From: a virus
IMG/VR virus record: IMGVR_UViG_3300009008_000024
Span: 1-64,000 of that record
Strand: one strand, 5' to 3'
DNA length: 64,000 bases
Shown here: piece after piece, positions 1 to 64,000 of the stretch
How positions within the stretch are numbered: the first letter of the stretch is position 1
Layout: every line of letters begins with the position of its first letter
The notes under the pieces: generated by a model
Database searches by the model: none
The model's input: the letters and a program-made list of their open reading frames with translations, nothing else
Told to the model about the DNA's origin: nothing
Program-made: the position numbers and the translations under genes

Positions 1-1
1 T

Positions 2-61
2 GGGACTTGGTTGTATCGGGTTCCTAATGAATTAGCAACTGTTTCCACCGTAGCAAACTAA
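2..61 (+). CDS. possible C-terminal end of an upstream gene (partial)
   Basis: Reading frame 2 is open from the window edge to a TAA at 59-61 and would encode a short tail beginning GTWLYRVP. It abuts the AACTAATTAT element that precedes the giant fibre gene, as expected for the end of a preceding structural gene. Only 19 codons are visible, so the product cannot be identified; frame 1 also offers a short open end (to 27). Confidence 0.25.
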   Translation, partial: GTWLYRVPNELATVSTVAN

Positions 62-65
62 TTAT
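56..65 (+). promoter_or_regulatory. putative phage late promoter element AACTAATTAT
   Basis: Exact match to the recurring AACTANTTAT element, 30 nt before the ATG of the giant fibre gene. The late-promoter role is inferred from its repeated intergenic placement before virion genes in this window. Confidence 0.5.
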
Positions 66-95
66 GAAAGCAACCAATCCAGGATATATTTCATA

Positions 96-3000
96 ATGGC
101 AAAAAAAGGTATAGCAGTAGTAAGTGGAAGCGATTCCAATCTCAAAACTAGGTTTAGTTTTCTTGAGACTGGAGATTCGATCCTTGGTGGCGAAAATACT
201 TCCTCACTTCATCAAGTAACCGGCGCGCTAGATCTTACTGGCACATTGAGATTAGATATATCCGGCGCAGCCGATGGATATCTGCTGGTGTCGGATGCCG
301 ATGGAAATGCATCCTGGAAGTTTAGTGCTAGTTCGTCACAATTGCCAGGTGGCGACGACTACCAAGTACAATATAGTCTGAATAACGATTTTACCGCTAG
401 CGCAGATTTAGAGTTCAGTGCCAGTAGCAATTATAGCACTTTGCGCGTAACGGGAAGTACCGAACTCTTTGGTCCCGCCAACTACTCTTGGACACAGAAG
501 CACCCAACTACTCGCCCAACGGCAGTAATTGAAATTGCCAATGCATACGATCTAGACAGAGAAGTCATTGTGGCATTTGGTGGTGCCACATCCGCAGGCG
601 TTGCTCAGTCTCAAACTTGGGAATGGGATGGACAACAGTGGAATCAGAAATTCCCTGCCACATCTCCTTCTGCCCGTCGTGGACTTTCGCAGTCCATGGT
701 GTACGATCCAGATAGAAAAGTTTTTGTTCTCTTCGGCGGTAATACGGGCGGCACTGCTTTTGCCGAGACTTGGGAATATGATGGAACAACCTGGACACAG
801 ATAGTAACCGCCACTACTCCACCTTCTAGAACATTAGCTTCTCTGGTGTATGATAAAGTACAAAAGAAAGTTATTATGTTTGGTGGAGCAACTTTCGGCC
901 CCACAACACCAAACAATGAAACCTGGGAATACGACGGAACGGATTGGACACTCCTGTCTCCTGCTACTTCTCCTACTGCCCGTTACGGTGCTGGGATGGC
1001 ATACGACGAGAGCAGAAATGTAACTGTCTTGGCAGGAGGCACTACCACTTCCGGAGCGACACAAGAGACTTGGGAGTATAATGGGACAACTTGGACACAG
1101 ATCCTTCCAAACACTTTGCCTGTGCTGGGACTCGGAGACTTAGCATTTACATACGACCCGCTACAAAAGACTGTAATTCTATATGGGGCAAATAGTTCTG
1201 TACAACTTCTGAAATACGACGGAGCAGTCTGGACAGACATAACTGCCGAGGTAGGCACACCTACTCCTGCCGGTGTATCATCGCAAATAATCCGAAATAT
1301 AACAGAGTACGATGTAGGGCGACAGGAACTGTTCGTTTACGGCGGTCTTGGGTTTGAATCTCCCACAACGACCACACTTACGGGTTCTTGGGTTTTAAAG
1401 CAAGCAGATGTGCTAACGGCAGCAGAGAGAAAATCATACTTCTTAGAAGATAAAGATTCCAAAGGACAGTTCACATATGCTCTAGGCGTTGTCAATATCT
1501 CTGGGTCGTCAAACGCGCTGCGAGTGGACACTGACTTAAGTAAGAAAGCGCTATACGTCTCAGATGATTCTGTGGACATCTCAGGGTCAACACGGATGGG
1601 AACGCTCCCTGGACACTCGCACCAAGTAACTGGCGCGCTAGAAGTGACAGGCACGTTGAAGTTGGATATATCTGGTTCGCTTGTGAATGGATATGTGCTG
1701 ACGACTGACACAGTAGGTAATGCATCTTGGCAACCGAATACTACATCATCTTTTGCCGCCGAGGCAGGGAAGGTGTCGAATGCTCTTGGCGAAGGCACTG
1801 GAATTGTACCATTTACTTATGATGGTTCCTCAGTCGAGACTGTCGCGATAGATGAATCAATAGTAGTAACTCTTACTGGTTCGCAAACATTAACAAACAA
1901 AATCATTTCGGGAACCTTCTCTGGTTCCCACACTGGATCTTTTCTTGGAGATGGCAGCGGACTAACCAACATTACTGCATCAGAGATAGAAGCAGCAGGC
2001 GATAATTATGAAATACAGTTCAACCTAAATGATGATTTGTCTGCTAGTCCTAACTATACTTTTGTAAGTGCTAGCAATTTACAACTAACGGGTACGTTTT
2101 TTATAAGTGGCACAGGTGCCGCCCTGAGCACCGAGCGGATTATTGAACTTAAAACCAGCACTGGTGTTACTTCACTCTATGTAGACGAACAAGGTCAAGT
2201 AGTTGCAAGGGGAGGGCAAGTTGGGATTGGTTCAGTTGCTTTTCAGGCAGGAACCCCCGGCGATGCACTCTTTGTTGTTAGGTCAGGTGTGTCTAATGTC
2301 GGCGGCATCGTGGGGACTAGCTTTTTACATAGGATAGGTTCTAAAGATGTCCTTCCTGGCGGCAACCAACCAGACAGACCAGTATATACAAGAGTCAATG
2401 ATGATGATACGGGCATCGGTTTTCCAGATTATGACACAGTAACACTTGTTGCTGCTGAAAAAGATATTCTTTATGCAACTACAGGGTCAGGTGGACAATC
2501 AGAGATCAACATATCGGGAAATTTAGACACTTCCGGATCAACAAAAGCGGGAAGTGATTTATCACATACCCATCAGGTTACTGGTTCCCTGCAATTAACA
2601 GGGGCATTGAATCTAGATATATCTGGTTCCCTTGTAGATGGATATGTTTTAACTACTGATACTGCCGGGAATGCCTCTTGGAGACCAAACACCACTTCAT
2701 CTTTTGCTACCTTTGCTGCTGAAGCAGGCAAAGTATCTAATGCTCTTACTGCTTCTTATGGAATTTCTTCCTTTACTTATGATGGATCATCTACTGCACA
2801 TGTGGGTGTGGATACTTCACTGATAGCAACTCTAACAGGATCCCAGACACTTGAAGATAAAATAATCACTGGTTCATTCACTGGTTCTTTCACGGGTTCT
2901 TACACTGGGTCATTCGCTGGAGACGGAAGTGGTCTAACGGGTGTAACTGCTGCTGAGACAGACACTCTTGATGATGTAACCACGAGAGGTAATACGACCG

Positions 3001-6000
3001 CAAACAGCATTACTGTAGGATCTTTCCTCTCAAATGGCGATAGTGTAATCTCGGGCAATTTAGACATAACTGACACTCTTACTGCGAGAGAGTTCCATAC
3101 TCAAATAATTTCATCTTCCATCATCTACGATTCTGGATCAACTAAGTTCGGAGATTCAGCAGATGATTCCCACCAGTTTACTGGTTCAATTGGTCTGGTA
3201 AGTGGTAATGTAGTCGCTCCATCATTTACTGGATCTTTCCTAGGAGACTTAGTTGGAACGTCTAGCGAGGCAAGCAAAGTAACGAATGAACTAGTTGATG
3301 GAACGGGTATCACCGACTTCACATATGATGGTTCTTCCCCCGCCATTGTTTCAATTGATGAGAGTATCGTTGTTACGCTAACTGGATCGCAAACTCTTAC
3401 TAATAAAATCATTTCTGGATCTTTTAGTGGTTCACATACTGGTTCTTTTACTGGATCCTTTGCTGGGGATGGCAGCGAACTAACTGGCATAACCGCTTCT
3501 GTCATGCTAGAACCATTAACCGGAGCATTTGGCATTGTGCCATTTACATACGACGGATCATCTACTGCTGATGTTGCTGTTGATGACACCGTGATAGTGA
3601 CTCTCACTGGATCTCAGACAATAACTAATAAAATCATCTCTGGAACATTCAGTGGATCTCATACTGGATCGTTTACTGGTTCTTTCTTTGGCGACGGTTC
3701 AGGTCTAACAGGAATCAGCGGTAGCGGAGGAACTCCTGGAGGAAATGATCAGAGCATACAGTTTAACTCTGGAAGCACCTTTTCCGGTTCCGACAACTTT
3801 ACATTTGATTATGATACCAACACTCTGACACTGACAGGAACATTTGATATATCTGGTTCTGGTGCTGGAGCAGTAGAAATAACAGGAGGTCTAAATGTCC
3901 TCGGCGATGTATCCGCTTCAGGTTTTTATGGTGATCTATTTGGCACAGCAAGCGAGGCATCAAAAGTAACGAGTGCCCTTACTGCCTCTTACGGAATTGT
4001 TCCATTCACATATGATGGATCGTCTCCGGAACATGTCGGAGTTGACACTTCTCTGATAGTGACCCTTACAGGATCTCAAACTCTTACAGACAAGATTATT
4101 TCTGGTACCTTCTCTGGATCTCACACAGGGTCATTTACAGGATCGTTCATTGGTGATGGCAGTCAACTAACTGGAATAAACACTGGGTCTGGCACTCCCG
4201 GAGGAAACGATCAAAGTATTCAGTTTAATTCTGGCAGCACTTTCTCTGGTTCTGATAACCTAACCTTCGACTACGACGACAACACACTAACTTTAACTGG
4301 TTCTTTAGAAATTTCAGGTTCTGGTGCTGGTGCAGTAGAAATAACTGGCACCCTCGATGTTCTTGGTAATGTATCTGCTTCCGGATTCTATGGTGACCTG
4401 TTCGGCACTGCTAGCGAAGCGAGCAGCGTAACGAATGCTCTTACCGCTTCTTATGGGATTGTTCCTTTTACCTATGACGGGTCATCTACCGCACACGTTG
4501 GAGTTGATACCTCACTGATAGTGACTCTTACGGGTTCCCAGACACTTGAAGATAAAATAATTTCAGGAACTTTTAGTGGTACATTTGTGGGGGATGGTTC
4601 TGGACTAACAGGCGTGACTGGAAGTGATACTGTTCCTGGCGGAGTCGATCAGAATATACAATTTAATTCTGGCAGTACCTTTTCTGGTTCCGATAATCTA
4701 AACTTCGATTATGACAACAACACACTAACTCTTACCGGCACATTAGAAGTGTCAGGTTCAGGAGCAGGTGCAGTTGAAATAACAGGCACACTGGATGTCT
4801 TAGGGAATGTATCTGCTTCTGGTTTTTATGGTGATTTGTTTGGTACAGCAAGTGAAGCAAGTGAGGTCACGAATGCTCTTACTTCCTCCTACGGTATTGT
4901 TCCTTTTACTTATGATGGATCATCGACCGCCCATGTTGGAGTTGATACTTCACTAATAGTGACACTAACTGGTTCACAAACACTTGAAGATAAAATCATC
5001 TCAGGCACTTTTAGCGGATCTCATACTGGATCATTCACGGGATCGTTTGCTGGCGACGGATCTGGTCTGACAGGAGTGACAGCAGAGTGGGATGGCACTC
5101 ACGTTGGCGATGCCTCCATAACAGGATCTCTTTATGTGACGCAAACAATTTCAGGATCTACCATAACCGGATCTTCTGTTGAGGCAACCCAAATAACTGG
5201 ATCTATCATAAGTGCTTCTAACTTCTACGGTGACGGAAGTGGATTGACAAATGTTACTGCTGAGTGGGATGGCAGTCATGATGGAGATGCTAGCATTACT
5301 GGCACCCTGTATGTAACTGAGGGTGTGGAGGCACAATCATTTACTGGATCTTTGCTAGGCGATGTTATCGGAGATTTGACAGGAAATGTGCTAGGGGACT
5401 TGGTTGGCGACGTGACTGGCAACCTGCTTGGGACTGCATCTTTTGCGGACGAAGCAGCAAAAGTGTCTAATGCTCTTACTGCCGCCTACGGTATTGTTCC
5501 CTTTACTTATGATGGATCATCGACTGCGCATGTTGGAGTTGACACATCGCTTATAGTAACCCTTACGGGTTCTCAGGCGCTTGAAGACAAAATAATCACT
5601 GGGTCTTTTACAGGTTCGTTCACGGGATCTTTCACTGGTTCATTTGCCGGAGACGGTTCAGGTCTGACAGGAGTAACTGCTGTAGAAACAGACACTCTTG
5701 ATGATGTAACAACTCGGGGCAACACGACAGCAAACAGCATCACTATAGGTTCGTTTATATCAAACGGAGACAGTGTAGTTACTGGAAACCTAGATGTAAC
5801 AGGCAAGCTTACTGCTAACGAGTTCCATACACAGATTGTATCATCTTCTATTATTTACGACTCAGGTTCAACCAAGTTTGGCGACTCGGCAGACGATTTA
5901 CATCAGTTTACAGGTTCTATTGATCTTATCAGCGGTAACGTAGAAGCACCTTCTTTTACTGGTTCTTTCTTGGGAGACTTGGTTGGAGATGTAACCGGCA

Positions 6001-9000
6001 ACCTGCTTGGGACTGCTTCTTTCGCAGACGAAGCAGCAAAAGTGTCTAATGCTCTTACCGCTTCTTATGGCATCGTCCCCTTCACATATGACGGATCATC
6101 AACTGCTCATGTTGGGGTCGATACTTCGCTAATAGTGACACTAACTGGTTCACAGACACTTGAAGATAAAATAATTTCAGGAACTTTTAGTGGATCTCAC
6201 ACTGGTTCTTTTACAGGGTCTTTCTTTGGAGACGGATCAGGACTTACTGGGTTGCCTTCTGCCACACCAGGAGGTGTTGACCAAAATATTCAATTCAATT
6301 CAGGTAGCACATTCTCTGGGTCGAACAATTTAGACTTTGATTATAATACTAACACACTAACTCTCACTGGAACACTAGAAGTTTCGGGATCCGGAGCAGG
6401 AGCAGTGGAGATAACTGGCACACTGGATGTGCTAGGAAACGTATCTGCTTCGGGATTTTATGGCGATCTAACAGGAACTGCTTCTTTCGCTACAGAAGCA
6501 GGGAAAGTAACTAATGCTCTGACAGGAGGAGCAGGAATCCTCCCATTCACTTATGACGGGTCTTCTACCGCAACAGTAGCAATAGATAGTACGGTTGTTA
6601 CCCTTGCGGGAGTTCAAACACTTACTAATAAAACAATTACTGGATCTTTCAACGGTGATTTGGTTGGCGATGTAACAGGAAATCTTCTTGGTAATGTTAT
6701 CGGGGATATCACGGGAGATGTTACTGGCAATGTGCTTGGCAACTTGACTGGCGATGTAACTGGTAATGTGCTTGGTGATGTGGTTGGAAATCTTACAGGA
6801 AATGTTCTGGGGAATTTGGTTGGCGATGTAACTGGCAACCTTCTTGGCACCGCTTCTTATGCTGACGAGGCAGGCAAAGTAACAAACGCTCTTACTGGCG
6901 GCCACGGCATTGAAGCATTTACTTACGACGGTTCAGCAACAGCAGAAGTAACACTTGATTCCGGATCCGTTGCTCTAATAGACGACACGGGTAAATCGAC
7001 TTTTTACACCACTTTGTCATCAGCTCTCGGAGTTTCTGTTGACGGCGACACTGTTCATGTCTTTCCAGGAGAGTACCCTGAAAACAACCTTACTGTTCCT
7101 ATTGGTGTAACTGTTAGAGGCATTGGCGGATGGGCAGTAACACGAATTGGAACAACATCTTCTTTGTCAAATATTATGACGGTCAGCGACGACTCATACA
7201 TAGACAACCTGTCTTTCTATGTTCCGTCTGGATCTGGATTGGCATCTGTTGTTTATACAGGATCGGCAGGAAAGACATCTGGCATCAGTAACTTGACATT
7301 CTTTGGCGATGGAGCCACTGGTCTTGGGGACGGAATTGTTATCGAACACTCTGGGTCTGGAAATAGCAAGATGATAGGGGCGGAAGTTAGGTTAGATGGC
7401 GGCGGCGTCAACAGCTTGGCAAGAGTTCGAAGCGGGATAATGGCTTTTGAGTCTATTCATGTGCCTGGAAGTGCCGGGACAGTAAACAATGTTATACAGG
7501 CAGAAGGAACAGGTAGAACCCAACTTGTTGGGTTTAATGTTGGCAACCCGAATGTTACGAATGCTATGCATATGAGCGGCACTTCAACAAACAATGTTTT
7601 TAATGTTAACTTATTTAATTGCTTAAACGGATTTTATTTTGCCGAAGACGGCGTAGACTTTGACCTCGTGGGAGGCAAGGTAGATGTGGTGGCATACACA
7701 GGGTTTGTTCATCCTTCTGTGGTATTCACCACTGCCAGTTCCATTTCTTTGAATGGTGTTTTCGATCCAGCATTCTCGTTTCCTGCCGCTGCTCTAGATG
7801 CTGATTTTGCGATGCAGTTCTCCCAAAAGAATACGACAACAAGGACAGCCGCAATGCGTGTTCTTGGTTCGGACCTAAGGGTCGGATTTCCAGAGAAAGG
7901 CAGTACCACACTTATGGGCCAAGGCGGCCATTATGGCGACAAGTCAACTTTTCTGTCAACAGACGCCACTGCTACTACTGCCTCCGATGGCGGTAACTTC
8001 ATTGACATCACCGATGAGGCAACATCGCTAACAGGGTCCACATTTACATTCCAGACCGCCTCCGCTGGTTCTACTATATTGATGTGTAGCAACCGCTTTA
8101 CATCCACAGACCTTCCTCTAAAACATTATGGTTTTCAGCACAAAACAGCTGTCGGAGATATAAGCGGATCTTATGCTTTTGATATATGGAACGGGACGGA
8201 GTGGGAAGAAACATCTGTTCAGACAGTTTCCGTCGATCACACTCACGGATATGCGAACAATGTGTTTATGAGAAGCAACCTGAAAGAAGACCTTCAATAC
8301 GGGGAAGTTACCACAACTAGTGGAAGTTGGGCACTAAAAACAATTAACAGTGTTGAGGGGCACTGGTCTAGAATAAGAATAGTCTCAACTGGATCGACTG
8401 CCCCTGCGTCTTTTGAATATTTGAACCTGTCGCCGCACATTACCACTTACAATGCAATTGGGCAGAAGCATGCGACTGGATTATCAATGTGGAGAGAAAC
8501 TATCGCTGGGACAGGCAACATCTTTGGTGAGACGGGTGGTGTAATCTCGGCAACACCAGCCATTGGCTCTGGCGGCGGAACTACTGGGTGGAATCATAAT
8601 ATGAAGAACTGCCGGTTGAACCAAACTGGAGATGCCATCTATACACAGTTTGCACTACCTGCTGGTATATGTACTGCATATCCTTTGCGACTACAACTAG
8701 TATATAGTTTGACGAACTCCTCCACACAAACATCTGCTCCGACTGGTACGATGTCGGTGTTACCACTTGAAGCTGCTGGTGTACAAGTAGCAGATCCCAC
8801 TGGCGGCACTGAACCAATTTTACGACCTTTTAGTTCTACGGAAACACTGACGGCGAAGGCAGCAACAGCAATTGCGGCGGATCTTGTCCCGGAAGGAGTA
8901 ACACTCCCGGCAGCAAGTCTAGACGATAAGGTGATACAAACTAGTTATGAACCATACGACATAAGTTCTTATTATGAAGATGATGTGATAGCGATTAGGT

Positions 9001-9113
9001 TTGAACTTACAGATGACGGTGCTCCCAACCAAGATGTTGTTGTATGGGCAATTGTAATCGAAGGTGTTAAGTTTGCAGATGGTAAGGTACTAGACCACGC
9101 TCATCATATTTAG
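96..9113 (+). CDS. giant tail-fibre / adhesion protein with kelch-like propeller and GS/T-rich repeat modules
   Basis: A 3005-residue structural protein, most likely a long tail fibre or other virion-surface appendage. Residues about 125-435 hold six kelch-like blades, each with a WEYDGTTW-type strand and a following YD...V.FGG strand, so a beta-propeller is predicted. Residues about 550-2290 are built from repeated modules with signatures SYGIVPFTYDGSS, LTGSQTL.DKIISG and FSGSHTGSFTGSF..GDGS. Near residues 2187-2252 lies a short-period GDVTGNVLG repeat. Residues about 2300-2550 look like a right-handed beta-helix (ENNLTVPIGVTVRGIGG), and the C terminus is non-repetitive. An AACTAATTAT element lies upstream; two more fibre genes follow. 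A fibre role rests on composition, size and position; the receptor is unknown. A kelch propeller at the N terminus of a phage fibre is unusual. Confidence 0.75.
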   Translation: MAKKGIAVVSGSDSNLKTRFSFLETGDSILGGENTSSLHQVTGALDLTGTLRLDISGAADGYLLVSDADGNASWKFSASSSQLPGGDDYQVQYSLNNDFTASADLEFSASSNYSTLRVTGSTELFGPANYSWTQKHPTTRPTAVIEIANAYDLDREVIVAFGGATSAGVAQSQTWEWDGQQWNQKFPATSPSARRGLSQSMVYDPDRKVFVLFGGNTGGTAFAETWEYDGTTWTQIVTATTPPSRTLASLVYDKVQKKVIMFGGATFGPTTPNNETWEYDGTDWTLLSPATSPTARYGAGMAYDESRNVTVLAGGTTTSGATQETWEYNGTTWTQILPNTLPVLGLGDLAFTYDPLQKTVILYGANSSVQLLKYDGAVWTDITAEVGTPTPAGVSSQIIRNITEYDVGRQELFVYGGLGFESPTTTTLTGSWVLKQADVLTAAERKSYFLEDKDSKGQFTYALGVVNISGSSNALRVDTDLSKKALYVSDDSVDISGSTRMGTLPGHSHQVTGALEVTGTLKLDISGSLVNGYVLTTDTVGNASWQPNTTSSFAAEAGKVSNALGEGTGIVPFTYDGSSVETVAIDESIVVTLTGSQTLTNKIISGTFSGSHTGSFLGDGSGLTNITASEIEAAGDNYEIQFNLNDDLSASPNYTFVSASNLQLTGTFFISGTGAALSTERIIELKTSTGVTSLYVDEQGQVVARGGQVGIGSVAFQAGTPGDALFVVRSGVSNVGGIVGTSFLHRIGSKDVLPGGNQPDRPVYTRVNDDDTGIGFPDYDTVTLVAAEKDILYATTGSGGQSEINISGNLDTSGSTKAGSDLSHTHQVTGSLQLTGALNLDISGSLVDGYVLTTDTAGNASWRPNTTSSFATFAAEAGKVSNALTASYGISSFTYDGSSTAHVGVDTSLIATLTGSQTLEDKIITGSFTGSFTGSYTGSFAGDGSGLTGVTAAETDTLDDVTTRGNTTANSITVGSFLSNGDSVISGNLDITDTLTAREFHTQIISSSIIYDSGSTKFGDSADDSHQFTGSIGLVSGNVVAPSFTGSFLGDLVGTSSEASKVTNELVDGTGITDFTYDGSSPAIVSIDESIVVTLTGSQTLTNKIISGSFSGSHTGSFTGSFAGDGSELTGITASVMLEPLTGAFGIVPFTYDGSSTADVAVDDTVIVTLTGSQTITNKIISGTFSGSHTGSFTGSFFGDGSGLTGISGSGGTPGGNDQSIQFNSGSTFSGSDNFTFDYDTNTLTLTGTFDISGSGAGAVEITGGLNVLGDVSASGFYGDLFGTASEASKVTSALTASYGIVPFTYDGSSPEHVGVDTSLIVTLTGSQTLTDKIISGTFSGSHTGSFTGSFIGDGSQLTGINTGSGTPGGNDQSIQFNSGSTFSGSDNLTFDYDDNTLTLTGSLEISGSGAGAVEITGTLDVLGNVSASGFYGDLFGTASEASSVTNALTASYGIVPFTYDGSSTAHVGVDTSLIVTLTGSQTLEDKIISGTFSGTFVGDGSGLTGVTGSDTVPGGVDQNIQFNSGSTFSGSDNLNFDYDNNTLTLTGTLEVSGSGAGAVEITGTLDVLGNVSASGFYGDLFGTASEASEVTNALTSSYGIVPFTYDGSSTAHVGVDTSLIVTLTGSQTLEDKIISGTFSGSHTGSFTGSFAGDGSGLTGVTAEWDGTHVGDASITGSLYVTQTISGSTITGSSVEATQITGSIISASNFYGDGSGLTNVTAEWDGSHDGDASITGTLYVTEGVEAQSFTGSLLGDVIGDLTGNVLGDLVGDVTGNLLGTASFADEAAKVSNALTAAYGIVPFTYDGSSTAHVGVDTSLIVTLTGSQALEDKIITGSFTGSFTGSFTGSFAGDGSGLTGVTAVETDTLDDVTTRGNTTANSITIGSFISNGDSVVTGNLDVTGKLTANEFHTQIVSSSIIYDSGSTKFGDSADDLHQFTGSIDLISGNVEAPSFTGSFLGDLVGDVTGNLLGTASFADEAAKVSNALTASYGIVPFTYDGSSTAHVGVDTSLIVTLTGSQTLEDKIISGTFSGSHTGSFTGSFFGDGSGLTGLPSATPGGVDQNIQFNSGSTFSGSNNLDFDYNTNTLTLTGTLEVSGSGAGAVEITGTLDVLGNVSASGFYGDLTGTASFATEAGKVTNALTGGAGILPFTYDGSSTATVAIDSTVVTLAGVQTLTNKTITGSFNGDLVGDVTGNLLGNVIGDITGDVTGNVLGNLTGDVTGNVLGDVVGNLTGNVLGNLVGDVTGNLLGTASYADEAGKVTNALTGGHGIEAFTYDGSATAEVTLDSGSVALIDDTGKSTFYTTLSSALGVSVDGDTVHVFPGEYPENNLTVPIGVTVRGIGGWAVTRIGTTSSLSNIMTVSDDSYIDNLSFYVPSGSGLASVVYTGSAGKTSGISNLTFFGDGATGLGDGIVIEHSGSGNSKMIGAEVRLDGGGVNSLARVRSGIMAFESIHVPGSAGTVNNVIQAEGTGRTQLVGFNVGNPNVTNAMHMSGTSTNNVFNVNLFNCLNGFYFAEDGVDFDLVGGKVDVVAYTGFVHPSVVFTTASSISLNGVFDPAFSFPAAALDADFAMQFSQKNTTTRTAAMRVLGSDLRVGFPEKGSTTLMGQGGHYGDKSTFLSTDATATTASDGGNFIDITDEATSLTGSTFTFQTASAGSTILMCSNRFTSTDLPLKHYGFQHKTAVGDISGSYAFDIWNGTEWEETSVQTVSVDHTHGYANNVFMRSNLKEDLQYGEVTTTSGSWALKTINSVEGHWSRIRIVSTGSTAPASFEYLNLSPHITTYNAIGQKHATGLSMWRETIAGTGNIFGETGGVISATPAIGSGGGTTGWNHNMKNCRLNQTGDAIYTQFALPAGICTAYPLRLQLVYSLTNSSTQTSAPTGTMSVLPLEAAGVQVADPTGGTEPILRPFSSTETLTAKAATAIAADLVPEGVTLPAASLDDKVIQTSYEPYDISSYYEDDVIAIRFELTDDGAPNQDVVVWAIVIEGVKFADGKVLDHAHHI
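1741..6960 (+). repeat. tandem degenerate protein-coding repeats in the giant fibre gene
   Basis: About eleven copies of a module whose core encodes a YGIVPFTYDGSS-like strand followed by LTGSQTL and a run of SGS/TGS triplets. Cores lie near 1800, 2760, 3310, 3530, 3990, 4460, 4890, 5490, 6070, 6535 and 6905. Synonymous codons differ between copies, so the repeats are kept at protein level and are not a recent DNA amplification. A related copy occurs in the next gene near 10560-10850. Confidence 0.8.
6655..6855 (+). repeat. short-period GDVTGNVLG repeat segment
   Basis: Within the giant fibre, about 65 residues are a run of GD(V/L/I)TGN(V/L)LG-type units with a period of about 8-9 residues. 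A shorter run recurs near 5360-5430 and in the next fibre near 10558-10620. Such regular G/N/V/L spacing suggests a stacked beta-solenoid or fibrous stem. This is an inference from pattern only. Confidence 0.6.
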
Positions 9114-9138
9114 GGCATAGGAGAAAGGAAGAAAGAAA

Positions 9139-11460
9139 ATGGCAGGCGGATTTGAAGCACTATATACACAAGACTTTTCTAGTACCAGTTCTATAACTGT
9201 AACGCACAACCTCGACAGAGTAATTTGTGCGGTAAGGGTTATAATAGGATCACTAGTGAGAAACGACCTTGTTGAGAGCGTTGTTCCATCTCCGGCAGAT
9301 CCCCGCAATGTGATTATTGTTACCCTGAAAGCATCCAACAACGGCACAATACAAATAATAGACTCTGATTATATTTGGGGCACACTGCCAACTCCAGAAG
9401 GTGCAGCAGCACTAGGAAATAACTTAAGCGGATCTACTTTCAGCGGATCTTTTTCGGGTTCATTTGCTGGCGATGGTTCTGCCCTAACAGGAATCACGGG
9501 TAGCGGCGGAGGAACACCTGGAGGAGCAGACACATACATCCAATTTAATTCCGGGAGTGCTTTTTCTGGTTCGCAAAACCTTACATTTGATTATTCTGGA
9601 AATTTATTATCTCTCACGGGCACATTAGATACGAATGGTACAATTTTGGCATCTTCTTTTTCAGGGGATGGTTCTGCAATAACAAATGCCCAAGTTAGTG
9701 GCAGCAACCTTTTGTGGGTAGATATCAGCGGTAGCGATACTACTGGCACAAGGGAGAGGTTTGATAAACCATATGCTTCTATAGGGGGTGCTTTATCATC
9801 GGCATCTGCCGGCGACGTTGTTGTTGTCCGACCAGGGACATATGAAGAATCTATAACTATGGTAGATGGTGTCTCTGTTGTCGGAATGGACCGAGATAGA
9901 TGTATACTGAAAAGATATTCAGGCGGATACGCAGTTACCATGGCAGACAATTGTGCTTTCGAGCACATGTCGATAGACATCAGTGCATCAAACGGGGTTT
10001 CGTTTGGCACCACCACTGGCGGGACATCTGCTATTAGGCATACTAGGATTACTGCTGCTGGGGGGAATGCATCTGGTATTACTATATCAGGCACCCCAGC
10101 TCCAGGTCAAAACTGGATTACCTGTGATCATGTGGACGTGGTTGGCAGCGGCCTTTCGAATGCATTTCTCCACAATTCTGCCGGCACTGTTAATCTAAGA
10201 GACTGTTTTGGATATGCTTTGGTCGGGTTGCAAGTCGCTAGCACATCTACGACAAGAGCACAAGATTGTAGGTTTTCCGGGTTTTCTGGATTATATATCA
10301 CTGATTCGACAGCAACTTTATATGTGGATCAGTCAACAAGATGGTCGTCTCTCGTCAATGCTGGCGGCGGCACACTTGCTTCGGATATGATTCACCTGCT
10401 AAGATCATCGGGTAACAACACCGAGTTACAACTCAACTCAGGTGGATATTTAAGTTCGTCGGCAGATCTAACATTTAGTAGCAGTCTTTTGGCGGTTACT
10501 GGAACTTTGAGTATTGATGGAAATGCCAATGCAAATAGGTTTGATGGTCTTTTTGTTGGAGATCTGACAGGAGATGTAACGGGGAGTGTCCTTGGCAATG
10601 TAACAGGCGACTTGGTTGGGACCTCATCATTTGCTGACGAAGCAGCAAAAGTATCAAATGCCCTTGCACAAGGACCGGGCATCGCGACCTTTTCTTACGA
10701 TGGTTCTTCGACAGCATTAGTAGGGATAGATAGTACTGTTGTGACACTAACAGGGGTTCAGACACTTTCTAATAAAATTGTGAGTGGAACATTTTCTGGA
10801 TCATTCATTGGCGACGGAACAGCATTATCTATTACGGAAACAGATACATTAGATGATGTGACAGGAAGGGGTAACACCACAACGAACAGCATTACTGTCA
10901 ATGGGATAACCTCTAACTCAAACATCATTCTAACTGGTGCTTTAGACGCGACAGGAGATATCGATAACGCCGGAACCTATAATGGCATCCAGCATTATAC
11001 CAGTTCGGCAACAGACCCAACTACACCAACTCCATCAGATGGGGACAGATATTACAATACGGCACTAGATATGGAAATGAGATATGACAATACAAGAGCA
11101 AAGTGGTTATCAGTAGAGTCTTCTGTAATGGAGTTTGGCAGGGACGGCAACACTGGTGGCGGATCATATTATAGAGGGCCAGGGAATAGGGCATATGCTT
11201 CCAATAGGGGAAGAACCGCTGAATTTGATGGGACAGTTGTTTCTATTTCTTATTCGAGAAATGATCTGGATGCTGCCACATTTGAGGTGACTGCTGATGG
11301 TTCTGGGATCGCAACCCTTGCATCATCAGCGAGGAACGGAAAAGATGTGACTCTTAACGGAAATTTTACAGCAGATCAGGTGTTAGCAATAAAAAATCAA
11401 ACTGGGTCCAATACAACTAGGCACGTTTTAGGGTGGGTAAGAATCAGGTGGAGGGCATAA
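9139..11460 (+). CDS. second tail-fibre protein with beta-helix domain and shared modules
   Basis: A 773-residue fibre-type protein. Residues about 190-420 look like a right-handed parallel beta-helix of the DUF1565/pectate-lyase-like kind (PYASIGGALSSASAGDVVVV, RPGTYEESITMVDGVSVVG). The SGSFSGSFAGDGSALTGI, PGGADTYIQFNSGS and VTLTGVQTLSNKIVSG segments match modules in the preceding 3005-residue fibre, so the two genes have exchanged or duplicated parts. The start has a purine-rich leader (ggaagaaagaaa before ATG). The stop is one base from the next start, so the three fibre genes are probably one operon. A depolymerase function is possible, but I see no diagnostic active site. Confidence 0.7.
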   Translation: MAGGFEALYTQDFSSTSSITVTHNLDRVICAVRVIIGSLVRNDLVESVVPSPADPRNVIIVTLKASNNGTIQIIDSDYIWGTLPTPEGAAALGNNLSGSTFSGSFSGSFAGDGSALTGITGSGGGTPGGADTYIQFNSGSAFSGSQNLTFDYSGNLLSLTGTLDTNGTILASSFSGDGSAITNAQVSGSNLLWVDISGSDTTGTRERFDKPYASIGGALSSASAGDVVVVRPGTYEESITMVDGVSVVGMDRDRCILKRYSGGYAVTMADNCAFEHMSIDISASNGVSFGTTTGGTSAIRHTRITAAGGNASGITISGTPAPGQNWITCDHVDVVGSGLSNAFLHNSAGTVNLRDCFGYALVGLQVASTSTTRAQDCRFSGFSGLYITDSTATLYVDQSTRWSSLVNAGGGTLASDMIHLLRSSGNNTELQLNSGGYLSSSADLTFSSSLLAVTGTLSIDGNANANRFDGLFVGDLTGDVTGSVLGNVTGDLVGTSSFADEAAKVSNALAQGPGIATFSYDGSSTALVGIDSTVVTLTGVQTLSNKIVSGTFSGSFIGDGTALSITETDTLDDVTGRGNTTTNSITVNGITSNSNIILTGALDATGDIDNAGTYNGIQHYTSSATDPTTPTPSDGDRYYNTALDMEMRYDNTRAKWLSVESSVMEFGRDGNTGGGSYYRGPGNRAYASNRGRTAEFDGTVVSISYSRNDLDAATFEVTADGSGIATLASSARNGKDVTLNGNFTADQVLAIKNQTGSNTTRHVLGWVRIRWRA

Positions 11461-11461
11461 C

Positions 11462-12781
11462 ATGGCAACAATTATTGTAGCAAAAAATCAAACAGGATCA
11501 CCACTAACACTTGAACAGTTGCCCATTCCTTCTGGCAGCCTACCCGCCTCTCCTGGCACAGTTACTCTCACAGACTACGCATCAGAGATGGAAATTCAAT
11601 CTGATAGTGAGTTGTCGACATATATTAATGCGGGTAGGGTATTGTTAGAAATTAATGGAATAACTCTTACACAGTCAGGATCAATTATGGCTGGAGAAAC
11701 ATTTGTTCCGATGTCTCCTCTTTTTGCCGACTTTTATGACGCTGGCACTTCAAATGTTGGAACGTCTGCTACGACATTAGGACTTGACACCATACGACAA
11801 AGTAATACTGGGTCTTTTGGAACAGCATTTGCTTTGTCTAGCGACCAAGTTACTATCCAGGCTAATGCTGGCGGCACTTATGTGGTTCGATATGATGTGA
11901 CATTTGGAGAAACCGGCGGCGATAACAGAAAGTGCGAGCTATGGCTTGAGTTAAATAGTTCTGAGGTTCCCGCAACTCGTGCAGAGGTCCAATATTGGAC
12001 AGAACACGGAGCGGAAGACAACGGCACTGCTGGTCGGACTGCTATTCTCACATTGGAACCCACGGATGTCCTTCGTGTTCGTGGCCAAGTAACGGATGGA
12101 GCTCCCAACTACACTACTGTTGCAGGTGGGGTGGGATTGGCTATATATGCTATCGGGTCTAATGGTATTATTGGTCCTGCGGGGAGCGACGGTGCTCAAG
12201 GACCATCGGGATCCGGCACCACGATCACTGTTGAGGATGAAGGCACTAACATTCCAAACACACCGCACACTAATTTGAACTTTGTAGGTGCTGGGGTCAC
12301 GGCAGCAGATGGCGGAAGTGGGGTAGCAACTATAACTATTCCTGGTGGTGGAGGGACGACAAACATCGCCCAGTATAGACAAACGGGAAACCTAACCATC
12401 GCCACAAGTGCGACAACGGTGGTTCTCAATGCGAACGACTTTGAAGACTCTAATTATACTCGTTCGGGTGAAAATGTCACCATCAACACTGCTGGGATAT
12501 ATCGGATAAGTTATAGTATATTTTTCGACACCACAGCTAACGCCAGGCGGACTTGTGATGGCTGGGTCGAGCAGAATACTACCGAAATAGTACCATCTCG
12601 TGCTAGTGGATATACTCGTAACAATACCGACGACACTGCTAGTTTATCTGCCACATTCTTAGTTCAACTTGCCGCCACTGATGTTGTTCGTCTACGCTGC
12701 CAATCTACTGGCACGAACGGTACAGCACAAGGTGTAGGCAATAGAATGTGGATTACACTTGAATTTGTGAGGGCTCCATAA
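11462..12781 (+). CDS. fibre/tip protein with two C1q/TNF-like domains and a short collagen-like linker
   Basis: 439 residues. Two domains look like beta-sandwich C1q/TNF-type trimeric heads: residues about 95-235 (GGTYVVRYDVTFG, then LEPTDVLRVRGQV) and about 300-438 (GIYRISYSIFF, then LAATDVVRLRCQS). They are joined by a short collagen-like GPAGSDGAQGPSGSG segment. Such heads are common at the receptor-binding ends of phage fibres, so this is probably a trimeric tip protein for the fibres encoded just upstream. Domain calls are from pattern. The stop overlaps the next start (TAATG). Confidence 0.6.
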   Translation: MATIIVAKNQTGSPLTLEQLPIPSGSLPASPGTVTLTDYASEMEIQSDSELSTYINAGRVLLEINGITLTQSGSIMAGETFVPMSPLFADFYDAGTSNVGTSATTLGLDTIRQSNTGSFGTAFALSSDQVTIQANAGGTYVVRYDVTFGETGGDNRKCELWLELNSSEVPATRAEVQYWTEHGAEDNGTAGRTAILTLEPTDVLRVRGQVTDGAPNYTTVAGGVGLAIYAIGSNGIIGPAGSDGAQGPSGSGTTITVEDEGTNIPNTPHTNLNFVGAGVTAADGGSGVATITIPGGGGTTNIAQYRQTGNLTIATSATTVVLNANDFEDSNYTRSGENVTINTAGIYRISYSIFFDTTANARRTCDGWVEQNTTEIVPSRASGYTRNNTDDTASLSATFLVQLAATDVVRLRCQSTGTNGTAQGVGNRMWITLEFVRAP

Positions 12782-12939
12782 TGGCTACTAAAATGTTATT
12801 TCTTTGTTCGTGTGGAGAATCGTTTGAAATTGACGATTCTACTGGAATGACGGATCATATCGATGCCAATATCACCCATACTGTCTCAGAGGAGTATGTT
12901 CATGCTTCTGTTGTTGCTTCTGCCTCTGGTAGTCAGTAG
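12781..12939 (+). CDS. small protein of unknown function with a CSCG motif
   Basis: A 52-codon frame starting at the ATG that overlaps the stop of the preceding fibre gene (TAATG), typical of translational coupling. The product begins MATKMLFLCSCGESFEID, with a CxC pair, and ends in a small Ser/Ala-rich tail. No known domain. Coupling and lack of any other use for the DNA support it as real. Confidence 0.5.
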   Translation: MATKMLFLCSCGESFEIDDSTGMTDHIDANITHTVSEEYVHASVVASASGSQ

Positions 12940-13007
12940 CAAGAGTGACTAGTTTTGGGACTGATTGTGGATAATAGGTAATAAACATAGATTTTAGCAT
13001 TTTTAAT

Positions 13008-13017
13008 AACTATTTAT
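13008..13017 (+). promoter_or_regulatory. putative late promoter element AACTATTTAT
   Basis: Exact AACTANTTAT match in the 113-nt gap between the fibre operon and the scaffold gene, 35 nt upstream of the chosen ATG. Apart from this element and the ribosome-binding site I see nothing else in the gap. Confidence 0.55.
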
Positions 13018-13052
13018 TGGGAGAAAGATCTTTGAGAAAGAAGGAGACATAT

Positions 13053-14375
13053 ATGTCATCGAACAACATGTTAAAGCAGGCAATTATTGACGCCACCACA
13101 TTGCGCGAAGTTGCATTGAAAAATGCGGAGGCAATTGTGGTAGAAAAATACTCTGATCAAATAAAAGAAGCGGTAGATACTATGCTGGAGCAGGAAGAGG
13201 AAGAATTACTCCCAGAAGATCCCATGGCAGATCCCATGGATGACCTCGCAGGCGAAGAATCCCTTCCAGTTTCTCGGGTTGGATCGACAGAGGAAGAGCC
13301 AGGATCGGAATTGGTTTCGCAAACGACTCTTGCGGCAACAGATGGCGAGCGGTTGTGTCCATGCCCCGATGACGGCGCCACGATTGAGATTGACTTTGGC
13401 GGACTTCAAGACATGATGAAGAAATTAGAAGATGATGAGGAGATGCCATCTTTAGCGGGCGAAGAGGAGGCGATGCCAGGACTAACTCCAGAAGATGCTC
13501 TCCCGGAAGACGAGGAATTACCCCTACAGGAGTCCGCGGAGGAAGAGGACGAAGAGATCATGTTAGAACTAAGCGACTTGCTGGGCGAAGACTTTTTTAG
13601 CGATTCAGGCGAAGAAGAAGGCGCCGAAGCAGAGGAAGAAGGCGCCGAAGCGCTTTCTGCAATTGCTGAAAAAACTCAAGTGGCAGTGGCAGATTTTTCG
13701 GATGAACCTATAGAGATTGTGGGCAAGCCTCTGGCCAAAAAGAAGTCTAAAAAGAAGTCTAAAAAGAAGAGCGCCTCTGCTGGATTGGGAAAAAAGAAAG
13801 ATCGCGAAGTTCCTCAAGTGCCCGCGCCAAAAGATCCACCGCGCGCGCATATGAAGAACAGGGATAAATCAAAAGACTTGACGCCAGCACAGCAGCAATA
13901 TGCACGTCAAATGGGAAAGATAAAGGAGAGTGCATCGCAGGACGATAAGATCCTAAAGGAGAACTTGGTCCTCTCGAAAGCAAACTCCAAGGCGTTACAG
14001 GAAAACAAACAACTCGCAAAAGAAAACAAAGAGATTAAGAGTCTCTTGGTAAAACTTTCAGGCAAATTGGAAGAAGTGAATCTTTCAAATGCTAAACTAA
14101 TTTATACGAATCAGGTTCTTAATGGTGCCTCCTTGAATGAGCGACAAAAACAACGTATTGTCGAATCTATTAAAAGTGCCGATTCAGTCGAAGCAGCGAA
14201 GTCTATTTTTGAGACACTTCAAAGCGCAGTGGGGTCATCTCTTGGTTCAAGAAATGATTCGCAATCACTAAGCGAAGCAATCTCTAGGGGTAGTGCTACG
14301 ACGTTGAGACAAAAGAAAAAACAAACAAAGCAAGATCCTCATATGCAACGTATGAAGAAACTTGCAGGCATTTAA
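13053..14375 (+). CDS. prohead scaffold (core) protein, T4 gp22-like
   Basis: About 440 residues, very acidic, placed directly before the major capsid gene as gp22 is in T4. The N-terminal helix (MLKQAIIDATTLREVALKNA) resembles scaffold starts in marine T4-type phages. Residues about 45-210 are Glu/Asp-rich with short repeats; then comes a lysine-rich patch coded by a near-perfect DNA repeat at about 13737-13770 (KKKSKKKSKKKS), followed by a long coiled coil (about 300-380). I use ATG 13053, which has AAGGAGA 6-8 nt upstream, rather than the in-frame TTG at 13017. Family knowledge: gp22 forms the internal core that shapes the prohead and is digested by the prohead protease. Confidence 0.75.
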   Translation: MSSNNMLKQAIIDATTLREVALKNAEAIVVEKYSDQIKEAVDTMLEQEEEELLPEDPMADPMDDLAGEESLPVSRVGSTEEEPGSELVSQTTLAATDGERLCPCPDDGATIEIDFGGLQDMMKKLEDDEEMPSLAGEEEAMPGLTPEDALPEDEELPLQESAEEEDEEIMLELSDLLGEDFFSDSGEEEGAEAEEEGAEALSAIAEKTQVAVADFSDEPIEIVGKPLAKKKSKKKSKKKSASAGLGKKKDREVPQVPAPKDPPRAHMKNRDKSKDLTPAQQQYARQMGKIKESASQDDKILKENLVLSKANSKALQENKQLAKENKEIKSLLVKLSGKLEEVNLSNAKLIYTNQVLNGASLNERQKQRIVESIKSADSVEAAKSIFETLQSAVGSSLGSRNDSQSLSEAISRGSATTLRQKKKQTKQDPHMQRMKKLAGI

Positions 14376-14397
14376 TTCATTTAAGGAGGAAAAAACA

Positions 14398-16092
14398 ATG
14401 TCTATTTTAGAAAAATTGACTGAAGGGATCGTTAGTCGAGACCTCAGTCGGGAGAATCATGCTCTTCTCGATAAGTGGGAAAAGACTGGTCTCTTAGAAG
14501 GATTGGAGGACGAGGGCAAGCGCAATAGCATGGCGGTTCTTCTCGAAAACCAAGCAAAAGAGCTTCTTCGAGAAGCATCAACCATGGCAGGTGCCACCGG
14601 CGGAAACGTCGAAGGTTTTGCTGCTGTAGCATTTCCAATTGTTCGTCGCGTTTTCGCGGGGTTAATTGCTAATGACTTAGTGTCGGTTCAGCCGATGAGT
14701 TTGCCTAGCGGACTTATCTTCTTCCTGGACTTCACTTTGGGCATGACTGATGGCACGACCACTAGGTTGGGTCAAGATCTCGATGACTCACTTTACGGTG
14801 GTGGCGTAGTTGCGTCTCAACTCACCGGAGGTGTTTCGTTGACAGGCGATAATGTCAGCAAGTCGTTCTATAACCTTAACAACGGGTATTCGTCTCCAAC
14901 GGGGTCTGTTACGGGCATCGCCCTCACTGATCTTACGTCGGGATCTGCTGGCGATCAGGGAGTAATTGATGGTCTCATCAACTATGATCCGGATATTGCT
15001 TCTGGTACTTCGGTTTATGTTGGTTCGCTCGCACTTGATGATCTGACACAATTGAATCGTGAAGATTTGATTTCGGTGACCATTGGGGCCGGATCTATTC
15101 CGCTTGGACGACAAGCGCGACGTTTGACTGTTCTGAGCGGTACTGCTGGGACTGACATTTTGGTCGTTATTGCTGCTAGTGGTTCGGAAACCCCGGACGA
15201 CTTAAATACAATCGGCGCTACTGTTGATGTCACGTATGTCGAGACTGACAACTTCCGAACTGGCGGAGCAATTGGTTCCGTTGAGGGTGTTGATAACTGG
15301 GGATTGGAAAATAATCCAAACATTCCAGAAATCGACATCAAGGTTGACAGTGTTGCTGTGACTGCAAACACCAAGAAGTTGAAAGCAAAGTGGACTCCCG
15401 AATTGGGACAAGACTTGAATGCTTATCATAATCTTGATGCAGAGGTCGAGTTGACTAGTATCCTGTCTGAGCAAATTGCTCTTGAAATTGACCAAGAAAT
15501 CTTGGAAGATTTGGTAAAGGGTGCGAAGGCTGGTCAATACTACTGGAGTCGCCGTCCTGGTCGATTCTTGGTCCGAGATACCGGCGCCGCAATTAGCACT
15601 GATGCTAACGAAGCGTTGCTTGGTGGAGACTTTACTGGTAATGTGTCGGAGTGGTACGAGACTCTTCTCGAAACCATTAATGACGTATCTGCTCAGATTC
15701 ATCGTAAGACGCTTCGAGGCGGAGCAAACTTTTTGGTTTGTGGTCCAGAAGTATCTAACATTCTTGAATTCACTGCTGGGTTTAAAGCTCGCGTGACTCA
15801 CGATGATGATAAGGGCAATGCTGGTGCGGTCAATGTTGGTAATATTTCTAAGAAGTGGGATGTCTTTGTTGACCCCTATTTCCCGCGAAATGTTATTTTG
15901 GTTGGACGTAAGGGATCTTCTTTCTTGGAAAGCGGATATGTTTACGCGCCTTATGTGCCACTCCAAACGACCCCCACGATCTTCGGCATTGAAGATTTCG
16001 TGCCCCGCAAGGGTGTCATGACGCGATATGCCAAGAAAATGGTGCGTCCTGATATGTACGGGTTGGTTATCGTCGAAGACTTGCTGGGTTAA
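14398..16092 (+). CDS. major capsid protein, T4 gp23-like
   Basis: 564 residues from the ATG at 14398 (AAGGAGG 9 nt upstream). The segment FAAVAFPIVRRVFAGLIANDLVSVQPM is the conserved gp23-type N arm; EIALEIDQEIL and the C-terminal MTRYAKKMVRPDMYGLV region are also typical. T4 gp23 is matured by gp21 cleavage after Glu65; here LRE|A at residues 57-60 fits the (L/I)xE|(A/G/S) cleavage rule at nearly the same place. It follows the scaffold gene and ends in a strong terminator, which suggests high-level expression of a scaffold-capsid unit. Confidence 0.9.
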   Translation: MSILEKLTEGIVSRDLSRENHALLDKWEKTGLLEGLEDEGKRNSMAVLLENQAKELLREASTMAGATGGNVEGFAAVAFPIVRRVFAGLIANDLVSVQPMSLPSGLIFFLDFTLGMTDGTTTRLGQDLDDSLYGGGVVASQLTGGVSLTGDNVSKSFYNLNNGYSSPTGSVTGIALTDLTSGSAGDQGVIDGLINYDPDIASGTSVYVGSLALDDLTQLNREDLISVTIGAGSIPLGRQARRLTVLSGTAGTDILVVIAASGSETPDDLNTIGATVDVTYVETDNFRTGGAIGSVEGVDNWGLENNPNIPEIDIKVDSVAVTANTKKLKAKWTPELGQDLNAYHNLDAEVELTSILSEQIALEIDQEILEDLVKGAKAGQYYWSRRPGRFLVRDTGAAISTDANEALLGGDFTGNVSEWYETLLETINDVSAQIHRKTLRGGANFLVCGPEVSNILEFTAGFKARVTHDDDKGNAGAVNVGNISKKWDVFVDPYFPRNVILVGRKGSSFLESGYVYAPYVPLQTTPTIFGIEDFVPRKGVMTRYAKKMVRPDMYGLVIVEDLLG

Positions 16093-16122
16093 TCCTTTCT
16101 AGTCTAAAAAATAACTGAAAGA

Positions 16123-16163
16123 AAAGAGTCTTCATAATGTTTATGGAGGCTCTTTCTTTTTTT
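16123..16163 (+). terminator. rho-independent terminator after the major capsid gene
   Basis: A 14-bp stem with two G-U pairs (AAAGAGTCTTCATA against TATGGAGGCTCTTT), a 5-nt loop, and a T-rich tract directly after it. Confidence 0.85.
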
Positions 16164-16167
16164 GAAA

Positions 16168-16177
16168 AACTAATTAT
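16168..16177 (+). promoter_or_regulatory. putative late promoter element AACTAATTAT
   Basis: Exact AACTANTTAT match just after the capsid terminator and 31 nt before the GTG start of the neck gene, so transcription would restart here for the tail block. Confidence 0.6.
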
Positions 16178-16208
16178 CTTGTATACTATATAAAGCGGAG
16201 GAAATAAT

Positions 16209-17462
16209 GTGGCAGTTCCTGTCTTATCGCCGAGTTCAAATTCTAGTTTAGTTGTCTTACCGCCAACGGGATCTAAGTCTCTGGTTACGGGGTCGTTGCC
16301 ATTTGGCGTATATACTGGCGCAGATTTTATTTCAGGCGCCGTAGACCAAGTATCATATGTTTACCGTAAACTTGGCGGCGAAGTATTAGATATAGAGTTG
16401 ACTGCAAATCAAGTTTATGCTGCCTATGAAGAAGCAGTTCTTGAGTATTCGTACATCGTCAACGTACATCAAACAAAGAATTCTCTGTCGGATCTCTTGG
16501 GGAATCCTACTGGAACTTTTGATAGTGATGGGGAATTACAGTCGGGTAATCTCACCACTTCATTGAGTGGCACCGGCGCCGAATTGCGATATCCTAAATT
16601 TAACTTCTCTTACGAAAAGAGAGTTGCTATGGGGATTTCTGAGAAAGCAGGGGTGGGAGGAGATAACCGCTTCTATACTGCCTCTTTCGATGTGACAAAG
16701 GATGTGCAAGATTACGATTTGCAGGCGATTGTATCTGCTAGTAGTGATGCGGTTTTTGACTTCGATAAAGACAAGAAAGTTAATATTACGAAAGTGTGGT
16801 ATAAGTCCCCACGTGTCATGTGGAGGTTCTATGGTTATTATGGTGGAATAAACGCCGTAGGTAATATGTCAACTTACGGACAGTACGCAGATGACAGCAC
16901 TTGGCAAGTTGTCCCAGTTTGGCAAAATAAACTTCAAGCAATGGCGTATGAAGACGCCATGTATACAAGAATTTCACACTACTCTTTCGATATAAGAGAT
17001 AACAGGTTGCGCCTATTTCCGACCCCTTCTGGTGTCGATTTCAGCAAAGTTTGGTTTGAGTTTACAGTAGACGAAGATCCTCTCCTAGATAAGGCAGGGA
17101 TGGATACCGGCGCCAAGGGCGTAAACAATATGAATACTGCCCCTTTTGCAAATATTCCTTATAATAATATAAATTCTATCGGGAAGCAATGGATCAGGAG
17201 GTTTGCCCTTTCTGTCTGTAAGGAGATGTTGGGGGTGATCCGCAGCAAGTTCGCCACAATCCCAATACCGGGCGAATCCGTCACTTTAGATGGTCCCGCA
17301 TTGATAGCATCCTCTAAGGAGGAGCAAACCGCGCTGAGGGATGAGTTGAAGACGGTGCTAGATGAATTGACCTATGCAAAACTTGCGGAGAAGGATTCTG
17401 CAATTGCGGGCAACACAGAAACGCTATTGTCAAAAATACCTCTTGCTATATATCCAGGATAA
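16209..17462 (+). CDS. neck / head-completion protein, T4 gp13-like
   Basis: 417 residues, GTG start with GCGGAGGA about 6 nt upstream. It sits between the capsid gene and a clear gp14-like gene, the slot expected for gp13. The C-terminal part (KEMLGVIRSKFATIPIPGES, then a helical stretch ending in PLAIYPG) resembles head-closure proteins annotated as gp13 in marine T4-type phages. Family role: gp13 with gp14 closes the packaged head and joins it to the tail. Assignment rests more on position than on unmistakable motifs. Confidence 0.55.
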   Translation: MAVPVLSPSSNSSLVVLPPTGSKSLVTGSLPFGVYTGADFISGAVDQVSYVYRKLGGEVLDIELTANQVYAAYEEAVLEYSYIVNVHQTKNSLSDLLGNPTGTFDSDGELQSGNLTTSLSGTGAELRYPKFNFSYEKRVAMGISEKAGVGGDNRFYTASFDVTKDVQDYDLQAIVSASSDAVFDFDKDKKVNITKVWYKSPRVMWRFYGYYGGINAVGNMSTYGQYADDSTWQVVPVWQNKLQAMAYEDAMYTRISHYSFDIRDNRLRLFPTPSGVDFSKVWFEFTVDEDPLLDKAGMDTGAKGVNNMNTAPFANIPYNNINSIGKQWIRRFALSVCKEMLGVIRSKFATIPIPGESVTLDGPALIASSKEEQTALRDELKTVLDELTYAKLAEKDSAIAGNTETLLSKIPLAIYPG

Positions 17463-17475
17463 GGGGGAGAGGTAG

Positions 17476-18270
17476 ATGGCAGACGAGAACATAACTTGGA
17501 CACAACCAACGAATCCGCCGCCTCCCCTCTTTATGGGAGGCAAAGAGCGTGATTTTGTAAAGCAGGTTAACGACGAACTTATTGAGCGCGTGATAGGGCA
17601 AACGATTTTGTACTATCCAGTAAGTCTCAAGCATACCAACTATCACTCTCTCTACGGCGAGGCGATTCACAAGAGTTTTTTGTCTCCTGTAAAAGTCAAT
17701 GCCCTTATTTCGTGGGAAGGTCAAACGACCAAGACTACAAACTATGGAATTGATAGGCGCTCGTCTTTGACCATTCATTTTCACAAGAGAAGGTTAACAG
17801 AGGATCAAGATTTGCAGGTTCAAGAGGGGGATTTTATATTATATGGAAGGTTATTTTATGAGATTGTTTCACTAAACGAACCACAACCACTGTTCGGGCA
17901 AATAGACCATCAAATGGAAATCGCTGCCAAATGTATTCGTGCTCGCGATGGAGTTTTCGAAGAAGCGCCTCTACCAGAAGTGTCAATCACTAAATATCAA
18001 TTAGCGCAGGATCGTGTAGAGAACGTGTGTGTTCTCACTATTCCGGACGATTGTAAAATTTGCGTTCCAAAACTTTCCGCTGCTGATGTAGATTCTTTAG
18101 ACTATAGGACGTTGGAGGAGTTCACGTCAGATCCGTGTAAGTATGAGGGATATCAGTTTTACCTAACTGATGCGGGACCATCCCCGGTTGGTGCTTTTAC
18201 CATCTCGAACAAGTGGTATTTCAATGAAAAGTGTGTTTGGTATCCAAGTCCATTTTTTAGTACGCCTTAA
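17476..18270 (+). CDS. neck protein, T4 gp14-like
   Basis: 264 residues. The central segment EGDFILYGRLFYEIVSLNEP followed by PLFGQ matches the conserved gp14 pattern (EGDLIYFP..LFEI..VEP..P.YQLG in T4). Length is close to T4 gp14 (256). Good ribosome-binding site (GGGGGAGAGG). It follows the gp13-like gene by 13 nt and precedes gp15 by 14 nt, giving the T4 order 13-14-15. Role by family: head-neck connection before tail docking. Confidence 0.75.
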   Translation: MADENITWTQPTNPPPPLFMGGKERDFVKQVNDELIERVIGQTILYYPVSLKHTNYHSLYGEAIHKSFLSPVKVNALISWEGQTTKTTNYGIDRRSSLTIHFHKRRLTEDQDLQVQEGDFILYGRLFYEIVSLNEPQPLFGQIDHQMEIAAKCIRARDGVFEEAPLPEVSITKYQLAQDRVENVCVLTIPDDCKICVPKLSAADVDSLDYRTLEEFTSDPCKYEGYQFYLTDAGPSPVGAFTISNKWYFNEKCVWYPSPFFSTP

Positions 18271-18284
18271 GGAGGAGGAAGGAA

Positions 18285-19121
18285 ATGGCAGATAAAGAAA
18301 CTATCATTAATTTGCAACCATCGAATTTAGAAAACATTGATTTGGCAATGTTTAACTGGATTAATGAAAAATTAAATATTTTTTCGAATTCGAATAGGGG
18401 GTGGGAAAAGGTACCAGTTCTTTGGACCTCTGCCGAGCGTGCATTTCAATCTAAGAGGGATAAGAGTTTGCGCGATAAGGAGGGCGCCCTTATACTTCCA
18501 CTCATAACCGTGGAAAGAATTTCAGTGGAAAAAGATTTGTCCTTCAAGGGATCACTTCAGTCCAATATTTTTCCCATCAATGACGCGAAAGGGGGTTCGG
18601 TTGATTTGGATCGCGTCATCAATCAGACTAAGACAAAGAATTTTCAAAACGCGGACGCAAAAAGAAATTATGGTCAGATAAATTTCAAAGTCGCAAAAAA
18701 GAATAATAGAGTTGTTTACACTTATCGCTCTATTCCGATGCCTGTATATGTGACAGTGATGTATAAGATTATGTTGCGCGCCGAATATCAACAACAGATA
18801 AATGAGTTGTCTCAACCTTTCATGGTTGCAACCGGAGGCATTAACGCCTTTATAATGAGGGAAGCGGGACATCGGTATGAAGGATTTATGCAGAAATCAT
18901 ATGGTCAAGATGATAGTGTGGCGAACATGGAAGAAGAAGAGCGCATGTATCAAACGTCTGTTGAGATAAAAGTTTTAGGGTATCTTATAGGCGGAGCAGA
19001 TAATCAGAAAACGCCACAGATTGTTGAAAGGGAAAATGCCGTTGAAGTGAAACTCCCCAGAGAGCGCGTTATTGTTGGGGACACGCCCCCATGGGCAAAC
19101 GGAAAGTATCTTCCCCTCTAA
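18285..19121 (+). CDS. tail-sheath terminator / tail-completion protein, T4 gp15-like
   Basis: 278 residues (T4 gp15 has 272). The N-terminal half carries the family hallmark GWEKVPVLWTSAERAFQ followed by LPLITVERIS. In T4, gp15 caps the last sheath and tube rings and connects the tail to the neck. Strong ribosome-binding site (AAGGAGGAGG). Followed by a 112-nt gap holding an AACTATTTAC element before the sheath gene. Confidence 0.8.
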   Translation: MADKETIINLQPSNLENIDLAMFNWINEKLNIFSNSNRGWEKVPVLWTSAERAFQSKRDKSLRDKEGALILPLITVERISVEKDLSFKGSLQSNIFPINDAKGGSVDLDRVINQTKTKNFQNADAKRNYGQINFKVAKKNNRVVYTYRSIPMPVYVTVMYKIMLRAEYQQQINELSQPFMVATGGINAFIMREAGHRYEGFMQKSYGQDDSVANMEEEERMYQTSVEIKVLGYLIGGADNQKTPQIVERENAVEVKLPRERVIVGDTPPWANGKYLPL

Positions 19122-19160
19122 AATTCTCTATAGAATAAAACAGCATTTGCAATTTTTTAA

Positions 19161-19170
19161 AACTATTTAC
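19161..19170 (+). promoter_or_regulatory. putative late promoter element AACTATTTAC
   Basis: Nine of ten bases match AACTANTTAT (last base C). It lies in the 112-nt gap before the sheath gene, 63 nt from its ATG. The rest of the gap is A/T-rich with a weak T6 run and no convincing terminator. Confidence 0.45.
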
Positions 19171-19233
19171 AAGAAGGAAAAACTAAGTTACGATTTAAGA
19201 TAATTAGGATTTTAATAAGGAGAGCACCGCACT

Positions 19234-22101
19234 ATGTCAGTTAATAAATTTAAGTTTGTGTCCCCTGGAGTATTCGTCTCGGAGATAGACAATTCACAAT
19301 TGCCCGCGCTCCCCAGAGGGGTGGGACCAGTAATTATAGGGAGATCCATCAAGGGTCCTTCCATGCGTCCGGTTCAAATAGACTCCTTTTCTGAATTTGT
19401 TGAGACTTTCGGAGACCCTATTTATGGCGGCGGGGCATCAGACGTATGGCGTGTGGGACCGAATGTTTCAGCGCCATCTTATGCCACTTATGCAGCACAA
19501 GCTTATTTGAGAAACCAGAGTCCTCTAGTTTTCGTGAGATTGGCAGGCATCCAGGATTCAGAAGCTTCGACCAAGGCAGGCAAAGCAGGTTGGGAAGTAT
19601 CCGGATTCAATCAAACCGCAGCAACTATGGCAGCAGGTCTCGGAGGCGGCGCATTTGGGTTGTTTCTGGGGAATAGTGGATCAACTGGGCATTTTACTGG
19701 CACTCTTGCTGCAATCTTCTACGCTAGAACTGGTTCAGTCAGTCTAACAGGATCACTCCTAGATGGCACGACCGCCGAAGGAACGTGCGGGTTGTTTACA
19801 TCTTCCGTAAAAGACCAATTTACCGCAGTCGTCAAGGACGGCGACGGCGTTGTGTCCGACAAAGTAGTTTTTAATTTTGATGAAAATAGCAAACTGTTTA
19901 TTAGAAATGTTTTCAACACTAACCCGGCGCTCTGCAACAATGATACAAAGGTCAACGTAGCAGGTACCTCGAAGACATACTTTCTTGGGGAATCTTTCGA
20001 GAGGAGCGTGACGGATCTTTCTGGCGCCACTTCTGACGGGATCGGAGGGCAGGCAATCATATTGGGACTCCAATCTGGCAGTGTGGATCAGCATATCCAA
20101 CATACGCAACTTCAAGATTCTTTTACGGGATGGTTTTTCTCTCAGGACTTGGGGGATTCATCTGCATATGATGCCCTGAATATGCCAAAACTTTTTAGGT
20201 TTGTTGGTCTAGGTGGCGGAGAGTGGCAGCAGAATAATTTGAAGATTTCTATTACCAGCATCACTCCGTCAAACAACGTTGCCAATCCCTTTGGTTATTT
20301 TACCGTGGAGGTACGACAACTTGGAGATAGTGACAATAACAGAAAGCCAGTAGAAACTTTTAGTGACGTGAACTTGAATCCAAATTCGCCCAATTATATT
20401 GCGCGCCGAATAGGAGATTCATATACAGAGTGGGACGATGGAGATAAGAGATATCTCAGTTATGGGGATTATGTTAATCAGTCTCGATATATTCGGGTTG
20501 AAGTGGACTCGTCTGTGCGTGATGCTACCATGGATTCTAAACTTTTGCCATTTGGAGTATATGGTCCAACTAGGTGGAAGGGATTTACTGCTATTTCAGG
20601 CGGCGCTGGACCAGGAACGTTATCATCCACGGACGGCGTTGATTCGGGTGTGGCATACGTGATAGGAAATGACGAAGTGCCAGATAGTTTGTCTACCGCT
20701 GGAACATTTATGAACGTTGGCGCTAGCGATGTGACTGCATCGTTTGAGTTCCCAAGTGTTCCTACTAGGTTGCTTAGTAACGAAGGCATTATCACAAATC
20801 AAAAAGAAGCTTTCTTTGGCGCAACTGCCAACAAGAAATCTAGCAATCGAATTGAACCTAGCGTGAGAGACATGCTTCGAAGGAAGCCTCTAAATACAGG
20901 CGTCTTTTCAACCATTCCAGATTCACTAGAATATGCTTGGGTATTTTCTCTCGATGACTTGACAACTGGATCGACCTCTAATGGTGCAAATGCTGCATGG
21001 GTACCTGGTTCGCGCAGGACAGGTGATTCTTTCACCGCCTCTGGTTCATATCAGAGTGTGTTGACTACCTATGGATTCAACAGTTTCACCACTGTCATGA
21101 GTGAGGGGTTTGAGGGTATAAATATTCTGGAGAAAGAACCTTTCCGAAACTCCGCCATGAACGGCGTTGATGTGATTAGTAGTTACGAATATGCAACTCT
21201 AGACCGCGCCATTGATGCGGTAGCAGATGCTGATGTGGTGGAATGCAATATGATGAGCATTCCGGGTCTAACGAATACGAACCTTACGAGCAAATTGCTT
21301 GATGTGTGCGAAGCACGCGCCGATTCACTGGCGGTCATCGATTTGCCGGGTGAGTATACTCCACCAGGCGAGGATGCATCAGAGAGCGCTACAGGGCGCC
21401 TAGGCAGTGTGCAAGATACGATTGATCAACTGGAGCAAAGGAACTTGAATAACAGTTATGGGTGCACTTACTACCCATGGGTTCAGGTGACGGACACTGT
21501 TACAACGGGAGGATCCTTATGGGTACCCCCAAGTGTTGTGGCGCTTGGTACCTTGGCGAGCAGTCAGGCATCGAGCGAATTGTGGTTCGCCCCTGCCGGG
21601 TTTACTCGCGGAGGATTGACTGAAGGAAGTGCAGGTCTTCCGGTTACTAATGTTCGCGCCAGACTCAACTCTCAAGAGAGGGACGATTTGTATAACGCAA
21701 ACATCAATCCGATTGCACAATTCCCAGCGGAAGGTATAGTGATTTTTGGGCAAAAGACCCTTCAAGTTACGCGCTCTGCTCTGGATAGAATAAATGTGCG
21801 TCGTTTGATGATTTATGTGAAGCGTGAAATTTCTAGAATTTCTGCTACACTGTTGTTCGAGCAGAATGTCAATGCTACGTGGAATAGGTTCTTGGGTCAG
21901 GTCAATCCTTTCCTAGGAAGCATCCAGACGAGATTGGGGTTGACTGACTATAAGGTGGTGCTAGACCAGACCACCACAACGCCGGATCTCGTTGATAGGA
22001 ACATCTTATATGCTAAGATTTTCTTGAAACCTGCACGTGCAATTGAATTTATTGCCCTTGACTTTGTTATTACTAAGACGGGCGCAGGATTTGAGGACTA
22101 A
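19234..22101 (+). CDS. contractile tail sheath protein, T4 gp18-like
   Basis: 955 residues, much longer than T4 gp18 (659). The N terminus (VSPGVFVSEIDNSQLPALPRGVGP) and C terminus (RRLMIYVKREISRISATLLFEQN, then VNPFLGSIQTRLGLTDYKVV) are classic sheath features. The extra length lies mainly in an insert at about residues 130-480 with TGSVSLTG-type Gly/Ser/Thr-rich stretches like those in the fibres and capsid, probably surface-exposed decoration. Start has GGAGAG upstream. Next gene is the tube, as in T4 (18-19). Confidence 0.9.
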   Translation: MSVNKFKFVSPGVFVSEIDNSQLPALPRGVGPVIIGRSIKGPSMRPVQIDSFSEFVETFGDPIYGGGASDVWRVGPNVSAPSYATYAAQAYLRNQSPLVFVRLAGIQDSEASTKAGKAGWEVSGFNQTAATMAAGLGGGAFGLFLGNSGSTGHFTGTLAAIFYARTGSVSLTGSLLDGTTAEGTCGLFTSSVKDQFTAVVKDGDGVVSDKVVFNFDENSKLFIRNVFNTNPALCNNDTKVNVAGTSKTYFLGESFERSVTDLSGATSDGIGGQAIILGLQSGSVDQHIQHTQLQDSFTGWFFSQDLGDSSAYDALNMPKLFRFVGLGGGEWQQNNLKISITSITPSNNVANPFGYFTVEVRQLGDSDNNRKPVETFSDVNLNPNSPNYIARRIGDSYTEWDDGDKRYLSYGDYVNQSRYIRVEVDSSVRDATMDSKLLPFGVYGPTRWKGFTAISGGAGPGTLSSTDGVDSGVAYVIGNDEVPDSLSTAGTFMNVGASDVTASFEFPSVPTRLLSNEGIITNQKEAFFGATANKKSSNRIEPSVRDMLRRKPLNTGVFSTIPDSLEYAWVFSLDDLTTGSTSNGANAAWVPGSRRTGDSFTASGSYQSVLTTYGFNSFTTVMSEGFEGINILEKEPFRNSAMNGVDVISSYEYATLDRAIDAVADADVVECNMMSIPGLTNTNLTSKLLDVCEARADSLAVIDLPGEYTPPGEDASESATGRLGSVQDTIDQLEQRNLNNSYGCTYYPWVQVTDTVTTGGSLWVPPSVVALGTLASSQASSELWFAPAGFTRGGLTEGSAGLPVTNVRARLNSQERDDLYNANINPIAQFPAEGIVIFGQKTLQVTRSALDRINVRRLMIYVKREISRISATLLFEQNVNATWNRFLGQVNPFLGSIQTRLGLTDYKVVLDQTTTTPDLVDRNILYAKIFLKPARAIEFIALDFVITKTGAGFED

Positions 22102-22115
22102 AAAATAAAAGTATT

Positions 22116-22125
22116 TACTAATTAT
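22116..22125 (+). promoter_or_regulatory. putative late promoter element TACTAATTAT
   Basis: Nine of ten match to AACTANTTAT, in the 59-nt gap between sheath and tube genes, 35 nt before the tube ATG. Confidence 0.5.
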
Positions 22126-22160
22126 AGTATAACGCTGGAGCAAAGAGGAGAAATTAAAGC

Positions 22161-22709
22161 ATGCCATTTTGGAAAGACGCACAGGTAGCAGATCCCAAGA
22201 GATCATTTAGATGGGTACTCCAATTGGGAGTCGCCGGATTGTCGGAGAATATTTCTTATATTTGTAAGAAGGTTAGTAAACCTCAGATGAATATTGCCGA
22301 AGCAGAGCATAAGTTTCTTAATCATACGTTCTACTATCCTGGCAGCGTGACTTATGAAAAGATCACAGTTGACTTGGTTGACCCAGCGAATCCTCATTCT
22401 ACCGAACAATTGTTCAAACTAATACAGGACTCTGGTTATCAGTTGCCTTCAACTATTACGGATTCTGTGGGCGCCGATACTACTATGGCGAGCACAAACA
22501 GCAAGAGGCTTAGTACTAGTGCCATGAATAACGCTGTCATTGTCATGTTAGATGGCGATGGCAATACCATCGAGCGCACTATACTTAAAAATCCATGGAT
22601 TTCCATGGTCAATTTTGGTGGTGACTTGGATTACGAGACTGAAGATCTGATGACTATCAGTCTGGAAATTAGGTTTGATTGGTTTGAATTAGAAACATTC
22701 AATCCCTAA
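22161..22709 (+). CDS. tail tube protein, T4 gp19-like
   Basis: 182 residues (T4 gp19 has 163). It begins PFWKDAQVADPKRSFRWVLQ, a pattern typical of gp19 proteins, and has KNPWISMVNFGGDLDYETED near the end, also conserved. It follows the sheath gene and has its own late-type element and GAGGAG ribosome-binding site, consistent with a very abundant protein that polymerises into the inner tube. Confidence 0.85.
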   Translation: MPFWKDAQVADPKRSFRWVLQLGVAGLSENISYICKKVSKPQMNIAEAEHKFLNHTFYYPGSVTYEKITVDLVDPANPHSTEQLFKLIQDSGYQLPSTITDSVGADTTMASTNSKRLSTSAMNNAVIVMLDGDGNTIERTILKNPWISMVNFGGDLDYETEDLMTISLEIRFDWFELETFNP

Positions 22710-22753
22710 TCCTCGATATTCCACTACTACAGAGAAGATAAAGAGAGGTTTTA

Positions 22754-23656
22754 ATGACAAGAAGAAATAACGAGAGTCGTCTCGGGATGCCCGCTCCAGG
22801 AGCGAAGCAACCCGAAGCAGACGTTCCGCCTGTAATTAATATGGCACAAGATTCCCCTAACCAACTATCGTATGTTGTTCCCACTGAACTGGTCGATCTA
22901 CCATCTAAAGGAAAGTTCTATCCAGAGGACAGTTCTCTTCATGGAGTATCGGAAATAGAGATGAAAGAGATGACGGCGAAGGAAGAGGATATTCTTACGA
23001 CAGAATCATACCTCAAGAAAGGCGTCCTTTTCGATAGACTTCTTCGAAGTTTGATTGTTGACAAATCTATTAAGACGGAGGAGTTGCTCGTGGGAGATAG
23101 GAACGCACTGCTAGTTGCCGCTAGAATTAGTGCCTATGGTCCCATTTATGAGACAGAAGTGACATGTCCTTTGTGTGATTTTGCACATAAGGATTATGGA
23201 TTTGACTTGGGATTGTGCCCGCCTCACGAACCCATAGATCTTGACAGTGACGAGGGCAAAGATTTATACAGTGGTGTAGAATACGGTGGCGGATCTAATT
23301 ATCTCGTAACTTTACCTAAATCGCGTGCAGTTATCGAGGTGAGATTGCTGAATGGCAAAGATGAATCTAATATAACCCGTTCCGCAGAGATGAGAAGGAA
23401 AAAGAAACTTCCGGAAAATGCTCTAACAGAGCACTTTAAGAGGGTGACCGTCTCTGTTAATGGCGTCACTGATTCTTTTGAGATTGACAATTTTATTAGG
23501 GGTATGCCAGCATCTGATTCGAGGCACTTGCGCAAGATATTCAAGAAGTTGACGCCTAATATTAATTTAACACAGGAGTTCGTCTGTGAAGATTGTGGAT
23601 ACGAACAGGACTTGGAGGTGCCCATCTCCCCTCGGTTTTTTTGGCCTGACTCCTAA
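22754..23656 (+). CDS. T4 gp26-like baseplate/tail-assembly protein with split zinc-ribbon cysteines
   Basis: 300 residues. The N-terminal pattern LPSKGKFYPED...IEMKEMTAKEEDIL...LLKKGV matches T4-type baseplate-hub proteins annotated as gp26 (T4_baseplate family). Two CxxC pairs (CPLC near residue 137, CEDC near 278) could form one zinc ribbon. It lies between the tube and tape-measure genes, exactly where tailed phages encode tail-assembly chaperones. The frame ends FFWPDS on a run of seven T (23636-23642), and an overlapping +1 frame continues for 58 codons, so a frameshifted 354-residue product is plausible. Alternative: a plain gp26 homologue followed by a separately translated small protein. 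Confidence 0.65.
   Translation: MTRRNNESRLGMPAPGAKQPEADVPPVINMAQDSPNQLSYVVPTELVDLPSKGKFYPEDSSLHGVSEIEMKEMTAKEEDILTTESYLKKGVLFDRLLRSLIVDKSIKTEELLVGDRNALLVAARISAYGPIYETEVTCPLCDFAHKDYGFDLGLCPPHEPIDLDSDEGKDLYSGVEYGGGSNYLVTLPKSRAVIEVRLLNGKDESNITRSAEMRRKKKLPENALTEHFKRVTVSVNGVTDSFEIDNFIRGMPASDSRHLRKIFKKLTPNINLTQEFVCEDCGYEQDLEVPISPRFFWPDS
23636..23642 (+). promoter_or_regulatory. candidate +1 programmed frameshift site (T7 run)
   Basis: In the zero frame the run is read TTT TTT TGG. Slippage forward by one T gives TTT TTT GGC and joins the following 58-codon open frame. A T7 run in coding DNA close to the end of a gene in the tail-chaperone position is suggestive; no downstream pseudoknot was identified. 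Confidence 0.4.
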
Positions 23657-23660
23657 ATAT

Positions 23661-23819
23661 ATGGAGCAAGTATATGAGCAGTTTCACTCTCTCAAGTATT
23701 ATGGTGGGTGGAGTTTGTTCGAAGCATACAACCTTCCGGTTCAACTGAGGGTTTGGTTTGCCAAGAGACTGGTCGAGCAGATGGAGATGGAGGCAGAAGC
23801 CTCCAAGGGTAGGAAGTAA
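23661..23819 (+). CDS. small tail protein read by +1 frameshift or by reinitiation
   Basis: Open in the +1 frame relative to the preceding gene. From ATG 23661 it gives 52 residues (MEQVYEQFHSLKYYGGWSLF...), rich in aromatic and charged residues, ending in a helix with MEMEAEASKGRK. There is no Shine-Dalgarno in front of this ATG, and it sits 4 nt after the previous TAA, so it is made either by reinitiation or as the C-terminal extension of a frameshift product joined at 23636-23642. It ends directly at a strong terminator. Confidence 0.6.
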   Translation: MEQVYEQFHSLKYYGGWSLFEAYNLPVQLRVWFAKRLVEQMEMEAEASKGRK

Positions 23820-23849
23820 TAAAAGAGCACCATCGGTGCTCTTTTATTT
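23819..23849 (+). terminator. rho-independent terminator
   Basis: Near-perfect hairpin: AAAAGAGCACC pairs with GGTGCTCTTTT around a 3-nt loop (11 bp, extendable by flanking A-T pairs), with T-rich sequence after it. It separates the tube/gp26 unit from the tape-measure unit. Confidence 0.9.
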
Positions 23850-23858
23850 TGATATGTA

Positions 23859-23868
23859 TACTAATTAT
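23859..23868 (+). promoter_or_regulatory. putative late promoter element TACTAATTAT
   Basis: Nine of ten match to AACTANTTAT directly after the terminator and 19 nt before the next ATG, so transcription would resume for the tape-measure/baseplate block. Confidence 0.5.
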
Positions 23869-23887
23869 TGGTAGCGGAGGAGTTTCA

Positions 23888-24232
23888 ATGGTTGAAAATG
23901 AGAAAGATCTTAGTCAGGTGGTGATTGACTTTTCAAAGGCACGAGATCAGGAAGGGAAATTGGATGAAGGGTGGTGGCTTATGTTCGGCGGACTACTGCG
24001 ATGGATCATGCCGTCCCTTTATAAGGGTTCTTTGTTGCCCCTGAAAGTAAAGGGAAGCGAAGCAGAGATAAAGAGTTTCGCAAATGTACTATCGAACGAG
24101 AAGAGGTACCTTACTTCTTGGAAAGAGAACGGATTAGATAGTCCATCAACATATAAAAATAAAACTTTGCTAGACAAGGCAGTTGAGAAATTTCAAAGAA
24201 CGACGGGACTAAAATGGCCCTTCAAAGGGTAA
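23888..24232 (+). CDS. unknown small protein before the tape measure
   Basis: 114 residues from ATG 23888 with GCGGAGGAG upstream. One hydrophobic segment (WWLMFGGLLRWIMPSLY, about residues 28-44) could be amphipathic or membrane-associated; the rest is charged and helical. Not recognised as a known family. Position between terminator/promoter and tape measure suggests a tail-assembly accessory protein. Confidence 0.6.
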   Translation: MVENEKDLSQVVIDFSKARDQEGKLDEGWWLMFGGLLRWIMPSLYKGSLLPLKVKGSEAEIKSFANVLSNEKRYLTSWKENGLDSPSTYKNKTLLDKAVEKFQRTTGLKWPFKG

Positions 24233-24245
24233 TGTGGAATAAGTA

Positions 24246-26648
24246 ATGGCAGATTTTGACAATGAAAGATCCAGGCTACTGTCGCAGATTGAAGATCTGA
24301 AGAGTCAAATAAAAGAGATTCAGGGCGATGGCAGATTAGATGAAGCGAAACAAGAGAACGAACTTCTAAGGGAACAACTGAAACTTAGGCAACGACTTAT
24401 TGATCTAGAGGTTGAGCGCTTCAAGGAATTGAAGAAATCTGGTGTGATCGACCAACAAGCATTTGATCAGAGCATCGAAGCCGCACGTAACCAGGAGGCA
24501 TCGTATGCCAAACAGCAAGCAGCAATTGATAAACGAAGCAGGTCTATTGGTCGTGAAGCAAAAAGTCTAGAGACAACCGACGCCTTGGTGGATAGCATAG
24601 GGACAAAATTTGGATTATCCACCAGCAAGGCTGGTGGCATGTCGAAGCAAATTTTTAATGCATGGAAAGGCATGGTAAAACTTGATGGTTTTACGAAGGG
24701 TACTGCGAAGTTGTTTCGAAACTTGGCTGATAGTGTCTTGTCCGCAGTGCACCCGATGAATATTTTAGAGTCTCTCGCTAGCGCCATATGGAAAGAGTCA
24801 ATTGAATATTTTTTCAGGATAGATGAAGCAATATCGAAGATGAATGCTACTATCGCGGACGGCGGAAAGACTGCCCGCGCCGCAGGCAAAGCAGTTAGGT
24901 TCGGAATGGGCGTGGATATTGAGCAGGCAACTGCCGCCGCAGGCGGATTGGCGAGTTCTTTTACTGCATTTACCTCTATGAATGAAAAAGCTAAGACATC
25001 GCTCATAGGTATGTCCGCGGAACTAGAAAGAGTGGGTCTCGGCGCAGGCGAAAGCGGAAAGGGAATGAACTTTCTGACTAGATCGATGGGGATGACAGCG
25101 AAGAAGGGAGTTAAGGTGTGGAAGGGGTTAGCAGCATCCGCCTCCGCCTTCGGTAAGACAGTGCCAGAGATGTCGAGCGACTTTATGTCTGCCTCTAAAG
25201 TCTTGATGGCGCATGGTCCGAAAATGATATCTGTCTTTAAAGATTTGGAAGCAACTGCCATGGCAAGTGGTCTGGCGCTGGACACCCTTTTGAGTGTAGC
25301 AGGAAAGTTTGATACGTTCGATAGTGCAGCAGGCGCAGTTGGCAACCTAAACGCCCTGTTAGGAGGCGACTATTTGAATACTCTCGAAATGATGAACATG
25401 ACAGAGAACGAGAGGATAAGTGCCCTCAAGGGATCCCTTGAAATGGCAGGCAAGAATTTCGATCAAATGGAAAGGTTTGAGAGGAAGGCGATTGCGGAAC
25501 AGATGGGAATGGACGAGGCGCAATTGGCGCAAATGATGAACGCATCAGGAAAAGAAGCGCGCAAGGCACGCCGTGAAGCTAAGAAGAGGGAGAAGGATCA
25601 GAAAGCATACAATAGGATGGTCAAGTCAACGGTATCTATCACTGAAAAACTAAGAATGCTCTTTACTTCCATCTTCGCCCATACCGGACTTATGCAGATG
25701 TTTAGTAAAGCTTTCGGAGAACTCTTCAAACAATTGAGACCAGGCGCTCCTCTTGGCAAGGGCATCCGAGAGTTGACTGGATTTATAGGGGACTTGATGG
25801 CGGCGGGAATAGCAATAGGAATAAGGTGGTTTAAGAAACTTATCGGTACCGGCGGAGAGTTGACGCTGAAGATCAAAGAATGGAAAGGGAACCTAAAAGA
25901 ATTCTGGAAAGCATTCAAGAAGGGCGGTCCAGAAGCAGACGCAGCAATGGAGAAACTAAAGGGGCAAATAAAGGATACTATTCTAGAATTTACAGGAATG
26001 AAAGATGTCTTCACGGGTGAGACTGCACAAGAAAACTTCAAACTAGGGGTCAAAAAATTTGTTAAATACATAAAAGGTCCAACCTTTACTCCCGTTAGAA
26101 AGGCCATTGCCGATTTAATCATAAAACCAATTGGTCAGGCGATGTCGAACATCGGACAACACATGGCGAATCAGGACAACACATTCGGCAATATTATGAC
26201 ACGGCAGTTAGGTAACGCACTCAAGAGTGCCGGCGACGCCGCCCAAATGGAGGGCAAGAATTTTGCCAAGACGATGGACGATGGTCTCGTCGGATCGACC
26301 AAAGATGCCATCAACAAATTAGAAAGCCCCGATGTATTAAATACTGGTTCCCCTTCGAAAACATTCATAAAACTCGGAAAATCAATTAATGACGGATTCA
26401 AGATAGGGTTGAAACCAGGATCTTTTATAAAGATGTTCGACGAGTTGATAGAGTCTACTGATAGTTGGGCAGAGTCGCTCAAGGAAGTGGCAGACCAAGT
26501 TGGAGATATTGCATTTGCAACTTCTGGACAAGGTGGCAAAGGCGGAATTTCTTCCAGGGTTGTACTGGAATTAGACGGAAAAGTTTTAGCAGAATATGTA
26601 ATAGATACAGTTAACAAGAGAGCAAGGAGACTTGCCATCCCAGGATAG
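24246..26648 (+). CDS. tail tape-measure protein
   Basis: 800 residues. It opens with a long coiled coil (about residues 1-100: heptad-like Leu/Ile with Glu/Lys), then a long Ala/Gly/Met-rich helical region (about 130-560), lysine-rich segments, and a C-terminal region with a SPSKTFIKLGKSINDGFKIG motif found near the end of many tape-measure proteins. Size, helical content and location between tube/chaperone and baseplate genes fit. Family role: sets tail length and passes into the host envelope with the DNA. The weak ribosome-binding site may rely on coupling to the gene 13 nt upstream. Confidence 0.75.
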   Translation: MADFDNERSRLLSQIEDLKSQIKEIQGDGRLDEAKQENELLREQLKLRQRLIDLEVERFKELKKSGVIDQQAFDQSIEAARNQEASYAKQQAAIDKRSRSIGREAKSLETTDALVDSIGTKFGLSTSKAGGMSKQIFNAWKGMVKLDGFTKGTAKLFRNLADSVLSAVHPMNILESLASAIWKESIEYFFRIDEAISKMNATIADGGKTARAAGKAVRFGMGVDIEQATAAAGGLASSFTAFTSMNEKAKTSLIGMSAELERVGLGAGESGKGMNFLTRSMGMTAKKGVKVWKGLAASASAFGKTVPEMSSDFMSASKVLMAHGPKMISVFKDLEATAMASGLALDTLLSVAGKFDTFDSAAGAVGNLNALLGGDYLNTLEMMNMTENERISALKGSLEMAGKNFDQMERFERKAIAEQMGMDEAQLAQMMNASGKEARKARREAKKREKDQKAYNRMVKSTVSITEKLRMLFTSIFAHTGLMQMFSKAFGELFKQLRPGAPLGKGIRELTGFIGDLMAAGIAIGIRWFKKLIGTGGELTLKIKEWKGNLKEFWKAFKKGGPEADAAMEKLKGQIKDTILEFTGMKDVFTGETAQENFKLGVKKFVKYIKGPTFTPVRKAIADLIIKPIGQAMSNIGQHMANQDNTFGNIMTRQLGNALKSAGDAAQMEGKNFAKTMDDGLVGSTKDAINKLESPDVLNTGSPSKTFIKLGKSINDGFKIGLKPGSFIKMFDELIESTDSWAESLKEVADQVGDIAFATSGQGGKGGISSRVVLELDGKVLAEYVIDTVNKRARRLAIPG

Positions 26649-26673
26649 GATGGGTAAGTAGGAGGAACTAGAC

Positions 26674-27786
26674 ATGGCAGGAAGCATCCAGTTAGACAGT
26701 AGCGATCTTCGAGTGGCAGATTTGGGTACAAGTACTGCTGAGGGCGAAAAGATTGAATATGAGACCAGAGAGACCTCGAAGAAGGGCGATGCAGGTCTTG
26801 TGCACGGCACCGGAGATGTCTTCAATGTCAGCAGTACCCCAGTCAGTCCCCCGAATGGACCCTATGGTAGTTACAATAGTGCAACAGACAATCTGGCAAA
26901 CAAGAAGCGGCAGTTTATCGAAATTTTGCATGTTCCAACTCAGTTAAATGTTTTCTTTAAATCTTTCGTTAATACTTTTCAGGATAGTTATAATACGGAA
27001 TACAACAAGGAATCTGTTTTTGGTAGGATGGACCCGATTGCCACATTCAAGAGAACTGGGCGCGTAATAACGCTGGCATGGTCCGTACCATCCTCTGGTC
27101 TTGAAGAAGCGAAAGAGAATCTGGCAAAGATGAATAGATTAGTTCAATTTCTATATCCAGTTTATGATACTCCGACCAACGGCGCCGGCGGAGCAACAAC
27201 TATGCGCTCTGGTCCCATTTTCAAGATTAAGATGGGCAACCTAATTATGAAGCCGGGTCATGACTCAATTGATGCACCCGCCGCCGATGCGGGACTACCC
27301 GGGATCATAGAGGGGTTTAGTTATGCGCCGAAACTAGAGCATGGTGTCTTCGATCCAGGAGTCGTTACTGGAGATGGATCGCAAGTAACGCGCGCCACCA
27401 ACAACTACAAAAGTTGGAGCAGTACCGATCCAACAAGAAGTGGCAACGTCTCTTATGATGGTTCTCTCTATCCCAAAGTGGTTGAAGCACAGATAACGTT
27501 TACGGTCCTACATGACACTCCCTTGGGTTGGGAAATGGACGGGTCGAACAATCCCAAACTTCGGAACGCAAGAGATGCTGGTGACAAGGCAACGAGATTT
27601 CCATATGGCGGAGATAATGCTCCGTTCGATCCTATAACCGGCAAACGAGTGGCGCCATATGTAGAGCAGGCTGATTGGAAATCTTACTTAGACTTGCAAA
27701 AGGATCTTATTCTCCGCCGCGTCGAGGTTCGTGCGAATAAACTTCTTCAACCCGCCAAAGATGTGAAGCAATTTTTTGGAGGATAG
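26674..27786 (+). CDS. baseplate tube-cap / tube-initiator protein, T4 gp48-like
   Basis: 370 residues. The segment FFKSFVNTFQDSYNTEYN followed by KESVFGRMDPIATFKRTGR and LAWSVPS resembles the conserved core of gp48-type proteins in T4-like marine phages; PGIIEGFSYAPKLEHGVFD and TFTVLHDTPLGWEMD are also typical. In T4, gp48 caps the hub and starts tube polymerisation. Strong ribosome-binding site (TAGGAGGAA). Neighbours are tape measure and gp53-like wedge. Confidence 0.65.
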   Translation: MAGSIQLDSSDLRVADLGTSTAEGEKIEYETRETSKKGDAGLVHGTGDVFNVSSTPVSPPNGPYGSYNSATDNLANKKRQFIEILHVPTQLNVFFKSFVNTFQDSYNTEYNKESVFGRMDPIATFKRTGRVITLAWSVPSSGLEEAKENLAKMNRLVQFLYPVYDTPTNGAGGATTMRSGPIFKIKMGNLIMKPGHDSIDAPAADAGLPGIIEGFSYAPKLEHGVFDPGVVTGDGSQVTRATNNYKSWSSTDPTRSGNVSYDGSLYPKVVEAQITFTVLHDTPLGWEMDGSNNPKLRNARDAGDKATRFPYGGDNAPFDPITGKRVAPYVEQADWKSYLDLQKDLILRRVEVRANKLLQPAKDVKQFFGG

Positions 27787-27789
27787 TCT

Positions 27790-28134
27790 ATGACATCTAG
27801 ATATGACAATAGGAGTGCTGCGATCAACAATGCACCAATGTATCGTGCACTGCTGAAAAAGAGGGGTGTAAATTTTATACGCCAATACAAGACTCCATCT
27901 ATGTCTTTTCCTACGCCAATTGAGACTGGTAACATTAAGGAAATTGACTATACTTGGAAAGTCGGAGATCGCTTCTTCAAGTTAGCAAACCAATATTATG
28001 GTGATCCTACTTTATGGTGGATTGTTGCGTGGTATAATCAATCTCCCACAGAGTCTCATATCTCTACGGGTCAAATTATTCAAGTACCTCTCCCATTGGA
28101 CGCTGTTCTGCCTTTGTTCATGAGAGGGTCATAG
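27790..28134 (+). CDS. baseplate wedge protein, T4 gp53-like (LysM-like fold)
   Basis: 114 residues. The C-terminal half (YTWKVGDRFFKLANQYYGD, then LWWIVAWYNQSP and GQIIQVPLP) is a LysM-like domain, the signature of T4 gp53-type wedge proteins. T4 gp53 is longer (196), so this is a reduced version. Start 3 nt after the gp48-like stop, with TTTGGAGGA upstream. Family role: locks neighbouring wedges around the hub. Confidence 0.75.
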   Translation: MTSRYDNRSAAINNAPMYRALLKKRGVNFIRQYKTPSMSFPTPIETGNIKEIDYTWKVGDRFFKLANQYYGDPTLWWIVAWYNQSPTESHISTGQIIQVPLPLDAVLPLFMRGS

Positions 28135-28156
28135 GGCGCAAGGGGAGGAATAGCAA

Positions 28157-31132
28157 GTGGCGGATAAGAAACCAAAGGGTCGCGATAAGCCTTCTGTTGG
28201 AAGTCCCAAGAAGAGGACAAAGCCTAGGCGCCGCCTAAACAGGCGCGGACTGACTGCGGAACAATACTACCAAGCAGAACTGAAAGTCTTCACAGAGAAG
28301 AGAGATCAGAAACTGAGCGATGCCGAAATAAATCTCGCACAAGGACTGATTGGTCAAGACGAACATGACAATGAAGTATATAATGCTAATATCGAATTTG
28401 AAAATAAGGTAAACGGCGCCAAGGGCAGGCGAGGCATGCCGTCTAAGAAACCTAAGACTGTTGCCGAAAAGAAAGAAGGGACCGTAACGGATGAAGATGA
28501 AAGCTGGCGAGATATGCTTGAGAAGCAGACTGACCAGAACTATATATCGCTAAATTTGTTGGCATTTTCTGACTTAGATGGCAGACCACTTCCATCTAGA
28601 CTCAAAAATATCCTGCTAGTCTCTAACTATAAAGGGAATTTATTAAATAAACTTACATCCAGTTCGAGATTACAACCCCTAATGAATGCAACGCCCTTTG
28701 AACTAAGTCAACTCACCCCTTACTTTCGAATCTTTAAGAAAAATAGCGTAGGGGGTGTAGAAGAGTTTGAGTTCATGGATCACCTCAAGTGGAGTTACAA
28801 GGTGGGAGAGGAGGAGCGGATCCTAAATAGTTCAATGGGTCAGGGAGTAGGGTTCAAGTCTTTTGATTGGGAGACGACTGGCACCAACTTGTTTAGCGCA
28901 CCACGAACTCTCATGGCAACTCTGAACCTACACTTTCAATCCATAAGCGAGTTAGCTAGGAGCGCGAGAATAGACGAAGACGGCACCGTCAACTGGAAAG
29001 ACTTGATAGTCCCAAACATAGAGAGTAACTCTATACCGCGCGGATGTCCCACGGGACACCCCGAGGTGGATGACCTGCTGGTCAAGAATTTGGGATACGA
29101 GCAGATCAAAAAGTGGGAACAAGATCCAAAGACAAGACCAGCAACTGACCGTAAATTTGCCCTAATGGTAGAAGTGGGGTGGAAATACGGACTAAACAGC
29201 ACCCTCTCTCCCGAGTTCAAGACGGCAGTAAACCAGAGTCGTATAAATTTAGATCTGACCTTAGTTAACCATAAGTTTTCTTTTCGCGATACGGGTCAAA
29301 TTGATCTGCAAATTAGTTACGTTGCGCGCCTAGAAAATATTATGAATGATTATAGTGCAAATCTCTTCAATTTAGATGCAGATGGTCAAAACAATCAAAT
29401 ACAAAAAGAACTTTTAGAACTGAAAGAACAGATCAAAGCAATGCAAAGTTCTATTGATAGTCCATACGGTGCATTTAGTTGTGCCGAGAATGCGAATTTA
29501 TCTACGCCGCAACAAAATAATCTAGACAAGGCAGCGACAGAACTCCAGGAGAAGATAGATAAACTTGCGGAAGAGTCTGAGCAGTTAGCGAGAAGACTGA
29601 AGGTCTCTATGTATGGCAAATTTACGCAGCACTTGGTGAAAACCAACCAACTGTTATATGTGGATGTGCCTGAGCAGTTATATGCCTATGGCACGCTACC
29701 TCTCAAAGGGACTGGGAAGGTAAGTTGCAGGACTCTTGGTCACACTGAGGGAACTATACCGGGAATTAATCTCGCCACCGCAGCACCCGATGTGGTTGCT
29801 GGAATTAGTACGAGAGACAAGGATGCCGAAGAGGATAAGGTAGATTCCACGAAGATTCTCTCAAGCATTAATCCTGGATTTGGGACTAGTGTCGCCAAGG
29901 AAGAGGGGAATAAGAGAGTGCCATTTTTCTATCTAGGTACCTTGATAGATTTCTATGCCGGCACGCTCCCACTGCATGACGCAAACGAGGTTGATAGGTT
30001 TGAGATAGTTTTAGGAGACATGGTTTTTCTAGACTATAAATCGATTGGGGAAAACAGGGAGGATAACGTCTCCCTCGACAGCGACGAGGACGACTCAAGT
30101 CTTAGTGACGAACAGAGATCTGCCAAGGCAAAAGAGAATAATCGGATAGCAGACTTGGCAAGGCGAAGAGTCATTTCAAATGCAAGTTACAGGGTCCGCC
30201 GCAATTTGGCTTATATACCCATATCTTTTGAGGCATACACACAGTGGTTCACTGACGAGGTTATCAACAACGACGCTAGCGTTTTTACTTTCAAGAATTT
30301 TGTCCGTTCACTTACGACCAAGTTGTTGGTTGGCGCTCTCCAGTCTGCATCCGGCGGACAGATCAGTAAAGATCTACAGCGCGCTCTCAAGGAGAGAACA
30401 CAGGTGAAGGCAGGAGTGGTGGGCGGATTCAACAGGCACATAAAACCAAAAGTCATGAATGTGGAAAGGGTAGATCCCCGCAATGGGGAGAGCACATTTC
30501 TAATCAGTCCGACCCCCATAGTGCCCGAACTCGTAGGTTCTGAGGATGATAATAAGCAATACTTTGTCCTGTATGTCTCGCGCCTGCCTTTTGCGTCTCA
30601 AGAGGTGAACGAGGCAAAGAATGCAGAAGAGGGACTTTATCACCTATACATTGGCGCAGACAAAGGAATTGTCAAAACAATCGATTTGGAGAAGGAGGCG
30701 AACAATAGGATTCGAGATGCCAACATTATGAGAGCATATAATGTGGGAGGGAATGGATTGGGAATTATCCAAGAACCGTACAATGCTAGTGTAAAGGTAT
30801 TCGGGAGTGGGTTTTTTCAGCCCGGACAGTATGTTTATATCAATCCCACTAACATTGGGCTGGGGACTAGTCATGAGAGATATTCTATTGCCCGGGAATT
30901 AGGGATTGGCGGGTTCTATTTAATTACGAAAGTTTCTACAACTGTTAGTGACGGGAAGTTGGAAACTAATTTAAGGTGCATTTTTCAAAACTATGGGTAT
31001 CTTCCAGATCCGCTTCTCGGATCACCCGTTGGGCAAGATCCGGTTGTGGAAATTGGGGACAATACCGCAGCGAATGCAGCAGCAAATGCCGCAGCAAACG
31101 AAGTGTATGTTGATGATATATTGGAGGAGTGA
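28157..31132 (+). CDS. large virion protein, probably baseplate/hub-associated (unknown)
   Basis: 991 residues, GTG start with AAGGGGAGGA upstream. Lysine/arginine-rich N terminus (about 1-40), a coiled coil near residues 415-500, an Asp/Glu/Ser-rich linker near 635-660, and an Ala/Asn-rich repeat near the C terminus (AANAAANAAANE). The last globular part (SGFFQPGQYVYINPTN, GGFYLITKVSTTVSDGKLET) resembles the closing segment of hub/late-control proteins. It follows gp53 with 22 nt spacing, so a baseplate role is likely. No firm family assignment. Confidence 0.5.
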   Translation: MADKKPKGRDKPSVGSPKKRTKPRRRLNRRGLTAEQYYQAELKVFTEKRDQKLSDAEINLAQGLIGQDEHDNEVYNANIEFENKVNGAKGRRGMPSKKPKTVAEKKEGTVTDEDESWRDMLEKQTDQNYISLNLLAFSDLDGRPLPSRLKNILLVSNYKGNLLNKLTSSSRLQPLMNATPFELSQLTPYFRIFKKNSVGGVEEFEFMDHLKWSYKVGEEERILNSSMGQGVGFKSFDWETTGTNLFSAPRTLMATLNLHFQSISELARSARIDEDGTVNWKDLIVPNIESNSIPRGCPTGHPEVDDLLVKNLGYEQIKKWEQDPKTRPATDRKFALMVEVGWKYGLNSTLSPEFKTAVNQSRINLDLTLVNHKFSFRDTGQIDLQISYVARLENIMNDYSANLFNLDADGQNNQIQKELLELKEQIKAMQSSIDSPYGAFSCAENANLSTPQQNNLDKAATELQEKIDKLAEESEQLARRLKVSMYGKFTQHLVKTNQLLYVDVPEQLYAYGTLPLKGTGKVSCRTLGHTEGTIPGINLATAAPDVVAGISTRDKDAEEDKVDSTKILSSINPGFGTSVAKEEGNKRVPFFYLGTLIDFYAGTLPLHDANEVDRFEIVLGDMVFLDYKSIGENREDNVSLDSDEDDSSLSDEQRSAKAKENNRIADLARRRVISNASYRVRRNLAYIPISFEAYTQWFTDEVINNDASVFTFKNFVRSLTTKLLVGALQSASGGQISKDLQRALKERTQVKAGVVGGFNRHIKPKVMNVERVDPRNGESTFLISPTPIVPELVGSEDDNKQYFVLYVSRLPFASQEVNEAKNAEEGLYHLYIGADKGIVKTIDLEKEANNRIRDANIMRAYNVGGNGLGIIQEPYNASVKVFGSGFFQPGQYVYINPTNIGLGTSHERYSIARELGIGGFYLITKVSTTVSDGKLETNLRCIFQNYGYLPDPLLGSPVGQDPVVEIGDNTAANAAANAAANEVYVDDILEE

Positions 31133-31146
31133 GGGGGAATGCATAG

Positions 31147-32361
31147 ATGAAGATTACTTTTGCTACCAACGATAGTTTGACGAAGGAACTGTTCCTACAA
31201 AGGCAGGAGTATATCAATCACTATCCCGCCGGCATAAAGGACTATAGGAAAATTGATTTCTGGTACGATGAGATGCTCTTTGGCAGGGTTGATCGGCAGG
31301 GAGATGTGGTATACCCCTCAGAAGCATTCATGAAACAACTGCGATCAGAGGATGAAACTTATTTCGTTCTCAATTTTGTGGCAGATGCATATGAGTCCTT
31401 TCGAAGGGATATGGATTTCCAAGAAACTCAAAAGCACTTTGTTGTTAGAGATGGCACCCCATTCATGGATCGGTTTGAACCAACACGATCTTGGATCAGC
31501 ATCAATACAAATTATGATAGATATGTGCTCGATTATTATAATAGTTTTTTGCTCCCCTTTATGTCCGATCCTTCTCGCGTTGTGGACATAGGTGATTTTG
31601 ATGATTTTGTGATTGCTTTTACTCGCCTAATAGACCGAACTTCGCTAGCAATTCCGTTTACTAAGACAGAATACATTGCCAGCAAATATTCCTCTCCTCT
31701 TGTGAGCGGATTGGTGGTAGAGTTTGCAGAGAAGGATCATGGCGACGATCCCAAGAAGATACTAGAATTTGTAAATGATATTAATTTTGAATTGTACCGC
31801 GAGATTGCCAGTCGAAATGGGTTTGCAGTAGATATGAATGCGCCCTGGCGCCTAATAGCAGATGTTGGATCTAACGCCATGACATCATTTATGAAAAGTT
31901 ACAACATTAATTTAGAGACAGTGTTTCCAGAATATTATTATAAATCTTCGCTCCTAGACATTCCTACCCTGAAGGTTCACGTGCGAAACTTCTACAATTC
32001 TTTTGTAAGGGCGTTCCCCAAGATGCGCACCCAAGAAGTCAGCACTAGGAACGGCAAAAGTATTAGCTTGACAAAGGTCGAGGAACGTGTTATGATGAGG
32101 AGGGATTTTTATGAGTCGAGGTATACCAATTTGTTTTGGATCCGCCTCTATACTTATATCAGGGCAAAAGAGACTAATCGAGACTGGGATCAGTACAAGT
32201 TTGATCACGTAGTGCAGAGGGCAAGTGATTTCTTTGTTTATTCCGGAGAACGGACAGCGCTTAAGTTCATAAACAAGGAAGTAAGGCGCGCCCCCGGAGA
32301 GTATCTTCAGGTTGATGAATACCGCAGGGGAAATTTCAAGTTCAAGAGAAAGAGAGAGTAG
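31147..32361 (+). CDS. conserved phage virion-type protein of unknown function
   Basis: 404 residues, ATG after a purine-rich leader. Mixed alpha/beta, rich in Phe/Tyr/Asp. The stretch NAPWRLIADVGS with a following NLETVFPEYYY is, from memory, shared by uncharacterised structural proteins of marine T4-type phages. It closes the baseplate block. Its last quarter contains a strong sigma-70-type promoter (32068-32096) for the polymerase gene downstream, so its 3' end does double duty. Confidence 0.55.
   Translation: MKITFATNDSLTKELFLQRQEYINHYPAGIKDYRKIDFWYDEMLFGRVDRQGDVVYPSEAFMKQLRSEDETYFVLNFVADAYESFRRDMDFQETQKHFVVRDGTPFMDRFEPTRSWISINTNYDRYVLDYYNSFLLPFMSDPSRVVDIGDFDDFVIAFTRLIDRTSLAIPFTKTEYIASKYSSPLVSGLVVEFAEKDHGDDPKKILEFVNDINFELYREIASRNGFAVDMNAPWRLIADVGSNAMTSFMKSYNINLETVFPEYYYKSSLLDIPTLKVHVRNFYNSFVRAFPKMRTQEVSTRNGKSISLTKVEERVMMRRDFYESRYTNLFWIRLYTYIRAKETNRDWDQYKFDHVVQRASDFFVYSGERTALKFINKEVRRAPGEYLQVDEYRRGNFKFKRKRE
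32068..32096 (+). promoter_or_regulatory. intragenic sigma-70-type promoter (TTGACA-17-TATGAT)
   Basis: Consensus -35 TTGACA (32068-32073), exact 17-bp spacer, TATGAT at 32091-32096, and the C before TTGACA seen at all sites of this class here. It lies inside the preceding coding sequence and would drive the family A polymerase and FtsZ-like genes separately from the late tail genes. Confidence 0.65.
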
Positions 32362-32362
32362 A

Positions 32363-33553
32363 GTGAGTAATGTTTTTACTGTTTTAGATTCCAAGAAAGA
32401 ATGCTTGGGGTACTATTATGATGGCGATGTGTGGGAACATAAAACTGGGAATCAATTTATAACATGGGACTATAAACCATCCTTCCACGAGGATGGTTTG
32501 GAGTATATGAAGATATATTCTGATGGAAGATCTTTATCGGATGTCTGTCCTTCCCACCTACAAGAAGAGTGGGATCGCATGCAAGAGAGGAAAGACGCTT
32601 TTCAGAGGGCAGTTGTAACCGCCAAGGTAGATGGAGAAAATGTGTGTGCTTATGACGTTTTTCCGCGATGGTTTTTGAAGGAGTATTCTCAAGTAAAATG
32701 TGAGATTATAGAATGGGTATTTCAAAATACGGAAAAACCACTGAATTATTCTAGGGCATTGGGTCTAGAGAGACTCTTTGCAGAAATAAAGAGCAACCCC
32801 CTGAATGTCGATTTGAGCACTATGAGGCGTAAAACTTCCTCTCTTGCGGCTAGGCAGCAATTGAAGAAGTTGAATTCCACACGCAATTCAGTTGGGTACA
32901 ATCAGTACAGTTCAGTGACTGGGCGCCTCACCTTGGAGAAGGGAAGTTTTCCTATCTTAAACCTGCCAAAGGATTTTCGAAAGATCTTGAAACCTAATGG
33001 TGATTTTTTCGTAGAATTCGATTATAATGCAGCAGAACTGAGGACGATGCTGGCGATCATGGGGATGGATCAACCGGAAGGAGACATTCACGAGTGGAAT
33101 AGTCGCAATGTTTTTGGAGGAGGGTGCACGAGAGAGGAGGCAAAGAAGAGAATTTTTGCATGGTTGTATAATCCAGAATCGAAGGACGATCTTCTGAACG
33201 AAACCTATGATCGAGACAAGGTGCTCTCCCAATACTGGGATGGTACCCGAGTGACGACTCCATTCGGCAGGGAAATAGAGGCGCGCCAACATTATGCTTT
33301 AAACTATATCATTCAAAGCACCACCAGCGATTTGGTTCTAGAGCAGGTGCTCAAAGTGTATGATTTTATTGAGGAATCGTCGTCAAAAATAGTTTTTTTG
33401 ATCCACGACAGTTTTGTGCTTGACATTCCCGCCGACATGCGCTATAATATACCAGAGATCAAAAACATATTCGCATCGAATCGGTTTGGGAATTATAGGG
33501 TTGGAGTAAAGGTCGGAAAAGACTTCGGCACCATGAAGGAAATCAAGTTTTAG
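32363..33553 (+). CDS. short family A DNA polymerase (polymerase domain)
   Basis: 396 residues from the GTG at 32363, one base after the previous stop. Motif A is FDYNAAELR with the catalytic Asp at 220; motif B (O helix) has R257, K261, F265 and Y269 at the exact Pol I spacing R-x3-K-x3-F-x3-Y; motif C is IHDSFVLD with Asp349, where the usual HDE is HDS. No 3'-5' exonuclease motifs are seen and the thumb is short, so this is a minimal palm/fingers enzyme. Rhodothermus phage RM378, a distant T4 relative, is known to split its family A polymerase. Job could be lagging-strand gap filling, repair or initiation, since a DnaE-like enzyme is also encoded. An intragenic promoter at 32068 precedes it. 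Confidence 0.8.
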   Translation: MSNVFTVLDSKKECLGYYYDGDVWEHKTGNQFITWDYKPSFHEDGLEYMKIYSDGRSLSDVCPSHLQEEWDRMQERKDAFQRAVVTAKVDGENVCAYDVFPRWFLKEYSQVKCEIIEWVFQNTEKPLNYSRALGLERLFAEIKSNPLNVDLSTMRRKTSSLAARQQLKKLNSTRNSVGYNQYSSVTGRLTLEKGSFPILNLPKDFRKILKPNGDFFVEFDYNAAELRTMLAIMGMDQPEGDIHEWNSRNVFGGGCTREEAKKRIFAWLYNPESKDDLLNETYDRDKVLSQYWDGTRVTTPFGREIEARQHYALNYIIQSTTSDLVLEQVLKVYDFIEESSSKIVFLIHDSFVLDIPADMRYNIPEIKNIFASNRFGNYRVGVKVGKDFGTMKEIKF

Positions 33554-33565
33554 TGGAGATTGCAA

Positions 33566-34411
33566 ATGATTAATGTTATTGGATTGGGAAATGCGGGATG
33601 TAAGATCGCCGACTTGCTAGGAGAATATGATCCCTACGCGGTGTATAAGATTGATCCGGGTTTGGAAAAAAAGAAAAATAATTTTTCCATCGCCCGTCGC
33701 GAAAAACCAGAAGATTATGAAAGCAAACTTCCCGCCAGAACGATTAGCGCTCTTAGGAAAATCAAAGGTCCGGTTGTCTTGATTGTCGGGGGAGGCGGAA
33801 AGATATCGTCCGCCACCTTGCGCATACTAGAATGCGTTCAAGAAAATCCTATTGAGGTGATGTACATCAAACCAGATCCTTCGGTGACCAGCGCCGCATC
33901 TATTGGGAGAGACAAGATAACATTTGGAATATTGCAGCAGTATGCCAGATCTGGCGTCTTTGAAAGGATGTATATAGTCGCTAACGCGGACATTGAGAAG
34001 GCGATTGGCAATGTTCCGGTTTCTACCTACTATGAAACCATAAATGCTAGAATAGCATCTACTTTTCATATGTTGAATGTCTACAAAAATACGCCCGCCA
34101 ATTTTTCCAGTTTTTTCGAACCGGATGACATCTCTCGCATCTCTACCATCGGAGTTGGGAGCATGGATAAGGTGGTAGATCAGATGTTTTTTGGGATTGA
34201 TTATGTGGGCGAAAAAAACTATTATTTTGCGATAAACCAGAAACAATTAGAGCAAGATCCATCACTGCTCAACAACATCAAGCGGAGGGTGAAACAAAAA
34301 GATAAAACTATTAGGGTGGGGTTCGGAGTTTATCCCACTCCCTATGAGGAAAACTACATTTATATACTAGCAAGCACAAAAATCATACAAGGAGTAAATT
34401 ATGATGAGTAA
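33566..34411 (+). CDS. FtsZ/tubulin-superfamily protein
   Basis: 281 residues from ATG 33566. The N terminus INVIGLGNAGCKIADLL matches the FtsZ start (IKVIGVGGGGGNAV). LIVGGGGKISSATLRILE lies where FtsZ has its GTP-binding loop GGGTGTG. MYIVANADIEKAIGNVPVST aligns with FtsZ ITIPNDKLLKVLGRG, and FEPDDISRISTIGVGSMD with the synergy loop NVDFADVRTVM.. GSG. Order and spacing fit the GTPase and activation domains. The phosphate loop is altered (GKISS for GTGTG), so GTP use is uncertain. Length is short for FtsZ (about 320-380). Phage tubulins (PhuZ) centre phage DNA in jumbo phages; whether this protein polymerises is unknown. Confidence 0.6.
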   Translation: MINVIGLGNAGCKIADLLGEYDPYAVYKIDPGLEKKKNNFSIARREKPEDYESKLPARTISALRKIKGPVVLIVGGGGKISSATLRILECVQENPIEVMYIKPDPSVTSAASIGRDKITFGILQQYARSGVFERMYIVANADIEKAIGNVPVSTYYETINARIASTFHMLNVYKNTPANFSSFFEPDDISRISTIGVGSMDKVVDQMFFGIDYVGEKNYYFAINQKQLEQDPSLLNNIKRRVKQKDKTIRVGFGVYPTPYEENYIYILASTKIIQGVNYDE

Positions 34412-34667
34412 AATATATGCAGGAATGTTTATGAAGAAGAACAATGATATGAGGCACATGACTTTTGTAAAATTGTCAGATATGCCAGAGTCTTTTCTAG
34501 CGTCCAAAATTAAAGATGGTAAAAAAGAAAAGAGCATGCCAGAGGGAATGGAATTGGTGTGGGATCTGGACAAGGCAGATTTCCGCGTCTTTAATTATTC
34601 TGCGCAAATAGGCGCCCTACGCGAAATTGATATGACCGACGAAGAGAGAGACAAGTTGTTTGGGTAG
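34401..34667 (+). CDS. unknown small protein
   Basis: 88 residues (87 from the second ATG at 34404). Overlaps the end of the FtsZ-like gene by 11 nt, with ACAAGGAG in good position, so it is translated with it. Begins MMSKIYAGMFMKKNNDMRHM and looks like a small beta-barrel followed by a C-terminal acidic helix. No family recognised. Confidence 0.6.
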   Translation: MMSKIYAGMFMKKNNDMRHMTFVKLSDMPESFLASKIKDGKKEKSMPEGMELVWDLDKADFRVFNYSAQIGALREIDMTDEERDKLFG

Positions 34668-34688
34668 GCGCCCTTAAGTGCTCCCGCG

Positions 34689-34698
34689 AACTATTTAT
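34689..34698 (+). promoter_or_regulatory. putative late promoter element AACTATTTAT
   Basis: Exact AACTANTTAT match in the gap before the L,D-transpeptidase gene, followed by AATA, so the stretch TTATAATA also resembles a generic -10 box. This places the transpeptidase in the late, virion-associated class. Confidence 0.55.
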
Positions 34699-34723
34699 AA
34701 TAGATCAAAGGAGCACACCACTT

Positions 34724-34762
34724 ATGAAAAAAGTTAAAGGGAATGTAAGGGGGTTGGAATAG
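34724..34762 (+). CDS. possible 12-codon leader peptide
   Basis: ATG 34724 follows AAAGGAG at suitable spacing and encodes MKKVKGNVRGLE before a TAG that overlaps the GTG start of the next gene (TAGTG). This could be a leader that couples translation of the transpeptidase gene. Too short for statistical support. Confidence 0.3.
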   Translation: MKKVKGNVRGLE

Positions 34763-36420
34763 TGAGTGAGATGAAAATCTTATTAGAGAATTTTAAAAAA
34801 TATCTCCATGAAGAAGAGAGGGAAGAGTTGCAAGAAGGCATTCTTCGAGATTTGTTCAATAAACTTCCGGTGGGAAAGATATTTAAACGTATTTCCAATA
34901 ATGCGCGCCGCGAATGGGGAGGTCACTCTTCCTGGGAGATGGAAGATGCGCATAGGCACATGCTCGCCGCCGCTTACTTCACCGATGAATTTGGGAAATT
35001 GACCGCCACCAGCTTGGGCACTGGTCATGAGATAAAAGGAGTCCTTAAAAAACTTTTACAGGGGCAATTCGGTGGATCCGGATGGAAAATGGATCACGCG
35101 AATAATGAGTTGGGCATGGCGATTGCTCAACAATATCCCGATAAATCTCTTGCCCACTATAATAAGATAGTCTTTAACAAAATTAAGGATGGCGACTTTT
35201 ATCTGGAAGATGGTCGCACTAAATATAAGGATGCCCCTCATAAAAGGGGAGACGCCCTCGCCTCCCTACAGAGTATAGAGACAGATCACCCCGACCAAAG
35301 TCGCGCACTTGAAGAAGGTGCGTGGGACACCGCAAAGGACACCGTAAAGGATACAGCCAGGAGTTTGAAGAAGCGATGGGACACTGCATTCGCAGACGAC
35401 GCAGATGCTCCCGACACGGCCCCAAAAGACAATGCTCCCGACACGGCCCCAAAAGACAATACGCCCGTCCCCTCCCCCAAGAAAAAGAAGATAAAGAAGA
35501 GAAGGAGGAAGAAATCTCCTTATACTGAGCAAATGACAAAACAATTGACCTATTTGGCGGATAATGCAAAACGTGCGGGAATTAATGAAAATTTTGTAGT
35601 GGTTGATGACGTTAATGGTGGAATGTATGTGTTTGCGCCCGACTTTAAACAACTGGCACGTTTTCCTGTGATCACAGGCGGCGATGCGGGGGAGGTAGAT
35701 GAATTTAATTTTGCCGATTGGTTGCGACAAGAAGATATGCTCCCGACGTTCAAGGACGCTAAAAAGAATATAAAATCCGACGATGAATTTGATCGGGAGA
35801 GGGGGGAATATGTGTATGGGAGACTTTTTGAAGCATTTCTCAAAGCGAGAGCTGAGGCAGGTCATAAGATCACCCCATCTGGCGTTTTTACTATCAGCAA
35901 AATACGGGCAGGCGAAGATATAACAGATACCTATAATTATGGTACCAACATATTTTCGTTGTCTCCGGGAATCGACCCCCAAACTCTCCCCACTGTGCGC
36001 CTCGCTAAATCCCTTGCCGGCAAAGATATACAAGGAGGTAGCACCATAGCGATGCATGGTACTGGTAATCCAGATCGTATAGCGGCTCTCAAAAAGGCGA
36101 ACTCTTATGCAAGAAGAGGAGATTTCGACAAGGCGGCGAAAGCATTAGGACAGACTCCCAGTTATGGATGTATAAATTTAGAGAATCGCAATGCCAAGAA
36201 ACTGGCCAAGTACATGTCTCCCGGGTCACAAGTCTTTATTTTGCCCGAGGACGACACAATCGTAAGGGTGGGTACCTTTAACAGGTTCACACAAGAACTA
36301 GAAAACATTACTATGATGGCAGGAAAATGTTTTGACAAAGTTGTTGATTTCTTTGACAATGATCCGGTAATTCCCAAAGCGGAAATTGAAAAGAAATATA
36401 AGAAACATAGAATTACTTAA
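34762..36420 (+). CDS. L,D-transpeptidase (YkuD-type) with N-terminal capsid-targeting-like segment
   Basis: 552 residues. The C-terminal third carries the YkuD catalytic pattern: His432 in IAMHGTGNPDRI and the SYGCINL motif with Cys470. Family role: cysteine peptidases that form or cut 3-3 (L,D) peptidoglycan cross-links. The N terminus MKILLENFKKYLHEEE followed by ELQE|G (Glu25/Gly26) resembles T4 capsid-targeting sequences removed by the prohead protease (rule L/IxE|G/A). A middle part includes duplicated APDTAPKDN units and a Lys/Arg-rich stretch (about 240-255), perhaps DNA-binding. I infer an internal head protein injected with the DNA that remodels or loosens host wall. A late element lies upstream; the M15 peptidase follows. 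Confidence 0.75.
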   Translation: MSEMKILLENFKKYLHEEEREELQEGILRDLFNKLPVGKIFKRISNNARREWGGHSSWEMEDAHRHMLAAAYFTDEFGKLTATSLGTGHEIKGVLKKLLQGQFGGSGWKMDHANNELGMAIAQQYPDKSLAHYNKIVFNKIKDGDFYLEDGRTKYKDAPHKRGDALASLQSIETDHPDQSRALEEGAWDTAKDTVKDTARSLKKRWDTAFADDADAPDTAPKDNAPDTAPKDNTPVPSPKKKKIKKRRRKKSPYTEQMTKQLTYLADNAKRAGINENFVVVDDVNGGMYVFAPDFKQLARFPVITGGDAGEVDEFNFADWLRQEDMLPTFKDAKKNIKSDDEFDRERGEYVYGRLFEAFLKARAEAGHKITPSGVFTISKIRAGEDITDTYNYGTNIFSLSPGIDPQTLPTVRLAKSLAGKDIQGGSTIAMHGTGNPDRIAALKKANSYARRGDFDKAAKALGQTPSYGCINLENRNAKKLAKYMSPGSQVFILPEDDTIVRVGTFNRFTQELENITMMAGKCFDKVVDFFDNDPVIPKAEIEKKYKKHRIT

Positions 36421-36466
36421 GAGTAGTCAATTTTTATAATATACCAAATGCAGAAAGTGAGAAAAA

Positions 36467-37075
36467 ATGCTAAAAATTATTTTAGGAGTGGGAATGGTTT
36501 GCGCGGGAACGCTGATCGGGCCCGGAAAAGTTTACGATTTAATGACCAACCAAAAAAGCGTTGCCGACTATACGGCAACATTAAAGATTGTTAAATCCTT
36601 AGAAGATGGCAAACTTTCCCAGTTAGAGAAATCAACATATCGTCGTGATGGGTACACAAAAAAATACAATAGATATAAGAAAATTAGAATAAGATATTTG
36701 GATAGGTATCGTTATGTTGTGGGGAAACATCGATTAAATCACTTTCTGTGTAGGGATAAGCGTGTGAAATATAGTCCCACGACTTATGTAATAATTAACC
36801 CCCAACTTTTAGAAAAAGTGATGTTAATTGATGAGGCGAGTGGTGGTCAATTTTTTATTACATCTGGGCACCGCACTCCCACCTACAACGCTACCCTCCA
36901 CGGTGCCACCAAGAACAGTCGCCACCTAGAAGGGCGAGCAGTTGATCTTATCCCTATTAATATTTCATTAAAAGAATTGGGAAAAATTATAAGAAGTGTA
37001 GAAAAGGCGCGCCCGGATCTTAAAGGGTATATGCATATTTATGAGAAGCATGTCCACACGGATGTCGCCCGTTGA
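36467..37075 (+). CDS. membrane-anchored M15-family peptidoglycan peptidase
   Basis: 202 residues. N-terminal hydrophobic segment (MLKIILGVGMVCAGTLIG) looks like a signal anchor. The catalytic core has SGHRTPTYNATLHGA, then SRHLEGRAVDL (zinc ligands His and Asp) and HIYEKHVHTDVA (third His), the M15 D,D-/L,D-carboxypeptidase layout. Likely acts on peptide stems in the periplasm, as an endolysin-like or wall-trimming enzyme. It follows the L,D-transpeptidase by 46 nt, so the two wall enzymes may act together. The gap has a TATAAT-like box (36435) with no good -35. Confidence 0.8.
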   Translation: MLKIILGVGMVCAGTLIGPGKVYDLMTNQKSVADYTATLKIVKSLEDGKLSQLEKSTYRRDGYTKKYNRYKKIRIRYLDRYRYVVGKHRLNHFLCRDKRVKYSPTTYVIINPQLLEKVMLIDEASGGQFFITSGHRTPTYNATLHGATKNSRHLEGRAVDLIPINISLKELGKIIRSVEKARPDLKGYMHIYEKHVHTDVAR

Positions 37076-37114
37076 ATTATATGCCCCCCCTCAAAATATT
37101 TCTTAAATAAAGGC

Positions 37115-37143
37115 TTGACAGAGTGATCTGCCTGTGCTATAAT
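37115..37143 (+). promoter_or_regulatory. consensus sigma-70 promoter (TTGACA-17-TATAAT)
   Basis: Perfect -35 (37115-37120), exact 17-bp spacer, perfect -10 (37138-37143); ATG of the gp32-like gene is 34 nt downstream of the -10. This is one of the strongest possible host-type promoters, as expected for an abundant early single-strand DNA-binding protein. Confidence 0.9.
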
Positions 37144-37176
37144 GGGGGGGTCGCTTAGACAGAAAAGGAGAAAAAA

Positions 37177-37911
37177 ATGGCAATTGATATGAAGAAAATG
37201 CAAAGTAAATTTAATAACTTGAAGGCGCGTAGTGGCGGAGGTTCCTGGTGGAAACCGAATGATGGGACGCAAACTGTTCGCATTCTTCCCACCGATGACG
37301 GGGATCCTTTCAAGAGTTTTTACTTTCACTACAATATTGGCAAGGAAAATGGTTTTCTTTGTCCAAACAACAATTTTGGCGACGACTGTCCTGTCTGTAA
37401 TTTTGTGAAGAGTCTTTACCGTGAAGGTGACGACGAATCCAAAAATATGGCGCGCCAGTTGAACGCTAAAAGTCGCTTCTTTTCGCCCGTGTTAATTCGC
37501 GGCGAAGAGGGCGAGGGTACCCGCGTTTGGGGGTATAGCAAGACTGTGTATGAAACCTTACTTAGTTTAGTGCTTAATCCTGAATACGGAGACATCACCG
37601 ATCTGGAAACAGGCGTAGACCTGGATCTTCAATACGGTAAGCCGCCAGGGGGTCAATTCCCCGTCACTAAGTTGACCCCACGCCGCCAGTCTAGTTCACT
37701 ATGTAAGGACTTGAGCGACGATAGATGCAAGGAGTTGCTGGATGCTATCCCTGATTTCAGCACCTTGTTTGAGCGGAAAACTTCCGAGGAAGTACAGAAG
37801 ATGCTAGATGAGCATCTAGCCGGTGATAGTCCTGAAGGTTTTTCTAACGAAACACAGAAATATACTTCGGACGCGGATAAGGTAGATCAAGCATTTAGCG
37901 ATCTTCTTTAA
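37177..37911 (+). CDS. single-stranded DNA-binding protein, T4 gp32-like
   Basis: 244 residues (T4 gp32 has 301). The OB-fold zinc site of gp32 is kept as H-x10-C-x8-C-x2-C around FHYN...FLCP...DDCPVC. The N-terminal basic segment and SWWKPNDGTQTVRILP are typical; the C-terminal tail is acidic (about 200-244), the region that contacts partner proteins in gp32. Binds ssDNA during replication and recombination and should work with UvsX, the helicase and the polymerases here. Driven by a consensus promoter. Confidence 0.85.
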   Translation: MAIDMKKMQSKFNNLKARSGGGSWWKPNDGTQTVRILPTDDGDPFKSFYFHYNIGKENGFLCPNNNFGDDCPVCNFVKSLYREGDDESKNMARQLNAKSRFFSPVLIRGEEGEGTRVWGYSKTVYETLLSLVLNPEYGDITDLETGVDLDLQYGKPPGGQFPVTKLTPRRQSSSLCKDLSDDRCKELLDAIPDFSTLFERKTSEEVQKMLDEHLAGDSPEGFSNETQKYTSDADKVDQAFSDLL

Positions 37912-37956
37912 TCCCAACCCACAGGGAGGCACAGGGTTATCAGGTGTCTCATCTTT

Positions 37957-38028
37957 GTCTCTATCGTCTAATGGTTAGGACGCTGCCCTTTCAAGGCAGT
38001 AATAGGAGTTCAAATCTCCTTGGGGACA
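37957..38028 (+). tRNA. tRNA-Glu (anticodon UUC)
   Basis: Cloverleaf can be drawn: acceptor GTCTCTA/TGGGGAC, anticodon stem CTGCC/GGCAG with loop CTTTCAA (anticodon TTC at 37990-37992), T stem AGGAG/CTCCT with TTCAAAT loop. CCA is not encoded. It lies between gp32 and uvsX, probably co-transcribed with gp32. Confidence 0.9.
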
Positions 38029-38058
38029 CAACACCATATAAGAGGGGAATTCTGTTCC

Positions 38059-39177
38059 ATGGCGAGACTTAAATCTAAAGCAGGCAAACTTAGCATTAGC
38101 GAGATGCGAAGTTTGATCAACAAGAAGGCTGGGATGCCGGTGGCACACGATCTGTCCTCGGAGAATCCCACAGAGGTGACCGATTGGATTCCTACGGGAT
38201 CAACATGGTTGAACGGCATTATTTGTCGCGGTCAAATGGCGGGTATTCCGGTGGGAAAACTGACTGAGATTGCCGGCATGGAAGCGAGTGGAAAGAGTTA
38301 TATGGCAGCGCAGGTTGCCGCCCACGCCCAGAAAAAGGGCATCGATGTGATTTATTTTGATTCTGAATCTGCGATTGATCCTGGGTTTTTGGAACACAGT
38401 GGAGTTGATCTCGGAGGCATTTTATACCTACAGGCGATATCTGTAGAATTTGTTCTAGAGACAATTGAAGAACTGCTGAAGACAAACAATAACAAGATGT
38501 TGTTTATATGGGACTCTCTTGCACTTACGCCGGCAGTCAGTGATGTGGAGGGAACATTCAATCCCAACGAGTCAGTAGCAGTTAAGGCGCGCGTTCTTGC
38601 CAAGGGCATGTCCAAGTTGGTGGTATCTCTTGCAAATGCACAGTCCACACTTTTGGTCTTGAATCAACTCAAGACCAACCTTCAAGTTCAAAACCCGAAG
38701 TATGCAACGGATAGTGAAAAGTATGTATGCCCAGGCGGCAAGTCTATGGCATATGCATATAGTTTGCGCATTTGGTTGACAGGCAGAAGAGGCGCCAGTA
38801 GTTATATTATGGATAGCAAGGGGTATCGAGTGGGGAATGAAGTCAAAGCAAGACTAGAAAAGTCCAGGTTTGGTACGGCTGGTCGCATTTGTAACTTCAA
38901 GATTCTTTGGGGAGAAGATGTGGGTATCCGAGATGATGAGAGTCTTTTTGAGGCGATTAAGAGTTCCGAGCACCTCAAGAGCGCCGGCGCCTGGTGGACA
39001 TTGACTCACAGCGATGGATCGGAAGAGAAATTTCAGGCAACTAAATGGAAAGACCTTATGCAGGGCGATAAGTTCCGTGCGCGGGTTATGCAATTGCTGG
39101 ACGAAGAAGTTGTTCTTAAGTTCGACAAGAGGTTGGTAGAGGCAGATCACTTCTATCAGGAAGAAGAAGAAGAATAG
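38059..39177 (+). CDS. uvsX: RecA-like recombinase, T4 UvsX
   Basis: 372 residues (T4 UvsX has 391). Walker A is GMEASGKS at residues 73-80; Walker B-like strands IDVIYFDSESAID and KMLFIWDSLAL follow; VLNQLKTNLQVQ corresponds to the DNA-binding L2 region. I place the start at ATG 38059 rather than upstream in-frame codons that run into the tRNA. Catalyses strand exchange for recombination-dependent replication with gp32. C-terminal tail is Glu-rich. Ends before a terminator. Confidence 0.9.
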   Translation: MARLKSKAGKLSISEMRSLINKKAGMPVAHDLSSENPTEVTDWIPTGSTWLNGIICRGQMAGIPVGKLTEIAGMEASGKSYMAAQVAAHAQKKGIDVIYFDSESAIDPGFLEHSGVDLGGILYLQAISVEFVLETIEELLKTNNNKMLFIWDSLALTPAVSDVEGTFNPNESVAVKARVLAKGMSKLVVSLANAQSTLLVLNQLKTNLQVQNPKYATDSEKYVCPGGKSMAYAYSLRIWLTGRRGASSYIMDSKGYRVGNEVKARLEKSRFGTAGRICNFKILWGEDVGIRDDESLFEAIKSSEHLKSAGAWWTLTHSDGSEEKFQATKWKDLMQGDKFRARVMQLLDEEVVLKFDKRLVEADHFYQEEEEE

Positions 39178-39193
39178 TGCCCTGAGCACCACA

Positions 39194-39218
39194 GCGCCCC
39201 CGAGAGGGGCGTTTTTTG
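39194..39218 (+). terminator. rho-independent terminator after uvsX
   Basis: CGCCCC pairs with GGGGCG around a CGAGA loop, followed by six T. The remaining 90 nt before the nuclease gene hold no recognisable promoter. Confidence 0.8.
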
Positions 39219-39307
39219 GTATTCCCATACTCTCGTCTCCTCGCGGAGAACCATTCGTCACGACGCACCTCAGAGCGCGCCACGCACAGATAAGAAAAAG
39301 AGAAAAA

Positions 39308-40285
39308 ATGAAAAGATTGATGATACTTGATGGCAACAACGCCTTCATACGACACTACATAGTAAACCCTTCCATATCTACGAATGGACAACCAGTGGGA
39401 GGACTAATAGGTTTTCTCAGGGGATTGCAGAAACTTTCTAGGTCCATCCGTCCGGATGGCATTGTTGTAGTTTGGGACGGCGCCGGCGGCAGCAGAAAAA
39501 GAAAGTCCATGGTGAAAACCTACAAGGAAGGAAGAAAACCAGTTAGATTAAATCGCAATATTCGAAATCTGGACGATAACGAAGAGGCAGAGAATGCTAT
39601 GTGGCAGCAACTTAGGGTAGTAGAATACTTGAATGAGACGCCAGTGGTACAATTTATGTTTCCAGAAGTTGAAGCAGACGATATAATAGCTAGAACTTGT
39701 CAACTGGAGACATTTAGAGAGTGGCAAAAGGTGATTGTATCCAGCGATAAAGACTTCATCCAGTGCTGCAATGCCAACACCATTCTTTATCGTCCCATTC
39801 AAGACGAGATTGTGAGCGAAAAGGCGGTGGTAGAGAAGTATTCGATCCATCCTACTAATTTTGCACTGGCACGTGCCATAGCAGGAGACAAGTCTGATAA
39901 TCTTCCAGGAATTCCAGGAATAGGGTTGGGCACCATAGCGAAGAGATTGCCGGCACTAAAGGATGCGGAAGCGGTATTGCTCACCGACCTAGAAGAGTAC
40001 TGCGAGGGCAAGGTAAGTGAGGGGAGCAAGGTGAAGTTCTATAATCTCATTCTAGAGAATGTTGATTTAATTAAATTGAACTATAAAGTGATGCAACTCT
40101 ACAGTCCATCCATCTCAGTTCAGACAAACACGTCTCTTGTTTCCACATTTGAAGACTACGCGCCCCAATTTAGGCAGACGGAATTGATTAAGATGCTTTT
40201 TGCGGATGGGTTTCCTCAAGTAAATCTGGATGAAATTTATAGTGTTTTTAGGAAGATTGTGAGAGAGCACAAAGAAAACACTTGA
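39308..40285 (+). CDS. 5'-3' exonuclease / RNase H (FEN family)
   Basis: 325 residues (T4 RNase H has 305). MKRLMILDGNNAFIRHY gives the first active-site Asp; FPEVEADDIIA and VSSDKDFIQ supply further acidic ligands; AIAGDKSDNLPGIPGIGLGT is the helix-hairpin-helix with flanking Asp residues. Family role: removes RNA primers and flaps during lagging-strand synthesis. The helicase promoter (40282-) overlaps its stop codon. Confidence 0.85.
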   Translation: MKRLMILDGNNAFIRHYIVNPSISTNGQPVGGLIGFLRGLQKLSRSIRPDGIVVVWDGAGGSRKRKSMVKTYKEGRKPVRLNRNIRNLDDNEEAENAMWQQLRVVEYLNETPVVQFMFPEVEADDIIARTCQLETFREWQKVIVSSDKDFIQCCNANTILYRPIQDEIVSEKAVVEKYSIHPTNFALARAIAGDKSDNLPGIPGIGLGTIAKRLPALKDAEAVLLTDLEEYCEGKVSEGSKVKFYNLILENVDLIKLNYKVMQLYSPSISVQTNTSLVSTFEDYAPQFRQTELIKMLFADGFPQVNLDEIYSVFRKIVREHKENT

Positions 40286-40310
40286 CACTTTAGCAAAAAT
40301 ACTGTATGAT
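40282..40310 (+). promoter_or_regulatory. sigma-70-type promoter (TTGACA-17-TATGAT)
   Basis: Perfect -35 at 40282-40287 overlapping the stop of the nuclease gene, exact 17-bp spacer, TATGAT at 40305-40310, 28 nt before the helicase ATG. Confidence 0.85.
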
Positions 40311-40337
40311 CAGATCATTATTGAAAGACGGGAAATT

Positions 40338-41708
40338 ATGATCGAAAAAGAAAATAAGACATTTGGTTCGTTTGGGAAATCGTTCCAAGAGTCATTGGCA
40401 AAATTAATTTTAGAAGATTCCAAGTTCGCTTCTCAAATCGGAGAAGTTCTTGATATTAATTTTTTTGAATTGCGGTACTTGCAAGACTTTGTAGAAAAGG
40501 TCTATTCTTATAGAAGAGAATATACCACTCATCCCAATCGGGACACATTCGAGAGTATGCTAAAGAATGAGTCTTCCGGCGACAATAGTGCTGTAAAGAA
40601 ACAGGTTAGGGACTTCTATGTAAGAATGGTGTCGGGAAGATGCGGAGATGTAGATGAAGAATATGTTAAATTAAATTCTTTGGATTTCTGTAGAAAGCAG
40701 AAACTGCAAGAGGCGATGCTTCAGAGTGTGAGACTCATGCAGGACTCTTCTTTTGATGAGATAAGCAAAATTATCAATGATGCTCTCAAACTAGGACTTA
40801 GCACAGATTTTGGATATGACTTCATTGAGGACTTTGAGCAGAGATACCAACTAACTTGTAGGAATCCGGTTTCTACTGGGTGGGTAGAGATAGATAAGAT
40901 CCTCCGCGGAGGTCTGGGAAGTTCTGAGTTGGGGGTAGTTATTGCTCCAACGGGCGTAGGCAAGAGCATGGTCCTTACCCACCTAGGCGCGCGCGCAATC
41001 GAGTCGGGAAAAACAGTCGTGCATTATACTTTAGAGTTACAAGATGTAAGCATCGGGAACAGATATGATAGTTGCATAACGGGGATCAGACTTAATGAGT
41101 TGTTTGCGAAAAAAGATGAAGTTCTAGGGGAGATACGCAGTATTCCTGGGAAACTTCTCATAAAGGAATATCCTACGAAATCCGCCACGACGCAGACAAT
41201 ACGCAATCACTTAGAGAAGTTGAGGCAAAGAGATATTGAGGTGGGAATGGTGATTGTGGACTACGGTGATATTTTAAGACCTATTTCTGTTTCAAAAGAG
41301 AAAAGGAATGATCTCGAAACTATTTATGAAGAGTTGAGGGCAATTGCTCAAGAATTTGAGTGCCCGGTCTGGACCGCCTCACAAACAAACAGGAGTGGAA
41401 TTAACGCAGAAGTTATTACCATGGAATCCATAAGCGAAGCGTATTCAAAGTGCTTTGTTGCGGACTTTATTTTTTCAGTTTCGAGGACGGTTTCAGACAA
41501 GATGAACAACACCGGCAGAATTTTTATAGCTAAAAACCGTAATGGTATTGATGGAGTGGTATATCCTATTTTTATGGATGCTGCAAACGTTGATATCAAG
41601 GTCCTTCCTCAGATCAATATCGCTCCTGATGATGAGAAGATGACCGGCATTCAAGTGCAATACAAGAAGTGGCGCGACAAGGAACAACAAAGAAAAGAAA
41701 AGGAGTGA
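40338..41708 (+). CDS. replicative DNA helicase (DnaB / T4 gp41-like)
   Basis: 456 residues. Walker A is APTGVGKS at residues 203-210; MVIVDYGDIL is the Walker B strand; PVWTASQTNRSG corresponds to motif H3 (sensor), and the RecA-fold core occupies about 170-430. The N-terminal helical domain (1-160) matches the DnaB-family scaffold. Hexameric 5'-3' helicase at the fork. No primase gene is visible in this window. An AACTATTTAT string at 41318 lies inside this gene and I do not read it as a promoter. Confidence 0.85.
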   Translation: MIEKENKTFGSFGKSFQESLAKLILEDSKFASQIGEVLDINFFELRYLQDFVEKVYSYRREYTTHPNRDTFESMLKNESSGDNSAVKKQVRDFYVRMVSGRCGDVDEEYVKLNSLDFCRKQKLQEAMLQSVRLMQDSSFDEISKIINDALKLGLSTDFGYDFIEDFEQRYQLTCRNPVSTGWVEIDKILRGGLGSSELGVVIAPTGVGKSMVLTHLGARAIESGKTVVHYTLELQDVSIGNRYDSCITGIRLNELFAKKDEVLGEIRSIPGKLLIKEYPTKSATTQTIRNHLEKLRQRDIEVGMVIVDYGDILRPISVSKEKRNDLETIYEELRAIAQEFECPVWTASQTNRSGINAEVITMESISEAYSKCFVADFIFSVSRTVSDKMNNTGRIFIAKNRNGIDGVVYPIFMDAANVDIKVLPQINIAPDDEKMTGIQVQYKKWRDKEQQRKEKE

Positions 41709-41714
41709 AAATAA

Positions 41715-43571
41715 ATGGAATTATCTAGCAAGATCTTAAGTGATGTGACAGTGTTTATGAAGTATGCACGTTTTAGGGAAGACTTGGGCAGGAGAGAGAC
41801 GTGGGAAGAGTTGGTGACTAGGAACATGGAGATGCACATCAGGACTTATCCCGACTTGCAAGAAGAAATTAGAGAATCTTATAGGTTTGTGTATGAAAAG
41901 AAGGTACTTCCATCAATGAGGTCACTTCAGTTCAGTGGGCGCCCAATTGAAATATCTCCAAATAGAATTTATAATTGTGCGTATCTTCCGGTAGACGATT
42001 GGCGCGCCTTTAGTGAAATTCTGTTCCTTCTCTTGGGCGGAACGGGAGTGGGATACAGTGTGCAGCAGCACCACGTAGAAGTTCTTCCTGAGATCAGGAA
42101 GCCGAATATGTCTCGGACTCGTCGATATTTGATTGGAGATAGTATTGAGGGTTGGGCGGATGCAGTAAAGATCTTGATGAAGTCTTATTTTTTCGGCACT
42201 TCCAATATTAGTTTTGATTTTAGTGACATTCGCGCGAAAGGATCTAGGTTGGTAACCAGTGGTGGCAAAGCGCCTGGACCTGAACCCCTCAAGATTTGCC
42301 TACAACAAATAGAGAGTATCTTGAGCGAGAAAGAAGATGGTACCCAACTAAGACCAATAGAGGTGCATGATATTGTTTGTCATATAGCAGACGCCGTTCT
42401 TGCTGGCGGTATCCGTCGAGCCGCCCTTATTTCGTTGTTTTCTGCCGACGATGAAGAGATGATATCTTCGAAGTATGGTAATTGGCATGAGAGAAACCCC
42501 CAGCGCGGACGCTCTAATAACAGTGCAGTCTTGCTGCGACACAAGGCAGATAGAGAATTTTTCAATGGACTTTGGGAGAAAATTAAACTAAGCAATAGTG
42601 GTGAACCAGGCATTTACTTCTCCAACGATAAGGACTATGGCACTAACCCATGTTGCGAAATTGCGTTGCGACCTTTTCAGTTTTGTAATCTATGCGAGGT
42701 TAATGCCTCTAATGTAGAAGATCAGGAGGATTTTGATGAGCGGATCCGCGCCGCCGCTTTTATCGGCACCCTCCAGGCAGGTTATACTAATTTCCACTAT
42801 TTGAGACCTGTTTGGCAACGCACTACTGAAAAGGAAGCGCTTATAGGAGTTAGTCTTACGGGAATTGCCTCAAGGAGATTGGAGCATATTGACCTAAAGG
42901 GAGGAGCGACCGTCGCGAAAAAGGTAAATCGAGAAACTGCCGAGAAGATTGGTATAAATCCCGCAGCGCGAATAACGACTATTAAGCCTGCTGGTACAAC
43001 CTCTTTGGCACTAGGTTGTAGTTCTGGTATTCATGCTTGGCATAATGATTATTATGTGCGCCGCATTAGAGTCGGCAAGAACGAATCTATCTACCCCTAC
43101 CTTTTGGAGAACCACCCGGAATTGATAGAGGATGAGTTTTTTAGACCTCACGACACAGCAGTCATTTCGGTACCGCAAAAGGCGCCCGCCGGCGCTGTCC
43201 TAAGACATGAGTCTGCATTTTCTCTCTTGGAGAGGGTAAAGGGTTTTTATGAGAGGTGGATCAAGCCGGGTCATGCCCGCGGACAAAATACTCACAATAT
43301 TTCCGCGACCATTTCTTTGAGAGAAGAAGAGTGGGATGAGGTCGGTGATTGGATGTGGGAGAATCGGGCATGCTATAACGGATTATCGGTCCTTCCTTAC
43401 GATGGCGGATCGTATATGCAATCTCCATTTGAGGATTGTGATTTGGAAACGTATGAAAAGATGATGGAATCGCTAAAGTCAGTGGATTTGACGCAGATTA
43501 GCGAGGAAGAGGACAACACAGATCTCAAGGGAGAGGTGGCATGTGCCGGAGGCGCGTGTGAAATAAGATGA
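41715..43571 (+). CDS. class II (adenosylcobalamin-dependent) ribonucleotide reductase
   Basis: 618 residues. RIYNCAYLPV, LLLGGTGVGYSVQ, GGIRRAALISLFS, TNPCCEIAL (active-site NPCxE loop) and IKPAGTTSLALGCSSGIHA are monomeric NrdJ-type signatures. The C-terminal CAGGACEIR carries the redox-shuttle cysteine pair. No separate small subunit is needed; the radical comes from vitamin B12, so the enzyme works with or without oxygen, unlike T4's class I NrdA/B. A glutaredoxin is encoded at 60268. Supplies deoxynucleotides for replication. Starts 6 nt after the helicase stop. Confidence 0.9.
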   Translation: MELSSKILSDVTVFMKYARFREDLGRRETWEELVTRNMEMHIRTYPDLQEEIRESYRFVYEKKVLPSMRSLQFSGRPIEISPNRIYNCAYLPVDDWRAFSEILFLLLGGTGVGYSVQQHHVEVLPEIRKPNMSRTRRYLIGDSIEGWADAVKILMKSYFFGTSNISFDFSDIRAKGSRLVTSGGKAPGPEPLKICLQQIESILSEKEDGTQLRPIEVHDIVCHIADAVLAGGIRRAALISLFSADDEEMISSKYGNWHERNPQRGRSNNSAVLLRHKADREFFNGLWEKIKLSNSGEPGIYFSNDKDYGTNPCCEIALRPFQFCNLCEVNASNVEDQEDFDERIRAAAFIGTLQAGYTNFHYLRPVWQRTTEKEALIGVSLTGIASRRLEHIDLKGGATVAKKVNRETAEKIGINPAARITTIKPAGTTSLALGCSSGIHAWHNDYYVRRIRVGKNESIYPYLLENHPELIEDEFFRPHDTAVISVPQKAPAGAVLRHESAFSLLERVKGFYERWIKPGHARGQNTHNISATISLREEEWDEVGDWMWENRACYNGLSVLPYDGGSYMQSPFEDCDLETYEKMMESLKSVDLTQISEEEDNTDLKGEVACAGGACEIR

Positions 43572-43585
43572 AAGCAAAAAAAGCT

Positions 43586-43614
43586 TGACACGTAGAAGTG
43601 AATCTGGTAAAATA
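43586..43614 (+). promoter_or_regulatory. sigma-70-type promoter (TTGACA-17-TAAAAT)
   Basis: Perfect -35 (43586-43591), 17-bp spacer, TAAAAT at 43609-43614, 29 nt before the next ATG. It would drive the small helical protein, GroES-like protein, ThyX and the following pair. Confidence 0.8.
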
Positions 43615-43642
43615 AGAATGCTCATAAAAAAAGGAGATTATT

Positions 43643-43921
43643 ATGGCAACTAATTTGAAGATGGTCAGCCCGATTAAGGTAGATGACCAAAAAGAAGAAA
43701 AAATTGTAGATTACATAAAATCAATTAAAGCGCTGGAAGAGGAGATGGAACCCTACAAGGAACAGAAGAGAGAACTGAAGAAGAATTATGTAGAAAATGG
43801 ATGGTTGACGAAAGAAGAAATAAGCACGGCGGTAAAGGCGTTTAGACTAATGAAGGGCGAAGTCGATTTAGATCAAATGAGAGATTTTTTCAACCTGTAT
43901 GAAAGGACAAAGGTGATCTAA
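43643..43921 (+). CDS. small helical protein, possibly GapR-like (DUF2312)
   Basis: 92 residues, mostly helical and charged. The pattern IVDYIKSIKALEEEMEPYKE, then a linker with ENGW, then a second helix with VKAFRLMKGE resembles the layout of GapR/DUF2312 proteins (coiled coil, NGF turn, Arg-rich helix), which bind AT-rich or overtwisted DNA. Similarity is by pattern only. Good ribosome-binding site (AAAGGAG). Confidence 0.45.
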   Translation: MATNLKMVSPIKVDDQKEEKIVDYIKSIKALEEEMEPYKEQKRELKKNYVENGWLTKEEISTAVKAFRLMKGEVDLDQMRDFFNLYERTKVI

Positions 43922-43922
43922 C

Positions 43923-44249
43923 ATGGTACAACTAAGATATGTGCCATTGAATCGCCACCTCCTGCTGGAGGACGTAGACTTGGCAGAGAAGTCGCCCTCC
44001 CCCGTCTTAGTGCCGGATGAATACAAGGTTGTCAGGAACTTTGGCATCTATTCTATTGTGGAGGCTGCCATTGACTGCGATACCTTCTTTCAGAATGGAG
44101 AAATGGTGGTGGTGGAAGAGAGCATGGTAAGGGAGGTGGAACTCCCGGGCGATAAAAAATATTATGTCCTCCCCGAAAATTTGGTTATTTTAAGAGTTAG
44201 CAAAGCAAAAGAAAGTTCCCACTATGGAAATCCCTACAACGAAGATTGA
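43923..44249 (+). CDS. GroES-like co-chaperonin (T4 gp31-like)
   Basis: 108 residues. VPLNRHLLLEDVDL opens like the GroES barrel; a flexible KSPSPVLVPDEYK segment is where GroES/gp31 have the mobile loop that docks on GroEL; the end (YYVLPENLVILRV) mirrors the last GroES strand. T4 gp31 (111 residues) is needed with host GroEL to fold gp23. This phage also encodes a GroEL at 57393, so the two could form a complete phage chaperonin. The last 26 nt overlap thyX. Confidence 0.7.
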   Translation: MVQLRYVPLNRHLLLEDVDLAEKSPSPVLVPDEYKVVRNFGIYSIVEAAIDCDTFFQNGEMVVVEESMVREVELPGDKKYYVLPENLVILRVSKAKESSHYGNPYNED

Positions 44250-44952
44250 TCTATATAACGATGGCATTGGCACAGTAGAGTATGTGGAGCACATGGGCAG
44301 CGATTTATCAGTGGTAAATTCTGCCCGCGTTTCCTTTGGCGCCCACAAAGAGATATTGGAAGAGAAGGATGAGAAACTAGTTTCTTATCTGGTGAGGCAC
44401 AAGCACACATCTACGCTTGAACATTGCCTCATTACCTTTCGCTTTGTGGTGCCACTCTTTGTTCGCTCGCAACATCACAGGCACAGAACTTGGTCGTACA
44501 ATGAAATATCTCGTCGATACACAGACGTTGATATCAGTTTTTATGAACCAAGAGAGTTTAGGACGCAGCACGAAAGCAATCGGCAATCTAGCAATGAGTC
44601 TGGACATATAGACCCGCGCATTTCTCTCATAGACGAATTGCCAGATGGTCACCTTTATTATGAAGACTCTGCGCACTCCTTGATAAGAGAACACCACCAG
44701 AAAAGCATGGTGCTATATCAGTCCCTTGTGGCTGCCGGGGTTTGTCGAGAGCAAGCAAGAGGTGTGCTGCCACAGAATATGTATACTCAATACTATGGCA
44801 CAACGAACCTAAACAACTTGCTAAAGTTTATTGACTTGCGAACTCACGAGGGAGCACAATGGGAGATACAAAAGGTTGCCGAAGCTTGTTTGGAAATAGC
44901 AACTGAACTATTCCCCGTCACTGTTGGTGCATATAGAAAATCAAGAGAATGA
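44224..44952 (+). CDS. thyX: FAD-dependent thymidylate synthase
   Basis: 242 residues. The ThyX motif RHRxxSxNExSxRY is present as RHRTWSYNEISRRY at residues 86-99; LVRHKHTSTLEHC and REQARGVLPQNMYT are further family marks. Makes dTMP from dUMP using FAD and methylene-folate, and takes dUMP from the phage dUTPase at 53195. Overlaps the GroES-like gene at its start and the next gene (ATGA) at its end. Confidence 0.95.
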   Translation: MEIPTTKIDLYNDGIGTVEYVEHMGSDLSVVNSARVSFGAHKEILEEKDEKLVSYLVRHKHTSTLEHCLITFRFVVPLFVRSQHHRHRTWSYNEISRRYTDVDISFYEPREFRTQHESNRQSSNESGHIDPRISLIDELPDGHLYYEDSAHSLIREHHQKSMVLYQSLVAAGVCREQARGVLPQNMYTQYYGTTNLNNLLKFIDLRTHEGAQWEIQKVAEACLEIATELFPVTVGAYRKSRE

Positions 44953-45722
44953 GCATAGTATACCAATATAACAAAATAATTATTGGAGGGTCTTTGTCGG
45001 CATTGCTGTACGGGCACAGAAACAAAATTCCTGTAGTATACGCTACTCCGAGAGTTCCTTTGTTTTTTGAGTCTGATAGCGCAGGCAGAAGTAAGCAAGA
45101 ATTATGGCATAAACTATCTTTCCAATTATCATTAGCGGGGTTGATGCCGATGTCAGATAAGGTAGTAAGTCTCAGGATTGAAGACGACGGCATATTAAAG
45201 GCGTTTACTGATGATCCTTTTTACGCCACATTTCAATGCGGGGAATTTATTGTGTTTGACGACACCAACCTTGAAGGGTATGATTCTGAGATCGAGCAGT
45301 CGCACAAATACCGGGTACTTGATTGGATCAACGACAGGAAGAGTTCTCCTCATGATGTTGACTATCTTGAATCCGATGAGGATTTTGTGAAAGAGGTATA
45401 TTTTTATCCGTCTAAGAGGATAGATGGAAATTGGAGCGGCAAGAAGGATATCCTAGCAATATCTTACTTGACGCACGATCAGATTGATAGTGTGGAATAC
45501 TGCGACACATATGTTAAGTTTAAGGTGTTGCACATGATGAAGGACGCTGGCATTGTTGGACCAAAGAACGGCAAGAACAAGAGGGATCCTACAAAGCACA
45601 ACTACTTGTCCATCAAACTGGAAACATCCAACCGGGAAGTGGAACCAGTTATACGAGGACCATACCATGAAGAGCAACTTTTGAAGGGGTTTGAATTGAA
45701 CCATAGGCATCTAGATGGATAA
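44949..45722 (+). CDS. Rossmann-like protein of unknown function (paired with the next gene)
   Basis: 257 residues. Begins YNKIIIGGSLSALLYGHRNK, a beta-alpha-beta start like FAD/NAD-binding Rossmann folds, but the classic GxGxxG is only partly met (GGSLSA), so cofactor binding is uncertain. The rest is not recognised. It overlaps thyX upstream and the nucleotidyltransferase-like gene downstream by 8 nt, which suggests a functional pair. Confidence 0.5.
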   Translation: MSIVYQYNKIIIGGSLSALLYGHRNKIPVVYATPRVPLFFESDSAGRSKQELWHKLSFQLSLAGLMPMSDKVVSLRIEDDGILKAFTDDPFYATFQCGEFIVFDDTNLEGYDSEIEQSHKYRVLDWINDRKSSPHDVDYLESDEDFVKEVYFYPSKRIDGNWSGKKDILAISYLTHDQIDSVEYCDTYVKFKVLHMMKDAGIVGPKNGKNKRDPTKHNYLSIKLETSNREVEPVIRGPYHEEQLLKGFELNHRHLDG

Positions 45723-46662
45723 GAAGCCGTCTAACACAACATACTTTAGTTTAGCGGGCGTCGTGCCTATCGCTGGTGAAAAACTGGATTATAATTTTCC
45801 ATGGCATGATAGCATGATGCCTATTGGTAAAAATTATCTTGCAGTGGAGCGTAGCGTATATGAGTGTGCTGTTGTGGGTTGTGAAAGTATTTGGATTGTA
45901 TGCCACAAAGAGATGCAATCTCTCATCCGCCACCGCCTAGGCGATTGGATATCAGATCCTGCAACATCGCCCGGGGTAAAGGCGCACTTTGTCAAATTTC
46001 CATCGCAACACACGAAGTATATACCCATCTATTATGTCCCTATCCACCCAAAGGATAGGGACAAGAGAGACTGCCTATCTTGGAGTGTGGTGTATGGTGC
46101 GATGAGAGCTTTTTCGTTGTCCAAAATAATTAGCAAGTGGACGGTGCCAGATAAGTACTATGTCTCATTTCCATATGGAGTGTACGATCCTACGCAATTG
46201 CAGAAGTACCGCAGAGATATATCAAGCAAGAAGGAGTTTCGCCTATCTTATAGGGGAGAGACTGTTAGAGACGGGAAATATCTCTCTTTTACGTTTGACG
46301 CTGAAGATTGGAAAAAATTCAGAAGAGTTATACGAAGTGGCACTGGGAAATACGAACCAGGTTCGTATTTTGATGAGGAAGAAGGCGCCATAAAAGGAAA
46401 CACCCTTCCTGTAAGCGAAAGGTATAGCGCCAAACACTTTTCCTTACAGGAGGTATTCGGATGTCTCTCAGCGCAACCCCATGATGATCACGAAATTGAT
46501 TGCTATTATGGCGTAGATAACTGGGAAGACTATTGTGCATACATGAGCGCCGAAATGCCCAAGATTTCCAAGAGACCAGATTATATTCTGAAGTATCACG
46601 AGCATAATCCTTTTGGGAAAGACAGGGAAGAAATCGTATGCAGCGATGAAAAAAATACTTGA
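45715..46662 (+). CDS. nucleotidyltransferase-like (GT-A fold) protein
   Basis: 315 residues. The N terminus SLAGVVPIAGEKLDYNFPWH, then MMPIGKNYLAVERSVYECAV and CESIWIVC follow the pattern of sugar-phosphate or other NTP transferases (product-binding loop, P-x-hydrophobic-x-K region, strand before the acidic motif). Reaction unknown. Paired by overlap with the Rossmann-like gene. A role in modified nucleotides or surface sugars is possible but not shown. Confidence 0.5.
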   Translation: MDKKPSNTTYFSLAGVVPIAGEKLDYNFPWHDSMMPIGKNYLAVERSVYECAVVGCESIWIVCHKEMQSLIRHRLGDWISDPATSPGVKAHFVKFPSQHTKYIPIYYVPIHPKDRDKRDCLSWSVVYGAMRAFSLSKIISKWTVPDKYYVSFPYGVYDPTQLQKYRRDISSKKEFRLSYRGETVRDGKYLSFTFDAEDWKKFRRVIRSGTGKYEPGSYFDEEEGAIKGNTLPVSERYSAKHFSLQEVFGCLSAQPHDDHEIDCYYGVDNWEDYCAYMSAEMPKISKRPDYILKYHEHNPFGKDREEIVCSDEKNT

Positions 46663-46687
46663 CATTTCCTTGGTATTGTGTTATGAT
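46659..46687 (+). promoter_or_regulatory. sigma-70-type promoter for tRNAs and hsp20 (TTGACA-17-TATGAT)
   Basis: Perfect -35 at 46659-46664 overlapping the stop of the preceding gene, 17-bp spacer, TATGAT at 46682-46687, 16 nt before the first tRNA. Confidence 0.85.
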
Positions 46688-46703
46688 GTGGTATCTTAGA
46701 CAG

Positions 46704-46788
46704 GCCGGGATGGCGGAAATGGTAGACGCAGTGGACTTAAAATCCATCGTTCTCTCTGAACTTGAGGGTTCAAGTCCCTCTCTCGGTA
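46704..46788 (+). tRNA. tRNA-Leu (anticodon UAA)
   Basis: Class II tRNA with long variable arm. Acceptor GCCGGGA/TCTCGGT with G-U pairs, anticodon loop CTTAAAA (TAA at 46738-46740), T arm GAGGG/CCCTC around TTCAAGT. CCA not encoded. Confidence 0.92.
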
Positions 46789-46793
46789 TTTTT

Positions 46794-46869
46794 CTACCTG
46801 TAGCTCAGTGGTTAGAGCATCCGTCTTATAAGCGGGAGGTCGATGGTTCAATCCCATCCAGGTGGACCA
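46794..46869 (+). tRNA. tRNA-Ile (anticodon UAU), CCA encoded
   Basis: Acceptor CTACCTG/CAGGTGG, D arm AGCTCAGTGGTTAGAGC, anticodon loop CTTATAA (TAT at 46827-46829), T arm GATGG/CCATC around TTCAATC, and a genomic CCA end at 46867-46869. Reads AUA, a codon used often in this phage and read poorly by many hosts. The 101 nt after it hold only a 6-bp hairpin near 46909 and the hsp20 ribosome-binding site. Confidence 0.88.
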
Positions 46870-46970
46870 GGTAACACTAGACAGTGGATGTGTGGTGTTT
46901 ATAGTGAGATTGCGCTGCCGTTTTGGAGCGCATTAACCAAGTCATACTTGCTTATAAAGGAGAAAATATT

Positions 46971-47399
46971 ATGACTAATCCAATGATAAAAAGAGTGAAC
47001 TACCCTTCAATTGTAGGGAGGGGCACTTTCGATCAATTTTTCAACCAGATTTTCGAGGATCCATTTACAATGGTGAAGAGGTCAACAGAGGGATATCCCC
47101 TCACAGACCTGTACAAGGATGAAGAGGAGAATCAGGTTATTGAAGTAGCATTGGCGGGGTTTTCAAGAGACGAGTTGAACATTGAGGTTAAAGATAACTC
47201 AATTACTATCTCGTGCGAGTCCGCCGGAACAGATGAGCAGCAGCGAAGGATTGCGCGTAGGTCTTTTACGCGGTCTTTCGTCGATTACGATCATCAACTC
47301 GACATGAGGAAGTCGGGCGCCTCATTTGAAAATGGGTTGTTGAAAATTGTTATTCCGCCTACGGAAGAAGCAAAACCGACTGTTATTGATATCCAGTAA
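46971..47399 (+). CDS. small heat-shock protein (Hsp20 / alpha-crystallin)
   Basis: 142 residues from ATG 46971, the first ATG with a good ribosome-binding site (AAAGGAG). The alpha-crystallin domain spans about 35-135: FDQFFNQIFEDPF at the N arm, VIEVALAGFSRDELNIEV, and the A/G-x-x-x-x-G-x-L element as ASFENGLLKIVIP. ATP-independent holdase; such genes are common in T4-like cyanophages. Co-transcribed with the tRNAs. Confidence 0.9.
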   Translation: MTNPMIKRVNYPSIVGRGTFDQFFNQIFEDPFTMVKRSTEGYPLTDLYKDEEENQVIEVALAGFSRDELNIEVKDNSITISCESAGTDEQQRRIARRSFTRSFVDYDHQLDMRKSGASFENGLLKIVIPPTEEAKPTVIDIQ

Positions 47400-47442
47400 T
47401 AGTTAAAGCAAATGAAGTTACCCTGCTGGTAGTGGGTGGAAC

Positions 47443-47474
47443 GGGCAACTTGGTTGGGAGTTGCCCACTTTTTG
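47443..47474 (+). terminator. rho-independent terminator after hsp20
   Basis: GGGCAACT pairs with AGTTGCCC around an 8-nt loop, followed by ACTTTTT. The other 110 nt of this gap contain nothing recognisable except the ribosome-binding site of the next gene. Confidence 0.75.
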
Positions 47475-47543
47475 GGGAAGAAAAGTGTCGTGGAGAAGCA
47501 TAAGTGAAGTCCGGCGACTTAGTGAAACATAGGAGACTGAAGA

Positions 47544-47759
47544 ATGAAAAGAAAAGTAAAAAATAAAGAATTTTTAGATGCCCTGAAGAGTCATTACAGG
47601 GCAACAAGAGACAAGAGTCTCGTAACTTTAAAACTATATTTAGACCAACCGCTAGCGGTTGCAGATCACGAAGGTGTGATCGAGAGTATGAGCAAGTTAA
47701 CTCAGCAATTGTCGGAAGCTGAAGAGTCACTTAAAACTCTAGAAACTCACTTCGAGTAG
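47544..47759 (+). CDS. small helical protein of unknown function
   Basis: 71 residues with ATAGGAGA upstream. Helical throughout, basic N terminus and acidic C terminus with heptad-like Leu spacing (LTQQLSEAEESLKTLETH). Small proteins like this often lie beside hsp20 in marine T4-type phages. No known function. 14 nt before the polymerase gene. Confidence 0.6.
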   Translation: MKRKVKNKEFLDALKSHYRATRDKSLVTLKLYLDQPLAVADHEGVIESMSKLTQQLSEAEESLKTLETHFE

Positions 47760-47773
47760 AAAGATAAATTCCA

Positions 47774-50700
47774 TTGGAAAGAAAAGAATCAAAAATTCCC
47801 TTTGTTGGATTACACGCACACAGCGTGGCGAGTGTGTTTGACGGGTTAGGATATCCAGCAGAGCATATGGATTTCGCATATCAGAATGGCATGGATGCGC
47901 TCGCGCTTACTGATCATGGAAACATGAATGGTTTAGCATATCAGGTGATGCACGCGAAGAAGATGAGCGAGGAAGGAAAAGACTTTAAACCAATATTTGG
48001 ATTAGAGGCATACTTTATACCCTCCATCGATGAATGGCGCCGCGACTATGATAGGATAAAGGAAGAGCGCGCAAATAGCAAGGGAAGGGGAAAGAGTATT
48101 GATGGTGATGTAAGTGGTGTTACGGTTGAGGTGGAGGAAGATACCAAGAGTGTAACAAAGAACATTCTCAATCGCCGCCGCCACATGGTCTTGCTAGCAC
48201 AAAATCAAAAAGGACTCCATAACCTCTTCCAATTGGTCTCTAAGAGTTATCGTGACGAAAACCACTATAGGTTTCCGCGCATGGATGCGGCGCTGCTTAA
48301 AGAGCATAACGAAGGAATTATTGCTTCTTCTGCGTGCTTGGGAGGGGTGTACGCTGGTGACTTTTGGGAAAACCGAGAAGAGGGATCTGACAGTGTTCTG
48401 AGGGCGATGAGAGATACTACCGAAACTATGTTGGATATATTTGGGGATCGATGGTACGCCGAGGTTCAATGGAATAGGATCAAAGAACAGCATCAACTAA
48501 ACAAATATGTCATTCAGGTTGCCGAAGAGTTTGGCATTAAACTAGTAAGTACGGCAGATAGTCACTACCCCAACCCTTCTTTATGGAAGCAGAGAGAAGT
48601 ATATAAGCAAATTGGATGGAAGGGAATTAAAAATGAAAGCAAACTGCCTGATAGTCTTGAGGAGATGCCTTATCAACTTTACCCAAAGAATGGCGATGAG
48701 ATGTGGGATTCGTACAAAAAGTATTCAGAAGCCTGTGGATTCGAATATGATGATAATGTGGTGCGCGACTCTATCACCGAAACATATCACATTGCCCACG
48801 AAAGAATATCCCGGTTCCTACCAAGTAACGAGGTACGGCTTCCAAGTTTTGTGGTCCCCGATGATAAAACCGCCGCCGCAACCCTTGTTGATTGCGCGAC
48901 TGAGGGACTTCAGCAAGCCGGCTTTGGTAAAGACGCCGTTTATGTAGAGAGGTTGAACGAGGAACTAGAAGTAATTAACGCTAATGATTTTGCGCAATAT
49001 TTCCTAACAATGAAAGCGATATCCGATATTGCAATATCGAAGCAGTTAGTCGGGCCAGCGCGTGGCAGCGCCGCCGGATCTTTGGTCTCATACGTTCTTG
49101 GAATTACCCAGATTGATCCCATTGAACACGATTTGCTGTTCGAGAGGTTTATGACGAGGAATCAGAAGGATGTCGGATTTCCAGATATTGACTATGACGT
49201 TTCAGATCCGATGGAACTAAAGGAAGACTTGATCGAGGAGTGGGGAGAGGATAAGGTAGTTCCTATTTCTAATTGGAATACGCTTCAATTGAAATCACTG
49301 ATCAAAGACATTAGTAAGATGAACAATATCCCCTTTCAGGAAGTAAATGTTGTTACCATGCGAATGATGCAGGAAGCAACGCCTGCCGCAAAGGCAGCAA
49401 AAGGAATGGCGGCAGGACTCTATATACCAGACTTTGAAGAGGTAAAGAAATATAGTGCGTCACTCGGCGATTTCTTCAGGAAGTATCCTGAGATAGAATC
49501 GCACGTAGATGCTTTGTATGGGCAAATTAGGAGTTGCTCTCGCCATGCAGGTGGAATAGTTGTGGGCGACGACCTAGATAAGTGTATGCCCCTCATCAAC
49601 AGTGGAGGCGTTAGACAGACTCCATGGAGCGAGGGTCAAAATGTTAGGCACCTGGAACCAATGGGGTTCATTAAGTTCGACATCTTGGGTTTGGCGTCTT
49701 TACGCATGATGGAGAGTGCTATTCGGCACGTCCTCAAGCGACATTATGGAAACAAGGATCCGTCCTTTGCAGATGTTAGGGATTTTTATGATGAAAAATT
49801 ACACCCCAAGGTAATCGATCTGACAGACCAGAAAGTATATAAAAATATTTTCCACAAAGGGAAGTGGGCGGGAATATTTCAGTTTACTGAAGGTGGAGCA
49901 CAGCGATTTTGCCAGCAGGCAAAACCAACCAATATTGTGGACTTATCTGCTATCACGAGTATTTATAGACCTGGACCTTTGTCTGCTAAGGTAGATCAGC
50001 ATTACGTTGAGGCGAAGAAGAATCCAGAGAGCATTCAATATGCGCACCCCATAGTGAGGGAAGTCACACAAGAGACTTACGGGTTTCTTATCTTCCAAGA
50101 GCAAATAGCTATGTTGGCGCATCGACTGGGGCAAGATCTAAGTTTGGATGAGGGCAATCTTTTGCGCAAAATTCTCACTAAGAAGGGCGCCGGAAAGGCG
50201 AAAATTAAGGCAAAGATTCACCGGAAATTCATTGAGGGTTGCTGCACCAAGCATGGCATAGATCCATCCACTGCGCAAAATCTTTGGGACAAGTTTGAAT
50301 ATTTTTCTGGGTACGGGTTCAACAAGAGTCATGCCTTGAGCTATAGCATCTTATCCTTTCAGTGTGCGTGGTTGATGACTTACTATCCAGTTGAGTGGAC
50401 TGCCGCCTTCTTAGACAAGGAACCAGAAACACGCAAAGAGAAGGCAATCAACATTGCTCAGAGCATGGGGTTTGGCATAAAAAGGTTGGATGTCAATACT
50501 AGTGGATTTTCGTGGGAAATAGATGAGGCGGGAGAGACGCTCATACAACCCCTTACCAGTGTGAAGGGGTTGGGCGCCGCAGCAATAAAAGAGATCATAG
50601 ATTATCGTCCTTTCGCCACCGTGGAGGAGTTCCTGTTTCACGACCGCATGTCATATTCAAAAGTAAACAAGAAGAGTCTTGATGCGTTGGTGAGATCTCA

Positions 50701-51205
50701 GGCGATGAACAACTTAATTGATGAAAGGTTCGTAGGACTTAAGCATTTCTGGACGGCAGTTGTTTCGGAAAGACCCCGAAAAGAAAAGAATCTAATTGAA
50801 AACATTTCAAAATTCTCAGATGTAGGAAATTTTTCTCCTGAAGAAAAGTTAGAATATTTGATTGATCTGACTGGACTGTTTCCATTCGATTTGGTTATGT
50901 CATCTGAAATCAAACAAAGACTGGAAGATAAGTATGTTCCTCCGATTAGCGAGTACGATCCAGATTTGGGAGTGGTGTGGTTTATCCCGAGGAAGGTGAT
51001 TCCGAAGAAAACGAAGTTCGGGAAAGATTGGTGGCTCGTAGAGGTGATAGACGAGAACAGCACAGTCACTGCGATCAAGTGTTGGGGCGTGAGGAGCACA
51101 GATGTTATACATCTCAACCGCCCGTATATGGCAAAGTTAGAGTGTGATCCAGTATGGGGGTTTAGCACTAGAAGTATACGGCACACTTTTAGGTTGTTGG
51201 GGTAG
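47774..51205 (+). CDS. dnaE: family C DNA polymerase (DnaE-like, Pol III alpha)
   Basis: 1143 residues, close to E. coli DnaE (1160). N-terminal PHP domain: HAHSVASVFDG and ALTDHGNMNG supply the metal-binding His/Asp set. Palm: GPARGSAAGSLVSYVLGI, then FPDIDYDV with the catalytic Asp pair at 471/473. RPGPL, GFNKSHALSYSILSFQCAW (fingers) and a C-terminal OB-fold (KTKFGKDWWLVEV, IKCWG) follow. The only convincing start is TTG at 47774. This is the likely replicative polymerase; no T4-type family B gp43 is seen in the window. It may use a phage or host sliding clamp. Confidence 0.92.
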   Translation: MERKESKIPFVGLHAHSVASVFDGLGYPAEHMDFAYQNGMDALALTDHGNMNGLAYQVMHAKKMSEEGKDFKPIFGLEAYFIPSIDEWRRDYDRIKEERANSKGRGKSIDGDVSGVTVEVEEDTKSVTKNILNRRRHMVLLAQNQKGLHNLFQLVSKSYRDENHYRFPRMDAALLKEHNEGIIASSACLGGVYAGDFWENREEGSDSVLRAMRDTTETMLDIFGDRWYAEVQWNRIKEQHQLNKYVIQVAEEFGIKLVSTADSHYPNPSLWKQREVYKQIGWKGIKNESKLPDSLEEMPYQLYPKNGDEMWDSYKKYSEACGFEYDDNVVRDSITETYHIAHERISRFLPSNEVRLPSFVVPDDKTAAATLVDCATEGLQQAGFGKDAVYVERLNEELEVINANDFAQYFLTMKAISDIAISKQLVGPARGSAAGSLVSYVLGITQIDPIEHDLLFERFMTRNQKDVGFPDIDYDVSDPMELKEDLIEEWGEDKVVPISNWNTLQLKSLIKDISKMNNIPFQEVNVVTMRMMQEATPAAKAAKGMAAGLYIPDFEEVKKYSASLGDFFRKYPEIESHVDALYGQIRSCSRHAGGIVVGDDLDKCMPLINSGGVRQTPWSEGQNVRHLEPMGFIKFDILGLASLRMMESAIRHVLKRHYGNKDPSFADVRDFYDEKLHPKVIDLTDQKVYKNIFHKGKWAGIFQFTEGGAQRFCQQAKPTNIVDLSAITSIYRPGPLSAKVDQHYVEAKKNPESIQYAHPIVREVTQETYGFLIFQEQIAMLAHRLGQDLSLDEGNLLRKILTKKGAGKAKIKAKIHRKFIEGCCTKHGIDPSTAQNLWDKFEYFSGYGFNKSHALSYSILSFQCAWLMTYYPVEWTAAFLDKEPETRKEKAINIAQSMGFGIKRLDVNTSGFSWEIDEAGETLIQPLTSVKGLGAAAIKEIIDYRPFATVEEFLFHDRMSYSKVNKKSLDALVRSQAMNNLIDERFVGLKHFWTAVVSERPRKEKNLIENISKFSDVGNFSPEEKLEYLIDLTGLFPFDLVMSSEIKQRLEDKYVPPISEYDPDLGVVWFIPRKVIPKKTKFGKDWWLVEVIDENSTVTAIKCWGVRSTDVIHLNRPYMAKLECDPVWGFSTRSIRHTFRLLG

Positions 51206-51206
51206 T

Positions 51207-51959
51207 ATGTATTTGAATATGGATTGTCTGGATTTCCTTGGGCGGGTAGAGAGTGATTCTGTCGATCTAGTCCTCACTGATCCTCCATACTTTGAGATAA
51301 TAAAGGATGGGTGGGATAACCAGTGGGAGAGTGAAGGGGAATATCTTGAATGGTGTGAGAGATGGACATCTGAATGTGTCCGCGTTTTGAAACCGGGAAG
51401 GTGCCTTTATGTGTGGGGGACTACGAAGACTGATACTTTTTTGAAGTACAAATTGAATGTTCTCAATTCTCAAGAGGAATTGCATTATCAGAATTGGATT
51501 GTTTGGTCCTATGATTGGGGGGGAAGAACCAGAAAAACTTTCCCAAGAAAGCACGAAGATTTGTTGATGTATTCAAAGGGAAAAGAATTTTTGTTTAATG
51601 CAGACGATGTGCGCATACCCTATAAGATGGCAAAGAACATAAGGGGAAACGCTCAGAATAATCCGCTCGGCAAACTTCCAACTGATGTGTGGCATAAAAA
51701 TAACCACACTATGTCGATAGAGTATGCCGGTTGGCACCCCACCCAAAAACCACTAGAACTCTTAGAGAGGGTCATTAGGGCACACACCAACCCCGGCGAC
51801 GTTGTGTTGGATATTTTTGGCGGATCTGGTTCGACTATGATAGCGTGCGAATTGGCAGGCAGAAGGTTTGTTGGGTGTGAACTAGACATAGGATACTATG
51901 AGAAATCTAAGGAGAGGATGGAAAAGATTGTTCCTCTTCTCAAAAAAAGGAGTAAGTAA
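51207..51959 (+). CDS. DNA methyltransferase (N4-cytosine/N6-adenine type)
   Basis: 250 residues from ATG 51207, two bases after the polymerase stop. Catalytic DPPY (LVLTDPPYFEI) comes before the AdoMet motif DIFGGSGSTMIACEL, i.e. beta-class order; WHPTQKPLELLERVI is the usual lead-in to the AdoMet site. Acts on an exocyclic amino group of A or C; target unknown. No cognate restriction enzyme nearby, so probably protection from host restriction. Confidence 0.85.
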   Translation: MYLNMDCLDFLGRVESDSVDLVLTDPPYFEIIKDGWDNQWESEGEYLEWCERWTSECVRVLKPGRCLYVWGTTKTDTFLKYKLNVLNSQEELHYQNWIVWSYDWGGRTRKTFPRKHEDLLMYSKGKEFLFNADDVRIPYKMAKNIRGNAQNNPLGKLPTDVWHKNNHTMSIEYAGWHPTQKPLELLERVIRAHTNPGDVVLDIFGGSGSTMIACELAGRRFVGCELDIGYYEKSKERMEKIVPLLKKRSK

Positions 51960-51960
51960 G

Positions 51961-52107
51961 ATGAAAAAAATTATGATAGCATGCTTTTTATGCTTGACAT
52001 CTTGTGCAGAAGATGATAAACTGATATGTAGCGAAATGGATGGTGGCACTGTGGATTCGGGATGTCTCGATGAGCAAATCGTTGCATTTCCAGATTTGCT
52101 GAACTAA
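51961..52107 (+). CDS. small predicted lipoprotein
   Basis: 48 residues. MKKIMIACFLCLTSC is a short signal peptide with lipobox LTSC (Cys15 as lipidated residue), then an acidic 33-residue mature part with two more Cys. Strong ribosome-binding site (AAAAAAGGAG). Small phage lipoproteins often take part in superinfection exclusion or lysis; the function here is unknown. Confidence 0.6.
   Translation: MKKIMIACFLCLTSCAEDDKLICSEMDGGTVDSGCLDEQIVAFPDLLN
51994..52022 (+). promoter_or_regulatory. possible intragenic sigma-70-type promoter (TTGACA-17-TAAACT)
   Basis: Perfect CTTGACA with 17-bp spacer, but the -10 matches only 4 of 6. It lies inside the lipoprotein gene and could serve the ParB-like/dUTPase unit. 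Confidence 0.35.
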
Positions 52108-52126
52108 TAGAAAGGAAAGTGAAAGA

Positions 52127-52300
52127 ATGGTCAAGATGGAACTAGTGAGAGATCCTAGTGGTGCCGAGGATGATTTTGTTATCGTCTATAATGATGGTGA
52201 AATCACTGGGTATCGCGAGACATTGTTTGAAGTAGAAATTGACAGGAGCAAAAACCATATAAAACCAATTAAGGAAAAGGAGAAGAGTAGTGAAGAATGA
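52127..52300 (+). CDS. small acidic protein of unknown function
   Basis: 57 residues. ATG 52127 after AAAGGAAAG; product MVKMELVRDPSGAEDDFVIV..., a likely two- or three-strand beta fold then a Lys/Glu-rich tail. Its stop overlaps the next gene's GTG start by 11 nt, a coupling seen throughout this region. Confidence 0.55.
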   Translation: MVKMELVRDPSGAEDDFVIVYNDGEITGYRETLFEVEIDRSKNHIKPIKEKEKSSEE

Positions 52301-53198
52301 AAATAATGTGCGAAATTTAAACCGCGCAGTGCAAAATTTAAATTTAGGGAAAGTCCCGCCAACTCATGGTTGGGAGATAGTCGATGCCACAGTCGCCAAA
52401 GATCTGCTAGCGAAAAATAAAGGCAATCGTACTGTGAATAAGCAAAAGGTAAAATATTACAAGAGAATTATTGAAAGTGGGGAATTTAAGGATTATTCTG
52501 GCGATCCCATTTGCATTGATACTAATGACACTCTCATCAACGGACAGCATAGACTGAAGGCAATCCTGGAAACTAACTCCCAGTTCGTGATGGGGGTTAT
52601 GCGAAATTGTCTACCGGAGATTGCCAATGTCATGGATCAGGGCATGCCACGTAGTGTGTCGGACTTGTTAGATATCAAGCATGGTGCGCAGGACATCAAG
52701 TATAAGAACATGCTATCATCGGATGCGAAAAGAATCACGAAGGGATTTGGAACAAACTCTTATCTGGCGCCGTCAAACAACGAAATAAGCGACTTCGCCA
52801 TAAAGTATAAGGAAACATTTTATGAATTCTACCAAGCCATGGCGAAGAGTAAGTATAGTCAGGTTACGGTGAGGTCAGCCTTTATTGGATTCGCGATTCT
52901 TTATCCGGGTCGAAAGGATGATATTCTTGGGTGGTGCAAATCGCTAGTGGATAACACATTTGCGGAAAAGAAGGATCCTCTCAACCTCTTCAGCAAGAAG
53001 TTTGATGAGTTGGAGGCAAAGAAGAGGAAAGACAAAGACTTGAGAGTCAAGACCGTGATTTTCTATTCGTATGCCCTAGCAATGGTGCAGGCAAAACTTG
53101 ATGGTAAACCAATCAAGCGATTGAAGCCATTGGAATATTGCCCGCTTACGCAAACGACAATGAGCACGACAGATGGCGCCGCCGGTGGCAAAAAATGA
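52290..53198 (+). CDS. ParB/Srx-like nuclease-fold protein
   Basis: 302 residues, GTG start after AAAAGGAGAAG. Residues about 20-110 look like a ParB N-terminal-type fold: WEIVDATVAKDLLAKNKGNR..., VNKQKVKYYKRIIESGEF and the hallmark INGQHRLKAILE (G-x-H-R). The C-terminal two thirds are helical with no recognised domain. Phage proteins with GQHRL motifs are poorly characterised; DNA or nucleotide-linked chemistry is likely. The stop overlaps the dUTPase start (ATGA). Confidence 0.6.
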   Translation: MKNENNVRNLNRAVQNLNLGKVPPTHGWEIVDATVAKDLLAKNKGNRTVNKQKVKYYKRIIESGEFKDYSGDPICIDTNDTLINGQHRLKAILETNSQFVMGVMRNCLPEIANVMDQGMPRSVSDLLDIKHGAQDIKYKNMLSSDAKRITKGFGTNSYLAPSNNEISDFAIKYKETFYEFYQAMAKSKYSQVTVRSAFIGFAILYPGRKDDILGWCKSLVDNTFAEKKDPLNLFSKKFDELEAKKRKDKDLRVKTVIFYSYALAMVQAKLDGKPIKRLKPLEYCPLTQTTMSTTDGAAGGKK

Positions 53199-53746
53199 TC
53201 TTAGAGTATACTAGAACTAGGGAGAATGTTATTCCGCCGACTAGGGCAAACCCAAGTGATGCAGGGTTGGACTTGTTTTTCAACCCAGAAGATGGGCAAG
53301 AAATAACATTACAACCGGGAGGTACCGCCTTGTTCCAGACTGGATATAGGTTTGGCATCCCACATGGTTATTGCCTGGAGGTAAAGAACCGTTCAGGCAA
53401 TGCGTCTAAGCGAAGTTTGCTTGTGGGAGCATGCATCATCGACCCAGGTTATGACGGAGAAGTCTTTGTTAATTTACACAACGTAGGCAAAGAGGAGCAA
53501 ACAATTTACTTGGGCGACAAGATTGCCCAAGTAGTGATGTACCCGGTTGTACACTTTAAGGCATTCGAGAAGCATGACAAAGATTTGTACAATTATTATC
53601 CTATTGCTATGAGCGACAGGAAGGATGGCGCCTTGGGGAGTACTGACAAGAAAGGACGCCAGGGAGAACTCTTCGCGGATAATACTGTGCGAGAGTCTAC
53701 TTTGCGATATGCTGACATGTATTTCGATCATGAAGGCGAAAGATGA
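53195..53746 (+). CDS. dut: dUTPase
   Basis: 183 residues from ATG 53195, overlapping the previous stop. All five trimeric dUTPase motifs are seen in order: SDAGLDLFF, NRSGNASK, CIIDPGYDGEV, GDKIAQVVMYPV and DGALGSTDKKG. Converts dUTP to dUMP, keeping uracil out of DNA and feeding ThyX. A 30-residue C-terminal tail follows motif 5. Confidence 0.92.
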   Translation: MILEYTRTRENVIPPTRANPSDAGLDLFFNPEDGQEITLQPGGTALFQTGYRFGIPHGYCLEVKNRSGNASKRSLLVGACIIDPGYDGEVFVNLHNVGKEEQTIYLGDKIAQVVMYPVVHFKAFEKHDKDLYNYYPIAMSDRKDGALGSTDKKGRQGELFADNTVRESTLRYADMYFDHEGER

Positions 53747-53825
53747 ATAAGTTCGGACTCTACCCTTTCCCAGGATGAGTCGTATGCTATAGCACGGGAT
53801 GACGGCTCGGAAAGACGAGCACTTT
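53747..53825 (+). other. 79-nt non-coding gap with small hairpins before tRNA-Gly
   Basis: No gene fits. Three small inverted repeats can be drawn: GACTC/GAGTC (53756-53760 with 53777-53781), the palindrome GCTATAGC (53786-53793), and GCTCG/CGAGC (53805-53809 with 53816-53820) closing a GAAAGA loop. It could be a tRNA leader/processing region or a small RNA. No T-loop consensus, so it is not a second tRNA. Confidence 0.3.
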
Positions 53826-53897
53826 GCGGGAGTAACTCAGTGGTAGAGTGTAACCTTGCCAAGGTTGAAGTCGTGGGTTCGAATCCCATTTCCCGCT
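53826..53897 (+). tRNA. tRNA-Gly (anticodon GCC)
   Basis: Acceptor GCGGGAG/TTCCCGC, D arm with CTCAGTGGTAGAG, anticodon loop TTGCCAA (GCC at 53858-53860), T arm GTGGG/CCCAT around TTCGAAT. CCA not encoded. Confidence 0.92.
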
Positions 53898-53931
53898 CAA
53901 TCAGTACAATATAGAAAGGAAGGATCTGAAA

Positions 53932-54411
53932 ATGGATAAGCATACTAAGGAAGTAATGTTTAGCAGCAATGAAACATCTTGGGCAACCCCTCAAGGTTTT
54001 TTCGATATACTGGATGATAGGTTCAGGTTTGATCTTGATCCATGTGCATCGCCAGAAAATGCAAAATGCAAGAAGTATTATACAGAAGAAGACGATGGGT
54101 TGTCAAAAAGTTGGGGACGGAATAGAAACGTCTTTGTGAACCCCCCATACGGAAGGGACATAAAGAGGTGGATTCAAAAATCATACGAGGAAGCAAAGAA
54201 CAACGGCAATACGGTTGTAATGCTTATACCGGCGAGGACTGACACTTCCTATTGGCACGAATATTGTATGAGGGCAGCAGAGATATACTTTGTGAAGGGT
54301 AGATTGAAGTTTGGAGATGCCAAATCCGGCGCTCCTTTCCCTTCTGCGGTTGTGGTGTTTAATTGGTACCACCGCGGCCTTGCGCCACTCGTGGGGTCAA
54401 TAGAGAGATAG
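53932..54411 (+). CDS. phage Dam-type DNA N6-adenine methyltransferase
   Basis: 159 residues. WATPQGFFDILDDRFRFDLDPCA and FVNPPYGRDIKRWIQKS are the hallmark of the phage N-6-adenine methyltransferase family (NPPY catalytic motif). Compact single-domain enzyme; target often GATC-like but not readable here. Second methyltransferase in the window. Ribosome-binding site AAGGAAGG. Confidence 0.85.
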   Translation: MDKHTKEVMFSSNETSWATPQGFFDILDDRFRFDLDPCASPENAKCKKYYTEEDDGLSKSWGRNRNVFVNPPYGRDIKRWIQKSYEEAKNNGNTVVMLIPARTDTSYWHEYCMRAAEIYFVKGRLKFGDAKSGAPFPSAVVVFNWYHRGLAPLVGSIER

Positions 54412-54413
54412 GG

Positions 54414-54423
54414 AACTAGTTAT
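54414..54423 (+). promoter_or_regulatory. AACTAGTTAT element adjacent to a start codon
   Basis: Exact AACTANTTAT match with N=G, giving the 8-bp palindrome AACTAGTT. The GTG start of the next gene is only 4 nt downstream, as at the other two N=G sites (60928, 63796). Confidence 0.5.
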
Positions 54424-54427
54424 TTGT

Positions 54428-55081
54428 GTGACAAAGATATTGCCGCATACGTGCTTTGTGATGATATTGTTCGCGAACATTTCACTTGGTTGTTTCGCGA
54501 TATCATCTAAAATGCACATATGGAATAGGATTGACGGGACATACGACTGTGTTACACCCAGCGACTTTACTCGTATTCCGGGATTCAAATTTACATACCA
54601 AAAGCAGGATAATTGCAAACTGTATCCCAAGGAGGCGGTGTCTATTGGACTGAATGTTTTTTACCTTTATTGGTATGCGGCTTTTGGTGATACCGCTGAC
54701 GCTGTGTTGAGTAACCTCAACAATCTTATAATAGAGTGGCGCACCGAGAAGATGACATTCCGGAATGGGTATCAAATGGACGGCACATTCGTGCCAGAGG
54801 GTGTAGCTATAGGGTTGGCACATGGGAAGGGTCTTATACAGGTATATGTCCCAGAAGGCGCTTCTATAGAAGAGACTTCTTTTGTTCATGAGTTGATTCA
54901 CATTTCCATTAATGCTGCCTCTGGAACGGATCATGGGGATCCGGATCACGAGGGAGATAAATACCCGGGATGGACTGCTAGGCATACTCAATTGATACCA
55001 GAGATCAACAGCGCTTTACGCGCAATTATGGAAATAAGACATGGTTCGGAAGATCAGAAAGAAATCGACCCTCGACAATAA
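54428..55081 (+). CDS. secreted zincin-like protein with HELIH motif
   Basis: 217 residues. N-terminal hydrophobic segment (CFVMILFANISLGCFAIS) is a signal peptide, so the protein should leave the cytoplasm. FVHELIHISI places a HExxH zinc motif at His154-His158; DHGDPDHEGD downstream has several His/Asp/Glu that could give a third ligand. Probably a metalloprotease or catalytically related protein; no named family recognised. Start is GTG 54428 or the downstream ATG 54461; neither has a good Shine-Dalgarno. The end overlaps the next gene by 41 nt. Confidence 0.55.
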   Translation: MTKILPHTCFVMILFANISLGCFAISSKMHIWNRIDGTYDCVTPSDFTRIPGFKFTYQKQDNCKLYPKEAVSIGLNVFYLYWYAAFGDTADAVLSNLNNLIIEWRTEKMTFRNGYQMDGTFVPEGVAIGLAHGKGLIQVYVPEGASIEETSFVHELIHISINAASGTDHGDPDHEGDKYPGWTARHTQLIPEINSALRAIMEIRHGSEDQKEIDPRQ

Positions 55082-55298
55082 GAGGGCACAAAAAGAATTA
55101 CAAGCAAAATTAAATATGTTCGACCGTCTGCCCGATGAATGCAGCGCGTGTTGCGATCCATTCAATAAGGCAGATAGAGAGATGGTGACTACGTGGAATG
55201 TGGTTGTGCGCAACGAAGAGAAAGTAGTTAGACTTTATTGCCCATCTTGCTGGCAACACGCCATAAGCGTGTTGGAAGAATACGCTCAAAAGCAATGA
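55041..55298 (+). CDS. small zinc-ribbon protein
   Basis: 85 residues. Basic N terminus (VRKIRKKSTLDNKRAQKELQ), then CSACC and CPSC pairs about 33 residues apart, a treble-clef or zinc-ribbon layout. The pattern is, from memory, shared by conserved hypothetical proteins in marine T4-type phages. The long overlap with the preceding gene is unusual, but the sequence character supports this start. Possibly binds RNA polymerase or DNA. Confidence 0.6.
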   Translation: MVRKIRKKSTLDNKRAQKELQAKLNMFDRLPDECSACCDPFNKADREMVTTWNVVVRNEEKVVRLYCPSCWQHAISVLEEYAQKQ

Positions 55299-55597
55299 TA
55301 ATAGGATTTGAAGATAAAGATAGCACCTATGCTAATCTCTTAATTAAGTTAAAGCACGAAGGCATCACTAAACGAGAGTTTTTTCGGGGTGTCGTATCCT
55401 CTTTTCTAGAGGAGGATCCTTTGTTTATGGAATATATTCTATCATTCAAGAAGAGAAAAAATTTATATACGATGACTAGGCAGAAAATACTTGACAAAGA
55501 GAGAGAATTGCTGTACAATAAAGAAAAACAATTTGGACTATCAAAAGACGAGATAGAAGATTTGTTTGACATGTTTGATGAGGAGTTGGGTATATAA
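55295..55597 (+). CDS. conserved small protein of unknown function
   Basis: 100 residues from ATG 55295, overlapping the previous stop (ATGA). Begins MIIGFEDKDSTYANLLIKLK and continues with ITKREFFRGVVSSFLEEDP, then a Lys-rich stretch and an acidic helix. Always next to zinc-ribbon and sigma-like genes here, so a role in transcription control is possible. A sigma-70 promoter for the next gene is embedded at 55491. Confidence 0.55.
   Translation: MIIGFEDKDSTYANLLIKLKHEGITKREFFRGVVSSFLEEDPLFMEYILSFKKRKNLYTMTRQKILDKERELLYNKEKQFGLSKDEIEDLFDMFDEELGI
55491..55519 (+). promoter_or_regulatory. intragenic sigma-70-type promoter (TTGACA-17-TACAAT)
   Basis: Perfect CTTGACA, exact 17-bp spacer, TACAAT at 55514-55519, inside the preceding coding sequence and 79 nt before the ATG of the sigma-like gene. 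Confidence 0.65.
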
Positions 55598-55598
55598 C

Positions 55599-55862
55599 AT
55601 GAAAGAATGTGCTAATGAGTGTGTGGCAGCGAACAAGAATTGTAATAAAAAGGAGTGCCGCCTTTGGATGGATTGTGATGAAGATTTGAACTGTAGTTTG
55701 GTCTCTATAGAGAAGAATGGGGCGATGACCCTTCATCAGGTGGGAGATAAATTAAACCTAAGTTTTGTCCGCATTAAGCAGATACAAGATTTGGCACTTG
55801 ATAAAATTGATAAAGATAAGTTGCGAGATGAATTTTTTGTTCTCGATGATGGCTTTTTCTAG
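55599..55862 (+). CDS. sigma-70 region-4-like protein with N-terminal cysteine cluster
   Basis: 87 residues from ATG 55599. Residues 1-35 carry a Cys-rich cluster (CANEC, NCNKKEC, MDCDEDLNC) that could bind zinc. Then GAMTLHQVGDKLNLSFVRIK followed by QIQDLALDKI matches the helix-turn-helix of sigma region 4 (G.(M/L)TL.E(I/V)...L..(T/S)..R(I/V)(R/K)QI...AL). No region 2 is present, so it cannot act as a full sigma factor alone. Such proteins could redirect host RNA polymerase, possibly to the AACTANTTAT sites. It has its own host-type promoter. Confidence 0.6.
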   Translation: MKECANECVAANKNCNKKECRLWMDCDEDLNCSLVSIEKNGAMTLHQVGDKLNLSFVRIKQIQDLALDKIDKDKLRDEFFVLDDGFF

Positions 55863-55870
55863 TTTTTGAA

Positions 55871-55880
55871 AACTATTTAT
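55871..55880 (+). promoter_or_regulatory. putative late promoter element AACTATTTAT
   Basis: Exact AACTANTTAT match, 52 nt before the ATG of the acidic head-type protein. Confidence 0.55.
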
Positions 55881-55932
55881 AATCGTAAAAGTGTAGCATA
55901 TCATATTTGCACACAAAAGGAGATCTTCTATC

Positions 55933-57030
55933 ATGACTAAAAAGAAAACATTGCTCAAGGAAGGGACTGTACGCCAATTTATGAAATTGGCGAACATAGA
56001 ACCTCTCACTCCCGGTTTCGTCGAGAAACTTTATGAAGGAGAGGAAGTCCAAGAAGAGGAAGTCCAAGAAGAGGAAGTCCAAGAAGAGGGCACCAAGAAA
56101 GATGACGAACTCAATGATACGGAAGATGACGGTGCGCGCGGCGAGAAGAAGGGCGATGAAGCATATGTAAACGAGCAAGAAGAGGTAGAAGTCGAAGACG
56201 AAGTGGAACTTGGCGGCGAGGAAGTACTTGGCGGCGAGGAAGAGGAAGAGGTGGATGTTACTGCTCTTGTTCGGGCAATTGCTGATGCTGTAGAAGCGCA
56301 CACTGGAGTCTCTGTCGATGTGGCAGATGAGGACGCGGGCGAAGAAGTAGAACTTGGCGCGGAAGAAGAAGTAGAACTTGGCGATGGCGAAGAAGTAGAA
56401 CTTGGCGCCGAAGAAGAGGTCGAAGAATTAGAGGAAAGCGAAGAGGTCCAAGAAGAGACCCAAGATTTGGAGGAGATAATCTCCACCATCGCTGAAAACG
56501 TCACAAAGCGTCTCGAAGAGATGGCAAAAAAAAAAATAAAAATGCATGAAGGTCCGTGGGACACTTGGTCCAACGCGATAGATATGGGATTGGGCGGCGG
56601 CGGCGGCAAAGAGTTTGAAAAACAAGATTATGCCGCTAAGGTTGCTCACGGAATGGCACAACGCGCCAAGAGACTCCCGTCTGAAGACCCGGCACTCTCG
56701 CGCAAGAAGCACGCAGCGCGCAAAAAGCGTGGAGAAAAATCAAAGCGCGCACGAACAGGATATGAAGATATCACCACTGCTATAAAGGCGCACCCTAATG
56801 CTCCCGAGGGATTCGGGGGTGGTCAAAAAGATGTAGATGAACTCGCATCCGCCCTGGGATTACGCGCTGGAAAAGATTTTAGAAATTATCCTCAAATGAA
56901 GAAAGCAGTATTGAAAGCGCTCGACGGAACGCCAAAGGCACCTGAAAAGAAACTCCCCGGCAATAAACGCCCAGGAGGACCGCGAAAGGTTATCCAACCA
57001 AGGCGCCTTACCATGAGAGACGTTTCATGA
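55933..57030 (+). CDS. acidic virion/prohead-core-type protein
   Basis: 365 residues. Starts TLLKEGTVRQFMKLANIEPL; LKE|G at residues 8-11 fits the prohead-protease rule, so the N terminus may be a capsid-targeting segment. Residues about 35-180 are extremely Glu-rich with in-frame repeats (VQEEE three times; EEVELGAEE several times). The C-terminal third is basic (RKKHAARKKRGEKSKRAR) and may bind DNA. Charge layout resembles prohead core or internal proteins such as the gp22-like scaffold. Late element upstream, terminator downstream. Confidence 0.6.
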   Translation: MTKKKTLLKEGTVRQFMKLANIEPLTPGFVEKLYEGEEVQEEEVQEEEVQEEGTKKDDELNDTEDDGARGEKKGDEAYVNEQEEVEVEDEVELGGEEVLGGEEEEEVDVTALVRAIADAVEAHTGVSVDVADEDAGEEVELGAEEEVELGDGEEVELGAEEEVEELEESEEVQEETQDLEEIISTIAENVTKRLEEMAKKKIKMHEGPWDTWSNAIDMGLGGGGGKEFEKQDYAAKVAHGMAQRAKRLPSEDPALSRKKHAARKKRGEKSKRARTGYEDITTAIKAHPNAPEGFGGGQKDVDELASALGLRAGKDFRNYPQMKKAVLKALDGTPKAPEKKLPGNKRPGGPRKVIQPRRLTMRDVS

Positions 57031-57060
57031 TGATCGATATAGTTGATAAACAGTAAAATA

Positions 57061-57084
57061 AAAAACCACCTTCGGGTGGTTTTT
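57061..57084 (+). terminator. rho-independent terminator with TTCG tetraloop
   Basis: AAAACCACC pairs with GGTGGTTTT around a TTCG loop, followed by more T. Very strong; isolates the acidic protein gene from the GroEL unit. Confidence 0.92.
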
Positions 57085-57086
57085 TG

Positions 57087-57115
57087 CTTGACAAACGATC
57101 AAAATGTGTATATAA
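57087..57115 (+). promoter_or_regulatory. consensus sigma-70 promoter for the GroEL unit (TTGACA-17-TATAAT)
   Basis: Perfect -35 (57087-57092) and -10 (57110-57115) with a 17-bp spacer, directly after the terminator. Confidence 0.9.
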
Positions 57116-57138
57116 TATACGTGAGATCATTTTAGGAA

Positions 57139-57148
57139 AACTAATTAT
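57139..57148 (+). promoter_or_regulatory. putative late promoter element AACTAATTAT before GroEL
   Basis: Exact AACTANTTAT match 24 nt after the sigma-70 -10 box. The GroEL unit thus has both promoter types in tandem, suggesting expression in early and late infection. Confidence 0.6.
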
Positions 57149-57184
57149 TGAGGGTGAATAAATTATTATGGAATATATGCGGCA

Positions 57185-57403
57185 ATGTTTTTCTTTTTTC
57201 GCGCAATTGTTTACGAGGTGTACTACGGGATTCTCCTGCTCCCACTCCTATGTGCGCATAAGTACTACTGGAAGAAGGTATTACACTTCAAGGACAAGAG
57301 GAAAATAAGGAGATTAGCATATTATTTCTTAAAATCTCAAAAATATGAAAGGAAGATAGAGATGAATAAAATCGATAAATATCGGAGGATCAATGGCGAC
57401 TAA
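57185..57403 (+). CDS. small hydrophobic/basic protein ahead of GroEL
   Basis: 72 residues, N-terminal hydrophobic stretch (MFFFFRAIVYEVYYGILLLPLL, likely one membrane segment) and a Lys/Arg-rich cytoplasmic tail. Its stop overlaps the GroEL start by 11 nt, so it is probably translated. The ribosome-binding site is weak. A competing 45-codon frame from ATG 57168 looks less protein-like. Confidence 0.4.
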   Translation: MFFFFRAIVYEVYYGILLLPLLCAHKYYWKKVLHFKDKRKIRRLAYYFLKSQKYERKIEMNKIDKYRRINGD

Positions 57404-58988
57404 GCACTATCTCAGCACAAAAGATGGTTTAAACCAGAAAATTTTAGAGGGGGTTAATAAGTTAGCAGACAATGTTGCTGCTACGATGGGACCGAAAGGG
57501 AGAAATGTTATACTTCATGCGCCCGGACACAACCCCATGATTACCAAGGATGGAGTAACTGTTGCCAAATTTGTGGATTTTGAAGATCCCTTTGAAAACG
57601 TTGGCGCCCAAATAATTAAACAAGCAAGCGAGGAGACCAACAGCAATGCTGGGGATGGAACTACGACCGCGACAGTTCTTGCCCGGGCAATTTTAGTAGA
57701 GGCACAGAAGCATTTGGTAGCAGGTCTTTCGCCCGTTGAACTCAAGAGGGGCATTGATAAGGCAACTGAAATTATGGTCGAGAACCTGAGAAGCGATGCG
57801 CGCAAGGTAACAAGACTGGAAGACATAGAAGACATTGCCACAATTTCTGCCAATGGCGATAGGACAATAGGGAAACTTCTTTCTACTGCGATTGACATGA
57901 TAGGTAACGACGGCAGCATAACCATCGAAGAGGCAAGATCCCTAGACACTTCTCTGGATGTCATGGAAGGATTCAGGTTTGATAGTGGGTATACTGCAAC
58001 TGCCTTCGTCAATGATGAGAGGAGGGGTCTGATGCGATATGATAACCCCCTCTATTTGGTGACAGATGAGAAGATTGAGTTTGTTGAAGATATCCTTCCC
58101 GTTCTAGAACTGGCGGCGCGAGACGGTAGACCACTCATAGTGGTGTGCGAAGAGGTGGAGGGTCAGGCGCTAGCTGCCATGATCATGAATGCAGTCCGCG
58201 GCACCATGAAGGTTGCAGCGATAAAGGCGCCCAACTATGGCGAAGAGCGCAGGAATATTTTAGAGGATCTTTGCGTGAGTGTGGGTGCAACTTTTGTTTC
58301 CCGCAGTTCAGGCATGCAGTTGAAAGATGTGAAGTTGCAGCACCTAGGAAGTTCCAAGACAATTGAATGCGAGAAGTTTTCTACCACCATAGTAGGTGGG
58401 AAGGGGGAAGAGGATAAGGTGCAAGAGAAGATCGATGCGCTTAAGAGTCTTTTCGAGAAAACAAGTGGCATGCATGAGTGCGAAAGGATACAAGAGAGAA
58501 TAACGAGATTGGCGAGCGGAATTGCTGTCATTAGTGTTGGTGGCGCCACAGAAATAGAGATGACTGAGAAAAAGCACCGTGTCGAAGACGCACTTGAGGC
58601 GGTAAAGTCGGCACAAAAAGAGGGTATCGTGGTAGGCGGCGGAATGGCACTCCTAAGCGTTGCTTCTCGATTGAACCTGGCAGATTTTTGTGAGGAAGGC
58701 ACAGAAGAATCATGCGGCGCTAGCATTGTCTTGAGAGCGGTTGCGGCACCTCTGCGCCAAATGGTAGAAAACGCAGGGGGCAAGCCAGATGTTATATTGA
58801 ACGCAGCAAGAGAGTTAGATGCTGGTCGCGGATTTGATTTGCGTAAGGATTTTGGAGAATGCGAGGCAGTGGATATGTTCGAAGAGGGGATCATAGATCC
58901 ACTAAAGGTGGTAAGATCTGCACTTCAGAACGCTGCATCGGCAGCAGGAACTCTTTTGACTAGCAGTCATGCGATTATATCCAAATAG
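57393..58988 (+). CDS. groEL: phage-encoded GroEL chaperonin
   Basis: 531 residues (E. coli GroEL 548). TMGPKGRNVIL, TKDGVTVAKF, AGDGTTTATVLA (ATP-binding DGTTT with Asp88), and EGIVVGGGMALL with its surroundings are conserved chaperonin elements, so equatorial, intermediate and apical domains are all present. The C-terminal GGM tail is missing. Start ATG follows CGGAGGA. GroEL genes are rare in phages (known in Pseudomonas jumbo phages EL and OBP). A GroES/gp31-like partner lies at 43923, so the phage may fold its own large capsid and fibre proteins. Confidence 0.95.
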   Translation: MATKHYLSTKDGLNQKILEGVNKLADNVAATMGPKGRNVILHAPGHNPMITKDGVTVAKFVDFEDPFENVGAQIIKQASEETNSNAGDGTTTATVLARAILVEAQKHLVAGLSPVELKRGIDKATEIMVENLRSDARKVTRLEDIEDIATISANGDRTIGKLLSTAIDMIGNDGSITIEEARSLDTSLDVMEGFRFDSGYTATAFVNDERRGLMRYDNPLYLVTDEKIEFVEDILPVLELAARDGRPLIVVCEEVEGQALAAMIMNAVRGTMKVAAIKAPNYGEERRNILEDLCVSVGATFVSRSSGMQLKDVKLQHLGSSKTIECEKFSTTIVGGKGEEDKVQEKIDALKSLFEKTSGMHECERIQERITRLASGIAVISVGGATEIEMTEKKHRVEDALEAVKSAQKEGIVVGGGMALLSVASRLNLADFCEEGTEESCGASIVLRAVAAPLRQMVENAGGKPDVILNAARELDAGRGFDLRKDFGECEAVDMFEEGIIDPLKVVRSALQNAASAAGTLLTSSHAIISK

Positions 58989-58990
58989 GG

Positions 58991-59000
58991 AACTACTTAT
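58991..59000 (+). promoter_or_regulatory. putative late promoter element AACTACTTAT
   Basis: Exact AACTANTTAT match 2 nt after the GroEL stop, followed by AAATA; the string TTATAAATA includes the T4 late promoter sequence TATAAATA. It is 23 nt before the GTG start of the next gene. Confidence 0.6.
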
Positions 59001-59023
59001 AAATATTGCACGGGGGAATCGTT

Positions 59024-59302
59024 GTGGCGTCAACAAAAGAAACAAAAGAAGTTTGTTTAACAATGCTGGATGGGAAATTGGATATGCTGGACATGAAAAT
59101 AGATGAGTTAAAAGAAAAGCAAGAAGACATGGCCGAGGACATATCAAAGGTGAAAGAGGCAGTTTACCACCCGGATGAAGGATTGTACGCTAGGTTACGA
59201 GAATTAGAATCATGGCAGAAAACTTCTACTCGGTTCATATGGATGCTAGTGTCTTCTACCCTCGGAATATTCGCCTATATTGTTACTAAAATTTTATCTT
59301 AA
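59024..59302 (+). CDS. coiled-coil protein with C-terminal membrane segment (XhlA/holin-accessory-like)
   Basis: 92 residues from GTG 59024 (GGGGG 8-12 nt upstream). Residues 10-55 form a coiled coil (LDMKIDELKEKQEDMAEDIS), followed by LRELESWQKTSTRF and one transmembrane helix at the C terminus (FIWMLVSSTLGIFAYIVTKI). Layout resembles XhlA-type or other lysis-accessory membrane proteins of phages. Late-type element upstream fits a lysis-time role, but no holin is proven. Confidence 0.5.
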   Translation: MASTKETKEVCLTMLDGKLDMLDMKIDELKEKQEDMAEDISKVKEAVYHPDEGLYARLRELESWQKTSTRFIWMLVSSTLGIFAYIVTKILS

Positions 59303-59310
59303 TTTTTTAC

Positions 59311-59339
59311 TTGACAAGCGGCGCAAGATGCGATATAAT
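59311..59339 (+). promoter_or_regulatory. consensus sigma-70 promoter (TTGACA-17-TATAAT)
   Basis: Perfect -35 (59311-59316), 17-bp spacer, perfect -10 (59334-59339), 31 nt before the next chosen start. Drives a cluster of small genes. Confidence 0.88.
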
Positions 59340-59370
59340 ATATTATTAGAAAATGGAAGGAGATCTTTTA

Positions 59371-59688
59371 ATGGTAAAAGAGGTTAAAATATCTCTAAGG
59401 GGAGCACTAGAAGATCTCCCGGAAGAGATGGCAGAGTTGCTAGAGATAGCATCTGCCAAGATGAGGGGCGGCACCTCTGTCCTGGATCGAGCAGTGAAAA
59501 GATTGGCGGATAGCGGAAGCATCAAGCATGCTCTGGTAGACTTGGAAGAGGTAAGGTTGCTTCTTTATAAGTTAGATAATAGAATAGGAGATTGTATGAG
59601 TATCCTAGAGGGATATGCCCAGCACCATTCGGGCGCTGAATTATTGCCCGAACCAGATCTCCCGCCGGAGATGAAAGAGGATGAGTAG
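59371..59688 (+). CDS. unknown small helical protein
   Basis: 105 residues from ATG 59371, which has AAGGAG at good spacing (an upstream in-frame ATG at 59353 has none). Acidic helices, no motif recognised; ends in Pro/Glu-rich tail. First gene of a tightly overlapping early cluster that includes glutaredoxin. Confidence 0.55.
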   Translation: MVKEVKISLRGALEDLPEEMAELLEIASAKMRGGTSVLDRAVKRLADSGSIKHALVDLEEVRLLLYKLDNRIGDCMSILEGYAQHHSGAELLPEPDLPPEMKEDE

Positions 59689-59977
59689 TGTCCCCTATGA
59701 GAGAGGAGATCTGGTATACTTGCGCCAAGGATGCCTCCTGTTTGATTGGGTGGATTTTAGAGCGGCGCACAGATGCTCGCCAGATGATTACGGCATGGCG
59801 ATGGCAACACTTGGTTACGCTAGAGTGAGCAAACCATCGGTGGGCATGATTCTCCAAAGGAGCGATCATATGGAGGATAAATATGTGGTTTTCTGGAAGG
59901 GCAAATTACATATTGTGCATGCGCGCGAGTGTCGTGGACTAAATAATAAAAAAAGAAAGGGCAAAAAATGCTTATAA
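59681..59977 (+). CDS. unknown small protein with GDLVYLR motif
   Basis: 98 residues, overlapping the previous gene by 8 nt. N-terminal YERGDLVYLRQGCL resembles the start of the partial protein at 63810 (HGDLVYLRGDLG), so the two may be paralogues with an SH3-like beta-barrel. C terminus basic (NNKKRKGKKC). Confidence 0.5.
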   Translation: MSSVPYERGDLVYLRQGCLLFDWVDFRAAHRCSPDDYGMAMATLGYARVSKPSVGMILQRSDHMEDKYVVFWKGKLHIVHARECRGLNNKKRKGKKCL

Positions 59978-60264
59978 AACTTATAGAAGTAACAAAAAGG
60001 GCGAGCGTGGGAAGTAGTCGCGGATATGACATGGGAGAAGTTTTTGTAAACCCGGAAAATATTGTAAACATCCGGGAAGACACTAGTCTCAATTCCCTCT
60101 TTCAGGAGGGAAAATTACCGTGGAAAGAACTCAATGAATACACTACATTTTCTACAATCACATTAAATAGCGGAGGATTCTCTTCTACTGTTACTGTAGC
60201 GGGTTCCCCCTCTCAAATACAAGAAAAGTGTTATGCTACGAAAAAGCAACTATTGAGGGGGTGA
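59968..60264 (+). CDS. unknown small protein
   Basis: 98 residues, overlaps the previous gene by 10 nt. MLIKLIEVTKRASV...VFVNPENIVNI, then beta-rich segment with TTFSTITLNSGGFSSTVTVAG: a small beta-fold resembling conserved hypothetical proteins in cyanophages. No function known. Confidence 0.5.
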   Translation: MLIKLIEVTKRASVGSSRGYDMGEVFVNPENIVNIREDTSLNSLFQEGKLPWKELNEYTTFSTITLNSGGFSSTVTVAGSPSQIQEKCYATKKQLLRG

Positions 60265-60267
60265 AAG

Positions 60268-60528
60268 GTGGTAGAATATATTCATGTCTATTGCAAGGTG
60301 GAATGTCCCTTTTGCAAGGATGCGATCACTCTCTTGGAGGAAGAGAAGAGGGATTTTGTGGTGACTGTCATTGATCACTGCAAACCATTTGAGGACGGAA
60401 TTAAAAGGGAATTGAATTTTAAGACAGTCCCTATAGTTCTCAAGCATCGCGCCGACGGAAAAGTAGAGATGATCGGTGGGTACACCGAGTTGCGATCTTA
60501 TATTCAAAAAGAGAAAGGAGCAAAATGA
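60268..60528 (+). CDS. glutaredoxin
   Basis: 86 residues, GTG start. CPFC active site at residues 13-16, TVP cis-proline loop (KTVPIVL), and GGYTEL for glutathione contact: full glutaredoxin pattern. T4 gene nrdC is the functional parallel. Likely reduces the phage class II ribonucleotide reductase or other thiols. Confidence 0.9.
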   Translation: MVEYIHVYCKVECPFCKDAITLLEEEKRDFVVTVIDHCKPFEDGIKRELNFKTVPIVLKHRADGKVEMIGGYTELRSYIQKEKGAK

Positions 60529-60923
60529 TTATTTGTAGTTTGAGGGATATTTCCTGCACACCGGAGGAATTCCGCAAGGGCAGGTACCATGGTTCGAATT
60601 TTTGGGATCTGAAAGGTTTCGCGAAGAGTTGCTGGGTGGTAGCCGCCTATATCGACTATGATAGTACCGATCAGTTATGTCAGGCGCCTCCCTGGAAGAC
60701 AGAGGAAGATATCATGAATGAGTGCGTCGAGTATCTCAATAGACCCCCCAAGAGGAAGAAGTATGAGAAGAAAGAGCAGAATTCTCCTTACGGAAATTTG
60801 TCCATCTATCAATACACCTTCAAGAAGGGGGAGACCGGAAAATCATATATAGAAGCGCTTCTGGTTACCGACCAGAGGGAGAATGTGCATTTTTGGGGAA
60901 AAGGCAAAAGCGATAAGTTGTAG
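60525..60923 (+). CDS. unknown protein
   Basis: 132 residues, overlapping the glutaredoxin stop (ATGA). Begins MIICSLRDISCTPEEFRKGR; mixed fold with a Lys-rich middle and VHFWGKGKSDKL end. Not recognised. Confidence 0.5.
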   Translation: MIICSLRDISCTPEEFRKGRYHGSNFWDLKGFAKSCWVVAAYIDYDSTDQLCQAPPWKTEEDIMNECVEYLNRPPKRKKYEKKEQNSPYGNLSIYQYTFKKGETGKSYIEALLVTDQRENVHFWGKGKSDKL

Positions 60924-60927
60924 AGGA

Positions 60928-60937
60928 AACTAGTTAT
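60928..60937 (+). promoter_or_regulatory. AACTAGTTAT element adjacent to a start codon
   Basis: Exact AACTANTTAT match, palindromic N=G form, only 3 nt before ATG 60941 and with no Shine-Dalgarno in range. Confidence 0.5.
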
Positions 60938-60940
60938 TTT

Positions 60941-61288
60941 ATGGTCATGAAAAGAATAATGGAGAATTTTAAGTATTTTGTGCGAGAGAGCACAGAGATG
61001 CCCGACTTTAAATTTGAAGCAATTCTTAAAAATGCTAGCACGAAGGAACGAGGAAAGCAAGATATTTTGAATGATATCCGCGCTCTCAAGGGGATAACGG
61101 TGGTATATATCGTGTCGGCAGAAAAGCCGCGAGCAGGAGAGGATATGTCTCTCTTGTCCCTCAAGGTAGATAGGTATGTGCTGGGGCATGCCTCGGTTAG
61201 TAGTATAATTAGCGAATTAGTAAAGAACATCAAGAGGATGGATGGTGTCCTTTCTTTTGCTGTCAAGGGTATTCCGGAACAAATATGA
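60941..61288 (+). CDS. unknown protein with virion-type N-terminal helix
   Basis: 115 residues (113 from the second ATG at 60947). MKRIMENFKYFVRES resembles the MKILLENFKKYLHEEE start of the L,D-transpeptidase, a pattern common at the N terminus of internal head proteins, though no LxE|G cleavage site is clear. The remainder is an alpha/beta domain (ITVVYIVSAEK, MSLLSLKVDRYVLG). Function unknown. Confidence 0.5.
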   Translation: MVMKRIMENFKYFVRESTEMPDFKFEAILKNASTKERGKQDILNDIRALKGITVVYIVSAEKPRAGEDMSLLSLKVDRYVLGHASVSSIISELVKNIKRMDGVLSFAVKGIPEQI

Positions 61289-61289
61289 G

Positions 61290-61496
61290 ATGGACGACAG
61301 TATTCTTTATGTGAAGAGTGTGTGTATGGTTTGCAGGAATCGTACATATGCGTGCGATTATTGCAATGGCGAGGGAAGAACTTTTATAGAGGCATCAGAT
61401 AAGACAATAGCAGATTGGATAAAGAGAGTGGAAGTGAGCAGAAGAAACAATATAATAGAGAGTGCTATGGAAGGGGACCAGAATGAGACTGGATAA
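61290..61496 (+). CDS. small zinc-finger protein (DnaJ-type CxxCxGxG)
   Basis: 68 residues from ATG 61290. CMVC and CDYCNGEG give two CxxC pairs, the second in the DnaJ zinc-finger style CxxCxGxG. Probably zinc-binding; partner unknown. Confidence 0.5.
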   Translation: MDDSILYVKSVCMVCRNRTYACDYCNGEGRTFIEASDKTIADWIKRVEVSRRNNIIESAMEGDQNETG

Positions 61497-61827
61497 GAAG
61501 GAAAAGAGTGTGATAAAGAAAGAAATTAAGGAAGAGGCATACGGCAGATATAGCGAAATGATGGACTCTATGCTGAAGAAGTCCTACTACCAAGGATTTA
61601 AGTCAACGCTGAGTACATTCCTTTCTTTGAGTATGTGTGCTGAGGCGACAAAAAATAACCTAATCAAGATGGGTGGCGACAAGGACTTGATCGATTCCGC
61701 GCGCGCCACCATTATCGAAGAGATTTGGAATCTCATGGATTTATACGAAAAGGGCATATTTCAACAACTAGTTCAGAAGCATGAGCAGGAAAAAGAACTA
61801 GAAAAAGAAGAGACTGGTAAAGGGTAG
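61483..61827 (+). CDS. unknown small helical protein
   Basis: 114 residues from ATG 61483 (GGAAGGGG upstream), overlapping the previous gene by 14 nt. Lys/Glu-rich helices, C-terminal coiled coil (QKHEQEKELEKEE). No known domain. Confidence 0.5.
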   Translation: MRLDKKEKSVIKKEIKEEAYGRYSEMMDSMLKKSYYQGFKSTLSTFLSLSMCAEATKNNLIKMGGDKDLIDSARATIIEEIWNLMDLYEKGIFQQLVQKHEQEKELEKEETGKG

Positions 61828-61841
61828 AATCTGGGATACAT

Positions 61842-63788
61842 ATGGCGAGACACACCTATTTAGCACTTTTATTTTTATTTTTGTTGCATGGGTGTTCGTG
61901 CGATGAGAATCTAACATATGTGTGTCCGCCTCCCCAACCTTGCGTAAATCTTTCTGATGGCGGAATAGAAGTGTTGGACGAGAGTTTCATCTCTCGCACG
62001 AAGGGTGAATGCCGATTAGGATACACTGACTGCGATGAGGAAAACAAAGACATCTGCATTGGTCAAATAAACCCAACAGAAGAGACATGTGACGGTTTGG
62101 ATAATGATTGCGACGGCATAGCAGATAATGGGTTGTTTATAGATGAAGACAATGATTCATTCAACGATCCAGATTCTTGCTTGGGACCAAAAACAGATTG
62201 CGATGATGACGACCCAGCAGCATTTCCAGGCAATGAAGAAGTGTGTGACGGCGTGGATAATGATTGTGATGGCGAAATAGACAACATAGGACCATTCGAA
62301 TGTTGGACTGGTGGAGAGAGCGCAGTATTTAATGAGAATTCTCCATGTAGGACAGGTGTTGTAGAGTGTGTTGATGGTGCATGGTCAGGGTGTTTGGGGC
62401 AAGTTTTCCCAGTGCCAGAACAGTGTGATTTAATAGACAATGATTGCAATGGAGAAGTTGATGATTCTCCATGGGGAGAGGGAGAACCATGTGGACCGCA
62501 AAGCACCATAGGGCAGTGCTCATATGGTTATGGGGTGTGCGTCTCGGGCGAGATGTATTGTATCGATGCCGTCTATCCGCAGAATGAAGCATGTGATGCT
62601 GTTGATAATGATTGCAATGGGTTTGTTGATGAAAATTTAGAAAGACTTTGCGAAACTGAATGTGGGTATGGCGTAGAAGAGTGCTCTGGTGGCATTTGGG
62701 ATAATTGTAGTGCTCCTGCGCCGCAGGATGAGATATGCGACATGATCGACAACGACTGCGACGGAGAGGTGGATGAGGGATGTTTGTGCATTGTAGGCGA
62801 TTCTAGGACGTGCCAGGAGGAGAATATGTATGATCCTGTAAGCGGAGAGCATAGGAATTGTGGTATCGGGGTAGAATATTGTGATATTTTTGGAATGTGG
62901 GGAGACTGCTACTGGACAGGCATTCAGGCCGAAGTTTGTAATAACTGGGACGATGACTGTGACGACATAATAGATATGATGCAGTCATCTTGTGGAAATC
63001 AGGATAGTTCTACGGTGGGAGTTGGCGAATGTAAACTTGGCACCACCACATGCATAGAGGGTGAGTGGGGAATATGCGAAGGTGAAATATCTCCCATGGA
63101 AGAAGTGTGTGATCAACTGGACAATGACTGCGATGGAGAGATTGATGAAGATCTGAACTCTCATGAGAAAGTTGATATGGTATTTGCTATTGATATATCT
63201 GGTTCCATGTGCAATTATGTAGACGCACTGGCGCAGGGAATAATGGCATATATTGCCGACTTCGAAGATACGGAACATAGGTTTGGGTTGGTTGTGTTCC
63301 CCCCTCCCAACTATTCACCAGTAGGGGAATATCAACCCAGGTATCAAGTAATGACAATTCCTCCTCTTGTTGACGTGACATCTTTCTTATTTGAATTGGC
63401 AAATCTAGATTGTAATGGCGGAGGATCAGAACCAAGTTATGATACGATGTATGATCTGGTGCGCCCCGACGACCCAGCTGGCATAGGGTGGAGAGACGAT
63501 GCCTATCCCTACATAATAATGATTACAGACGAACCGGCACAGTCTTGGGACAACCTAGGAGAATCCAATATTGCTCCCCACACCAATAATTGTGCAATAG
63601 GCGAATGTGTTGCCGGCGATAAGATAGAAGTGTTTGTTATTTCAAAACCAGGATATCTGTGGAGTTGGGACGATGTTATTTATGGAGACTTCGACAGATA
63701 TTTTGCTATAGATCCAGCAGAAGGAAGTAGGTATACTATAATGCTGCAAGAAATTTTTACAAACGTGTGTTTGCCAGAAGGAGAGTAG
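61842..63788 (+). CDS. lipoprotein with MopE-type metal-binding repeats and a VWA domain
   Basis: 648 residues. Signal peptide with lipobox LHGC (Cys18). Residues about 75-440 carry seven repeats of the type CDGxDNDCDGxxD (for example CDGLDNDCDGIADN, CDGVDNDCDGEIDN), known as a putative metal-binding motif in MopE-like and many delta-proteobacterial surface proteins; Asp/Asn loops suggest calcium. Then a von Willebrand A domain begins at DMVFAIDISGS, with the MIDAS DxSxS at 451-455. Should sit on the host envelope or decorate the virion. Unusual cargo for a T4-type phage; may derive from the host. Confidence 0.8.
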   Translation: MARHTYLALLFLFLLHGCSCDENLTYVCPPPQPCVNLSDGGIEVLDESFISRTKGECRLGYTDCDEENKDICIGQINPTEETCDGLDNDCDGIADNGLFIDEDNDSFNDPDSCLGPKTDCDDDDPAAFPGNEEVCDGVDNDCDGEIDNIGPFECWTGGESAVFNENSPCRTGVVECVDGAWSGCLGQVFPVPEQCDLIDNDCNGEVDDSPWGEGEPCGPQSTIGQCSYGYGVCVSGEMYCIDAVYPQNEACDAVDNDCNGFVDENLERLCETECGYGVEECSGGIWDNCSAPAPQDEICDMIDNDCDGEVDEGCLCIVGDSRTCQEENMYDPVSGEHRNCGIGVEYCDIFGMWGDCYWTGIQAEVCNNWDDDCDDIIDMMQSSCGNQDSSTVGVGECKLGTTTCIEGEWGICEGEISPMEEVCDQLDNDCDGEIDEDLNSHEKVDMVFAIDISGSMCNYVDALAQGIMAYIADFEDTEHRFGLVVFPPPNYSPVGEYQPRYQVMTIPPLVDVTSFLFELANLDCNGGGSEPSYDTMYDLVRPDDPAGIGWRDDAYPYIIMITDEPAQSWDNLGESNIAPHTNNCAIGECVAGDKIEVFVISKPGYLWSWDDVIYGDFDRYFAIDPAEGSRYTIMLQEIFTNVCLPEGE

Positions 63789-63795
63789 AACTGCC

Positions 63796-63805
63796 AACTA
63801 GTTAT
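63796..63805 (+). promoter_or_regulatory. AACTAGTTAT element adjacent to a start codon
   Basis: Exact AACTANTTAT match, palindromic N=G form, 4 nt before the first of two in-frame ATGs (63810, 63813). Confidence 0.5.
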
Positions 63806-63809
63806 TGGT

Positions 63810-64000
63810 ATGATGTCTATTCGCGAATTCAATAAAGATGTAGTTGAAAAAAAGCTTGACATTGCCCATGGTGATCTGGTATACTTAAGGGGAGATTTAG
63901 GTTTCCGGGCGGGAATAGGCGTTGTTATATCAACGGAGAGATGGAGTTTTGACGTTTTTGATCTGCCTTTTGCCACCCAAGAGAGATGCTTTTTTATGGA
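63810..64000 (+). CDS. partial unknown protein with GDLVYLR motif
   Basis: Open from ATGATG at 63810 to the window edge (63 codons). MMSIREFNKDVVEKKLDIAH then GDLVYLRGDLGFRAG; the GDLVYLR part matches the protein at 59681. No Shine-Dalgarno. A sigma-70-like promoter is embedded at 63856. Confidence 0.5.
   Translation, partial: MMSIREFNKDVVEKKLDIAHGDLVYLRGDLGFRAGIGVVISTERWSFDVFDLPFATQERCFFM
63856..63885 (+). promoter_or_regulatory. possible intragenic sigma-70-type promoter (TTGACA-18-TATACT)
   Basis: Perfect CTTGACA, 18-bp spacer, TATACT. It falls inside the partial gene at the window edge; what it drives lies beyond the window. Confidence 0.4.

Follow-up and report, generated by a model that had tools for sequence, protein, structure and literature searches.

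An L,D-transpeptidase-domain protein of an uncultivated marine T4-like phage bears an N-terminal tag that resembles the T4 capsid-targeting sequence

A gene of an uncultivated marine T4-like phage encodes a protein with a YkuD (L,D-transpeptidase, LDT) domain behind a short N-terminal tag, and we consider it likely, with a probability of roughly two in three, that this LDT would be made late, carried as internal cargo of the phage head, cut, and delivered with the DNA. Its packaging, cleavage, ejection and activity on the wall are all deduced from sequence features. The head-cargo reading draws on the family to which the tag belongs, its PSSM scores, its register with the T4 capsid-targeting sequence (CTS), an [LIV]xE motif that moves with it and the presence of gp23 and gp21 in the large carriers, and also on a late element, the lack of a Sec route and the occurrence of the tag on other wall enzymes (M23, VanY-like). 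The window, that is the whole stretch of 64,000 nucleotides analysed, makes up most of an 80.8-kb viral record that is probably incomplete. The features of the LDT region are as follows (a slash marks a possible cut).

34689 to 34697, + strand: late-type promoter element AACTATTTA before the LDT gene, from sequence counts and relatives
34762 to 36420, + strand: 552-aa protein made up of tag, DUF6973, basic linker and YkuD (LDT)
34771 to 34812, + strand: N-terminal tag MKILLENFKKYLHE, residues 4-17, probable cut after Glu17 (LHE/E)
34828 to 34839, + strand: LQE/G, second candidate prohead-protease site (residues 23-26, Glu25)
34876 to 35193, + strand: DUF6973 domain, residues 39-144, no assigned function (Pfam, 5.3e-7)
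35308 to 35319, + strand: LEE/G, third candidate site (residues 183-186, Glu185)
35479 to 35520, + strand: basic linker KKKKIKKRRRKKSP between DUF6973 and YkuD, a possible DNA-binding stretch
35596 to 36240, + strand: YkuD catalytic domain, residues 279-493, with His432 and Cys470 (Pfam, alignment)
36467 to 37075, + strand: membrane-anchored M15 (MepK-like) peptidase, untagged, adjoining the LDT gene

Comparison of the N-termini of related phages revealed that unrelated proteins start with forms of MKLLMENWRxY[LM]xE and that these starts occur in clusters. The consensus of the tag is MKLLLENWRKFLNE, with a length of 14 residues. The back-translated tag pattern gave at least 120 stretches in IMG/VR and a scrambled control (same codons, other order) gave 0 matches there, while a single spurious match was obtained in 1.04 Mb of viral DNA drawn at random. 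Of 72 records, 25 contained the pattern, and the 17 random records were not among them; no record contained it in reversed form. A second search, anchored on residues 1-8 only, yielded 209 distinct tags, reduced to 207 by removal of 2 spurious ones. At least 207 ORFs of uncultivated T4-like viruses begin with the tag, often in tandem, and they fall into about 102 unrelated passenger families. Among the passengers are NUDIX proteins, zeta-type and polynucleotide kinases, protein kinases, GNAT proteins, a DNA methylase, HNH and exonuclease proteins, tRNA-ligase-type phosphodiesterases, a tRNA nucleotidyltransferase, M23 and a VanY-like wall enzyme. The Leu, Asn, Arg and Phe/Tyr codons of the tags vary synonymously, which argues that the tag is selected at the protein level.

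A PSSM built from the tag family scored the LDT start at 30.5 and the start of a second tagged protein of the same phage at 16.9, whereas none of 21,668 control Met starts scored above -1.6. In the LDT tag, Phe replaces the Trp of nearly all other tags, and the score falls near the 5th percentile of the tag family. An [LIVMF]xE motif beginning at residue 12-13 was found in 196/207 tagged ORFs, a set partly selected for that motif, versus 78/1430 untagged ones. In about ten tags with a one-residue insertion, [LIV]xE shifts as a unit (YLLTE/A, YILKE/S). Each of the seven tagged records that reach 115 kb has gp23 as well as gp21; the association of gp23 with the tag is only suggestive, since gp23 was also present in 3/17 randomly drawn records no shorter than 60 kb. 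A tag-only query of isolated phages returned just weak Streptococcus-phage noise, the query being short and of low power. Neither the tag string nor a single tag on about 100 families was found in the open-access literature searched.

Tandem arrays of tagged genes were seen in L214, L133, L155, L205, L215, L233 and in record G046 at 17-22 kb. The tag DNA can be identical between adjacent genes of one genome, as though new passengers received it by copying of a cassette. Two tagged proteins, L092:11149-12330 and L125:4765-5892, have YHGTS/YHYT starts that recall motifs of ADP-ribosyltransferases (compare T4 Alt), and no Pfam match was obtained for either.

The second tagged protein of the phage answers a check proposed with the original prediction, a search for the same N-terminal segment on other proteins, which thus turned out positive.

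60947 to 61288, + strand: second tagged protein, starting MKRIMENFKYFVRE, with a possible cut before the S that follows, 113 aa, no assigned function

It sits under a longer antisense ORF, and its homologue in a related phage (L102:8949-9293) is likewise tagged. Together with the more than 200 tagged ORFs elsewhere, it gives the proposed head packaging a stronger basis than the one originally offered. Another shared N-terminal pattern, LLKEGTVRQFMKLANIEPLTxxFV, was observed at 55933-57030 of the window, L102:18479-19294 and L090:13792-14484; the pattern occurs on late-promoter genes, contains LKE/G and LYE/G and is perhaps a second head-protein signal. The protein encoded at 61842-63788 of the window is unusual for a phage: it has a lipoprotein-like start and carries six copper-binding motifs of the MopE type.

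In T4-type phages the CTS is an N-terminal propeptide of 10-19 residues whose targeting residues are aromatic; in T4, residues 4 and 7 act in targeting and residues 8 and 10 in processing, and the CTS has been proposed as a means by which T4-like phages carry varied proteins (PMC9026906). T4 IPII and IPIII start with MKTYQEFIAE/A, and when this start was slid along the tag family the sole fit was at offset +4, with a score of 15.3 against 1.1 for the next best. In this register T4 residues 4, 7, 8 and 10 map onto tag W8, F/Y11, L12 and E14. The LDT tag has F8 and Y11 at the targeting positions and L12-H-E14 at the processing positions. As expected of a CTS, the signal is found on unrelated proteins, both in this phage (the 60947 protein) and on 102 passenger families elsewhere. 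The tag could instead be a sorting signal for an address other than the capsid, such as the membrane or a replication site, as an amphipathic helix at the N-terminus can direct a protein to many places. We consider this unlikely, given the single-register match to the experimentally mapped signal of T4, the co-moving [LIV]xE, the presence of head genes of the T4 type in all large tagged records and passengers that are reminiscent of ejected proteins. Points against the head-cargo reading from the tag itself are its Phe in place of Trp, its low score within the family and the P1' Glu after LHE.

The N-terminal segment of the LDT, MKILLENFKKYLHEEEREELQEG, includes both LHE and LQE. The original prediction relied on LQE/G, which is indeed present at Glu25. 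Similar sites ([LI]xE[GAS] within residues 8-42) occur in 11/96 ORFs of the window, so that LQE/G alone is weak evidence of packaging, and LxE/G by itself was rejected as a sign of it. The rule nevertheless seems to be active in the clade, because the two sites of the capsid protein are conserved: LTE/G is kept in 60/63 and LLE/G in 63/63 distinct relatives. The [LIV]xE of the tag itself is LHE/E at residues 15-18 of the LDT, ending at Glu17, and the residue that follows is Glu rather than Gly, Ala or Ser, Glu being the commonest P1' of the tag family. The LDT would thus probably be cut mainly after Glu17 and not solely at Glu25, where the cut had been placed, with Glu25 as the second and Glu185 as the third site. 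A candidate cut at Glu185 would part the YkuD half from DUF6973.

The prediction of a late-type element upstream of the LDT gene was right in substance. AACTATTTA at 34689 lies 82 bp upstream of the tag ATG and 73 bp upstream of the GTG. Five + strand copies were counted in the window against about 0.5 expected for the 8-base core; four of them precede genes or operons and one lies within a coding region. The other copies that precede genes, and the major capsid protein, are as follows.

13008 to 13016, + strand: late element before the scaffold-like/major capsid protein operon
14398 to 16092, + strand: gp23-type major capsid protein, with the LTE/G and LLE/G sites
19161 to 19169, + strand: late element before the tail sheath gene
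55871, + strand: late element AACTATTTA before the gene of a 365-aa protein

In relatives, AACTATTTA was located 53-90 bp upstream of the tail sheath in 5/5 genomes where the pair was listed, and also upstream of neck, fibre and other structural-type genes. The T4 sequence TATAAATA was rejected as the late promoter, as it would read on the opposite strand and AACTATTTA fits the gene positions better. A conserved copy of AACTATTTA lies within the helicase gene, some 400 bp upstream of the gene that follows (window 41318; L095:8335, L098:8423, L108:947, L115:8684), and is a possible internal late promoter. Sheath and baseplate hub genes were also identified in the window, and genes for ssDNA-binding, recombinase, RNase H and helicase proteins appear to be present, being named by position and similarity to relatives. 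The gp23 gene was found in the window. No gp21 was seen in the window, which counts against the head-cargo reading, though in a record that is probably incomplete; the search for gp21 covered the relatives, and gp21 was found there.

The LDT ORF is open over 552 aa and starts with GTG, and an in-frame ATG at 34771 opens the tag. YkuD (PF03734) matched with E 1.7e-11 and 45.4 bits against a cut-off of 23.4 (Pfam), and the profile was covered at positions 4-146 of 146, that is nearly in full. In an alignment with annotated Rhizobium and Shinella LDTs, His432 (36055-36057) and S467-Y-G-C470 (Cys codon 36169-36171) coincide with the invariant His and S.GC, and the Pfam match and this alignment confirm the full YkuD active site that had been proposed; DUF6973 had been missed. 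Ordinary YkuD LDTs have SHGCIR where the phage LDT has SYGCIN, and a 22-residue insertion separates His from Cys in the latter. The linker KKKKIKKRRRKKSP is the top K/R cluster among the ORFs of the 80.8-kb record. AlphaFold2 models of the whole LDT and of residues 26-160 were set aside, with pLDDT of 38.8 and 41.1.

LDTs had also been said to be rare in phages, and the searches agree. The LDT, YkuD or DUF6973 gave no tblastn relative among 50,697 phage records, neither domain was found in 34 related viral contigs, mostly fragments, and PhaLP lists 10 YkuD phage lytic proteins (PMC8310338). The match to the LDT in IMG/VR was a fragment only, 100% identical over the matched residues 173-552. 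In plasmids only distant LDTs were detected (E about 1), and none in genome contigs. A phmmer search of PDB sequences gave no relative of the LDT or of the M15 protein.

Export to the periplasm by a signal peptide or anchor is usual in the YkuD family, though it is not part of the domain definition. No signal peptide, anchor or membrane segment was identified in the LDT, whose maximum 17-residue hydropathy (KD17) is 0.74. With no Sec route, the LDT is a periplasmic-type enzyme without its usual way out, and a wall enzyme of this kind makes sense if the particle carries it to the wall. Phages with virion-borne wall cutters exist. It counts against the head-cargo reading that a T4-type tail is expected to deliver to the cytoplasm, while the substrate of YkuD is periplasmic.

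The M15 protein has an N-terminal membrane anchor and the full Zn-ligand pattern (HxxxxxxD, HxH). Its sole NCBIfam peptidase match is MepK, at 27.5 bits against an equivalog cut-off of 185, which places the relation at the superfamily level only; it is possibly an endolysin or a partner of the LDT. In five relatives the counterpart of the gene at 34401 is directly followed by a gp32-type gene, and here the LDT and M15 genes lie between the two. Since the flanking genes are direct neighbours in those relatives, the LDT and M15 genes are an insertion with its own late element. Their adjacency, their joint insertion, the single late element upstream of both, the membrane anchor of the M15 protein and its MepK match, far below cut-off though it is, would also suit a wall-remodelling or lysis-timing pair acting late in the producing cell, in which the LDT would make 3-3 cross-links and the MepK-like peptidase would open them. 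That the LDT is no head cargo but one half of such a pair seems improbable, as it lacks a signal peptide or anchor and bears a head-type tag, and the M15 protein is untagged.

As head cargo, the LDT would follow the course of a T4 internal protein. An amphipathic helix formed by the N-terminal 14-17 residues would bind the scaffold core, as the T4 CTS does, so that the precursor would be built into the prohead. The prohead protease would cut after [LIV]xE, at Glu17 first and perhaps at Glu25 and Glu185 too, and the enzyme would stay in the head, held on the DNA by its basic linker. On infection the LDT would exit through the tail with the DNA, and the YkuD domain would edit the peptidoglycan of the new host at its stem peptides or cross-links. 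The wall role is the least certain part: the LDT may build 3-3 links, for repair or exclusion, or may edit stem peptides as Tlde1a does, and the lysis protection, superinfection exclusion or wound sealing originally proposed are putative roles. In an alternative that shares the packaging steps and differs in the last step only, the delivered LDT would attack instead of repairing, and the wall of the infected cell would be weakened or altered. There is a precedent for a YkuD enzyme delivered against bacteria in the type VI effector Tlde1a, which is an L,D-carboxypeptidase that also performs D-amino-acid exchange (PMC9638812). By analogy with it, and with the His-Cys insertion and the tagged wall hydrolases in mind, an attacking LDT is possible, if doubtful.

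For the wider system, it is on balance somewhat probable from the sequences that uncultivated marine T4-like phages use a detachable head-loading tag to take enzymes of an open-ended range into the capsid for delivery at infection, with the LDT as one wall-editing payload. The payload families exceed 100 and cover kinases, tRNA/RNA repair, NUDIX, methylase and wall enzymes. The CTS of T4 was already known; what is new is one recognisable tag on about 100 families as a probable large plug-in payload system. Because 14 residues mark the cargo from sequence alone, effectors of the first minute of infection could be listed from metagenomes. The tag offers a ready test of the long-open question of which proteins travel in heads, and for what reason, and is a possible new packaging handle for T4-type delivery particles. 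If the head-cargo reading is true, the LDT would be a virion-borne enzyme that builds the wall rather than cutting it, to our knowledge the first.

Compared with the YkuD family (PF03734), the phage LDT has in common the near-full profile match, the catalytic His and S-x-G-C; it differs in having no signal peptide and in its fusion to DUF6973 and a phage tag. The tag is like the T4 CTS in being N-terminal and short, with two aromatics three apart followed by hydrophobic-x-Glu, in being common to unrelated proteins, and in that its large carriers have a T4-type capsid and protease. It differs from the T4 CTS in being four residues longer, in Trp/Phe replacing Tyr4 and in a relaxed P1'. T4 loads a handful of proteins by its 10-residue signal, and whereas that CTS heads a few small basic proteins, the tag heads more than 100 passenger families that would be packaged likewise. 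Like T4 Alt, other ejected head proteins and Tlde1a, the LDT would be an enzyme that a contractile injection particle takes up and brings to a bacterium. T4 Alt modifies RNA polymerase, unlike the phage LDT, and Tlde1a, unlike the tagged LDT, has no CTS and acts as an effector from cell to cell.

Follow-up and report, generated by a model that had tools for sequence, protein, structure and literature searches.

A conserved MopE-repeat/VWA lipoprotein with which T4-like phages may re-dress the surface of their host cells

The locus and its carrier phage

The gene considered here lies near the end of a stretch of 64,000 nucleotides (the window) that forms part of a virus record of 80,801 bases in IMG/VR, IMGVR_UViG_3300009008_000024, and it closes a run of genes that follows a phage chaperonin on the same strand. 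The features of this region are listed below; positions beyond 64,000 are those of the record.

57088..57116, + strand: perfect sigma-70 promoter match (by consensus) before the GroEL gene
57393..58988, + strand: phage GroEL chaperonin (PF00118, 6.6e-61; phrog_5725), a syntenic neighbour
59006..59302, + strand: small, weakly XhlA-like protein with a coiled coil and a C-terminal hydrophobic segment, usually adjoining GroEL
59311..59339, + strand: perfect sigma-70 match, TTGACA-17-TATAAT, heading the co-directional run whose last gene encodes the lipoprotein
60268..60528, + strand: glutaredoxin (PF00462, 2.7e-7), in the same gene run as the lipoprotein
61842..63788, + strand: MopE-repeat/VWA lipoprotein gene, 648 amino acids, ATG start
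63810..64000 (to 64100 in the record), + strand: conserved small gene directly downstream of the lipoprotein gene (cluster c25, 14 loci)
64113-64613 of the record: exported VanY-family peptidase after the small downstream gene (PF02557, 4.8e-17)

Besides GroEL, the record encodes a Gp23 major capsid protein, a tail sheath, ribonucleotide reductase, a DnaB-like helicase and an endolysin. The best match of the capsid protein, at about 40% identity, is in an uncultured phage of 484 kb, followed by phages of Microcystis and Flavobacterium and by the Rhodothermus phage RM378, and since this similarity to known phages is only distant the carrier is assigned to a deep, uncultured T4-like lineage. A GC content of 44% leaves the host undecided. 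Chaperonin genes have been described in several groups of uncultured marine viruses, in a study that mentions neither lipoproteins nor von Willebrand domains (PMC5332604).

Several other genes of this phage deserve mention in their own right. An Hsp20 gene (46923-47399) makes up, with GroEL (57393-58988) and glutaredoxin (60268-60528), an unusually full protein-folding set for one phage. The structural block starts with a protein of 3005 amino acids containing Kelch repeats (96-9113), perhaps a tail or fibre protein, and upstream of GroEL lies a protein with a low-complexity acidic repeat (EVELGAEEE...; 55933-57030) that is conserved in relatives. A second VWA-type pair, present in the window phage and its relatives, consists of a MoxR-like AAA ATPase (67851-68960 of the record; L015:6851-7960) and a DUF2201 metallopeptidase/VWA-like protein (69379-70560; L015:8379-9560), both without a signal peptide.

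Architecture of the lipoprotein

Three parts can be distinguished in the protein, namely an exported N-terminus, a repeat-bearing stalk and a C-terminal domain.

61842..61892, + strand: signal peptide, residues 1-17, short and hydrophobic, read from the sequence
61893-61895, + strand: codon of Cys18, the candidate lipid-anchored residue, likewise from the sequence, with Ser at +2
62010..63161, + strand: Cys-rich acidic stalk with seven MopE-type repeat cores (PF11617)
63162..63770, + strand: VWA (integrin I-like) domain, residues 441-643, from an AF2 model and structural match
63192..63206, + strand: MIDAS motif DxSxS, residues 451-455 (DISGS); D451 and S455 in 65/65 proteins, S453 in 62/65 and T in 3/65
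63429..63431, + strand: E530, candidate third MIDAS ligand, invariant (65/65)
63528..63533, + strand: D563-E564 of the [TS]DExxQ[ST] motif, each invariant (65/65)

The N-terminus reads MARHTYLALLFLFLLHGC-S, with a signal that ends in LHG-C18-S, and the pairing of a signal peptide with a lipobox Cys by which bacterial lipoproteins are predicted is present. The lipobox of the window copy (LHGC) is imperfect, having an unusual His at -2; a relative that is 82% identical, L016, has LSGC-S. The stalk that follows contains seven cores of the form C-x(2-4)-D-[DN]-D-C-[DN], at 62088, 62244, 62424, 62592, 62736, 62937 and 63108, and the Pfam family PF11617 matches the protein far beyond chance (E 1.8e-27, with 95.7 bits against a curated cut-off of 27). 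The whole protein has 50 Cys residues and is very acidic, with 141 D/E against 20 K/R.

In the window copy the C-terminal domain falls below the reporting limit of the Pfam VWA families, which were detected at E<=0.01 in 7 of 15 related domains, and a sequence search of the PDB found no relative of the lipoprotein. Modelled alone with AF2, however, the domain is confidently predicted to adopt a Rossmann-like VWA/integrin I fold (pLDDT 88.9, pTM 0.88). Its model aligns over 171 residues with the integrin alpha1 I domain (5hgj_B; Z 17.9, rmsd 2.4), and integrin I domains head the list of its structural neighbours, followed closely by other VWA folds. Because TFIIH subunits score almost level with the integrins in the structural list (VIA-align), the match indicates a VWA fold and not descent from integrins. 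The full-length model has a low pTM of 0.37, and the fold claims are therefore drawn from the VWA part alone.

Among 65 non-redundant proteins of the family described below, D451, S455, M456, E530, D563 and E564 are invariant and position 534 is D in 64. A complete predicted metal site is thus conserved, comprising DxSxS with S or T at 453, E530 and D563; E530 is presumably a metal ligand, by analogy with integrin beta I domains. Identity to the window VWA domain drops to 21% among these relatives while the MIDAS residues are invariant or conservatively changed, and since the MIDAS is kept as the rest of the tip varies, the conserved core would appear to be a metal-dependent binding site.

An earlier note on this DNA, made without database searches, had described seven MopE-type repeats, a lipobox and a MIDAS-bearing VWA domain, together giving the anatomy of an adhesin-like surface lipoprotein. 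The seven cores and the PF11617 match bear out the repeats, and the DISGS at 63192, the conservation of its residues and the modelled fold confirm the VWA domain. A lipobox-type signal with Cys18 is present too, but the His at -2 makes the lipobox of this copy imperfect. With a lipoprotein-type signal, repeats and a C-terminal VWA domain all in place, the overall anatomy stands.

A conserved phage family and its genomic address

Thirteen loci, with identities down to 32%, came from an initial scan of IMG/VR. A profile scan of the same resource gave tblastn matches in at least 424 stretches, of which the best 80 were fetched, while those beyond the best 80 may share the repeats only. In total 84 loci were studied, the window included and two of them being contigs binned in genome assemblies, and these yielded the non-redundant set of 65 proteins (<90% identical). 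All 77 untruncated copies checked have the repeats and the C-terminal VWA domain, and nearly all have a lipoprotein-type N-terminus. Most relatives contain 5-8 repeat cores and a few contain 3-4. The anchor Cys is aligned in 61 of the 65 non-redundant relatives and most match the lipobox pattern; the +2 residue is Ser in 25/65 and Asp in only 3/65, which is compatible with predicted sorting to the outer membrane.

All 14 members of the core alignment (A1) match PF11617, and none of them has a PHROG match at E<=0.001. Two divergent members, searched against 50,697 phage records (INPHARED), likewise gave no match. Literature searches whose scope excluded most subscription journals returned no paper on MopE and phage, and nothing related on VWA, lipoprotein and superinfection exclusion. 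The emphasis of the earlier note, on one phage that carries such a protein, was misplaced: the gene is no isolated host gene but belongs to a conserved, unnamed phage protein family found across many loci with its own architecture and genomic address. As the finding that would speak against it, the note had named closest relatives confined to unrelated phages with known virion roles; annotated phages yielded no relative. One record of 267 kb, IMGVR_UViG_3300030329_006583, holds two divergent copies of the gene (L063 and L067) about 50 kb apart. Another, UViG 2716884848_000001 (L074), has an IMG number of the genome type, and its source may be an isolate or a single cell.

T4-like phages with a Gp23 capsid protein carry this family, and they usually encode GroEL on the strand of the lipoprotein gene. 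Of 50 related records, which are mostly fragments, 40 proved to contain GroEL and 23 Gp23; wherever strands were compared, the lipoprotein gene is co-stranded with both. The window has Gp23 47.5 kb and GroEL 4.4 kb before this gene, and most of the nearer relatives likewise have GroEL upstream of it, at a distance of 2-17 kb. In a distant group (e.g. L051, L075-L091) GroEL is sited elsewhere, and the neighbours include GroES-like, ThyX-like and DNA polymerase III-like genes, as named from their sequences. Within a distant subgroup, a small DUF5658 membrane protein recurs as the neighbour of the lipoprotein (L080:4327-4644 and 17 other loci).

An exported hydrolase is encoded at most three genes away in 30 of the 84 loci, whereas the figure for the other genes in these loci is 10%, both being uncorrected for kinship; in the non-redundant set this holds for 26 of 65 loci. 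In the other 54 of the 84, none was recognised at this distance. Four unrelated families are represented, namely VanY (9 loci), SLT transglycosylases (6), trypsin-like proteases (11) and metalloprotease-like proteins (4), the first three assigned by Pfam and the last from a HELIH/HELVH motif alone. At 54428-55081 the window phage itself encodes an exported, probable metalloprotease that has a HELIH motif but no Pfam match, and whose homologues adjoin the lipoprotein gene in L006, L029, L030 and L044.

Promoters and expected timing

Near-consensus sigma-70 promoters are strongly enriched in the record. TTGACA-N16-18-TATAAT at 11 or more of 12 positions occurs 19 times, compared with 2.2 expected from first-order Markov shuffles, and for perfect 12/12 matches the number expected in Markov-shuffled copies of the record is 0.0. 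Of these near-consensus sites 15 are on the + strand, every one of them at 32 kb or further along, and the coding strand of the main structural block is free of them. No + strand terminator was detected from the promoter match at 59311-59339 to the lipoprotein gene. A promoter matching 11-12 of 12 positions also lies 64-145 bp before the start of the tblastn match in L002, L007, L025-L028, L036 and L037, a count uncorrected for kinship. When a T4-type late promoter was sought, TATAAATA was found only twice in the record. The distribution of the sigma-70 sites suggests transcription by the host sigma-70 polymerase and, by analogy, expression early or in the middle of infection.

Cellular relatives and the clue to the host

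The protein was said in the earlier note to be typical of delta-proteobacterial genomes, a group whose relevant members are now placed in Myxococcota, and to offer a clue to the host group. For its building blocks the first point is supported, as PF11617 occurs in 51 of 57 sampled Myxococcota genomes, often with more than 100 matches, versus 0 of 14 control genomes, and the VWA profile matches 36 of 112 Myxococcota genomes. The second holds in part: the clue points towards Myxococcota, but it would fit another phylum rich in MopE repeats and, coming from sequence likeness, falls short of proof.

Two groups of Myxococcota proteins each resemble one half of the phage protein. Surface proteins with PF11617 (L105, L106, L112, L115) have repeat stretches that reach 50% identity over residues 154-440, and lipoboxes are present in several of these proteins; they differ in being usually much longer, with other C-termini and no VWA domain that aligns to that of the phage. 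On the other hand, many of the inspected VWA matches are lipoproteins of the DxSGSM...SDExxQS type (L117, L119, L121; profile E to 3e-14), which share with the phage family the lipoprotein signal, the MIDAS and the motif [TSV]DE-x2-[QC]S, but are typically 320-560 amino acids long and poor in Cys, with no MopE repeats in those sampled. No inspected Myxococcota protein joins the repeats to this VWA subtype. Most probably, the two modules derive from surface proteins of Myxococcota-like bacteria or have a common origin with them, which makes such bacteria candidate hosts.

Two bacterial assemblies, both species representatives, contain phage contigs with the gene, and both look like binning contamination. 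A host assignment from the bin holding L016 (NZBZ01000006.1; 0.9 Mb) was rejected: genomes of its phylum are mostly about 1 Mb and nearly all lack the VWA subtype (1 of 115 has it, the phage contig itself excepted), so that the co-binning looks spurious. The bin holding L017 (PBOB01000020.1; Acidiferrobacteraceae) was rejected too, as it contains little beyond the phage copy, and in its phylum the VWA subtype was found in 2 of 119 genomes, the phage contig of G052 excepted.

In Myxococcus xanthus, CglB (known) and CglD (predicted) are outer-membrane VWA lipoproteins drawn at the cell surface, CglB being part of the gliding machinery (PMC4488436). Another paper (PMC11444678) cites CglB as a surface adhesin, along with a preprint in which CglD is called integrin-like. 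These are cellular motility proteins, likened here to the phage protein by description and not by sequence. Similarly, Methylococcus MopE was compared by name only, through the repeat name PF11617.

Proposed role in the infected cell

Phage exclusion lipoproteins made in the infected cell, such as Llp of T5 and those of the Cor type, are small receptor blockers that lack both repeats and a VWA domain, and sequence kinship with the present family is not expected. To our knowledge, the surface proteins that phages encode are mostly small exclusion factors of this kind. A large integrin-like lipoprotein kept by many uncultured T4-like lineages, with a conserved metal site, a recurring neighbourhood, no PHROG name and no match in annotated phages, is of interest in this regard: if displayed on infected cells, it would give the virus control over what the cell sticks to or which phages enter it. 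It further suggests hosts that can be tested for, Myxococcota-like bacteria, in a phage group that has no known cultured members.

The reading that we favour, with a probability of roughly 0.45, is that the protein is an early-expressed, metal-dependent adhesin of the outer membrane that alters what the infected cell binds. The N-terminal lipid would anchor it to the outer membrane, and the protein is probably held on the outside of the cell. The acidic, Cys-rich MopE repeats might form a metal-loaded stalk, stabilised by disulfides and Ca2+, and the VWA domain would be the ligand-binding tip, acting through its MIDAS metal. With host sigma-70 RNA polymerase using promoters outside the main structural block, the protein could reach the surface before lysis. 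It would then change the binding of the cell by occupying ligands on the surface, either on its own or together with the neighbouring exported enzymes that cut wall or protein. The consequence rated most likely is that adsorption or entry of further phages is blocked; the second, nearly as likely, is that the cell sticks to neighbours or particles. Surface occlusion or exclusion is preferred because the promoters are of the early type.

The shared architecture, the conserved MIDAS, the predicted fold, the +2 residues and the promoter distribution were counted in favour of this reading, as were the lipoprotein signals of the Myxococcota relatives of each half and the exported hydrolases near the gene in 30 of 84 loci; the His at -2 in the window lipobox and the 54 loci without a hydrolase were counted against it. 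These viruses may accordingly re-dress the host surface with an adhesion protein resembling myxobacterial ones. The wider proposition, that a widespread lineage of large T4-like phages has as a near-core gene one for an integrin-like, metal-dependent adhesin that re-dresses the cell early, adhesion molecules being a standard viral tool in this group, is put forward more tentatively.

Among the alternatives, the one that survives best is that the adhesin attaches infected cells to particles or to other cells and thereby brings progeny out among fresh hosts, with no role in exclusion. The same anatomy and VWA fold would serve it, and a VWA lipoprotein, CglB, acts in gliding (PMC4488436), but nothing ties the phage lipoprotein to aggregation and we rate this somewhat below the favoured reading. 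Appreciably less likely is a mimic that competes with VWA/MopE lipoproteins of the host, e.g. gliding or pilus adhesins, and so removes the receptor of other phages. Both halves do resemble Myxococcota proteins, and the VWA motif SDExx[QSC]S is shared with lipoproteins of that phylum; however, Myxococcota are no more than candidate hosts, and the combination of repeats and VWA is absent from their sampled proteins, which leaves the idea that a single host protein is directly mimicked without support.

The VanY, SLT or protease genes near the lipoprotein gene in 30 of 84 loci could also indicate a lysis or wall-remodelling factor that positions exported peptidoglycan enzymes. This is improbable, given that the phage has a distinct M15 endolysin-like gene close to its structural genes (36467-37075), that the partner enzyme differs between lineages or is absent, and that the promoter type suggests early expression. 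Even less credit is given to a scavenger of copper or calcium: PF11617 is named Cu-binding_MopE and the acidic residues could bind many cations, but the family name is an annotation and storage would leave the conserved VWA MIDAS unexplained. The copper-binding reading in particular was dropped for lack of support. A structural virion protein is the least probable of all, for although VWA domains occur in other phage proteins, mostly of unknown role, this one has a signal peptide with a lipid-anchor Cys and no PHROG, and its gene belongs to another gene block than the capsid gene, 47 kb away.
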